A program made the translations under genes and the position numbers. From Branchiostoma floridae (taxonomy: Eukaryota; Chordata; Leptocardii; Amphioxiformes; Branchiostomatidae), in contig NC_049990.1 of NCBI RefSeq assembly GCF_000003815.2, forward strand, positions 6,355,497-6,419,496: a stretch of DNA of 64,000 nt. Reading direction: 5' to 3'. Positions 1 through 64,000 of this stretch are shown piece by piece. The notes beneath the pieces are model-generated. The model did no database searches. It worked only from the letters and a program-made list of their open reading frames with translations, and was not told the DNA's origin. Each line of letters opens with the position of its first letter. Position 1 is the stretch's first letter.

Positions 1-3000
1 GAGCGCGAAAGCAAGAAAGAGCATTCCCCTCCGCCACGGAGTCCAGAGGCAAAGGCCTCTCCTGCCCCAAGAACTTCCCGTAGATCTTACTCTCCTCCCC
101 CTCAGAAGCGAAGAACTCTATCTCCTCCCTCCAAGAGGAAGAGTCCATCACCAAAACCGAGAAGCCCATCCCCGGTGAAAACTCGACACCAATCCCCACC
201 TTCCAGACGCCGGTCTCTCTCCCCTGCGAAGAAGCGCCGCAGCCCCTCGCCAAAACAGCGGCGTAGAACCCCCTCTCCCCCGCCAAGGCGTAACCGATCT
301 CCTTCGCCACCTGCACGCCGTAGGTCAACCTCGCCGCCCAAGAGGGGACGGTCCCCACCCCCCAGAAAGAGGTCCCCCTCCCCCCCACCAAGACGACGTG
401 CAACGCCCTCTCCTCCCCAGAGGCGCAGATCCCCCTCCCCTCCTCGGAGACACTCCCCCTCCCCCCAAAGACGTCGATCTCCGTCCCCGCCACCCAGAAG
501 ACGGCAACAATCCCCACCCCCCAAGAGACGCTCCCCCTCCCCACCCCAGAAGAGGCGATCAGTATCACCGCCACAGAGACGACGTTCACCACCCCAACCA
601 TCCCGTCGCCGATCCCCTTCACCCCCAGTACAGCGCAGGAAGTCACTGTCTCCTCCACAATGGAAGGGTCGTGGATCTCCCCCTCCGAGAGGACGAGCCT
701 CCCCCCCTCCCAGGCTTAGAGAATCACCCCCACCCAGGCAGAGGTCTCGGTCGCCAGATAGGCAGACTGGATCACAGAGATATGACGGTAAATGTACTGT
801 ATCCAACATGGCAAGCACACATCCTCATGCCCAGTTTTCTTTCCTTGAAACATTCCAAAATGACATCTTTCTTTTCAAATTGTCTTTGTCTTTAAATGAC
901 ATTAAATGATATTATACAATCTTGTTTTTCTTGCAATGTTAGATAGGGTTGATTTGAATTTGCAAGTTTATTGTAAAGGCATAGACTCCAATGTTGAAAA
1001 TTGACATTTTTCTAATGAAATTATACCACCATTTAGATATGTTCAAGGATGGAATTCTGAAATGTTGATGATAGACACTTCGCTCCTATTGTCAATTCTC
1101 TGATTGTTTTGTTGCACTCTGTATTTTTAAATGTATGTAGTTTAGAAATGTTGTGAACCTTGGAAGATTAGCCCAGTTGGGCTAAAAGGTTTTGTAATGA
1201 ATGAATGAATGAATTATTTACTATTCAAGATTGACAAGAAATTTGCAAGTTGTTGTCATCCTTGCTAAGACTAATTTCACCCATTGATGAAGATTAGACA
1301 AGAAAGTTTGGTTACCAGGGCGATCAGAAATTTGAGGAAATCTATGACTAACAGCTCATTTTTCAACCACTTCCAGATCGGAGAGGACAAGACACCAGTG
1401 TTTATGCAGATGACAGAATCCGAGACAGGGGCTTTGAGAGAGGTAATGGCATTTTATCAATGCATGTAACACACTCGTGTCTGTAGTGTCCTTTAATGTT
1501 GTAGTCTTAGTGTGTCGTCTCACTCTTGTTTTGACCTCAATCTATAATTCCTGACATGCCTTTTGTATGAACCTTAAAAAAAGGTTACGGTAGTCTCATA
1601 TTCACAGCCTGGCACTGGCCATAGATGCAGCAAGTTGTTGTCCACTGAAAGGCAGATCCCATCTCTTTCCATCCTCTGCCTTTTTCCTCCCCAACTGGAG
1701 TCAGGTACCCATTTGTACCGTTGGGTGGAATGAGGGAAGTCATGTAAAATGTCTTTCCTAAGGGTACAAGATCAGTAGTATGACAGGATTTGAACCCAGG
1801 ACCTCTAGGTTTAAGGCTAAACACCCTGCAGTTATGACACACGACCCCACTAAGGTTCCAATATTCTGTCACTTTCGCTTAGATAAAAATGAGGGGATGC
1901 TGAAGAATAGCTAAAACACACCGACTGTAGGACTAAAGAGGGATTTGTGTGAGAAGAACCTGAGTGAATAAAGAGCATTCCTATCAGCCACAACAAACCC
2001 TGCATCTGTTCTCTCTCTTCAAATTGACAATGAAATTTCCCTCCAGATGCAGGCAGAAGGCCCGGAGGCTACAAGGACAGCCTGCCCGACCGGGATCGTG
2101 AGGATGACAGGGACCGCCCCTCCCTGAGCAGGTACAGCGAGGGCGACTTTGGTGGCAGGTATGACAGGCGCGGGGCTCGGCCTGACTTTGAGCATGGCAG
2201 GGCTGGCGCGCACGGCTTTGGCGAGAGGGATGCACGCGGCGGGGATCGAGAGGCTTATGGGGAAGCTCGCAAGGATTGGGAGGCGAGGGATCGGGGAAGC
2301 TCTGCACGGCATGAGGACAATAAGGACAGGTGTGGTGTGGTGTGCTCCTAAGGCCACACTGACTTGATTTTATGGATGACATCCACGCGCGCATTGATTT
2401 TTGCTAGTTTTCCCCCACACCAAAAAAATGTGGCCACATATCAGTCCCCATATCAATCAGAATTTCATGCTTATTGGTCTTGTCTCCAGGGTAGGGGGCA
2501 CATGGTCATGGCATAGGGCTGCAGCGCCCTTGTTCTGTCTCAACAAAAATGCAAATACAAATGTGATTGAAATGGCAAAGATTTGTCTCTTACAGTCTTA
2601 CTGGATGTGAACATACAGTAACTGTAAGACAAACCAAAAACTGGCCTGGATGTCCTGTAGTGTAGCAGCCTTTTCTTGCCTTTTTTCTTTTTTCGCCCAC
2701 GCGCATTAGTTTTAGGGTGTCTAGAGGATGTCATCCATAAAATTAAGTCAGTGTGGCCTAATGCATGTTAAAGTCCTCTCTGTGGTGCAGTGTGCTTTTA
2801 TGCATGTTAAAGTTGTCTGTGTTGTGTGGTGTGCTACTTATGCAACTTGAAGTCGTCTCTTTTACGGTGTGCTACTAGTGCATGTTGAGGTCCTCACTGG
2901 TGTGGTGTGCTTTTAGATTTTGATGCATGTTGAAGTGGTTTGCTTTTAATGCATGTTTAGGTGGTCTCTGGTGTGTGGTGTGCTACTTATGCATGTTAAA

Positions 3001-6000
3001 GTCCTCTGAAAGTCGCTGCTAACATCACTGTTATGAAGGTTTTATCGTTGTTGTTTGACAGAAGGAAGGCTAAAGACGAAAGTCGATCATCGTCGCCACG
3101 TTCTGTCTCCCGCAAGAGGAAGCGCTCCTCCTCCAGCAGTGATGAAGATAGCCGTGACAGTGGCAAAGGTCCCGAGCCCAAGCTGGCCAGCAAAGTGGCC
3201 ATGGTGTCAAAGACTAGCACTCCTCCGCGTGAGAGCAGGCGCTCTCGCTACGAAGAGACAAAACGATCTCCCGTCAAGGAAAGATCCCGGGACAGAAGTG
3301 GCTCAAGGGTGGAGAGGGAGGCCCACAAAGCGGTGCGAGAAGTTGATCGTGGAAGCACCCAGTCGCGAAAGTCCTCCGAACCTTCACGGTCGGGGTCGTC
3401 GGAACGTGCCGGAAGTGTGGACTCGGGAAAGAAAAAAGGGAAGCCACCCAAGAAGAAGAAAAAGCTGGAACAGCTCGGAGGGAGAGTTGCGGAAGACACA
3501 TTCAGGAGGGGTAGAGAAGAGCACTCGGGCAGGACTAAGGACGAGCGTGCCGGTAGAACTAAAGACGAGCATGCTGGGAGAATGAGAGAGGAGAATTCTG
3601 GGAGACTTAGGGAAGAGTATTCTGGGAAGGGTAGAGATGATCAACCTGCAAGAGGTAGAGAAGAAATTTCTGGGCGAGGAAAGGAAGAATATTCTGGAAG
3701 GACAAGAGAGGAATATCTTGGAAGGACTAGAGATGAATCCTCGGGTAGGACAAGGGAGGAAACCCTTTCTAGGACACGAGAGGAGTACCCTGCAAGATCC
3801 AGAGATGAGGTCACTGCGAGACAACCAAGGGAAGAGGAGCCAGACGAACGGAAGGAAAGAGGGAGAGCTGGAAAGAGATCTCGCTCAGATAGTGAGGACT
3901 CGAGGAAACCAGAGACCCCCAAGGCGAAAAAGAAAAAGGTGGGGAAAAAGAGGAGAAAGGTATCCAAAGGGGAGTCGGACATGTCTGATCAAGACACCCC
4001 AAAGGTCTCATCCCGGGAAAAGTCGGACAGTTGGTCTGATGAAGGAAAGCACAGCAAAGGCAGTGTTGGAAGAGGACACGCAGAGGAGAAGCCTGCACTC
4101 CCGATGGATGATGTTTTCTCAGACTGGAGCGATGACGATGATGATGACATGTTCAGAGAGCCAGGCCCTGGGCTGAGGAGCCCACCAGACTCGAGGAAAG
4201 ACCCGTACAGGCCTGTGGAGCCACCGGTGGAACCACCCTACGATGACTACCGGAGACGCCCAGACCCCGATAGGGGACGAGCCCAGGAACGGGACAGAGA
4301 CCTCGACAGGGACAGAGATGCGAGACTCTTTGACTTGCCGCGCGACGACCGCTACCCTCCTCACGAGAGACCGGATCGATTTGTCCCCGATTGGGATCGC
4401 AGGAGGGACGACCGCTTTGCAAGCAGAGACGCCCCCGAGGCGTTCCTGGCCCACGGCAGGGGTTGGGATCCTCGGTTTCCCCGGGACGATCGGTTTGTGG
4501 ACCATCGCGAGAGGGACGACAGATTTGCGGATCGCTATGCCCCAGGCAGGGATGACAGATGGCTTCCACCGGATATTGACAGGGATCGGGACAGATTCGC
4601 CGATCGTGATGCCCGGTTTCCGCCGTACTGGGACAGAGAAAGGGACGCACGCTTCTCCCCGTGGGAGAGGGCACGAGACGAACGTAGAGACATGTTGGAG
4701 CCGGATAGAGGACCCTGGGGCAGAAGGGATCGCAGTGATCCCGCTCTGGACAGAGACATGCGTGATGTGAGGAACCTGCGGGCTGAAAGAGACTTGCGCG
4801 ATGCACGCTCGGACCGCGACATCCGAGCCGAACGTGACCTTCGTCCTGAAAGGGACATGCGCGGAGATGTTCGATCGGACATAGACATCAGATCTGACAG
4901 AGACTTCCCCTCAGAAGCTCTAGATCGGGAGGCGAGGGGTCGGCAGGAGTCGCGAGAGCGACCCCGTCAGCGGTCGTACGAGAGACTGAGACGCTCGCGT
5001 AGCGGTAGCCACGACAGCCGCTCCAGCAAACTGTCTGAAAAGCGTACACGTAGGGGCCGCAGCCCAGAGCGCAAGCAGCGCCCACGCTCCTTGGACAGGG
5101 AGAGAAAGAAGCAGCAAAGCAGCGACGACAAGAGCACCGCATCCCAGGACACTCGCACAGAGGAGGAAGCCCGCACCAAAACCCCCGAACCAAAGCCAAC
5201 CGACAAAGAGGAGGAAAAGGGAGCGCCCGAAACCAAATCAGAGGAGCCCGTAGAACAAGTGCAGCAGAAGTACGAAGAAGTGTCGTCCGTTGACTCTTCC
5301 GTTCTCACCGAAGAGAAACCCTCCAGTGAGACCAATGGAGCTGCTGCAGAATTGCTGGAGGAGAAACTGCCCTCTGCCGAACCAGAGGTCACCACAACCC
5401 AGACCGAGGAGGACGTCTACGAAGCGATCAGTGACGACGAACTGGACGCCATGATGGACGAGGAGGCCATGAAGGAGGCTGACCAGACTGACAACAAGGA
5501 GGAGGAAAAACGAGGTAAATCCTTCAGTCTTCTGTTTTTCTGTTTCTATCCATCTGTTTTATTCGGTTTCTATTCTGTAATGTCTTGAATTGGAAAAATG
5601 CACATGATTACTGCATGACACATTGTTTGGTAAGGAATATGTCAGAGAAACTCATGGCTAATAAATGGAATATAATGGGGAGAAACTCATGGCCAATAAA
5701 TGGAGTATACTAGTACATAGCTGCAAAAAACACTACCCCCTTAGTGTTAGTAGCCTCTCTCATTGACCCCATGACCTGGAATGTCTGTCAGCTGTCAGCC
5801 AAGGTTGATAAATGTCTCAGTCTACCACCAACTTCCTGTCAATCCTGCTACCCTGAACTTTTGTCTTTTACATTCTGTCACTCTTTAAAATTAAGTTTGA
5901 TAAGACATGCAGCATTATGGAAAAAACTTTAGAAACACTGAAAAACAGACAGCATAATAAACAGACACCAAACACCATTCTCACTTTTACCTCTGTACAC

Positions 6001-8368
6001 AGAGGTCAAAGGTGACAATGTACCAATGTAAAACAATGTATTTGATCTCTACTGTAATCAAGAATTCCATCACTTTTGTGTCCCCCAGAAGCAGCGGATG
6101 TGATAGAGGTGGACTGGGCCAGCCTCATGCAGGTCAACAAACCAAAGGAGCCCAAGGAGCCGGGAGCCATTCTGAAGAAGTTCAAGCCAGGCCACGTGCT
6201 GGCTCGGATCGGAATCTCCCCTACTCTGGCTGGGGAGAAACTCATGGCTCGAGTCAAGGAGGCTTGTAGGGCAGCAGCAGAAGAGGAGGTCAAGGAAAAA
6301 GGTCAGTATTTTTCAATTGTTTTTTGTAGATTCAGTTACTTTACCTTAGTAAGACACTGAGGATTGCTTTATCTATTTCCTCCGTGAATGAAAACAGCAT
6401 TATGCATTGTAGTAATTTATACAAATGTGAAGAACTAAGTGTGTTTGTACATACATGTATATGCTATTTGACAATCTATGTTTAATTTCTTATGGTTTGT
6501 GGGATCTTGAAAACTTATCCTCTTTGTTTGAAAAGTAACAATCTATGGAAACTTCACAAAAATCAACTGGAAGGTGACCGAAAATATTGCATATTGTAAT
6601 TTACTTAGATGATGAAACAGTAGGAGAATGTTGCTATCTCAGGTATTCTCTATTTGACAAAATGCACAGTTTTAAGATCTGTTTGACTCTCTTATACCAT
6701 TTTTAATGCTCCCAGGAGAGGCTGCAAGGCCACCTAGCCCCATCTTTGACCACCCGATCGGAGCGTTCAACTTTGCTGCCATGAGGAGGCGCCGACAGCG
6801 TAAGAACCTGCTTAGTGATGTGGGGCCTTGCCGCCGTGCGCTCTGTGCCAGAAGGGACCTGGAGATTAGAAAGCAGCTCAAGAAGGGAGACAAGGTGGGA
6901 AGTTGTTTTCAGTATGTGTAACATTTACTAACATTACGCACCGGCTTTGAATCGACAGAAGCGGTTGGTTCAACCGTTCGTTTGGATGCATGGATGGGTG
7001 CATGGATACAAATTTAAGCAAACCCCTGTAATAGCCCTTCTATACGCCTGCTTACGTCATCGAGTCAGCGTGGCCGAGTGGTCCAAGTGCAGATAGCAAC
7101 TGCTTTTGCAGCTGTGGATCGTGGGTTCGAATCCCGCCTGTTACGATTTTTTTTTCTTTGGTTAGACAGATCTTGTGTAAAGTTTTTTTAATAGAAAACA
7201 GACCAATTCAGTAATTCTATGTTTAAAAACTCAGTTTTCATGTGATTTTGTTTAACATCCAGGCTTTTTCCAAAATACGCACCGGCCAGCTTTTTTCAGA
7301 AGCTTTCTTGTTTATTCAGCACGTGTAATGTCTGAACCTCTCCAGGCACTTAATTTTGTATTGTGTACTGGATGTATAACCTTCTTTGATGTTGACTAAG
7401 ACCAACCAAATTTTATCTTTTTGACTGGATGGTGTTAACAAATACTTTTATTTAACCTTTAGCATTCATAGTGTGATGAGTATGTATATTTTGGAATATT
7501 TTGTAGTTGACATATTCATACTTTTATACCTTTCATTCAAGAATTAAATGTTCCTAGAATGCTAAATTTAAAAAATGGTAACTCCAATTTTCATAGCAGA
7601 CTCAAACTGTCAGTCTGGCGTATTTTGGAAAAAGCCTCGATGTTAAACAAAATCACATGAAAAAAGAGTTTTTAAACATCAATTTACTGAATTGGTCTGT
7701 CTTCTATTAAAAAAACATTACCTGAGATTTGTCTAACAAAGAAAAAAAAATGTCATAAATGGGGATCGAACCCACGATTTACGGCTGCAGAAGCAAATTG
7801 CTACCTTCAGCCAGTGCCGTAGGCCCCTAAGCCACGGTGACACCATTATGTCATCGGGCGTATAGAAGGGTTTGGTTAAATTGAGTCGTAGTGGATCCAT
7901 GCATTCATGCATTCGTTGGTTGAACTCACCGCTTCTCTCGCCAATAATTATCTTTAAAGAATGAAATGCAAATATTGACAGCTGAAATATCATTTATTGC
8001 GTTTTTTCGTGTGACTTTCCCTTTGAACAGGCGTTTTGCTGCGGTCCAACAAAGGATAAGACAAGAAGGGCTTGATCCATGCATCCATGCATGGATCCAT
8101 TGACCCGCTTCTCCTGTCTCAGAGCTGGTGCTACGCACAAATTAACTAAGGATAGTATGAAGACATCTCTGTAACTGAAGACCTGCTGTTTCTTTTTTCA
8201 ATGCACACCCAGGTTGCCCCACCAGTTCCCTACTCCACTGGTGTGGTAGACAACGAGCTGTACAAACTGAGCGTGCAGCTTTTCCGCCGTGGCACCAGGA
8301 ACAGCACAACTTCTGACAGTGCTGAGGAGAAACCCGTGCAGTCCCCGGTCGTTTCCTGCCCCTCGTAA
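1..8368 (+). CDS. ZC3H13: ZC3H13-like protein, 3' part of gene (7 exons seen, 5' end outside window)
   Basis: Exons: 1-787, 1377-1442, 2047-2329, 3062-5514, 6089-6301, 6716-6894 and 8213-8368 (stop TAA 8366-8368). All are bounded by AG/GT and keep one frame, giving 1378 codons here. The first exon is open to the left edge, so the gene and its CCCH zinc finger lie upstream. Exon 1 is SPSPPPRRR-type RS/SP repeat; the large exon is RS-, RD- and RE-rich, with octapeptide repeats near GRTREEYS (about 3510-3835) and RDDRF repeats (4330-4660). The last three exons match the conserved C-terminus of human ZC3H13: DVIEVDWASLM, GHVLARIGISPTLAG, GPCRRALCARRD and VVDNELYKLSVQLFRR. In vertebrates and flies this protein is a nuclear scaffold of the m6A writer, tied to WTAP, VIRMA, HAKAI and RBM15. 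Identity rests on the C-terminal block; the low-complexity part is not diagnostic. Confidence 0.9.
1590..1862 (-). repeat. tRNA-derived SINE, copy 1 (ZC3H13 intron)
   Basis: On the minus strand a tRNA-like head ends in a box B-like GGGTTCAAATCC (near 1792). It is followed by a unique body containing CATTCCACCCAACGG and TACCTGACTCCAGTTGGGG. The same body recurs, diverged, at about 10815-11165 and 46905-47080, all in the same orientation. The named family is not known to me. Confidence 0.6.
2351..2759. mobile_element. Family A MITE, copy 1 (409 bp)
   Basis: Begins AGGCCACACTGACTT and ends in the inverted form GTCAGTGTGGCCT. No coding capacity is seen. The same ends recur at 13894-14278, 25766-26073 and 32515-32877, with a solo end at 60150. 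This copy is inserted inside the minisatellite that continues at 2763. The superfamily is undetermined. Confidence 0.8.
2763..3008. repeat. Degenerate minisatellite, unit about 40 bp
   Basis: About six imperfect units near TGCATGTTAAAGTCGTCTCT followed by GTGTGGTGTGCTA, just upstream of the acceptor of the largest ZC3H13 exon. Part of a unit (GTGTGGTGTGCTCC) also lies left of the family A MITE at 2332-2349, so the MITE landed inside the array. Confidence 0.65.
7064..7145 (+). tRNA. tRNA-like sequence (type II, Leu/Ser-like), probably a pseudogene or SINE head
   Basis: Box A TGGCCGAGTGG (7071-7081) and box B GGTTCGAATCC (7124-7134) are near perfect. A run of nine T at 7147-7155 would stop RNA polymerase III. 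The T-arm pairs (GTGGG with CCCGC). The acceptor and anticodon stems pair poorly and no anticodon can be assigned, so it is unlikely to be a working tRNA. Confidence 0.55.
7751..7842 (-). tRNA. tRNA-like sequence in the inverted arm
   Basis: Minus-strand counterpart of the 7064 copy: box A TGGCTTAGGGG (7834-7824) and box B GGTTCGATCCC (7772-7762). Acceptor ends TGTCA and TGACA pair over 5 bp, and a T run follows (7750-7742). It is a little better formed at the acceptor than the left copy, but the anticodon stem is again unclear. Confidence 0.55.
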
Positions 8369-8661
8369 ATTCAGCATCGCAAATGAACGTGCTTTCATGG
8401 CCAATGAAAATGGAAAGTTGCAAACTGGTCAATTTGGAGGGCAGCAAGTTCTTGACTTTTTTTTTAAATTCAGTATCACAAGTGAAGTTGTTTTCTTGGA
8501 CAATGAAAATGGAAAGTTTGCAAACTGGTCAACTTGGAGGCCAGCAATTTCATGACTTTTTTTGAAATTCATCATCACAAATGAACGTGTTTTTTTGGCC
8601 AATGAAAATGGAAAGTTGCAAACTGGTCAACTTGGAGGCCAGCAAGTTCTTTACCATTTTG
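8367..8661 (+). repeat. Three tandem 99-bp repeats at the ZC3H13 stop codon/3'UTR
   Basis: Units start at 8367, 8466 and 8565 (AAATTCAGxATCxCAAATGA), each containing ATGAAAATGGAAAGTT and GCAAACTGGTCAA. The period is exactly 99 bp. The first unit overlaps the TAA stop by two bases. Confidence 0.85.
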
Positions 8662-9445
8662 AAATGTTCTGAGGTGATTGTATTTTTCAAAAGTACATGG
8701 AAGTTATGGAACTGCCATTCAACTTTAAGTCTCTGATGAATAATAACTATTGACTTGAGGAAGCAATGCTTGAACAAGAAACCTACAAAGCAAAACATTG
8801 ATGCCTACCTGTGGATGTGGAGATGGTCTTCAGAATGCTGATTGTATTTATAAATCTTGTTTAGAAAATAACTCATTATGATTTACGGATTTGAGATACA
8901 TGAGAACAAGAACGTATTGGACATGAGATGGCTAAAGACAGCCATGGTAATGCAGTAACATAATGTTCGGTGTTGGTCGTCACACGATGTTGATGTCGAA
9001 GAGTTTTCAAGCAGGTCGTGACAGAACCAACGACTGGCAAGGACCTAAGGCAGCCTTTTCTTTAACAAATCGGCAGAATTTTGCAGGATTCATTCATGAA
9101 GATCTGAAGAATGCCCTCAGTTTGCCGATATATGACGATTGTACACATGTGACTGGATCCATAATACGATTTTTGTCTTTTTCCCCCCCATTATATTAAA
9201 ATGTAGACAGAAGATGTGTGGCTTTCTTTTCAGCTACAAAAGAATGGTCTCTTACATGTGATAAAACCCACAAATTAAAGCACCTTACATGAAGCTGGTC
9301 CTTTAGTTAAGTTAGATTTAAAAAAAGCATAATTTGACAGTCCGGAAAAGGAAACTGTTGCTGTAGAAGGACTTTGATTCTGGTAATTGAACAGTGTAGT
9401 GATGTGAGTTAGAGGAAAACCTAGTGCTTTGCTGAAAAACTCTCA

Positions 9446-9724
9446 ATGGAGGGACAAACATGGAAGAAAATGGAGACAATTAGTTGTTGAGGCAGCTAAA
9501 GCTGTTATGAATTATTACTATTTTGCATTTCTATTGAAATGACTTGATTTAGAACAAGCTGTCCCAAACTGTGATAAGTCAAATTTGTTTGAAATGGAGG
9601 GACAAACGTGGGAAAAAAAGGTTACAATTGGTTGTTGAGGCAGCTATAGCTGTTATTACTACTATTGAAATGACTTGATTTAGAACAAGCTGTCCCAAAC
9701 TGTGTTAAGTCAAATTTGTTTGAA
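9446..9724. repeat. Direct duplication, period 148 bp, in the spacer after ZC3H13
   Basis: ATGGAGGGACAAAC starts at 9446 and 9594. Both copies continue with GGTTGTTGAGGCAGCTA-like sequence and end in AACAAGCTGTCCCAAACTGT. No coding potential. The rest of 8662-10556 holds the likely 3'UTRs of two convergent genes: ATTAAA at 9274 on plus and AATAAA at 9907-9902 on minus. Confidence 0.75.
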
Positions 9725-10556
9725 ACATCCCTTTTGCCTCCTTACACCTTCAGAAGACACTTAAACACTCTTCCAAGGCCCTGACACTGTTTTTTGATGT
9801 TTTCATAGGCTGATTTGAGTGCACAGCATAGTCGTGTGGTTTATACTATGACCTTACCAAGTAGTAGAAAGAAAATGGTCAGTGTATGAGGATGAGTAAT
9901 CTTTATTGCAAAATAATACCATGGTAACAGCTATAGGTCATCGAACATAATGAGGTATTCAGTGTATAGTTAAGTGCAAAAGTCCATTTATGATGTTGAT
10001 CAAATAGCTACAGAAGGTAGATATCATCATTTTTCATAAAAGATTACTTGTGTACCGAACGCACTTCATAACCTTACCTTCCTTCTAACTGTGATGATAA
10101 TTTTTACGCAAAAAAAAAAACTAAGGAAGAAAAGCACATTTAATTCTATGTAGATGTTGATTATCCGAGAGCACAATTTATGTGCTTCGCGCATGCATTC
10201 TGGTGCTTGTCCGTCTTAACTGGGCTTCTGTCTATGGACTGGTGGCCCTTAAATCACCCGCAGGAGCCGTATGTAGTAGAGAAGATTCATTCCTCAAACT
10301 ACCGACATCTTGTACATTGCAGTCGTCCCTCTGAAAGACATTTGGAGCCGCATAGTTCAAGTTTTGAACTTTCATTCAGCCTGTCGGCGAAACTTGTTTC
10401 GCTATGTACAGCTTCTTCAGTGGCTAGAGGCTAAATGACAGAAGTACAGTGAAGTTTGCACTTATATACCTTTCCAGTGCATTCTGCCTTGGTGTCGGTT
10501 AGCTGAGGAATGAGTCCACTCTACTATATATCATCCATAGGAGCTGGTTTGGTACA

Positions 10557-11753
10557 TTAGAAAGCTCCACCGTGCCAAATTCCGCAGTAGATGACCAGCT
10601 CTTCGGTGGAACAGCCTCGCTCGCAGCAGACGTCGAAGATGTCGGTGGCCGGGGTGTCCGAGTCGGGGTCCCGCTTGTTCTTCAGCTGGAGGCCGCGCTC
10701 TGGTTCGGTCTCTGCCACTGCTGGGGCCAAAAGAAAGAGGAGATCAACATGGACGATCGCCTTTTTGGTAAAAGGGTGAAAGTCCAAAAGTATTTTCGGG
10801 CAATGGGTTGTTAATCCACCATGTCTAGGGCATGGTATTTGAGGGCGGAGCCCATACGTGTACAACATCATCTTTATTTCGCACAAAAACACTTTGAAAA
10901 GGGGCACGTTTAAAACACGAATACGAGATGAAGATTAAAAAGCTACCTTAATCAGTTAAACAGATCCGTCGGGTGCAAGGTTTAAAAGTGCTATGCATCA
11001 GCCTTTCAAATATTTTCACCGTGTTTTACCTACCCAACCTAAGTCATCAGACAGCCATTTTACACAGGTGGAGCAAAGAAAGTCGTGTAAATTGCCTTTC
11101 CCAAGAACACGGCGTCAAGGCCCAGGAGTGCCAAGAATCAAACTCGTGACGCCCGCATTGATAAGTATTGCTACTAGTTTAAAAACAGTATACACAATTT
11201 GTAGCCAATAGCCAAACGAAATACTCCATGCGAAGCCATAACAATATTCATTCACACTATTAGATGCACAGTATAAGCCGTATTGCACACCTGATTTGCC
11301 AGCGTACTTCGTGTAATTATTGGATGGTGCAACAAAACGAAGTTATCAAGCCGGACTGCACCACCACGGGATTTTGAAATTCCGTTCAAATAACAGAAGG
11401 ATGCGGTTATCCGTTGTGCAATTAACTGACTTCTACAATATAGGACTATAGGTATAACCACAGTGAGAGGTCAGGGTGAATGCCTTCTTTGTGACGTTCT
11501 TTAAACGATACTAGTGCTCACCATTTTCCCAATGGGTGCTCAGAGCGAGATGGGGTGTCAGACGTGACATCAGGGATTGGTCGGTGTCATCGACGCTGCG
11601 GCGCCGCCTGAGGTCCATGCACAGCCGCTGAAACCGTCGCACCAGCAGGCGACCGCACATCGGGCCCGAGCTGCCCTGGGCAGCCGTGCCGGACAGCACA
11701 GCAACCAACACCACGGACAGCACCAGGGCACACAGCGACAGCACGCGTGGCAT
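10557..11753 (-). CDS. Insulin/relaxin-family peptide precursor (relaxin-like), 131 aa
   Basis: Exon 1 is 11753-11522 and exon 2 is 10720-10557 (phase 1, GT donor at 11521, CAG acceptor at 10723-10721). Residues 1-26 are a signal peptide (hydrophobic core LCALVLSVVLVAVL). The B chain has CGRLLVRRFQRLC (Cys33, Cys45), with the insulin spacing C-x11-C. A basic RRRR site follows (49-52), then a C-peptide to KR at 93-94. The A chain has CCERGCSTEELVIYC (Cys109, 110, 114, 123), the exact CC-x3-C-x8-C pattern. CGRxLVR in B and GC in A resemble relaxins more than insulins. The relaxin cassette R-x3-R is present, but the following Ile is Gln. It is expected to be secreted, cleaved and disulfide-bonded, acting on an insulin- or relaxin-type receptor. 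AATAAA at 9907-9902 is a candidate poly(A) signal. Confidence 0.88.
10815..11165 (-). repeat. tRNA-derived SINE, copy 2 (in the relaxin-like gene intron), interrupted
   Basis: TGTCTAGGGCATGGTATT (about 10821) and CACAGGTGGAGCAAAGAAAGTCGTGTAAATTGCC-type sequence (from about 11063) match the copy at 46905-47080 in the same order, here split by about 120 bp of unrelated sequence. The box B-like remnant AATCAAACTCGTGAC is near 11137. Confidence 0.55.
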
Positions 11754-11829
11754 CTTTCGAATGATCTATGTGAACACAAACAATGATTATTTCATGATGG
11801 ATTTTTCAGATGATCTATGTGAACACAAT

Positions 11830-12310
11830 GATTATCTTATGATGGAACGGCCGCACATCCGGCCCGAGCTGCCCTGGGCAGCCGTGCCGAAGAGCACAGC
11901 AATCAGAACCACGGACAGCACCAGGGCACACAGCGACAGCACGCGTGGCATCTTTCGGATGATCTATATGTGAACATTGACAATGATTATTTTATGATGG
12001 AACTTTTGGATGATCTATGTGAACAATAACAATGTTTATCTCATGATGGAACCACCGCATATCCGGCCCGAGCTGTCCTGGGCAGCCGTGCCGGACAGCA
12101 CAGCAATCAACACTACGGACAGCACCAGGGCACACAGCGACAGCACGCGTGGCATCTTTCGGATGATCTATGTGAACAAAAACAATGTTTATTTCATGAT
12201 GGAGCGGCCGCAAATCCAGCCCAAGCTGCCCTGGGCAGCCGTGCTAGACAGCACAACAATCAGTACCACGGACAGCACCAGGGCACAGCGACAGCACGCG
12301 TGGCATCTTT
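11830..12310 (-). pseudogene. Three broken tandem copies of the relaxin-like leader and signal-peptide segment
   Basis: Upstream of the real start codon (11753), three more copies begin with MPRVLSLC codons at 11951, 12155 and 12306 on the minus strand (steps 198, 204, 151 bp). The copies at 11951 and 12155 run through the whole signal peptide and stop just inside the B chain (MCGR or ICGG, then SIIR/SIMR and a stop), where the next leader begins. The third has lost two bases early and is frameshifted. Leaders share GATCATCCGAAAG before ATG. The duplication boundary lies inside coding sequence, not at a splice site. Confidence 0.82.
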
Positions 12311-12329
12311 CCGACTTTCGGATGATCTG

Positions 12330-12545
12330 TAAATTCATTTCAAGTTCGCGGTGGGGATTCAATTTGGGAAAACGGAGTGTTCGCGGTGGTTCCATGGTAA
12401 CTTACAAAGATTAGATAGGCAAGTACTAGCATGGTATGTTGTGGACGATCTATGTGATTATCAAAATCGATTTAAACCCACTTCAAGTAAACTTTATGGA
12501 TGGCATCACTCAGCACGCACTGATTTTCGCTTCATCTCGAAACTG
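12330..12545. repeat. Fragments of family F and family A repeats
   Basis: 12345-12410 has GTTCGCGGTGG motifs in the family F pattern seen at 22513 and 46013. 12495-12540 has TTTATGGATGGCATC and CGCACTGATTTTCGC, like the interior of the family A MITE. Both are truncated. Confidence 0.45.
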
Positions 12546-13279
12546 AAAAAAAAACTCAAGAGATGGTCAACATGACAAGAAAATACTGAAAATGTTAAAG
12601 TCTGTCGTGCCTTGCTTGTACTAATGTAATGTTAAAGTGGCACTAGTGAGGTAGCCACGAGTGTAGTTGTAATTGTAGATCTAGAAGTGAAATGCGGCGA
12701 TTTCAAAAGGTGACAGCCATATACCAGCTACTGCACCTAGTGTCAAGAAACGTGGCTTTGTATGGTTTGGGTCTCGACATCTACTGAGAAAGGGGCTTGC
12801 ATGTAATGCAAGACATTTTATTGGATCCTCACCAGTGACAATATTTATCTTTAAAGTCATTGATCCACGGAGGGTTTAAGTTGTGAGTACTTGGCTTATG
12901 GAAGAAATGCCCAAAGATTAAGCAGTTCCTTCATCACTGCATATATACACCATAGCAACATAGGAAAGGATCTAATCTGTGACATACACGCTAGACAGTA
13001 GGCCAAAGGAAGTAAGTCTTAATTGCAAATAGAGTGTTCTAGATTTGGTTTTACTCGGTCCAAGCAAAAGTCAAACGGATCGGATGACTGTTTTCCAAGA
13101 AGTTAATACAAGGACCTTTGGTGTTAATTCTTACGCCCTTTTGGGCCTCCATTAGTATTGACATTTAAGGCCTTTTACGTTTTTGTTGAGGAATGCAGGT
13201 TTAATACATTTAATGCGTTTCTGATCACAGCGCTCTTTCCACCTGTATGAAGTGTAAGCTAAGGCTTTCTTTCCTCAAA

Positions 13280-13508
13280 CCCCTGTCACATTATCCACGA
13301 TATTCGGGCGTATCGATGGAAGATCGGCCATGTCTAAGATCGACAGAGGGTTGCGCGTATTTTTTCACATGAAAACCGGCCCTGTCACATACAGGCCATG
13401 CTTTGTACTTTGAACCATTGTAGTGCAATAAAGTTATAATCATAAGCGAGGCTCGGGCGATTGCCGCAGAATCGTCGTCCGATCGATTTTCGCCAAATGT
13501 GACAGGGG
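13280..13508. mobile_element. MITE with ends CCCCTGTCACATT
   Basis: Starts CCCCTGTCACATT and ends AATGTGACAGGGG, a 13-bp inverted repeat with a CG-rich interior and no open frame. Inserted in copy 1 of the segmental duplication. Confidence 0.75.
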
Positions 13509-13893
13509 TATTACGAAACTCACCAGTACTAGCTCCAAATTACCGCTATAATCCTAAAACAACCTCCCTCCATTGAAAAGGACCGCCAAGTTATCTCCGC
13601 TTTATTCGTATCCACACATAGCTTGGCGACTCTGCTAGCTATTCTTCCTGTTGTCCGATACATATAGTACGTGATATTGATACACTTATAAGAGACCATG
13701 ACTACAGAACAATTATACGGATCGGATGTCTCTTTTCCAAGAAATGAATACCAGGACCTTTGGAGTTAGTTCTTACGCCCTTCCGGACCTGCATTAGGTA
13801 TTCAAGGCCTGTTACGTTGCGGAATGCAGGTTTGATACGTGTTTCTGATCAGAGCTTCCCACCGGTAGGAAGTGTAAGCTAATGTTTTTTCTC

Positions 13894-14278
13894 AGGCCAC
13901 ACTGACTTAATTTTATGGATGGCATCCTCGCGCACATTGATTTTCGCCTGTTCTCCAAAAATTTAAAAAAATGTAGCCACATGTCACTCGATAGCATCCC
14001 TGGTCAATCTGGATTTTATGCTTGCCAGAAGATCTGCTCTCCAGGGTAAGGGGGAATTGCAATAAAGACATTATTGAAATAGCGACGATTGTGTCGTATA
14101 GTCTTATTGGAGGTTAACATATGTCTACAAACCAAGCCTGCGAAAGAATGGTCTGGATGTTTAGTCCTCTGGTTTAGCAGCACTTTCTATTTTTCTTTTG
14201 GATCTTTTTTTTTCGCCCGGGCGCATTAGTTTGGAGTCTCCAGAGGAAGTCATCCATAAAATCAAGTCGGTGTGGCCT
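13894..14278. mobile_element. Family A MITE, copy 2 (385 bp)
   Basis: AGGCCACACTGACTTAATTT at the left, inverted GTCGGTGTGGCCT at the right. The interior matches copy 1 (2351-2759), including ATGTGGCCACAT-like and CGCATTAGT motifs. Inserted in copy 2 of the segmental duplication. Confidence 0.85.
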
Positions 14279-14784
14279 TACGGAACCCACCAGTCCTAAC
14301 TCTAAATTACCGCTGCTCTTAACACAACCTTTGAAAGGGAACGCTAAGTTGTCACCGCTTTATTCGTTTCCACACTTAGCTTGGCGATTCTGCTAGCTAT
14401 TCGTCCTGTCCTACAACACTCACACTTCGACTGCGTCAAGACCGTGGATCTTGAAGAATCGCATGACGAACCCCTACTGGGTAGGTACAGATCGTTAATA
14501 GTGTGATGTAACAAACATATACAGGAAATTGGACGGACCACAAAGGGTTCAAAGTTATTCATAATTACAATTGTTCAAAATGTCTATGCTGTAGTCGTTC
14601 TAATTTTGAAAAATTGGAAGAGTGTTGGGCTGATGATTCTAATAACACGATGTTACATGCAGGTGATAGGTAATTGTGTAATGTATGTCTGTCTTAAGCT
14701 TCTGCTAAACATAGCGGACTATGTCCTTCCGACGTTTCCCAGACCATGCATATGGTTGGGAGTTATATCGTGCCCCTGAGGCCT

Positions 14785-15690
14785 AGGTCACAATTGCCAT
14801 CCCGGGGCCCGACCGGGTAGCTTTCGGGAGGGAAAAGAATGAAATAAAGGACATCAAAATACACGAAATGTCAACATAAGATTCTTGGAAATTACATGCG
14901 TATATTTCTAGGTATACATTTTAATTTTTCGTTTCTTTAAACATCCCGGCCGGGCCCCGGGTGTGAATTGTGACCTAAGCCTGAGCTATAATATTTNNNN
15001 NNNNNNNNNNNNNNNNNNNNNNNNNNNNNNNNNNNNNNNNNNNNNNNNNNNNNNNNNNNNNNNNNNNNNNNNNNNNNNNNNNNNNNNNNNNNNNNNTCCA
15101 GTTTGCGTCTCTAACAAGAATACGAAATTCCCGATTTTTATTTTTATGTCTTTTACATCAATCTTTTCGCCCCCGCAAGCTACCCGACCGGGCACCTGTC
15201 TAGAAATAGGACCGAAGCCTTACGCTGTTAGGCTTAGGTCACATTTCAAAACCGGGGCCCGGCCGGGATGTTTAAAGAAATGAAAAATTAAAATGTATAC
15301 CTAGTAATATACGCATGTAATTTCCAAGAATCTTATGTTGACATTTCGTGTATTTTGATGTCCTTTACATCATTCTTTTCCCTCCCGAAAGCTACCCGGT
15401 CGGGCCCCGGGATGGCAATTGTGACCTAGGCCTTAGGCCGACGTCACATTTCCAAACCGGGCCCGGCCGGACAGCTTTTGGGAACGAAAAGTAAGGTGTA
15501 AAAGACACCAAACTACACAGGTCATAACGAGAATAGTCGTGGGTACTATTTGTACATATTTTTTTAGTATATATTTCTATTTTACGTTTCGACAAACATC
15601 CCGGCCCGGTCCCGGTGTGAATATGTGACGTTAGCCTTAAGTTATAAGTTTTCGAAGCGGGGCCTGGCCGCCGGGCCGGTACTGTTTGCG
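14785..15690. mobile_element. Nest of palindromic MITEs with CGGGGCCCGxCCGGG ends
   Basis: Element 1 is about 14788-14985 and element 3 about 15226-15436. They share the interior ATGTCAACATAAGATTCTTGG and the ends CCTAGGTCACAATTG and CCTAAGC in opposite orientation, so they flank the assembly gap as a long inverted repeat. A partial copy lies at 15097-15220, a diverged copy at about 15437-15640, and a further half copy at 15643-15705. The inverted layout probably explains why the assembly broke here. Confidence 0.7.
14997..15096. other. Assembly gap (100 N)
   Basis: Exactly 100 unknown bases. A round number usually marks a gap of unknown size. It lies between inverted MITE copies. Confidence 0.99.
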
Positions 15691-15705
15691 GAAACGAAAA
15701 ATGAA

Positions 15706-17784
15706 ACTGTTTACCAAGGAATATACACAAATTATGCTTCAGGCTATTTTTCTGAAGTTCTGTGTATTTTGTCGTATCGCGAAGAGGAACACCAGATTGC
15801 CTAAAAGTTACAACGGAGGGTAATTTGGCCATACACCTCGAAAATACACCGCATTTGTCTTGTTTGTCGTTGATTTACCTTTAAGGGTTGCCGGTCCCAC
15901 GACATCCATCGGTTGCGCGTTTAGCTATATGTTATGCACAGCCTCTTATAAGCCAAACATAGAAAAACATACGTTCGAACTGGCAGAGATTCCATTCCAT
16001 TCTCCCAAATATATCCGTCTAGAAGATGCACAAAACTTTAATAAAACACGAAGAAGAAAAAATGCCAACATACCTTTGACGAAGAGTTAACTGTTGCCCG
16101 CTGTGGGATGATGGCACCAGGAGTTCCTCAGAAGAGAATGACCACGGCTGATCCTTGGTCGAGTTTTTAATTGGTTGGAACGCCCACATACGTGGCTAAT
16201 GCTCTGTATGTCATGACGTCAGACGTGCGGCTAAGAATGTCACATCCGTCTTAAAAAGGTCGCCACAAATTACTCAATCTGACGAACACATGATTGAAGA
16301 AAATGGCATTATGATCACAACGTTAACGATAATAGTTTTAGTGAGAGGCACGACTGTTCGGTTTTTGTAATTTGTTGAAAAATTTGAAACCATATTTTCA
16401 TTGCATGATTTACCATACTAAAACTCAAGCTCTATGAATTCGAAAAAGAAGAGATGGCAAAGAATCGCCTGGAATGGCGCAGAATGGTTCGCAAGAGTAG
16501 GCCACTCAGCACAACCCCAGGGAAACTTTATCAAGTATCAAATAAGTAAAAGTGCCTTTGCCGTCGTATCTGAACTCATTACCGAATGTGCTTTCAAACC
16601 TTTTGTCAATGTAGAAGAGTGTGCGTCTGCCCGACTCATAAGGTTCTGCCAAATGTCGAGTGGCGGTTGTACAAGGCTTTTTCAAGAAGAATAACGTCAC
16701 AAACGGCAGTCTTTAAGTCTTCGACAGACCTTTACTTCTTCATTCACTCTAAGATTAACTCCGTTTTATCACTTCAACTTTTATGTACGCACGATCTGGC
16801 CTCTTTAGTCGCAACAATTGACGTTAGTCCGCCTTTAGCATGTCTTGAAGTATATTGCACTGACGGACTAAGGGCCCTCAACAAATATCACACCACTTTG
16901 GGCTTTCTTAGCGAATGGTGCAAATGAAGGAAACTGTTGAGACAATCCCGACGCTTTTAGATTGCTGACTGCAACAAGGTGATGATGCGAGGGCGAGTAG
17001 CTGAATAGGGAAGTCTAATTCAGTTATTTTTATTTCACAGCACTCGTACGGTATGATAAAGTTACAGTTGACAAAATATTATAAAACGAAGTCTGCAAAC
17101 TTAGAGCAAAATGGAAAAGCTACAACAAATTGTGAAATAATGTGCTCAACTGAGGACTTCATTCTCCGAACTGGACGTTTTAAACCCTCGGGTGATTTTG
17201 GAGATTATTTCATCCGTGTCCTAGCAGAAAGGGGTAGTTAGGATTTACGATATCAAAAATCGAAATATCTTTTAATAATCGTTGTTGTAATTATGGCATA
17301 CATTTATTTGTCATCAAATGATCTCAAGGTATCTATGTCATTTTTATGTCATTTTCATTTTCATCCGATGACGGTGCTGATATAAATTAATTTAAGTGCG
17401 TAATTGTCCGTAATTGTTTACTCCTATTCAACCGAATAAAAGATGAGAAAAAACAGTTAGTCGCCACAACAATCAACAGTTTGTTCCCGGTGTGCATAGA
17501 ATTGGAACCACATTCTCCATAGGCTCCAATTTTACAATTCACGAAAGTAGTTGAAATTCAAATTCGATTTCGGTGTTACTATCTACCTGGACAGCGTCGA
17601 GTTGCGCTAAAAACGATTCAGTTAGTTCACATCTTGCCCAATTTTGCGAATTTTGAGAAAACGCTTTAAAAACTTTCCACCGTTTGTGATTGGCTGATTT
17701 GGTGCAGTCGAGTGAGAGACCACTTAATGTTAAACACTTAATGCTTAAGGTTAGATATGTTAACTTTTCCCTCAAATTCAAAAC
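15706..17784. other. Gene-free spacer
   Basis: Short open frames occur (for example about 16434-16694 and 16586-16927 plus) but show no recognisable domain, codon bias or splice context. I see no structured repeat here. Confidence 0.5.
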
Positions 17785-17966
17785 TACAGTCAAACCTGTC
17801 TATGGCGGCCACTCAAGGGACCGGACAAATTTGGCCACTATAGACAGGTGGCCTCTGTATAGAGGTGGTAACTTGTAGATGAAATACCCAAGGGACCGAC
17901 AAAAAGTGGCCACTATGGACAGGTGGCCCCTCTGTAGAGGTGGCTCCTAATACAGGTTTGACTGTA
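17785..17966. mobile_element. MITE with ends TACAGTCAAACCTGT
   Basis: Inverted ends TACAGTCAAACCTGT and ACAGGTTTGACTGTA, flanked by TA, as Tc1/mariner-type elements duplicate. The interior holds two direct units of AGGGACCGxCAAAxxxTGGCCACTATxGACAGG type. Confidence 0.8.
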
Positions 17967-19384
17967 CTTAGAGCCCGCCAGAGCTTAGATAGTCTACATT
18001 TTTCCTATCCAAGAGAACGTTCCTTTATCAACATCCCGAAGCGTGACATGACCACCTTGCTACGTGCATGTGCGATTCCTGTACGGCTTATTCATCTAGA
18101 TGTAACAAATTTTGATAAAGTGCAAACTGCAAAGGTTAAGTAAAGGTTAAATGAAAAGAAATGGCAGATAAAAAGCATTTAGTCCACTATTGGCCCATTA
18201 AAATAAAGAATGCTGAAAGGTTTGGTGCATTAGCGCTTCCTGTCCTTAAAATGTTTCACACGTTTTTACCTCCATTTACTTTCACCACCGGATAAGGATT
18301 TAAGGATTAAGAAAATTACTTCGTTCTTTTCCATTTTCAGAATTTTCTACCACGATCATAGCAGGATATGACGTAAAACCGTCATCACTTCGAGAGGTAT
18401 AAAAGATCAAAACCATTAAAATTCTTTTTTAATCCATTGTTTACGACAATTGGCACCATATGGAGGGTTGCTAATCAATTACGGAGTCCGCATGCAGTCC
18501 AGTTTTGATACATAAACGGGGATGAACTCCTGTGTGCATAGACACGGGGGTCCTGCTGTAATTACGCACGTATCCGACAATCTACAAGCAATACTGCAAG
18601 GGGTCTAGCTGTTTTGAGATGACATTTGCGTCACAACGTTAGCCTCCTTCACAGACTTTCGGAGCCGTGTTTATTTTGGGGGGCGGGAGAGCTGATTCGG
18701 AGTATAACATTATATAACGATTTTCGGGGTCGGTAAAACTCGGCCAACTGCCTCCCCCGGCACAGAGAACCTTTAGCCCGTGTTGAAAATCCCGAATCAG
18801 CGCTCCTCCAAACACTGACTACGCTAGCTATTATTAATATTGTAATTTAGATAGAATAGAGGACAAACGTCATTTTGTAGTAGAGTGTGAGATCGTATAC
18901 CGTAGAGAGAAATGAACTGTTTAAGGTTATACAAAACCAATTTCCTTATTTCATTCACCTAAGGTCTGTAGAAAAATTCATATTCCTAATGCAACTAGAC
19001 AAACCATCGATCATAAAACATTTCTGCTCTATCATTTGGCGGTGTTAACGCCTTTCTGGAGGTGTCCTCGATCCTTTTTTTAAGGGACACCACCAATATG
19101 CCCAATTAAAACAAGCCCCAGTCTGCCACAGCGGTACTCTGGCTTAGGTTACAAAATTGCCAGAAATTGTACCCATTTTATATAATCTCCAGGTAGATAC
19201 TAGTACGTCAGGAGGAGCTAATTGACTCATTTGCATCAACTGCGACTTAGATTTGAAATCCAAAATTGTCTTCAGCTTGACTAATTGCCTTACCTTTGTT
19301 ACCTATTGGATTCCAAATTGTCTTCAATCTGAAATTGTCAATTACAATGTTTCCTATTGGACATCTAAAATTGTCTTCATTCAT

Positions 19385-19530
19385 AGTTGAGGTATAAAAG
19401 ACCAGTTTCTTCCTCAGATCTCTTCAATGTCACCGACGAAAACTAGTGGATGATAGTTGAAACGTCTGACCGTTTCCAAAATCATATCCAGTTGCTTGAG
19501 TGACTGCTTTTTGACATATCTCCAGGTAAA
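19385..19530. repeat. Dispersed repeat (family B), copy 1
   Basis: CACCGACGAAAACTAGTGGATG, GAAACGTCTGACCGTTTCC and ATATCCAGTTGCTTGAGTGA recur diverged at 52285-52405 and 54695-54825. The ends are not clear. The rest of 17967-19840 shows nothing recognisable. Confidence 0.6.
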
Positions 19531-19840
19531 TGTAGGATGTAGCAGTCGTGCTCGATTTGAGAGTGTTAGGCGTCGTTTTCATTTATTTTTTAGTAACGTG
19601 TGTTTTGTAACTTTTACCATTTGCCATGAAGGTGTTCAAGTTAGAAGCATTTGTATGTCTGTATGTGGATGGTCGGCGGCATAAGTCGAATGGATATGTT
19701 TCGATATTCGGCATGTGGGTATGTCCTGACATAGATTTGTACGGTACTGCATCGGAACCGTTTTCATTTTCAATCTCGTGTTCTTAAAGACATGGTCGTG
19801 ATTTTGCAGTGAAAGATAGCCCTTGGGGAGAGCAAGGGCT

Positions 19841-19970
19841 ATCCATCGATCCATCCATCCATCCATCCATCCATCCATCCATCCATCCATCCATCCATCC
19901 ATCCATCCATCCATCCATCCATCCATCCATCCATCCATCCATCCATCCATCCATCCATCCATCCATCCAT
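19841..19970. repeat. (CATC)n microsatellite, about 130 bp
   Basis: Nearly perfect CATC/ATCC tetranucleotide run. The long open frames it creates on both strands (MDGW and SIHP repeats) are artefacts. Confidence 0.97.
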
Positions 19971-20359
19971 TCGTTCGCGGTGGTCCCCAGGTAAACTTAC
20001 AAACTAACTCACCGACACAGTGAATGGTTTATTCCAATGACCCTTATCTCAGACCTTACGGACTTTGACTTTTGACCTCTTGTATGGTTGTTTTTTGGAT
20101 CATGAGAAACTTCTAATCTGGCACGACCCCATAGCCGGTTAAACAGTAACTATGTTAGACATTGAACACAGTAGTGCAGTCTACAAAAGTGCAATGTGCA
20201 ACACGTAGTGGAAAAGTAACGCCAGCTACGATTTTCAGTCTCACAATCGGACTCAGGACGGGCTTCTGACTCTTGGAGTCTTGGGTTGACACCGACCAAG
20301 TTGGGCAATATTAATTACCTGAAAGTAAAAGGCAACCCCAGTCGTAACTCGTTAAGAGA

Positions 20360-23300
20360 ATGTCTACCTGCGATGTAGTTGTTGTAGGTGCTGGTATCAG
20401 TGGTGAGTTTGCTTTTCCCTTATTGGTTTAATTATTTGAATATTTTTGTTGGCAATATGTTGAAAGTTATACTACTTGCCAGAAAGGTGTATTGATTGAA
20501 TTGTTTTCAGATCGATATTTGAACTGCATGTAAGTTTACTTGTCACTAACATTGAATACAGTAGAGACCGTTTAATTGCATATTTCATGCAATTATCCAT
20601 GTGGTGCCAAAGCGATTAGTTATCCAGCTGGACAGCACCTACCACGGGATTTGTAATCTCCAAGCAGATCCTACAATAGCATAAGATAGTACCAAACTGG
20701 CCAAGAAGTTTAGTCAGCCAAGAGGTGTCCCCGGTAGCAAAACACACTCCTAGGCCGGCTTCACTCCTCTAGCAGCTTTTGATACTATCTTATGCTACCG
20801 TAGGATCTGCTTGGAGATTAGGGATTTGGGAATTCCAGAGTCTCTTGGTTGGGTGACCCAACATAAAGTTCTCAAAGCAGTTTGCTCCTATCAAGGACGT
20901 TATATAACATCCTTGCTCCTATCATACATGCACATCGAACAAGTAGTAGTAGTTATTTTAATTCAATTTGCTTTTATTGCATTCTAATGATTTTCCATTT
21001 CCTCACAGGTCTCAGTGCAGCAAAGCTCCTCCATGAGAAAGGTCTGAATGTGTTGGTCCTGGAGGCCAGAGACAGGGTGGGAGGCCGCACCTGCACTGCA
21101 TATGTGAGAATACCTTTGTTTTGATCATACGTTAATGTATATTCAGTAGAAACCCGAGTGTACATTGCATAGATGTCTTTACTAGTAACCTGGAATTTGT
21201 CTGTGAAATTTGATGCAGTTACCATTAACCCTAGGGATTAGGCCCGGACACTATTTATAAACTATAATTATGGTTTAGAAAAAGGTGGGGAATTTTGGCC
21301 ATCTCTTTTACTATACTATAAAATTATCATGCAACATTACTGGCAAGGCTTTGTTTATAAAGTTAATTATCAATTAAGATATTCGAGTGACTTTCCTCAC
21401 TTAATTATGAAAAAAAACGCACAAGTAGTAACAAGGTTGGAAATTTCTTATCCTTAGTGACTCAGTTAGTACTAGGATACTTTGTGGTAACTATATTAAG
21501 CATATGAAGTTTTCATTGCTGGACACTATTGAACTATAGTTCAATGATTAAGTAACCATGAAAGATATCATGGTGATCATATTACCCAATGACAATTATT
21601 CCTGTCGTTGAATCCTATTTCTAAGAATCAATTAGATTGGCTGAGCCCCTTCTAACTTTTTTGCTTTTTTGCAGGGAGAAGGTTTCGGTTACTGTGATGT
21701 TGGCGGGTCGTACGTCGGCCCCACTCAAAACAGACTCCTCCGTCTGTCCAAAGAGCTGGGGATAGAGACATACAAGATGTACGATAAAGGGCAGTACATT
21801 TTCATGACTGGAGTGAGTATGATTGGTACACCCTTTATAAAAATGAAAGCATCCCAGACGGTTTAGATGCCTGTCCAGAGTGTCCTAGGGCAGCCCTGCT
21901 TGTCTAAACACAGTTTAAGTCATCCACAAACTGATGCCTCAGAGAAACAGCTTTTTGTTGTATCTTATTCTACATGTCTCAAATTGGCTTTTATGTGTAC
22001 CAAACATCGACTCAGATGGACCATGTAAGCATGATATATGTTGTTTATAAAAAAAAATTGTGTTCAAGGCCAGCGGTGCCTATAGCACGTTAAAGGTGAA
22101 GGGCTAGCAACCTCTCCCTACAAAACAAGCAGCTAAAAACAGCAAGAAAACTTCCTGCCCTTCGTGCCTCTAGACACGACGAGGGTCGGAACAAATAAAC
22201 TAGACTCATTGATTTTTGTGTGGTTTGACTAAGGGTTAAGGACTAACACTGGCTTAAATGTCAAGGAGTGATGTATGAAGTGATCTCTACTTGATAGTTG
22301 AGCAGCCATGACATATAGAGACCTGTAGAGGCTAACCCTGATGCTGGGGATGACGATAGTACAAAATACTTAAAGCCAACATTTTGCATTGATTGATAAT
22401 TTCTGTCAAAAGTTACACCAAGGTTTCAGGCATGAAGAATATTCTACTGTAACATTGTTTTTTAAGGGAGGTTTTATTAGTAAATGACTGTTACTTTGCG
22501 TTAATGCAGTAGTATACTGTACATGTAAATGGATTTAAGTTCGCGGGGATTTAAATTCATGTTAGCCGGAAAATAGATTGTTCGCAGTGGTTTTGAGTTT
22601 GTGGTAGCGCTAAGAATCTACTGTAGTCACATACTGTCATGGAAAAAATATTCGTGGTGGTTTTGAGTTAGCCATGAAATGGCAATGCAACATAAAACCA
22701 CTGCAAACATCTCTGCATAATTTACAGTATTAGTGAAATGTTGTGGAAGAAAAAAGACCAATACTTAAATGCTCAATTTTCTACACTTTTATGATGTGAT
22801 GTGATGAATCTAAATAAATGTTAATGTTAACACAGGGCAGACCTACAGAGTACAAGCCCCTCCCAACCTTCTGGAACCCGTTCAAAACCATGGACCTGCT
22901 CCACATGCTCAGGCTCATAGATGAGTATGGGAGCAAAGTAAGTTACTTTGTACTATTTTACTAACAAAACACAATTACTGTTACAGTAATGTTTACTACA
23001 GTTGCTGTAATGCTAGTCCTAGACCTTTAACTGAGTCATGCATTGATCTTGTAGCTACTCTGAAATTCATGACACCACTGAATATACATTTTGATTTGTG
23101 CATTTCTAATGTACTGTATTACTACTGTACTACAGAATTGTTTTTCCTTGTAGAAAATAAAGTCCACACAAAAGTAACCGAATTTACAGTACATGTACTT
23201 AGACCAGATACTTAGGAATGTAGCAGTTCTGCAATAAGTGACGGTTAGGAGAGTACTAAAAATGGCTATCATAGTATAAATCAGTGGCAGTAGAGTATTA

Positions 23301-24982
23301 CAGACTTTTTAAAATCCTGCCGATGACATAAATCTCTACAGATCCCAGCTGATGCACCCTGGGATTGCCCTCATGCTGAGGAGTGGGACCGGATGACGAT
23401 GAAGGAATTCTGGGAAAAACACTGCTGGACTCAGTGAGTAACAATGAAGTTACGATTAACGCTAGTTCACCTTTATCCGTTGGGTAACCTATATCCGCTG
23501 CTTTGAAACACTGTAATTTGGGGTAACAAGTCTACAAATTGCAATTTGAAACCATCGTCCATCAACTTGATATTTCAGAATACCCTGTTTTTAAAAACAA
23601 ATGATATAAGTTACCCCTGGTTAAAGGAGAACTAGTATTTAGAAAGAAAATATTACCCAATTTTTTCAATAAGGAGATCAATATTTATCAGGAACTCTAA
23701 CCTAAATTGAGCTGGATCACTTTCTTATCAAATTATGATTTGAAAATAATCTCATGACATTGAATTTTCCTTCAGGACTGCGATCACGTTTGGTGACTTG
23801 TTGGTGGAGTCGTTTGTGACGGCAAAGTCCCACCAAGTCTCCATGCTGTGGTTCCTGTGGTACATTAAACAGTGTGGAGGTAAGCTTTATCTCTAAGCTT
23901 CATAGTTTTTGGTAACTTGGAAAGGGTCTTGTATACTGTGTTGTAGTATCCTAACAGTTAATGTTGGTCTAAGCATTAGGAGATTAAGATCCTAAGCTTT
24001 CTCTTTCAATTGGTCATTCGATAAGCATGCTAACATTTCTGATAAATAAAAATAAATGTGTTGTTGCATTTCTTTGATTAGACCTAATGGATCAAGCAAG
24101 TCAATAGGTCCTACTGTTGACCTTTGTGTAGGAAAGCCACATACATGTACATGCATTTATGTTAAACTAGTTTTTGGTCAGTTGTTTTCCTTATTGGGTG
24201 AGTTTGATTTTATATCAGACCACTTAAATCCAAATCCATGTCCACTGCAGGTTTTGACAGGTGCTGTTCAACAGTAAATGGTGGACAGGTAAGGCACACT
24301 ACAATGTAGTTTGTTCTACAACTGGTGTTAAATGCATGATTGTGTTTTACAAGGCATTGCATTACAGGCAATACATTGTCAAGCATAAAAGATGTAAATT
24401 AATTGCAACAAAGAATTGGCTATCTGTGTAGCTTGTACCTTATTTTGGATTGCCATACATGCATCGTGGATGTCCCTGTAGTTCAACTGCCTCTCAGTTG
24501 AGCTCCTGGTTCCAATGATTGGTAACTGGGAGACCTGGGCGTAATCCTTGGTAAGGCATCTGCAACCATCTTTTGGAAGGGATGGAATGTTTGAGGAGGT
24601 GCCTTAAGCATGTAAAAGGAGAAACGCTAATTTTCAAGCCTACCCTGCTACTGAAACAGCAGGCCTTAGGATACTTGCTACCCTTTATGCCATTAGATAC
24701 TATAAGGTCCAATGGAACAAAAGGCACAGAAATTCTATCTGCTTATTGTTGTCAATAGTTCAATTATCTCATGTTATTAGGAAAGGAAGTTTCTGGGTGG
24801 ATCTCAGCAGATCAGCCTGAGGATGCAGGAGTTGTTGGGGGACCGTGTGAGGCTGAACCAGCCAGTGGTGAGGGTGGAGCAAGGAAAGGATGGAGTGACA
24901 CTGTACACAGGCACACAGGACAGGTATCAGGTGTGTATGGGTCCATCTGACATCTCACACAGTATATTGTATATTAGAGCGT

Positions 24983-25028
<46 letters not shown>

Positions 25029-28000
25029 ACACACACACACACACAAACCCATATGATTGTATGCACGCACATGCAGATAAGAGCATGCACAAATTATTCA
25101 TTATCATGGCATTTACCTTTCTTACAACATATTTCTAAGTAACTTTCTGTTCTTTGCCTCAAGTGATTATTTTGAAACTTTTTTTGTCATTTTCAGGCTC
25201 GTTATGTGGTGTTTTCCATCCCTGTGCCCCTGCAACTGAAAGTGACCTTTGACCCCCCTCTGCCGACGCCGCGGTACCAGTTGATCCAGCGAGTTCCGAT
25301 GGGCTCTGTGCTGAAGATCATGATGTACTACGAGCGGCCATTCTGGAGAGAAAAAGGTTTTATTTGAATTTCTATCTAGTACCATTCGGCAAATTCTTAT
25401 TGTCACAGTGGTACATTTGTAAATTCATTTATTTTTGCTGGGACTTGATTTCACTTCAGCTTCAGAAAGGAGATTTTTCTATGTCAAGCGTTCATGATGT
25501 TTCATGGATTCATGAAATAAAACCATGTGCAGTTCATGTATTATGAATTATATAGTACTTTGTATTGGTCTCTCCCATATAGCTTGCTTAGTTCGGGCAT
25601 GCAATTTGTTTGAGAAATGTTCTCCATGTTTCTGCATAGGCTACTCTGGTCTGATAATTATAGAAGAAGATGATGCTCCTGTGTGTTTCACTTACGATGA
25701 CACCAAACCGGACGGATCTTACCCTTGTATTATTGGGTAAAATCTTTAATGTCATAATCATAATAAGGCCACACCGACTTAATTTTTGGATGACATCCTC
25801 TGGAGACTCCAAAAGTAATGCACGCGGTGAAAAAAAGAAAAATCCAGCAAAAAAAAAAATGCTGCTAAACCACAGGACAACACATCCAGGCCATTCTTTC
25901 CTGACTTATATTCACCCGTCCTCGAGTAAAACTGTAAGAGATAATCGTCGCCATTTCAATCATGTTTATGTTGCCATTCTTGTTGAACAAGGGCGCTGTG
26001 GCACCATGCACTGACCATTTGCCCCCTTTTGCCCCGCACAGATGCCATTCATAAAATTAAGACAGTGTGGCCTAACATAGTTGACAGCCTATCATAATCA
26101 TAAGAACTAACCAAAGACATTTTTGCGTGATTATGAAAAAAAATCTGTAAATCTCTTAAGGTTTCTCAGGACAGTTAACCATGGTGGAAGCAGATGGCCC
26201 AGTCACCATTACATTTGATGACACCAAGCCAGATGGATCCTACCCTTGTATTGTTGGGTAAAGTTTCGTTGCAAGCTTCTTTAATCTTCATGGAAACCAA
26301 TTGTTTGCTTACTGCAAAATTGATGGGATTTAATTTTGCGGTAGCGGGAAGAAGGACTTTTGCAGTGGTTTTTAATTCGTGTTTCCTTTTGTACTGATGA
26401 AGGCAACAGATGGTTGTTGAAACGTTAACTGAAAAATTAAAGAAGGTAAAATGTGTAATGAAGAATACAGTCTTTGTTCAATTGATCTACCAATCTGGTG
26501 AAACTATTTACAGATCTTGGAAAGGTTCTTCTAAACTGCGGGCAAAATCAGCTTTACCTAAAGAAAACATTTCTAGTTGCCAACTCTCTGACAACTCAGG
26601 TTAGAGGTAACATTCACACACAAAAGAAACCTCAGCCCAGTTTAGCAGAGCCTCTCCAATGTATCTTGTACAGGCCATGGGCAAAGCTCTGTGTAGGAGA
26701 GTGAAAATAGCTGGCTTGTAATCAGTACTGGAATTACTTCGTGATTATTTCATTCATAAAATAAATTTCCATGACTGTGCCATCTTGCTCTGCTGTTTTC
26801 CAATCTGCAGCTTCTAATGTCAACCAAATATTAAACACAAATTAGCGTGGTGAATGCAGCTACCAAGGACGTTATATTCTAAGACTCTTAGTCCTTGCTG
26901 CTACTTTAAAGAAAATTGTACTAATACAGCATCATTAACCCCTGAGGTACTTCAGATATCCTTGTGTTCAAGACACTCTTGAAAGGGCCTTGATAACACC
27001 ATTTTGTTAAATTGACACTCTTATGAGGCAAATGTAACCATAATGAGTAATTTCACCAATCTTATCAAAATCATAATGTCAGCATAAAGTATAGAATTTA
27101 GCTCTGAAAGTGCTCTGAAATAATCAAATCTTAAAGGTTAAAAGATTATCAACTGAATATGCTTATAATTAGAATATGCTTAATAGCCAATCATGCCTAT
27201 TATGAATACTAATAGTTGTAATTCTTGTACTAAATAGTAAGAGGAGGCTTTTAAATCTTAGTCATTGCAACTTCATGTCTAAATCCATTTAAGTTTTATA
27301 CTTAAATTGTTTCAGGATGTATTGACTGCGTGATTATATTTTTCAATGTAGATTTTGCCCAGCTGATAAAGCAGTGCACTTCTCGCAGCTTCCTGAAGAA
27401 GAGAGGTAATTCTGACTGTCCATCACAATAAGCAGTTCAACCAATTATAGCATGGCAATTAGCTGTTAGACCAATGAGAGAATGGCCATCAAATTTTGTT
27501 AACTTAATTTTAGCATATAGCTATATCTTATTTTGATGGAAGTCATGGCTATGGGATCAGTCTATTCTTTATATTTGATAAGCTACCATTCATTATTTTT
27601 TTTAACAGATCTACCATCATAATTTGTTTTTAAAGATACATTACTCTGACTGATAATTTGATACATGTGCTAATGATATTTTGCAGAAAGATGCTGATTT
27701 GCAAGAGTTATGCAAAGGCCTTTGGCACAGACGAAGCTTTGAAGGTATATTGTACATATTGTTACATAATTGTAGGAATGTATCTAAAAGATGTCCTTTG
27801 ATTAACAATAGATACAATGTGAAAGAGACACTCTAAGTAAACCAAGCCTGGTATCCATCTTCTTCTGATCACTTCTGTGTCCCCATTCTAATGTTTGTTA
27901 AATACTAAATTAATGTCCCTGTCCCCATTCTAATGTTTGTTCCAGCCAGCATCCGTTTTCCCATCCTTTGACGGAATGCTGCTGGGGACGGAAAAAAAGT

Positions 28001-31000
28001 TAGCCCATTTCGTCCTCTTTGAGCTGAAATCCCTGTGGATTTTTTTACCAAGACAGTAAAAAGTTGAGTGACATTGAACCAGCAAAATTTACCTCTCAAG
28101 ATGCAGGAAATAGCATTTCAGAGGGTCTACATTTCACAATTTTCCTGGGGGAGCATCCCCCGAGAACCCCCTAGGCTCGACAGGACTTCCATTTAAAATC
28201 CAGGGGACGAAAAAAAATTTCAGGCTGGCTAGATTGGTCTTTACATCCTGCATTACTATGGGAATTGAATATTTCTCAAACACAGCGTAAAGTGGTCTGA
28301 ACCCCAGATGCTTTTTCAAACCCTGTAGCGATTTGCCGTTACAAGAAAAGCATGACTGGGAGCCAGACTGAACGATATTTTAGTTGAATATGCAAAATGT
28401 CATTTTTTCGATGGTGTCAGACTGTAAGGCAAGGAAAACGCACTGGAGCTTAAGGATAGGGTGGATATCAGGCTAAATCATACCAACTTATAACTAGGGT
28501 TGCTGCACATGTACTTGTTATTTTCACTCCGCGTACCGTAGGTACGCTTCGAGTGAAAATATTGTTTTCATACCGTTTCTTCTTTCTTTCTTTCTTTCTT
28601 TCTCCTGTCGCGACCTTTAAAGTGATTCCTCTCCGTCGTTCCTGGACCAAATGGCCTGAAATTTGGCACAAGGGTACAGTGGGCCAATACCCAGACCCGT
28701 TTTTCTCATTTTTTTGATAGATACCTTTACAATGATTTTAGGGATGTTTTAAGGTCATTTTCTGGCCCGGCTGTATATTCATGTCTCCCGTGCCCAGGTA
28801 TTACGTCCAGATGACTTGAAAGTTGGTATGATACTGCGTGAGATACTTATTAAAAGGACCCCGGTATTATTTTTGGCCAAACGTCACTTCAAAATCATTT
28901 AAAAGCCAATTTGGCGGGGTATCTACGCATATTTTCACCGAGCTCGCGTTTCGCGCGTGTAACCATATATGGTCACGTTTGCACGTGCGTCCGTTGCACC
29001 ATATATGGTTATGGACGTTTCCGCGCGCGACGTAAGCTGTTTACCTGCAGCTGTGCATTGTGGCTAATTGAATTTAGAAGGGAACCAATATGCGCCTGAC
29101 ACTTAGCGGAAGCGATGACCTGATTGGTCAGCTCGGGTACAGCCAATGAGAAAGGGTTTTTCAACTTAGCGGCTGGGAGTACATATATGTCGCCGGGAAG
29201 AAGTCCGTTAAAAGTAAGTGAAAAATTGTACTGTTTATCTTAAAATTGGCAACAATACACAAACGCAGTAACAAATTTGGGTAACTTGTCGTCGTTATTG
29301 TGTAGTTTTTGTTTGATTTACCCACGTTTAGAGTGTCTGGATAAGCGATACCGTAGCGTCAGAATGCCGCGGTAAGTGGGAGCGCATGCATGGAATATTG
29401 TTGCGCTTTGCAGTGACTGATGAGACAGTACTAGTATTGTATCATCAAGCTTTATTGTCACGACAAAAAGTACAGTCAATTTTGTATGGCCAACTTTAAA
29501 CTGCAACGAAAAAAAGAAAGAATACAGAGTATATCTTACAATTCTACTAATCAAACATTATGATATGATTCTACTAATTATCGGTGAAAAGTGTACAGTA
29601 GTTCTCTTCCATAGTAACGTTATATGATAGTACAGATTTTCAAGGGCAAATCTACTAGTACAAACGTTACACTATGTTGTGAATTGTCCATTCAGGTTGG
29701 TTGTACAAGAAATATTATGTAATCAGGTGTGGCTTTTTTTCTAATCAACAAACAAAAAGGATCTTCCTTTTACTCTGGGTGGCAGTACATGAAATTACAC
29801 AAAGGAAATACTAATTATTGTATTCTATTCTATTTTCTACTGGAGGAAGATGAAACACCAACAGGACTGTTGTGCAGACAGGTGGGGTTGTGCCTTGATA
29901 GAAAGTGTCAATTTGACAGTGCTAAATTCATTATTGGTCGGGTGCTCGAACTCAACTAATTCCACAAAGTCTGGCCTGTCAGAGAACACAATAGTCAACT
30001 GGCTACAAAGGTGACATCAACAGACACCAAGGAGAGGATAGCAAAGTCACGTACAAGAAGTGTTACTGTGACAGAAACACCAGCTTTATGTATGATTAGG
30101 CTATTTGGGACAATATTGTAACTATTAAACTAAGTGACAATTAGAGATATTATTATACCAACCATGAGTTCAAACATTGTATTTCATGACAGACATGAAT
30201 AAGTTTTTATGACTTTTCAGACACCACGTCATGGTATATGCTGTGTAATTTAGTAATGCACTGTACTACAAACAGTTAATCAAAATAATTAGATAATCAT
30301 AAACTGATTAGTTTATGTGGAAAATAAATGGGACGTTAAGTTTATAACAGACGTATAATAACTGCAATTGCTGCATCCTTTTTTCAGACAAAAAGCATGC
30401 AAAACATTCAGATATGCAAAACAGACTCCGTGCAAACATATAGTTGCTAATTAGCTTTGTTCATCAATATAATGTATTAGCTGATTAACTCTAAGTATAA
30501 AAACAGAATGCGATCCTTTTTGTCTGAATACAATGTGCATAAATTTATATGTATTTGTAATGATAATGTAATTGCAGTGCAGCCATGATATCCTATTGGA
30601 TTTTTTTTTTAAATTGCACTTCGCTAAAAACGGCTAATAAGCATATCTTGGTAAAGAGTTAAAAGTGTAGTGCAGTTTGTTTGGAGAGGTCTGCTTGTAT
30701 GAAGATTAGTTATGAATAAGTGCAGTAATTGTCCTTGCCTTGTGTAAATAAGCAGGAAAACTTTAATCATAACCACGCTATTGTCTGCTGTGGGTACGTA
30801 ATACCAACGTTTAGGGTCGCATAACGTGTTGCATCTGTAGAAAATTTCCGTTTGTGACATACATTTTTTTTTCTTGAAGTAAAACGGTGCTTGCTTTGTT
30901 AATGTGTGAAACATTAGCATGCTGTGTGCGTGTTGTAATAAAGAAATAAAAGTTTGATTACCGTACAGTACTCACATTGGATTTTTCAAGTTCAATTTTG

Positions 31001-34000
31001 GAAAAGTCCATTTTTGCATAAAGGGGAGAGCGGAGTGAAAATAGCTGAATTTGCTCCTAAGCAAATACCGGCCTTTCTAGTTAAGAAAGTTCAGGAGTTT
31101 TGGTTGCAAAGTCAGCAGAAAATGATAAAAAGAAACTAACACATACTGACTCATTAAAGCACTGCATTTTCTGTGATGATATTGATTTAGAAGTGTATAC
31201 AATGTTATGTGCTAAACTGACAATTTTTTCAGTGATAGTTGTTTGATTCAATACAATGTGATGAACTATCAACAGCCTACAGATTGATTTTGGACAAATA
31301 TTGCACTTTGGACAAATGGTTCGTCTGTTATGTTACCCTAGCCAACTGCCTACGTGGAGAAAAACTGGATGCAAGAAGAGTACTCAGGCGGCTGCTATAC
31401 CATCTATTTTCCACCAGGGGTCCTCACTAACTTTGGAAAGTATGTTTATCGTTAACTGTTCTTAGTGGTAGAAAACTACAAGTTGAGGACAAAAAATATT
31501 TGATAAACCCTTTGATCTGCATCAATTTTGCCCTGTCATACACCACGAAAATCGGCCAAACAGTTTGCGAGCTCTAATTCCTTTTTACCAGTGTTACCCT
31601 CGGTGTTCTCTCCATTTTTGCGCAACTATTAGGTATATATCATGTATGTAATTATTAAGAAGTTATGACTACAATGCAGTGTTTGTTTTAAATTTTACAA
31701 TCATTATGCAGATGGCTTTAATAGCTATGATGCTGAGTGTTTTTTGCATGCAATTTTGTCTGTAGACTAATAAGATAACTGACAAGCTGCTTCCAAAGAA
31801 CATTTTGCATCATGACAGCCATTTAAACACTTCAAACCTAAGATGTCATGCTGTGTTATATTGATTGACAGGGTACTAAGGGAGCCGTTTGGACGTATCT
31901 ACTTTGCTGGAACGGAGACGGCCACCCATTGGTCAGGTTACATGGAGGGGGCGGTCCAGGCAGGGGAGAGGGCAGCTAGGGAGGTGAGGGGGAAATTAAT
32001 TAATCATTCTACCGTATACATTGTAGTGTATAGTGGTTTACAGAAATACCGGTAGTCACAAATCAATGTTAACGGAACTGATTTATAATTCATTTATAAA
32101 ATTTCCCACGCACATTGTTTTCTATAGGGAGCTGAGGAGGAAATACAAAATTTAGTTGGAATCTACCTGAACAATTAATAAGCTGTACTAAAACATCTAC
32201 TAGAGGCTTTTCATTATGTACAGCAAAATGACTGGGGTCATTGAAGTATACATTTTGTACATTCATCTTCAGTCAGAGAATCACCAATTATCAATAATTA
32301 TAATACTAGAAATATTTCTTTAAGCTTAGAAAGTCTAATATTCTCTGACATTGGTCAGAGGCCAAACCTACAGCAGTTTTAACCTCCACCCTTTTTATCA
32401 GAGCCTCCTCAGTCTATAAGTACAGCCAAACCTATCCTGAACCAAAGGACTGAGCAAAAATAGTTCAGGTGGTTCCTCCCAACAAGTTGGTTGGATGGTT
32501 GATGTAGGAGTATAAGGCCACACCGATTTAATTTCTGGTTCACGGATTCGCTCGCTCCTATTTTCTGGAAAAAAAAAATAGAAATAAAAATTACCACTCA
32601 GCAAATTTTCACCATTAATGAAACCATTCACCAACTTTCTGGTGTAGCAAATTGGGCTTTATATTATAAGCTCCTTAAAATGTGGGTACAGGTGCTGTTA
32701 CTGTACAAAAATAGTGTTTTTGTACTTTTTTCAAGCTGAAAACTTTTTTTCTTTATGTTTTGGATTAGCCGTTACCTTTACCCCAACCATTTTACAATTT
32801 TTATTTTTATTTCGCCCTCTCGCTCCATATTTTTTATGAAAAAATCCTTGAACCAAGAAATTAAATTGGTGTGGCCTAATGCCCATTTTCATTTGGGTGA
32901 GGCGAGGGGGGAAATCATTCTACGAGCAAAGCCAGAAATAGTTGCAATTTTTCATTCATGTCCCAGCTTCCAAAGATCAACAAGCACTTGTCTACCATTA
33001 GAAGTCATGACAATAAGTAGCATGTCCAGAACATGAGATTTCAATGAATACAGGAAGTTCTTTATAAAGTACCACAGAAAGTCACTAGAAGGTCCATAAT
33101 AAATGTTTACCTTCATTTTGGTGAAACCTCTCACTCACTCACTCATCCTCGCCGCATATCAGACTTCGCTGAGGCGGGCCGTCATCGTTCTCAAAGTCTT
33201 CCCACCCACATACCAAATGTCATAAAGATCTATCCACAGCTTCATGCACTATTGAGGTACAACAAAATCAATTCTCTCAGGGATTTATCAGTGCAATTTT
33301 CTGAATATTTTCTAGCAATCACAATATTGTGAAAACGTCTCCATCTCTGCAGTGGGGCCACTAACTCAATACAGCGTAAATGTTCAACTTTTGTCATATT
33401 CACCTTCTGCTGTCTTAAAAAAAAGGAATAAAGGGGACTGTCAAAACTGTTTCGACAGTCCCCTCTAAGTTATTATAAGTCTTAGAATAACTAGAATGGT
33501 CAAAAATTCACTGGTTGATGATTCTCATAATCCATACAAGGGTGGTGTCTTCAGCACCAAGGACAGGGATGGTGTATTTTCATTCTTGAGGGATTCTTTT
33601 GTAGCCTGAGTTCCATCCGGGTAGAAGCTACATAATACTACCAGGAAGAAGCATGGCAAAATTAACTGCCTCTATGTACCTTTATACATCCTCTGTTGTT
33701 CCTTTCTTTCCTGTTAGTAATTGCCCAAAAATGTACTGATTATCCTTTTTTTGTCTGTTTCAGACCCTAAATGCAATGGGTCGCATCTCAGCAGACCAGA
33801 TATGGCAAGAGGAGCCGGAATCTAAGGTACATTCTACAACTTTTTTCTTCTTTTCTGATTATGGATGGAAACAACATGTAAGTCAAGAAATATGTAAAAC
33901 TTCTGTTTGCAACAGTTTCCAAATCCCCTGTCACAGTCAGCAAAAAATTGCCAACTGGTTTCAAGGCTTTATTTTTGCCAGTGTGCTGCGAATCCCTTTC

Positions 34001-34191
34001 CTTGCAATAACGTGACTTAGTTTAGCAATCACAACAAATACACATTACTTTATCAGGACTGTCCAGCACTACCGTTTGAGACGACGTTCTTGCAGCGTAA
34101 CGCCCCGTCTGTCGGAGGGTTCCTGAAGTTCCTGGGTCTGACACCCATTGTCGCAGGCGTGGGGGCATTTGCTCTGAAGGGTAAACTGTAG
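20360..34191 (+). CDS. MAO: Monoamine oxidase (flavin-containing), complete, 16 exons, 512 aa
   Basis: Exons: 20360-20402, 21009-21103, 21675-21812, 22836-22937, 23342-23433, 23776-23879, 24251-24288, 24781-24930, 25197-25356, 25640-25736 (or 26170-26257), 27352-27405, 27687-27744, 31342-31439, 31872-31983, 33764-33826, 34057-34191. Phases fit throughout. It oxidatively deaminates amines (serotonin, dopamine, tyramine, phenylethylamine) at the mitochondrial outer membrane. Visible: the FAD-binding [15 protein letters not shown] at the N-terminus and [15 protein letters not shown] with the covalent FAD Cys395; Lys294 (human MAO-B Lys296); aromatic-cage Tyr396 and Tyr433; and a hydrophobic C-terminal tail anchor. 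The residue matching MAO-B Ile199/MAO-A Phe208 is Cys197. Length fits human MAO (520-527). Candidate poly(A) signals lie at 35505, 35744 and 35861. Confidence 0.97.
20656..20819. mobile_element. Family D MITE, copy 1 (MAO intron 1)
   Basis: Inverted repeat of about 37 bp with two mismatches: AATCTCCAAGCAGATCCTAC at the left and its complement at the right. The interior has CACACTCCTAGGCCGGCTTC. Two more copies lie at 42353-42519 and 42530-42920. Confidence 0.85.
22513..22735. repeat. Family F repeat (MAO intron 3)
   Basis: Runs from TACTGTACATGTAAATGG to AATTTACAGTATTA, with GTTCGCxGTGGTTTTGAGTT repeated inside. Related copies or fragments lie at 12345, 26300-26390, 38095-38285 (inverted), 46013-46125 and about 63793-63870. 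Confidence 0.7.
23461..23635. mobile_element. Family E MITE, copy 1 (MAO intron 5)
   Basis: Begins GCTAGTTCACCTTTATCCG and ends in a degenerate inverted form (GGTTAAAGGAGAACTAGT). A better preserved copy is at 34620-34823; half copies lie at 44308-44410 and 48474-48600. Confidence 0.7.
24984..25046. repeat. (CA)n microsatellite (MAO intron 8)
   Basis: CA dinucleotides with one GTGCG interruption near 25021. Confidence 0.95.
25766..26073. mobile_element. Family A MITE, copy 3 (308 bp)
   Basis: AGGCCACACCGACTTAATTT at the left and GACAGTGTGGCCT at the right. It lies between MAO exons 10a and 10b. Confidence 0.85.
26170..26257 (+). CDS. MAO: MAO alternative exon 10b (mutually exclusive with 25640-25736)
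   Basis: TTTCTCAG acceptor, 88 nt, then GG and a GTAAAG donor. It enters in phase 1 and leaves in phase 2, as does exon 10a. It encodes [14 protein letters not shown] then [15 protein letters not shown]; exon 10a encodes [17 protein letters not shown] then [15 protein letters not shown]. The DDTKPDG halves are also close at DNA level, so this is a duplicated exon. Exons 10a (97 nt) and 10b (88 nt) both leave remainder 1, so using both would break the frame. Exon 10b gives a 509-residue enzyme. At the place of human MAO-B Tyr326/MAO-A Ile335, 10a has Phe324 and 10b has Ile321. A family A MITE separates the two. Confidence 0.85.
28528..28604. repeat. Hairpin TTTTCACTC...GAGTGAAAA followed by a TTTC microsatellite
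   Basis: TTTTCACTC (28528) pairs with GAGTGAAAA (ending 28560), with an inner GTACC/GGTAC pair. A short (TTTC)n run follows. Probably part of an unnamed repeat in the 3.6-kb MAO intron 12. Confidence 0.6.
28963..29214 (+). promoter_or_regulatory. Candidate regulatory element with two perfect CArG boxes (MAO intron 12)
   Basis: CCATATATGG occurs at 28963-28972 and 28999-29008, 36 bp apart; both fit the SRF site CC(A/T)6GG. CG-rich sequence surrounds them. Downstream are ATTGG (29123) and CCAAT (29141), and a strong donor-like AAAAGTAAGTG near 29211. This could be an internal promoter or a repeat. Function is not shown. Confidence 0.3.
32515..32877. mobile_element. Family A MITE, copy 4 (363 bp), diverged
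   Basis: AGGCCACACCGATTTAATTT at the left, AATTGGTGTGGCCT at the right. The inverted ends extend further than in the other copies (TTCTGGTTCACGGATT), while the interior differs. It lies in MAO intron 14. Confidence 0.75.
33432..33464. repeat. Perfect 11-bp hairpin AGGGGACTGTC/GACAGTCCCCT
   Basis: Stem of 11 bp with an 11-nt loop in MAO intron 14. A hairpin of similar design (AGGGGAGTCGGC) is at 51806-51854. Confidence 0.7.
33535..33730. repeat. Dispersed repeat (family C), copy 1
   Basis: About 200 bp (TTCAGCACCAAGGACAGGG to CTTTCCTGTTAGTAATTGC), nearly identical to 37600-37797 in the neighbouring gene. The close match suggests recent spread. Confidence 0.8.
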
Positions 34192-34985
34192 CCGCCATCT
34201 TGTACAGCTGATCAAGGTCAGGAGATTATGCAGACGATGGCAAAATTGTTATGCATGATTTCAATGTGCAGAAAATTTATTTAATAACTGATTTAAGAAA
34301 GAACAAAACTTTAAGGTTAGAAAAAAAAGCCTGGAGAAATGATTAAAAGCAATTTTCAACTTATCATTACTGTAGGAATGGGAAAGTGTTTGCTCTGAAG
34401 AGTACTTAAGCTGTATACATAGCTGCCATCTTGTAAAGGCTGAGTTGGTGGATTCAAGGTTAGGAGAATGCAGACAATGACAAAGTTGTTACGCATGGTT
34501 TCAATGTGCAGAAAATTATGATTTAAGGACGAACAAAACTTTAAGACTGGAGAAATACTTAAATGCCTCAGAGTAAGATGTAGGCGCCATCTTGTGGGGC
34601 TGAGTACTTATTATATAATGTTAGTTCACCTTTATCTGCGGGGTAACCTATATCCATTGTGTTGCTAAACAGGGTATCCAGGGATATCAAGTCGATAGAC
34701 GGTAGTTTCAAATTGTACTATTTTCAAAATATTGCAGTTTGAAACCATCATCTGCTTTCGCTAAATACGTTGTTCTTAAAAAGAACGGATAAAGGTTACC
34801 CTACGGATAAAGGTGAACTAACGTTAGGTGGATACAAGGTCATAAGAATGCAGAGCATAGGAAAGTTGTTCTTATGCATCATTCTAATGTGCAGAAAATT
34901 ATGATTTAAGAAAGAACAAAACTTTAAGATTGGAGAAATACTAAAAGCCTGGTGAAATGATTAAAAGCAATTTTCAACTTATTAT
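34168..34985 (+). repeat. Three direct copies of the MAO CDS end and 3'UTR
   Basis: TTTGCTCTGAAG occurs in the last coding codons (34168) and again at 34389; GCCATCTTGT recurs at about 34191, 34421 and 34583. Each is followed by AGGAGAxTATGCAGAC, CAATGTGCAGAAAATT and GAACAAAACTTTAAG. The duplicated unit therefore includes the last codons and stop. The third copy is split by a family E MITE. Confidence 0.8.
34620..34823. mobile_element. Family E MITE, copy 2
   Basis: GTTAGTTCACCTTTATCTG at the left, CGGATAAAGGTGAACTAACG at the right, a good inverted repeat with GGGGTAACC/GGTTACCC next to it. Inserted in the third MAO 3'UTR repeat. From 34986 to 36357 only AT-rich spacer is seen, with a weak duplication at 35852-35915 and 35987-36050. 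Confidence 0.8.
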
Positions 34986-36357
34986 TATAATTGTATGTAA
35001 AATGGAAAATGTACACAAATATTCCACTATGTTGTGATTAAAGTACAACCTTGAGTGTAAAAAAAGACGAAGGTCTTGTTGCTATGGTCATGTGGTATTC
35101 AATTTATTGGTTTTGATATCAAATGAACAATTATTCTACTTCATCAAGGTATAGGGTAAATTTGAAAGTATCTTATTAATATGATTATTAGATCTTTGCA
35201 GTATGAAGAACAAACATTTCTGATTGACTAGAAGAGAAAGGGTCACAGTATTTTCATGTGGTTCATAAATATGTAATCATTATGCTCAGTGCATGTTTCA
35301 CCAATGCAAGGAATGATAGTGCTGAAAATTAAAAACTGCCATAGGAATAAACACATTCTTAAGCTTGATACGCTATAAGAAACGTAGTTCATAATTTAAA
35401 CCTTTAAATTCATTCTTCAAACCTTACCATGATTTGCATGATTGTAGTAAATCGTGCAGTTTCACTTCAATTTTCTTAGTCTTCTTGTTTAGTTTCGTCT
35501 CTAAATAAAATGATTTTATCTCCTGCATGTAACATGTTTTTTTGTAAATGGTTGGCTCTGATATCATTGTTCACCACCAATTACTGTAAAAGGATATAAA
35601 ATGTTTGCTTGGATTTAATTTCTTGGAAGGAAGAAAATGGAGTGTTCACAGTAGGTTGCTTGAATCTGACATGCAGCATTTCACTATATAAGAGAAAATA
35701 TCTGCTTCTAAATTCACAGTGAAGATTAATCACTGTAAAAAATGAAAATAAAACTTCCTCATTGAGGTTACAGCTGCCTCAGGATATTTTAGTGTTATCC
35801 GTTGTGTCTTTTATGATTAATTTTGGTAATTGTACTATAACAGTACTAATGAATGTATTGCGTGAAAATAAACTAAAAAAAATCCCGTCAGTTCACTTAT
35901 GACATCTTTTCATTATGATCCTTTATATACTATATATTGTGTGTTTTATCATTTGGTATATATTATGTAGTATATTAAGCAACAAGGTATTGTATGAAAA
36001 TGAACTGGAAAAAATCATGTCAGTTCACTAAGGATAGCTTTTCATTTGCGGATATTTCTCAATTGTTTGTTCTGGCCGCAAAGTTTTCCCTCTTTCACAT
36101 CCTACCGCCTGGAATGAGTTTGAAGCTTTGAAGCTGTTTCTAATCTGTCTGGAGTAGACCTACCTGATGAATAAATATCATCTTTCTCATACCATAGAAT
36201 GCCAGCAATTTGTTAATTTCGCTTATTACGCACAAGAAATACCAGGTATAATATGCAGACAATTAGTGGCTAAGACTGCATTGGGCAGGTAGGCTTGCTT
36301 GTTGTCGCCAACATCAGAATATATTTGCCGCGAACGCAGGCGGCGGTATAATCTGAG

Positions 36358-38612
36358 ATGGCAAACGTTTACGAACAGGCTTGGGGATCTGGCATACAGA
36401 TACGAGTCATCGATCCGGATCAGAACGTGGATCCGATGGGCGATATTTACGAGCAGGCTTGTGAATATAACATCCCGATCCAGATCCCTCTGGATCCAGA
36501 TCAAAATGTAGATCTGGAGGGAGATGTCTATGAGCAGGCTTGCGATTGGAGATCCAATGTCCAGATCCAAGCCCCAAGTCTGGATCAGAATATAGATCTG
36601 GTGGAAGATGTCTACGAGCAGGCTTGCGATTGGAGATCCGACGTCCAGATCCATGCCCCGGGTCAGGATCAGAATCCGGATCCCAATAGAGAGATGGTTT
36701 ACGAGCAGGCTTGCGATTGGGGACCTGGGATCCCAACGCAAGCCCCGGATCCAAATCAGGACGCAGATCCAGTGGGAGGGGTCTACGAGCAGGCCTGGGG
36801 ATCTAATGTCCAGATCCAAGGCTGTCCTGGTCAGGATCAGAATATCGATCCACGCCTGTGGATCCCACTGAGGGAGCGTCGTGGCCGGGAAGGCTTCGGG
36901 ACGACCGGGCGCAGCGGTAACGTGCCGCACGGTCGGCCTGCCCGCGACCGAAGCCCGGTGTTGGTGTTCGCGACGGTGCCCGGGGGGCCGGACGGAGCAA
37001 CAAGCGACTCACCGGAACCGGAACCGGCTGGACCGGTACCCGACCCTGCGCCGGATGGAACCGACCCTGCCCCAGGTGGACCGCAACCGGGAGAGGTTCT
37101 GAACCCACTGTATGTCTCTGATCTCCCTCCAGGTAAGCACTCTATTTTGCATTATGTATTTACCACTCACTCAGATATGCATTCACCCACACTCAAACAT
37201 TGCTTGCTCACACTTGCTCACACACTCATTTACTCTCATTCACTCACACACACACACACACACCATTCGCAATCGCTAACACGTGCTCACACACTTATTC
37301 ACTCATATTGTTTCACACAGTCAATCATATTTGTAACTCTCATTCACACAATCACCCACTCTCTCATCACCCACATACACATACACAACATTCGCTCACG
37401 CTCACTCATTTTCTGATTCACTCGCTCACCATCACACTCATTCTTTTGCTTTATTGCTTTATTGTTTCTGTTAGCTATTTTCATAAGTTCTAAAGCAGAA
37501 AATATTCATACCTTTATACTGTTTTGTAGGTGTTTTTATTCCATGTGTACAGCACATGTGTAGACCTACAGGAAGGAATATATAATACAATTATAACCCT
37601 TACAAGGATGATGTTTTCAGCACCAGGGACAGGGATGGTGTATTTTCATTCTTGAGGGATTCTTTTGTAGCCTGGGTTCCATCCGGCTAGAAGTTGCATA
37701 ATACTACCAGGAAGAAGCATGGCACAATTAACTGCCTCTATGTACCTTTATACATCCTATGTTATTCCTTTCTTTCCTGTTAGTAATTGCACAAAAAGCC
37801 CCGAAAAGAAACTAAAAACCTTATTAATAAGCTTGTTGTCTTTGAATGCATCATTATCGAAACCTTTTTAAACATGGTTGAACAGTCGTGGATGTCTGAA
37901 GTGTGCATACCTCAGAAATTACTGTTGCTGCACAAGTAAATCTCCTTAAATTCATTGTTTATTTATTTATTTGGCGGAACTGTTATGATTAGTGGCAATA
38001 TTATGGATGTTACCAGGTACTAGTACACGATCATGCACTTGATTAAGAATACAAGTACTTCTGTACAGTACATGCAGAAATGTTTTTGTGTTCTCATTTT
38101 TGCAAGGCTACTTCAATGCAAATGCAAATACAAAACCACTGTGAACATTTTTCCATGACAGTATGTGACTACAGTGTATGGCGCTACCGCAAACTCAAAA
38201 CCACTGAGAACACTACATTTTCCCTGCTACTGCGAAATGAAATCGCCGCTAACGTTAAATGAATAATTGAATTTACAGTAAATGACCTGTATCTTTTACT
38301 TCTTTAGGCAATGTCCGAAACAACGTGGTCTGTAAAGGTGGGTTGTCACTCTGCCGTCTGGTCTGCATCGTCGTGGGAACCATCGCCATAGCAACACTGG
38401 CAGTGCCTCTCACTCTGATGGAAATGCAATCCTCCTACCAGGATAATGCAGGGGTAAGAGTTATCGTTTCCCCTGTATTTGTCTTTATAGCTGTTGACTG
38501 CACACCTTTATTTGTACTATTGGGTTTCTTGATAGATTGCTTGATTGATTAATCTATCATTTGCACATTCATGTTATTGCTTATTAGCTTTGCCAAGAAG
38601 GTTATGTTTTAT

Positions 38613-38681
<69 letters not shown>

Positions 38682-41600
38682 AAGAGTGTGACTGTGTGTG
38701 TGTGTGTGTGTGTGTTTGTGTGTGTTTTAGAGTGTGTGTATGTGTGTCTGTGTTTGTGTGTCAGCTGTGAGAGAGAGAGAGAGTGTGTGTTTGTGAGTGA
38801 GAGAGAGAGTGTGTGTGTGTTTGTGTGTGTGTTAGTGAGTGTTTTTGTGTCTGTTTGTCTGTCTGCCTGTCTCAAGATGAACAGCATATAACTTGAGACA
38901 TGAATTTTTAGATGAGCCTTGATATTTGGTATGTTGCTGGTGTTGGTGATATTCCTAATGCACTTTCTTAGATAAAACACACTACATACCGCATGATTAA
39001 ACAATTCCACTTGTTCCCACCATACAGACGGTGACAATTGTGCGACACCAGCCCGGCTGGCAAACCTCCCAACCCGCGCCGAAACCCAACAAGGACAAGC
39101 CGGCAGCTCCTCGTGTGACTGCGGTGAGTGGGAACAGATCTCTCCCACTCCATACACTTCAATCAGTTGGTTCTCCGATTAAAAAAAAGTTTGCAAAACC
39201 TTAGCTGGAAAAACTTGATGATAATGAAAGCTGAGGACCAGGTTTGCGTCTAGACGTCTTGTTGCATTCAGTTTTATGGGGTGAATACACTGTCATATTC
39301 AACTTTTCCTCCCTACCATTTTAAGAGCTTTTTTATGTTGTCACCTTGCTATACTTTCACTTTTAAAAAAGCCAAGAACCCAGAAATTAGATTGAAAATG
39401 GCCATCTGTAACATTTGTTTTACATGGCCACAAACCTCTTGCCACAGAAGCCCTGACATTGCTCTTTAATTTCCGTAATTAGTTTCAGTATCTGTGTGCT
39501 ATTATATACACATGTCAGCTTACTTGCAGCCATTGGCTGAATTGATAGAGCTACTTACAATGTTTCCACATCAAGTATTTATGTAAAAACTTGGTTAATG
39601 GTTTAAATAATTAGGAATATACAAACTGTCGTGACTAATGCTTTATACAAAACTAAGCAGTCTTGAGATGGGAAAGGTTCTGGACAGTAGGGCATTATGC
39701 CTTAATCTTGCTGAAAATACTACAACAGGAAAGACCCACTTATTATGTAAAATTGTTGGGTCCTCAGCCACTCAGGATGATCTTACTGAGTTTGAATTGC
39801 AACAGTACCACTGTTACAGGTGAACCCAGTGCCTGGCCAAGAAGAAGACAAGCCAGCCTCCGTGGACGTTCCCAATCCTGTGCCGAGTGCAAGCTGCGAT
39901 GGTATGTTATACGTTACTGTATTTTCTTGAATCAAATACACACTTTTAAAACTTTTTAAAGCTCTGCAAGTCATTGACAAAGTTGGGGTGCATATATTAC
40001 TTTGTTTCAGGTTCTTGTGATGTATTTCTTACTGGGATCAGGACCATATAGTGGAGATTGGTAGCTTGAAGGATTCAAAACTATGCACACATTTTGTGTG
40101 CAAAAGTTCTTCAACTGACTCTGAGTACAGTAGTGACTGCTGTTTTTTGAGAGGACAATGTCTGTCTGCAAGATAACTACATTTGTACTTAATTTTGTAA
40201 CTTGTGGTTGGTGATTCAGAAGGAAAAACACGATAGCAAGATGTCTTCTTTAGTTTGATTTTCACTAAATTAGATTTTTCAATAAACTAGACTTAAAACA
40301 GTTCATTTTCTACATGAATTTTTGGGAATTTCTTTTGCTAAATGTAGGCGTGGAAGATGATGGCACCAAGGCTGGGATTGTGAAGATTCGTACCTACGGA
40401 TTGGAGAAGACGGAGTCCCGTCCCCGTGGTGTTGACGTGTCCTTCGACAACAAGATCTTTGTCACCGACAGCGTGAAACGCCTTGTGCAGGTGCAGTAAT
40501 TCTCATTTTTAGCATTACCATGTCTTAATGTCATTTCCTTGCTCTCAGACGATGAAAAAAAGATTCTCGATCTATGTATATTACATGCTTATAGATTTAA
40601 CCTTAATCTAATTTATAGTCAAGTCAAGATTTAACCGCTGCAATGGCTGAGTGGGTAACTAATCCTATGCGTCATCAGGCGCGGTAAGGGTTTAACTAAC
40701 TAACTAACTAATAAAAGTGATCCTCTTAATAGGTGTACAACATGCGTGGCGTTCACCTCTGCCAGTTCCCGACGGTTCTGCCGGGCGGCGCCGAGATCAA
40801 GCCGTGGGACGTGTCGCTCACCGGAGACGGCCACATGTGGGTGGTGGGTACGGACGACCGCCACTACGAGCACGTCGTGCAGTATGGAAGGGACGGCCGC
40901 CCAACCGCCAGATTCAGCATCGGCAACACCCTGTACATTGTTTGTTTGTTTCGTTCGATCTTCATTAGTTATTAGAATTTTTTATCAATCAGTGATTACT
41001 TTTTTCAGTGAACTCACGTACCTCCAAATTTTTTATGTCTATCAGTCCATCTTGATCACAGAGTGACCCATTCTCAGCTTCAGCATTGGCAATACCCTGT
41101 AAATTGTTTCATTTCATTTTATTCATTTAACCAGGGACAACATGTTGTCAAGGAATGAATAATCCAATGCTGTCGTGATGTCATGTAAATGCAGATATTT
41201 TTGTGTTGGAAATTACAGTTTAACTAGTTCAATAATGACTTCTACCAACACAGATGAACTTTCAAGTTAAGACAATGGTGGACCGATAGTTTTCAACAAA
41301 CATGAGTCAATTAGTACCGTTTATTTGCAGCTACATCAATGGCATCGCTGCAGACCCCAGCAACAACCGTGTGATCGTGACCCACTCCGACGGCTACGAC
41401 GGGCAGCTGAACGTCTACCACCCTGACGGAAGCCTCCTGGTCAGCCTCGGCGAGGAGCAGAGGATGTCGGCACCGCTCTTCGTCGCCGTCGGCAACGAGG
41501 GAACCATCGTGGCGTCTGACGTGCGCACCTACAACATCTACGCCTACGCGGAGACCGGGCAGTTCCTCTTCAAGGTTTTTTTATTTTTTATTTTATCTAA

Positions 41601-42347
41601 GAAAACGCAAATCATGTCCTGGACAAGAGGTACACTGGAAAAACTACTATGATAGATTATTCTCATTAATTATGCAAATGTCTATTTAAGTTTCTAATTA
41701 GTACAACTTGGTTGTATACAATACCTTTTAAGCATTATTTTCACTATATTTCTACTAAAAGCACAAAATCCCACCATCATACAGAACGTGGGACAGTTCA
41801 TTAACCACTGCCTTCAGAAGAAGTCAAACCCGACAATAGTATCCATAGTACATGTATCACGTAGTTGATTAGACACTAGTTTTACATGTATGACACGTTA
41901 CTCTATTTACTTCTCTTAGTTCTTGAGATGCAATTAGCCCTCGGGCATGATTTTGCAAATAAACATTATTATCTCTCTGCTTAATTAAACATTATCTGTA
42001 GAGGAGAGAAGAGGTGAACCCCTAATCAATTAATGTATATAGTAGCTGTCTCTTAATAAATAAGGCATCTAAAGAGTTAAAATATTCAATTCCTCAAGGT
42101 CGGCGGGTTCGGCAGCGGCGAGGGCACCATGTACCGTCCCAAGGGCGTCTGCGTGACCAAGTCTGGTGACATCGTGGTGGCCGACTCCGACAACCAGCGC
42201 CTGGTGGTGTTCACGAGCCGCGGGGAGTACCGCCGCCAGATCACCACCGGGATGAGCGACATGCAGGGGGTCGCCGCCGGGCCTGACGGACAGATCGTGG
42301 TGGTGGACCGCAACGAGCGAACTGTCACCATCTTCCCCCGGTACTGA
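36358..42347 (+). CDS. Type II membrane protein: YEQA repeats, one TM helix, NHL beta-propeller (644 aa)
   Basis: Exons: 36358-37132, 38308-38453, 39028-39123, 39820-39901, 40348-40490, 40733-40932, 41331-41574, 42099-42347; phases fit. An in-frame TAA nine bases upstream fixes the start. Residues 1-160 hold six units of 26-29 residues centred on (D/N/G)VYEQA(C/W), with Tyr at 5, 31, 58, 86, 115 and 143, then a Pro-rich stretch and [11 protein letters not shown]. Residues about 273-295 ([18 protein letters not shown]) form the only membrane helix. With no signal peptide the N-terminus should be cytoplasmic. Residues 367-644 resemble NHL repeats ([60 protein letters not shown]) and would form an extracellular propeller. 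Many chordate NHL proteins bind ligands or RNA; no function can be assigned here. I cannot name an orthologue. Confidence 0.85.
37140..37445. repeat. Low-complexity CACT/CACA-rich tract (NHL gene intron 1)
   Basis: Imperfect CACTCA/CACACA units over 300 bp, beginning right after the exon 1 donor. Confidence 0.8.
37600..37797. repeat. Dispersed repeat (family C), copy 2
   Basis: Near-identical to 33535-33730, same orientation. Confidence 0.8.
38095..38285. repeat. Family F repeat, inverted orientation
   Basis: AAAACCACTGTGAACATTTTTCC and CAAACTCAAAACCACTGAG are the complement of the family F core. It ends with TTTACAGTAAATG, directly before the exon 2 acceptor region. Confidence 0.65.
38612..38870. 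repeat. Compound (TG)n/(GA)n microsatellite (NHL gene intron 2)
   Basis: Alternating TG and GA runs over about 250 bp. The Cys/Val-rich and Ser/Leu-rich open frames here are artefacts. Confidence 0.95.
41075..41110 (+). repeat. Partial duplicate of NHL gene exon 6 end
   Basis: TTCAGCATTGGCAATACCCT then GTAAATTG repeats, with few changes, the end of exon 6 and its donor (TTCAGCATCGGCAACACCCT then GTACATTG, 40913-40940), about 165 bp downstream. Confidence 0.6.
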
Positions 42348-42352
42348 TCAGG

Positions 42353-42519
42353 AATCTCCAGGCAGATTGACCAGTGGAATAAGGTAGTACCAAACTGGCC
42401 AAGGAATGTAGTCAGCCGAAAGGTGTCCATTTAGCAGCAAAACACACTCCTAGGCTGGCTTCACTCCTCTGCCAGCTTTTGATACTATCTTATGCTACCA
42501 TAGGATCTGCTTGGAGATT
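42353..42519. mobile_element. Family D MITE, copy 2, starting 5 bp after the NHL gene stop codon
   Basis: AATCTCCAGGCAGATTGACC at the left, GGATCTGCTTGGAGATT at the right. Its position means the NHL mRNA 3'UTR would begin with MITE sequence. Confidence 0.8.
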
Positions 42520-42529
42520 GCTGATCGGG

Positions 42530-42920
42530 AATCTCCAGGCAGATGTACCAGTGGCTTAACCCTTAAACTGAGTTTCTGCCCTATAAAATGCTATCAGTGC
42601 CAGAGTTGGCCACTGACCTCTAAAAAGAACCCCCTGAACAAGGCCGGAGTCCCTTACTTCCGGGTTCGTGCGCTACACATGCACAAAGCTGCTACTTCGA
42701 TATATCCAGGTGCGACACACGGCATGTATATGTGTGCGTGCTGGATAAATCCGGGCTTGGCAGTTTAAGGGTTAAGATAGTATCAAAGCTGGCTAAGGAG
42801 TACAGCTGGCCAAAGGGAGTCATCAGCCAAACTGGTAGCCAAACGCACTCCTAGGCCGGCTTCACTCCTCAGGCAGCTTTTGATACTATCTTATGCTACC
42901 ATAGGATCTGCTGGGAGATT
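42530..42920. mobile_element. Family D MITE, copy 3, carrying a nested element
   Basis: Directly follows copy 2 (short spacer TGCTGATCGGG), with the same ends. Split by the TTAA-flanked element at 42556-42775. Confidence 0.8.
42556..42775. mobile_element. piggyBac-like MITE (TTAA-flanked) nested in family D
   Basis: TTAACCCTTAAACTG at the left and CAGTTTAAGGGTTAA at the right: TTAA target duplication plus CCC ends, the piggyBac hallmark. No transposase is encoded. From 42921 to 43600 nothing else is recognised. Confidence 0.75.
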
Positions 42921-43763
42921 AACTCATCTGATGAGTTGGGCTAAGTCACCATCAGCCCGAGTGTTATGCTTTTTTGTGCCTCACCGGGTCCAGTAGATGT
43001 AGTTGTGCAAAATGCTGCATGTTTTAGTTTGAGGATCTGGCAACTTATGTTCTTGATATCAGCCCTTTCTATGGCCATAAAAATGTATTGTATTAGTTTG
43101 AAGTGTTAACTACCACAATGTCATGAACTAATTTAAATGTCATGTAATTTTGCAGTGGCACATATGGCATGTACTTCGGGTACCAGACAATGTGAATTTC
43201 AAAGTAAAAGTAGACTTTGATTGACATGTAAACTTTTTCCTCCAATTAGATGGAAAATTTATTTGTTCTGCCAGTATTCTAGAGACTGACTTAAGAAGAG
43301 TATGTGATGGCTGTCACTCAAAAGCATTGGATGTAATATCAAACTCTTATCTATGGCAGTTGTAGAGAGAGAATTGTCTTTAAATATTGTTAAAGTAAGC
43401 TTATATATTTGTATTTGAGTAGAACCTAAACAATTCCACCAATAACTATCTATTGCTTCATATAATGTATGATTGTTTTACAAAAACAGGCTGCTTCATG
43501 TAAAGCAAAGCCCAAATATACCAACATGATGTTGGGAATGAATCTGCAAGGGCATTAGTTGGAAAATCGTACTCTGAATAGAAAGAAAATCAAGTCAACA
43601 TTTTACATGTGCTTTTTTTTATTTCTGTCAGCTCTCTTGTGCAGTTTGCCTGTTTTATTTAGAAAATGTACGCACGTGTATACACACGCACACAGTGCAC
43701 AAGTGCAAAGTTTAACATAAAGCTTACACACACACACATAATATATATAGCTATATAGTGACC

Positions 43764-43841
43764 AGTCTAATATGATTTTTTTCTTTTTTTTGCCATAGAC
43801 TTGCTTTAACACACTTCTAACCATTTTTCCGAACAAATAAA
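43764..43841 (-). pseudogene. Duplicated fragment of the TLC gene last-exon end
   Basis: About 78 bp on the minus strand reads FGKMVRSVLKQV then a Lys run, matching the real C-terminus FGKMVRSVLKLV at 43870-43946. It lies about 100 bp downstream of the true stop codon in the 3'UTR. TTTATT at 43618 (AATAAA on minus) is a possible poly(A) signal. Confidence 0.7.
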
Positions 43842-43869
43842 CAAAATAAACATACTGTATATAGTCGTT

Positions 43870-46712
43870 CTAATATGATTTTTTCTTTTTTTCGCCACTG
43901 ACTAACTTTAACACACTTCTAACCATTTTTCCAAACCAATAAACGCTCATAAGCTCGAACACGGTGTGAGTGCCAAGGGCGGTAACAATGCTCAGCCAGT
44001 CAAACTGGAACATTCTGCCCGAGAGGACCAAGGGAAGGATGTAGTACCAGTAGAGAGGGATGGTGGCGATTCTGCACAGGAAGAACACGACCACGAAACA
44101 GATGCCGTTCACGAGGTAGGCCTGTGATGTTTTTTGTCCGAGTTCGAGGAGGGCAACTCTGGAATTTAAGAAGACATATTACAAAATTTAATGTAAATGC
44201 ATTATGTTTTCATCAAGGTTTTGGATGTATATTACCAAATCTTTTATATGAAAGTAACATATACTATATGTCAATATGGCTTTGCAATGAATGCAAGCAA
44301 AACCTATGATAGTTCACCTTTATCTGTGTTCAACAACAATATTTAAAGATATTATTAAGTTGATGACAATGGTTTCAAATTGGCTACATGTATATTTCCT
44401 TTGACTTGATGACCCTAAATACACTTTAGAAATAATAGATATGTGCTACGTCACAATGATGTAAACATTTATTTATTTTTTTAATCTTAAATTTTAGTGA
44501 CTAAAACATTCAAGACAAACCTGATGCTTTGGAAGGGGTTTGAGAGCTCCATCATTATTCCCAGGTTCATATGCCAGGGCAAGATCCCTACAAACTGAAT
44601 AATATAGAACTTGGGTTAACATTAGAATAAAATGAAAGTGCAGTATCACAGGAATGTTTCATGAAGTATGTTTTGAAGGAAATGCTTCATTGTTTGAGGA
44701 GCACCACACCCTGAGCACATTAAAGGACCAACTGAATCGAAAAGAATAGGGGTCCTTCCTGGTGTCAGTGATTCAAACCCTACAGTCCTTTGGCCGCAGA
44801 TTGGGCAATTACTGTTGTATTGAGGTCACCTGAATTAGTGCCGAATGGCAGCAGCTCAAGGCCCTTGCGATTTAGTCCTGCCTATTGTAAGCTCCTCGCA
44901 ATTCAGCCCCTGGTTGCAAAGAGAGAGTAGTCGTCCCACTTAAATAATAATAACAGTAAGTATCTTACCACTGCTTGGGATCCAGTGATCAGGCTCACCA
45001 GGTGATGAGCCAGTATGTCCATTCCAAACACCTGCTGTTGAGCCGTCAGTACAAGTTCTAAAAAAATTAAAGAAAATCTCTAGATCTGTGTCTGTAAATT
45101 ACTTGCCAAAATATTAATCGCAACCATGTCCATGTATACATGCTACACTCTTACATGTCATCCTTAGGTTCTTTACTTCATTTACACAACTTGGCTAATC
45201 CACTGTCTAAAGTGTGTTCTAACACTAATTACTACATGTACATAGAATACTTGATGTGCCAAGAACTATAGATGCAGACATACCCAGTAAAGACATCCTC
45301 ACTTGATAGCTTTAAACAACATTTTGCAGTCAGATGTGTAAACTTTAAGGTAAGGTGTGACAAGTCGTTCAGTGTATTATTATTGTCTGTGTGTTAAATG
45401 TCAAAGAGCGGTCATACCAGCTGTATTACAATGTATGTGTAGATACAGACTACCAAGAACAGTTTTTTTTTCAAATAATGTAATTATAACCGTTTCGATT
45501 ATACAAACCGGCTAAGATTCGTCCCAGCCATATTCCTCCCAACTGACGAACAATTGGATTTGGTCTGAAAAGAATGGAGAACACTCAACGTTTTGTTGTA
45601 CATTATGGAAGCTTTCATCATACAGTATCTCATTCATAAATTGATAAGCTATAGCCTCTATTAGTCGGTTGAGTCATTAGGTTACTAAATACATATTTAA
45701 AACTTGTGCGAGTGTGAGAATAAAAAAAGTTGCCTTTACCATGAAGTCTATATGGTTAAGAAAGTTTGAACAAATCACTGAACACCCTATAGTCAGTGTG
45801 GACTAGTTGTACATTTTTTTGGTTTTCACTTACTCATATCTGAGTGGTGAGACGTCGGACCTGAAGAGCAAGATGTACAAGGACAGGGCGTTCTCCACCA
45901 CTGTCACCAGTATGGAGGCAGGGCTGAGACAAAAACAGGAGTTAAAAACGCCTCCGCACCTAAGGCGTCACAAAAAAAAAAAAAAAAAACAGCAACCACG
46001 GCGACGCATTGAATACTGTAAACTCATTCATGTTTGCGGTGATTCAATTTCGCAGTAAGGAAAAACTGGAGTGTTTGCGGTGGTTTTGAGTTCGTCATAA
46101 CTCTATAACATAACTGCTATGTATAGTGTATACAGTAATGGAAACGCTGGTACATTTACGGACAACCACCTGCTGTCGACAACCCTTGATAGTCTCATGC
46201 CAGAATAACTAGCTCTATATAATTTCAATAGCCATATCTATATATCAATGGTCAATATACTACCAAATTTCATACTGGCTAAGGAATGAAAAGTAATGAC
46301 AACATTTTTTTAAGTATAAAAAGGGAAGGATGCAATTTTCTTAATGCAATACTTATCACAAAGACTATGTCTTTAAGCCCCCGTCCAATTTGTAAAGGGA
46401 GCAGATTTTTAGCGAAAATTACAGCTGATGCTCGGGCGATGTTGAAATTCGGCGAGCTCTGGCCGATCTACAAATTTCTCGGCCGACGTTCGCTTAAATT
46501 GTAAAGACCGGGCTTTGCAAGAGAGAGGGGTGTAGAAAGCTTTGAAGTACTTCTTACTACAACTGGAGTCTTTTCTGCGTGCTCGGACTCGCAGCCCTGT
46601 AAGACTGGAACTGTCGCAACACCAGCGGTGAGAACACCTTCGACAGGAACAGTTCGGTCAGGAAGGTGATCAGAAGGATGACGTAAGGCGACATGTCCTC
46701 AGGCAAGGTCAT
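43870..46712 (-). CDS. TLC-domain membrane protein (TLCD4/TMEM56-like), 250 aa
   Basis: Exons on the minus strand: 46712-46558, 45923-45834, 45564-45509, 45057-44969, 44594-44521, 44158-43870 (stop 43872-43870); phases fit. An AG acceptor at 46734-46733 suggests an upstream non-coding exon. TLC (TRAM/LAG1/CLN8) proteins are ER or plasma-membrane proteins with several helices that act on or sense lipids. Visible features are an N-terminal helix (VILLITFLTELFL), SLYILLF, the paired histidines DILAHHLVSL (118-119), MELSNPF, and AYLVNGICFVVVFFLCRI near the C-terminus, in the order seen in TLCD4. It ends in a lysine-rich tail EKKKKSY. Assignment among TLCD paralogues is uncertain. Confidence 0.85.
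44308..44410. repeat. Family E MITE, half copy
   Basis: TAGTTCACCTTTATCTG then AAGTTGATGACAATGGTTTCAAATTG, without a clear right end, in intron 5 of the TLC gene. Confidence 0.5.
44690..44800. repeat. SINE/LINE tail fragment
   Basis: CACATTAAAGGACC, ATCGAAAAGAATAGGGGTCC and TGGTGTCAGTGATTCAAA match the tail seen at 54150-54240 and 63170-63250 in the same orientation. Confidence 0.5.
46013..46125. repeat. Family F repeat fragment
   Basis: TACTGTAAACTCATTCATG, GTGATTCAATTTCGCAG and TTTGCGGTGGTTTTGAGTTC, in the TLC gene intron 1. Confidence 0.65.
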
Positions 46713-46904
46713 AGTTGATCTCAATTTTCTTCTCAGCGTCTAACAGCAGAACAAAGAATGTTTACCAGTGGTGACAGATTTAACAAAAAGAGGGAAAACG
46801 TTGAAAGAGCACAGATAATAAAAAAGGTTCTGTAAAAAGTTATCCCAAAGCCTTTTTATGGGGGCAGTAGTGACTATGTATCAAAGTTTTATCCACTAAC
46901 ATTG

Positions 46905-47080
46905 TGTCTAGGGCACGGTATTGGAAGGCAGAGCCCGTCCCTCTCCTTACACAACTATTTACCTCGAGTACCTCCCCAACCGAAGTCGGGGTTACCCATT
47001 CTTACACCTGGGTGGAATGAGGAAAGCCGTGTATAGTGCCTTTCTCAATGACAACAATGAGATCCTGAAAAAAAAAACAT
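46905..47080 (-). repeat. tRNA-derived SINE, copy 3 (truncated)
   Basis: TGTCTAGGGCACGGTATT, CCCCAACCGAAGTC and CACCTGGGTGGAATGAGGAAAG match the copies at 1590 and 10815. The tRNA-like head is largely missing. Confidence 0.55.
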
Positions 47081-49850
47081 ACATATTCTAGCCCTATCTA
47101 ATTATGGTCGCGGGAGAGGAGAAAGATGCTTTCTCCATTGCTATGGCGAGATATGACGTTACAAATCATAAATGGAGTAAAATGAGACCCATTCCGCCCT
47201 TGTTGCATGTGCCTATCAATACTTCTGATACTACCAAAAATGTACGAAGATTCAAACTCAAACAGCAATGACGTTGACCTACCGTAACGTTACCTGTCAG
47301 TTTCGACAGTCGGACGTCACAACAACGTGCACGTGGACCTTTCGCTGCACTATCGACTTCAAAGTACTCGAAACACAAGCTTGCAATGACCGGCGACGAT
47401 GTGTCTCTTTCACTCGTTCTTCAAACTATGTACAGTTGTTAACATAGACTTCTTGTCCTTCAAACCTATTCAAAGCCCTTAATCATAACCAGTTGGACAG
47501 GTATCGTATCACTACTGGGCCATTATGTAAGTTGAGGACAAGACTAGTACTAGTATGTGATAAGAATCTAAAGCACATTACCGGGCCACATCGCTGTTAT
47601 GTACAGTGACCTCGCCGTACATTCTGCCAGCCATTAATAATAGGCCATGTTAACGTTGATTCGATTATAACTTAAGAACCTCTGGATGGATTACGATGAT
47701 ATTTGGGGTAGGTGTTGGGAAGAAAAATGTCATTGTCAATTTTGGGCCCCCTGGCATGTGACCATGGTACTGCAGCAGAAACTCCGTTTTTTTGTATCCT
47801 TTGACCTGAATGTGCTATGGCCTTGTTTTGTAAGTGCATCCAGCAGTTCGGCGGAGCAGAATAAACGGTCCCTAGCGGTCCATGATGTGTACGATATTAT
47901 TCACCAAGCGGTTTAGGAAGGAAGTGCAGCCTGGTTCCCAAAGCAGAATGAACGTTTACGGTTTAACCCCAGCTAAACGACGGAAGCCTTTGCATGCAGC
48001 GGAACGCGTTTGACATTTTCTAATCGAAAGTTGAGACGCAAATCTCTCCTTACAGATATTGATATCAGGCTTTACGATATTTTTATTTAACGTTGACATT
48101 GACCTAGATTATGGTCATGGCAAAGGTCGGTGGCATTCAAGCAGATGAGAGGAGAAATCATGTAGCTTTCAAAATATATAAGCACAAAATCATCATACGT
48201 TGGCTTCGTGTCTGTTGATTCTACAGTACGCACGTGTATTGTATATGATGTGAAGATACGGCCATTGCAATAACCCGGTACGCATGTCTATCGTGGATCG
48301 GGAGGGCCCTCTTCGGTGCACTTGGGCCTCGGCGCCGACCGGGTTAACTATGGCACTCGGTAGTAGTTTTACGGGGTTGGTTTTTGTTTCGTGTGTTAAT
48401 TAGCATTAATCAGGTTTATTTTTCAGTAATCATAAGTGTAATTACATTAATTATGCAAAACATCAACAGCAATGCTAGTTCATCTTTATCCGCGGGGTAA
48501 TCTATATCCATTGCTATATTGATATTTTTAATATGTATATCAAGTCTACGGACAATAGTTTTAAATTGTAACAGTACAGTCTTATTCAGTATAAATTAAA
48601 TCTAACTTAACCGTTGCATCCCCGCGTTGAAAACACTTAATATATTTGAATACAACACATAAGTTCTCTCTGTTGGAAAGTCAAGACACACGAAGTGATA
48701 AATTTTAGATTGTCCTGCAGTCAAAGCATCTGCCCTTATATAGTTAGGCCGCGCCAATTATATAACCCAGGCCAGTAGTTAGTAAATACTAGTACCCTAA
48801 AGGGACCGCTGGTATCATAAGCCGAGATATACCAGGCACCTTCTGTTAAGCTGGGCCTTATCTCTGACCCTGGGCAAGGATATGGGTGCTTATCAAGACA
48901 ATCCATATCTGATTGATATCTACGAAACCACAATTATGAAATATATTCCAATGCCGAGGGTGGGGGGTCGTTTGGGTAATTCTTATGAAGGATTTTGGCT
49001 AAAAGTTCTATACTGAAGATTCAAAATTTCACATTTTGACTGAACATTCTGAAAGTTTAAATGGATCATCCCGAAGGACACTTCTATTAATCCATTCACC
49101 ATCTCCTAAATGGCGATATATGAATATAATATTAATAATAAACCCAACCTGTTTAGACATAGCCAATACTAGCATTAGAGTAGAATACGGTTCATAACTG
49201 TCCATTGTCACTTGTATATCTACTATGTTTATTCCATGGACTTGCAATAGCCCTAGGGCATGAACTTGCAAATAAACTTCTTCTTATATATATTAAAACT
49301 ATTTTCAAAGTTTTGAAGGTAAAAGAGTACTTAGAGGTCAACATGATCATGAGTCATTCTATAAGCAGTTTGGAGGGTTAAAATAATCTTCGGATCAGCA
49401 AAAGTAGTAAATCATTTGTCCCCTTTTAACACAACCTTCGGCTTAAATCATCTTCGTTGCGTGGAGCGAGTATCATATAACCGCAGGCATGTTAGGGTGG
49501 GACACGCATATCACTGTTTCGTGGAACCACGACTTTAAAATTGGGACATTGGCTGCTAGACATTAATATCAAAATTGATGGCACCTGAAGATATTTCAGC
49601 ATTTCCATCGACAATTTGGCCCATATGAACATATAAAGATTTTGAAGGTAGGAAAACAAGCGTTATGAATGGATTTTGAAAAAAAAACACCACAGAAATT
49701 GCCAGAAATCAAAAGATGTGAAACAACATAATGTTTTATCACTGCCTCTCGAATGTTCCAGTGGGTGACGGTTCACATCAGAAGCAGCTTAAAAGCTAGA
49801 ATTATTAACTTTATATTTTTAAAGACGTTCGTCTCTGTTCGGTTTTCTAA
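47081..49850. other. Spacer between the divergent TLC-domain and SMYD genes
   Basis: A family E half copy lies at 48474-48600 (GTTCATCTTTATCCGCGGGG). Otherwise I see no repeats, conserved frames or RNA genes. It should hold the promoters of both flanking genes, but no motif decides where. Confidence 0.5.
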
Positions 49851-58530
<8,680 letters not shown>

Positions 58531-60874
58531 GTTTGTTGTAGTGAGAACAGGATTGTACATGGTGCTATGATGTGGTCAGAAACCCTCAAAACGCTTTCAC
58601 AAGACACATGGAAAGCACTTATAGGCGACATATTTGCTCCTTGCATGTACATGTACATATCATGCAAAGAATACATTGAATTTACAAATTCCCCATGGTG
58701 CTAATGTATGCAAGACAGTAGTGTGTATGACCAGGCAAGAGTTGTTAATATATGGCAAAATTAGAAGAACCTTAGTGAGATAGACCTGAAATACAAGATG
58801 TTGCTGGGATGAGTAGGGAAATAGAGGATGTCACCAGTTGCCATTTCTTGACTGGGTCGTTGCCCCCGGCGTGAAAGCTGAGGTATTGCAATCAGTTGGT
58901 GTGTTTGTCCGCAGTTATGTGACTATTGCAGAGGGGCAGTAGTGTAATAGGTTACTTGGAGTATTGGAAGTATGGTTTGGCTTGGGTGACTGTTGGGTCC
59001 AATGGTGTTGTAGTTAACATTGAGAGCCAATACGACTAATGCCTAAATCCACACAGTATTGTCAGGTCGTTTGGAGTACCCACAATGAGGTTCAACCAAT
59101 TGTTTCAGGTTCTTGAAATTTCGTAAATAGGTAGAGCGTTGTAGTCAGGTTGTACAGTACAGTTGAGAAAAGGATGCATGCAGAAGTTGTCGTCGTCCAC
59201 AATTGACAACTTCGAGGTAGTGAAGTTATTTAATCTTGTTTGAGATAACATATTAAGGACACATTTAGAATTGATGCCAAATAAAACAAGACGAAGTCTC
59301 AAGAGACATGCATATAAAAATGTACCAGGGTATTTGTTTAAAGTGACGTCTTTTGAGTACACCCTTTCCATTAAGTACAAAATGTACACATCAAATAATT
59401 CCATCATTTTATCGTGTGTTTCTTCATTGAAAACAAAATTTACAAAATTGTTAGATGCTTAAATACTACAACAATATCTCCCTTCACCATGTATGGACAA
59501 ATATACATGTAGCTAACTGAAGATACCTGATAAACGGAACTTTACAACTAGAACCATTACGTCCTGGAGGAAACGAAAATAACACAACCTGAATTGAAAA
59601 AGTTACATAAGATATAGAGACTGTAATTGTTTGGTTTAGCCACCAAAGACAATGTGATTCTTTCCTGGACGGCTACAAATCTTTTAAGACCAGTCCTTAA
59701 TAAATATTCCGGATAGACTTTTACTTTGACACACAGCTGTAAACAAAGAATTCTTTGCCTGTAGTACTACAATATCTTACAATACTTTACTCCACTTATG
59801 CCATACTCTCTATACAGTGCTCAAAGTATCATGTAGAAATGAAAAATAGAGAATTTCTTATCAGTAATTTGCTTCTAAGAATAAGTTACCACACAGATAC
59901 AGCGATTCCGCTTGACAAAAATATTGCTGAATTATCATACACTAAACTGAAAAGTATTGCATAGAATTTCTCTATTTATACTAATGACAGTCATGTACAG
60001 AATGTATAGCATGAAGCAGCAATAACTTTGTAAATGTTTGTGTTTGTGTACATCAAAGTGTCATTGGGTTGTAAGATCCATGGTTACATGACTACATTAT
60101 GTGAAACATTTAAGCAGCATTTCCTACAGTCAACTTTTACTTTAGTTTTAGGCCACACTGACATGATTACATGGATATCAAAAAAAGTTTTGGTTCAAGT
60201 AATTTTTTGTAAGGTGTATCGGTACATGCATTTTAAACCCAAATGAGTTAGGTCTTCCAAAGTCTACGAAGAAGGTGTGAAAGAACAAAAATATAAAGAC
60301 ATGACTAATTTTTTCTACCAAATTTTGATGAATTAACCCCCTACAATAACTTATGATTGCATAGAAAAGTGAGAATTCCATTTGATACATCACTTGTACC
60401 TGACACACAGATTACATTTTGTCCAACAGATAGCAGTGAATGTGCAGCCAAAAAAGAGAAAGAGAATGTAGTATCTATAGTTCTTGCAACCATTTTAAGT
60501 GTCATGGAACTGAGAATTTCACACTTGTTGCCTCCAACACTTTTCATTTGGAAAGACATTGAGGACAAAAAAATACATATTAGTCAAGTCAGTTAACACA
60601 TGTACAAAACAGTCTTATATCTTGAATACTATTCTTTTGAGATCTTTGTATGGGTCAGGCTGTAAATATTAGACTGAAAGACCATTGACTTTGAGTATGG
60701 AGAATAAGTTATGATGGACATATGTCTAATAAAAGGAGGACGGTGTATGCTTGGCACAGATGCATACATACATTGTGATAATTCCATTTGTTGTTGATGT
60801 TACCAGAAAATGTATCTAATTTCCAAATTCAAGTGATTTCTTTTCCATGAAACATTGAATCCCTCGTGATGCTG
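58531..60874. other. Spacer and 3'UTRs between convergent SMYD and ABCC4-like genes
   Basis: A solo family A MITE end (AGGCCACACTGAC) lies at 60150. No second end or gene is seen, and the short frames here are not recognisable. Confidence 0.5.

Positions 60875-64000
<3,126 letters not shown>

Follow-up and report, generated by a model that had tools for sequence, protein, structure and literature searches.

The question raised by the locus described here is whether a monoamine oxidase (MAO) gene of Branchiostoma floridae, in which coding exon 10 is present in two copies (10a upstream and 10b downstream), uses these copies as alternatives, and whether the two resulting enzymes would differ in their substrate pockets. 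The DNA analysed, referred to as the window, is a stretch of 64,000 nt corresponding to positions 6355497-6419496 of contig C12 in a 513-Mb genome; coordinates are window positions unless the contig is named. Our reading, which we consider probable, is that exon 10 is an old tandem duplicate whose copies are spliced one at a time, such that the gene would encode two full-length MAOs with different pockets.

The gene occupies positions 20360-34191 of the plus strand and has 16 coding exons, whose ends were placed by eye at GT-AG sites; the protein is 512 aa long with either copy of exon 10. The remaining coding exons, all on the plus strand and common to both predicted isoforms, are exons 1-5 (20360-20402, 21009-21103, 21675-21812, 22836-22937, 23342-23433), exons 6-9 (23776-23879, 24251-24288, 24781-24930, 25197-25356) and exons 11-16 (27352-27405, 27687-27744, 31342-31439, 31872-31983, 33764-33826, 34057-34191). 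A tandem repeat with a period of 84 nt (2.6 copies, 84% matches) lies downstream of the gene at 36499-36720; the one frame of it that was read contains stops.

The product of this gene is a monoamine oxidase (flavin amine oxidase), as it matches both MAO-A and MAO-B over nearly its full length and contains the Pfam Amino_oxidase domain (PF01593), which scores 280 bits with 10a, 278.4 with the long form of 10b and 275 with the short form. In the 10a form, its best relatives of solved structure are MAO-B (5e-203; chain 1gos, residues 3-503, presumably the human enzyme) and MAO-A (7e-197). Exon 13 encodes SGGCY, and Cys395 stands at the place of the flavin-linking Cys, which in MAO-A we take to be Cys406. 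Both this residue and the aromatic cage are present, as Cys395, Tyr396 and Tyr433 (MAO-A Cys406, Tyr407 and Tyr444), and these three residues together with Tyr59 and Gln204, all outside exon 10, are identical in human MAO-A (P0108) and green-monkey MAO-B (P0012). The assignment of the MAO-A cage to Tyr407/Tyr444 follows PMC9571839, in the part of that paper available to us. Among the matches listed, the closest is a B. lanceolatum protein annotated as 'amine oxidase B-like isoform X2' (P0001), with 94% identity over 97% of the length. Sequence comparisons were made with 122 related, mostly vertebrate, proteins, namely 3 from a 10b-word search and the best 120 of 7,924 matches, with one protein in both sets. 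In a tree of 29 rows, consisting of the window protein and 28 hand-picked members of this set, the window protein clusters with the B. lanceolatum and B. belcheri proteins with support of 100/100.

The two copies of exon 10 are homologous, adjacent and of equal phase at both entry and exit. Exon 10a (25640-25736, plus strand) is 97 nt long and encodes 33 residues, including Phe324 at the position of MAO-B Tyr326 and MAO-A Ile335. Exon 10b in its long form (26161-26257, plus strand) is also 97 nt long and encodes 33 residues, with Ile324 at the same position. A search with blastn of 10a against the gene recovers 10b (41 nt, 3e-10), and when the window is scanned on both strands with a profile of the family, 10a scores 76.8 bits, 10b 57.7 and the next best place -21.9. 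No third copy of exon 10 was found in the gene by tblastn, profile scan or blastn, and no second copy of any other coding exon by blastn within the gene at an E value of 0.01. The initial annotation had already proposed that exon 10 is duplicated with equal phases and a common 12-residue stretch followed by (I/V)G, and blastn, the profile scan and the reading frame agree with it; its placement of 10a at 25640-25736, of the 10b donor after 26257, of the end of exon 9 at 25356 and of the start of exon 11 at 27352 also stands.

The start of 10b deserves separate consideration. The similarity between the copies forms a block of 104 nt (25638-25741 versus 26159-26262, 71% identity) confined to the exon and its splice sites, and this block places the homologous acceptor AG of 10b at 26159-26160, so that the exon is 97 nt long and its peptide starts with GFSG; the start of the long form was thus set by homology. 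Nine bases downstream there is a second AG, at 26168-26169, whose use in frame would yield the short form of 10b (26170-26257, plus strand, 88 nt), in which the gate residue is Ile321. With a small weight matrix built from the gene's own 15 acceptors, the start at 26170 scores 9.82 and ranks first among the 90 AGs in 25760-27340, versus 3.88 and rank 9 of 90 for the start at 26161. The original proposal that 10b starts at 26170 and is three residues shorter than 10a is thus retained as regards a possible in-frame acceptor with the better score, but not as regards homology, which points to the other AG. The last two places of GFSG are almost invariant in the 122 relatives (Ser or Cys in 122/122, Gly in 120/122), and the five other exon-10 copies read on the contig retain (G/D)-x-(S/C)-G. 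Both forms of 10b, long and short, are possible.

Of the 97 aligned bases of 10a and 10b, 30 are different, distributed as 4, 8 and 18 over codon positions 1, 2 and 3; 12 of 33 residues differ, and 10b has neither a stop nor an indel. The LWL85 method gives dN = 0.197 and a saturated dS of 2.18 for the pair (dS could not be computed by NG86, and YN00 gave no estimate). When the same substitutions are placed at shuffled positions, at most 12 residue changes without a stop are obtained in 0.35% of the trials starting from 10a and in 0.28% starting from 10b. In a simulation started from 10a only, and scored over 32 codons with a family profile from which the amphioxus rows had been removed, neutrally mutated copies reach a mean of 0.5 bits, and 1 in 50,000 attains the 57.7 bits of 10b. 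On the evidence of these comparisons, which are entirely between the two copies, 10b looks maintained by selection at the protein level. It also contains several unusual residues (Gln312, Thr314, Val316, Gly320, Thr323, Val339), each found in 0 to 4 of the 122 relatives, and scores 19 bits under 10a on the family profile: these features could reflect a relaxed constraint.

The age of the duplication can be gauged only from identities, as LWL85 gave no value for 4 of the 6 exon-10 pairs. The identity between 10a and 10b (67/97 nt, 21/33 aa) is comparable to that found when 10a is aligned with the corresponding exon of another MAO gene, located some 200 kb away (64/97 nt, 24/33 aa; 10a being slightly closer to the latter at the protein level), suggesting that the exon duplication is old. 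By this rough measure, based on few sites, it seems to be about as old as the duplication that produced the neighbouring gene, or older; alternatively, 10b may simply have changed faster. Three copies of the exon at 7.98-8.00 Mb of the contig are closer to 10b (16-18/33) than to 10a (14-15/33); since 10a in turn resembles the exon of the neighbouring gene slightly more than it does 10b at the protein level, 10b may predate that gene, or else have changed faster. We also considered whether 10b was derived from another MAO gene, and do not favour this origin: 10b shares 21/33 aa with 10a versus 15-19/33 with five other copies.

Reading frame considerations bear directly on how the two copies could be used. 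That inclusion of both would shift the frame had been anticipated, and is confirmed: translation then stops at codon 359 with the long form of 10b or at codon 356 with the short form. Omission of both copies is equally frame-breaking, with a stop at codon 329. These premature stops lie 323-427 nt upstream of the last exon junction, and stops upstream of that junction are, as a general rule, subject to nonsense-mediated decay, by which transcripts with both copies or neither would be expected to be removed. Exon 9 would be joined to one of the two copies, and this copy to exon 11; since only single inclusion gives a full protein, the reading frame itself would enforce exclusivity. The exon 9 donor, AAG/gtttta (25357-25362), immediately upstream of the pair, is the weakest of the 15 donors of the gene, and putative tissue-specific splicing factors acting at this site are the likely means of choice. 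The hexamer TGCATG is absent from 25357-27351.

Steric crowding of splice sites is another conceivable cause of exclusivity. The two copies are separated by an intron of 424 nt, and the distance from the donor of 10a to a branch-point-like sequence upstream of 10b (26104-26112, plus strand, with CTAAC from 26107; a consensus match only) is 374 nt, at which crowding is unlikely in the present sequence. Most of this intron consists of an insert of 308 nt (25766-26073, plus strand) with 21-nt inverted ends that are 90% identical, which we label MITE-like; with the insert removed, the distance from the donor to the branch-point-like site would be 66 nt. The inverted ends, AGGCCACACYGA..., define a family of which four copies with both ends are present in the window, the other three being at 2351-2759, 13894-14278 and 32515-32877. 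Inspection by eye revealed no clear target-site duplication at the ends of the insert.

What would be exchanged by such splicing is a segment of the substrate pocket. According to the accessible part of PMC9571839, the MAO-A residues in contact with harmine and related inhibitors include Cys323, Ile325, Ile335 and Leu337, from X-ray structures, and Met350, from modelling. At the positions of MAO-A 323, 325, 335, 337 and 350, 10a and 10b have respectively Leu/Gln312, Ile/Thr314, Phe/Ile324, Tyr/Phe326 and Ile/Val339. The two copies thus differ at 5 of 5 of the pocket positions named in the available text and at 7 of the other 28 (P = 0.003, in a post hoc test), or at 4 of 4 if Met350 is omitted (P = 0.012). 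Because these positions are variable across MAOs generally, the enrichment is suggestive and is no proof of adaptation. The swap would alter five pocket positions together, with the flavin site and the shared 12-residue stretch unchanged, and is predicted to leave the enzyme active but with altered preferences for substrates and inhibitors. Mutually exclusive splicing of exon 10 is likely, as judged from the sequence, to retune the pocket, and the products are likely to be two active enzymes that differ in the substrates and inhibitors they prefer.

A more specific claim of the initial annotation was that 10a makes the enzyme MAO-B-like and 10b MAO-A-like. Its premise is sound, in that the position of MAO-B Tyr326 and MAO-A Ile335 does fall in exon 10 and does differ between the copies, being Phe324 in 10a and an Ile at the aligned place of 10b (Ile324 in the long form, Ile321 in the short one); moreover, Phe324 is aromatic like Tyr326, and Ile324 reproduces Ile335. 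The gate, however, is formed by a pair of residues. In the part of PMC11833248 at our disposal, the pair is Phe208/Ile335 in MAO-A and Ile199/Tyr326 in MAO-B, and Phe/Leu and Phe/Met in two non-tetrapod enzymes. The partner residue in the amphioxus protein is Cys197, which corresponds to neither Phe208 nor Ile199, and the resulting pairs, Cys197/Phe324 in the 10a form and Cys197/Ile324 in the 10b form, match no human pair: by this gate the 10b form is not of the MAO-A subtype, nor the 10a form of the MAO-B subtype. The adjacent Ser169 and Phe170 are likewise unlike both enzymes, and Gln312 and Thr314 of 10b also match neither. Furthermore, the exon-10 gate residue in the 122 mostly vertebrate relatives is Leu in 60, Ile in 32, Tyr in 13, Phe in 9, Val in 4, Met in 3 and Ala in 1, and a subtype label based on a position this variable is weak. 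A literal switch between MAO-A and MAO-B, which would be a special case of the reading we prefer, is thus unlikely.

The same annotation regarded this as the single MAO gene of an invertebrate chordate, a view that the genome does not support. A protein search of the genome finds at least 63 matching places, including the exons of the gene itself and weaker matches on other contigs (84 of 99 candidates were scored), and at least five further MAO-like copies of exon 10 are present on contig C12, near 6.168, 7.979, 7.992, 8.002 and 12.212 Mb; this survey covered seven stretches of the contig, with the best four matches per strand and stretch and a threshold of 10 bits. In the neighbouring MAO gene (C12:6.165-6.175 Mb), whose relatives are P0007, P0025 and P0060, one copy of exon 10 was found, 97 nt long between AG and GT and of the same phase. 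Three of the copies, at 7.976-8.008 Mb of C12 (L024-L027), have a pocket strand shorter by two residues (TAMSDTGPV and the like), and their reading frame seems to continue into exon 11. Beyond P0001, two or more additional MAO proteins, among them P0007 and P0060, are known from B. lanceolatum.

In related proteins, it is 10a that is represented: P0001 of B. lanceolatum and P0004 of B. belcheri contain this exon with one residue changed. In P0004 (Bbelb_085440), 10a is followed by other sequence instead of exon 11, likely as a result of an error in the gene model. The 10b-word search returned P0001, P0002 and P0003, all without 10b; the exon is absent from all 122 related proteins, and a search for protein fragments was also negative. 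In the collection searched, proteins at least 90% identical are grouped under one representative per cluster, and P0001, which stands for 11 members, is named 'isoform X2', which implies that at least one other isoform is annotated in B. lanceolatum: the 10b form may be among the members of this cluster.

The absence of 10b from these cluster representatives is one of the observations that fit a different account, in which 10b is a relic, formerly used but now unspliced and decaying. The splice sites of 10b, ordinary or weak in score, and the MITE-like insert in the adjoining intron point in the same direction. On the other hand, frame, donor and acceptor are intact in spite of saturation at silent sites, and as few as 1 in 50,000 neutral copies are equally MAO-like; a copy idle for long should hold stops or indels, although a recent loss of use would leave no trace. 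We regard decay as quite unlikely. Alternatively, 10b may be a real alternative exon that gives a poorly active or regulatory MAO, the choice of 10b serving mainly to reduce MAO output. Here Thr314, Val316 and Gly320, or the loss of three residues in the short form, would damage the pocket. The deficit of 19 bits on the family profile is consistent with this account, as is the fact that the better-scoring acceptor drops three residues of GFSG, a motif in which Ser or Cys is retained in 122/122 relatives and the last Gly in 120/122. Nevertheless, a divergence rich in silent changes suggests that the protein sequence of 10b has been retained, and the catalytic and flavin residues examined, none of them encoded by exon 10, are intact; we consider low output rather unlikely as the main role of 10b.

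Finally, amphioxus genomes are highly heterozygous, and this lends some plausibility to an artefact of assembly, by which two alleles, or the exon of a neighbouring paralogue, were collapsed into one intron. The divergence of 30% with saturated silent sites far exceeds an allelic difference. Both 10a and 10b occur once each among the at least 63 matches in the genome, side by side in this gene, and the identity of 10b to 10a (21/33 aa) is above that to the five other exon-10 copies that were read (15-19/33). We find an artefact highly improbable, and return to the reading of two alternatively spliced, functional copies.

If the isoforms of this gene do differ in preference, they would constitute a natural pair of MAOs only 12 residues apart, all in one exon, in which the role of the Tyr326/Ile335 wall could be tested in an otherwise identical protein; exon duplication and gene duplication would then have arrived at similar ends within one enzyme family. 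To our knowledge, few enzymes have substrate pockets that are switched by splicing. By title and abstract, the open-access literature yielded nothing on such a pocket in a monoamine oxidase, and nothing devoted to an amphioxus MAO. One candidate precedent for mutually exclusive exons in an MAO, PMC12084633, was set aside: within the part available, it names MAO in the reference list only.

The proposed arrangement can be compared with three known systems. Ketohexokinase has tandem alternative exons 3a and 3c. As described in the accessible portion of PMC11332825, alternative splicing of this one metabolic enzyme gives isozymes, KHK-A and KHK-C, with different substrate affinities, an outcome like that predicted for amphioxus MAO; ketohexokinase belongs to another enzyme family, and its affinities are measured, whereas those of MAO are predicted. 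In human CYP4F3, alternative exons 4 and 3 give CYP4F3A and CYP4F3B in a tissue-specific manner, with a preference for leukotriene B4 versus arachidonic acid (PMC12380495, from the part available). Here too, one enzyme gene has two alternative coding exons whose swap changes substrate preference, as we predict for MAO; unlike the latter, CYP4F3 is a cytochrome P450, and its splicing and kinetics were measured. The third system is that of human MAO-A and MAO-B, members of the same family with two types of pocket that differ at the Ile335/Tyr326 gate (PMC11833248, as far as its text was available). The human pair arose by gene duplication, whereas the predicted amphioxus pair would stem from exon duplication in one gene, with another partner residue at the gate. 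The same portion of that paper places the MAO-A/MAO-B split in the ancestor of tetrapods and dates it at 352-408 million years ago, so that the event in amphioxus would be a separate one. Whether the splice-switched pocket yields two pharmacologically distinct MAOs, and is thus an independent, long-kept counterpart of the tetrapod split, is in our judgement evenly balanced.
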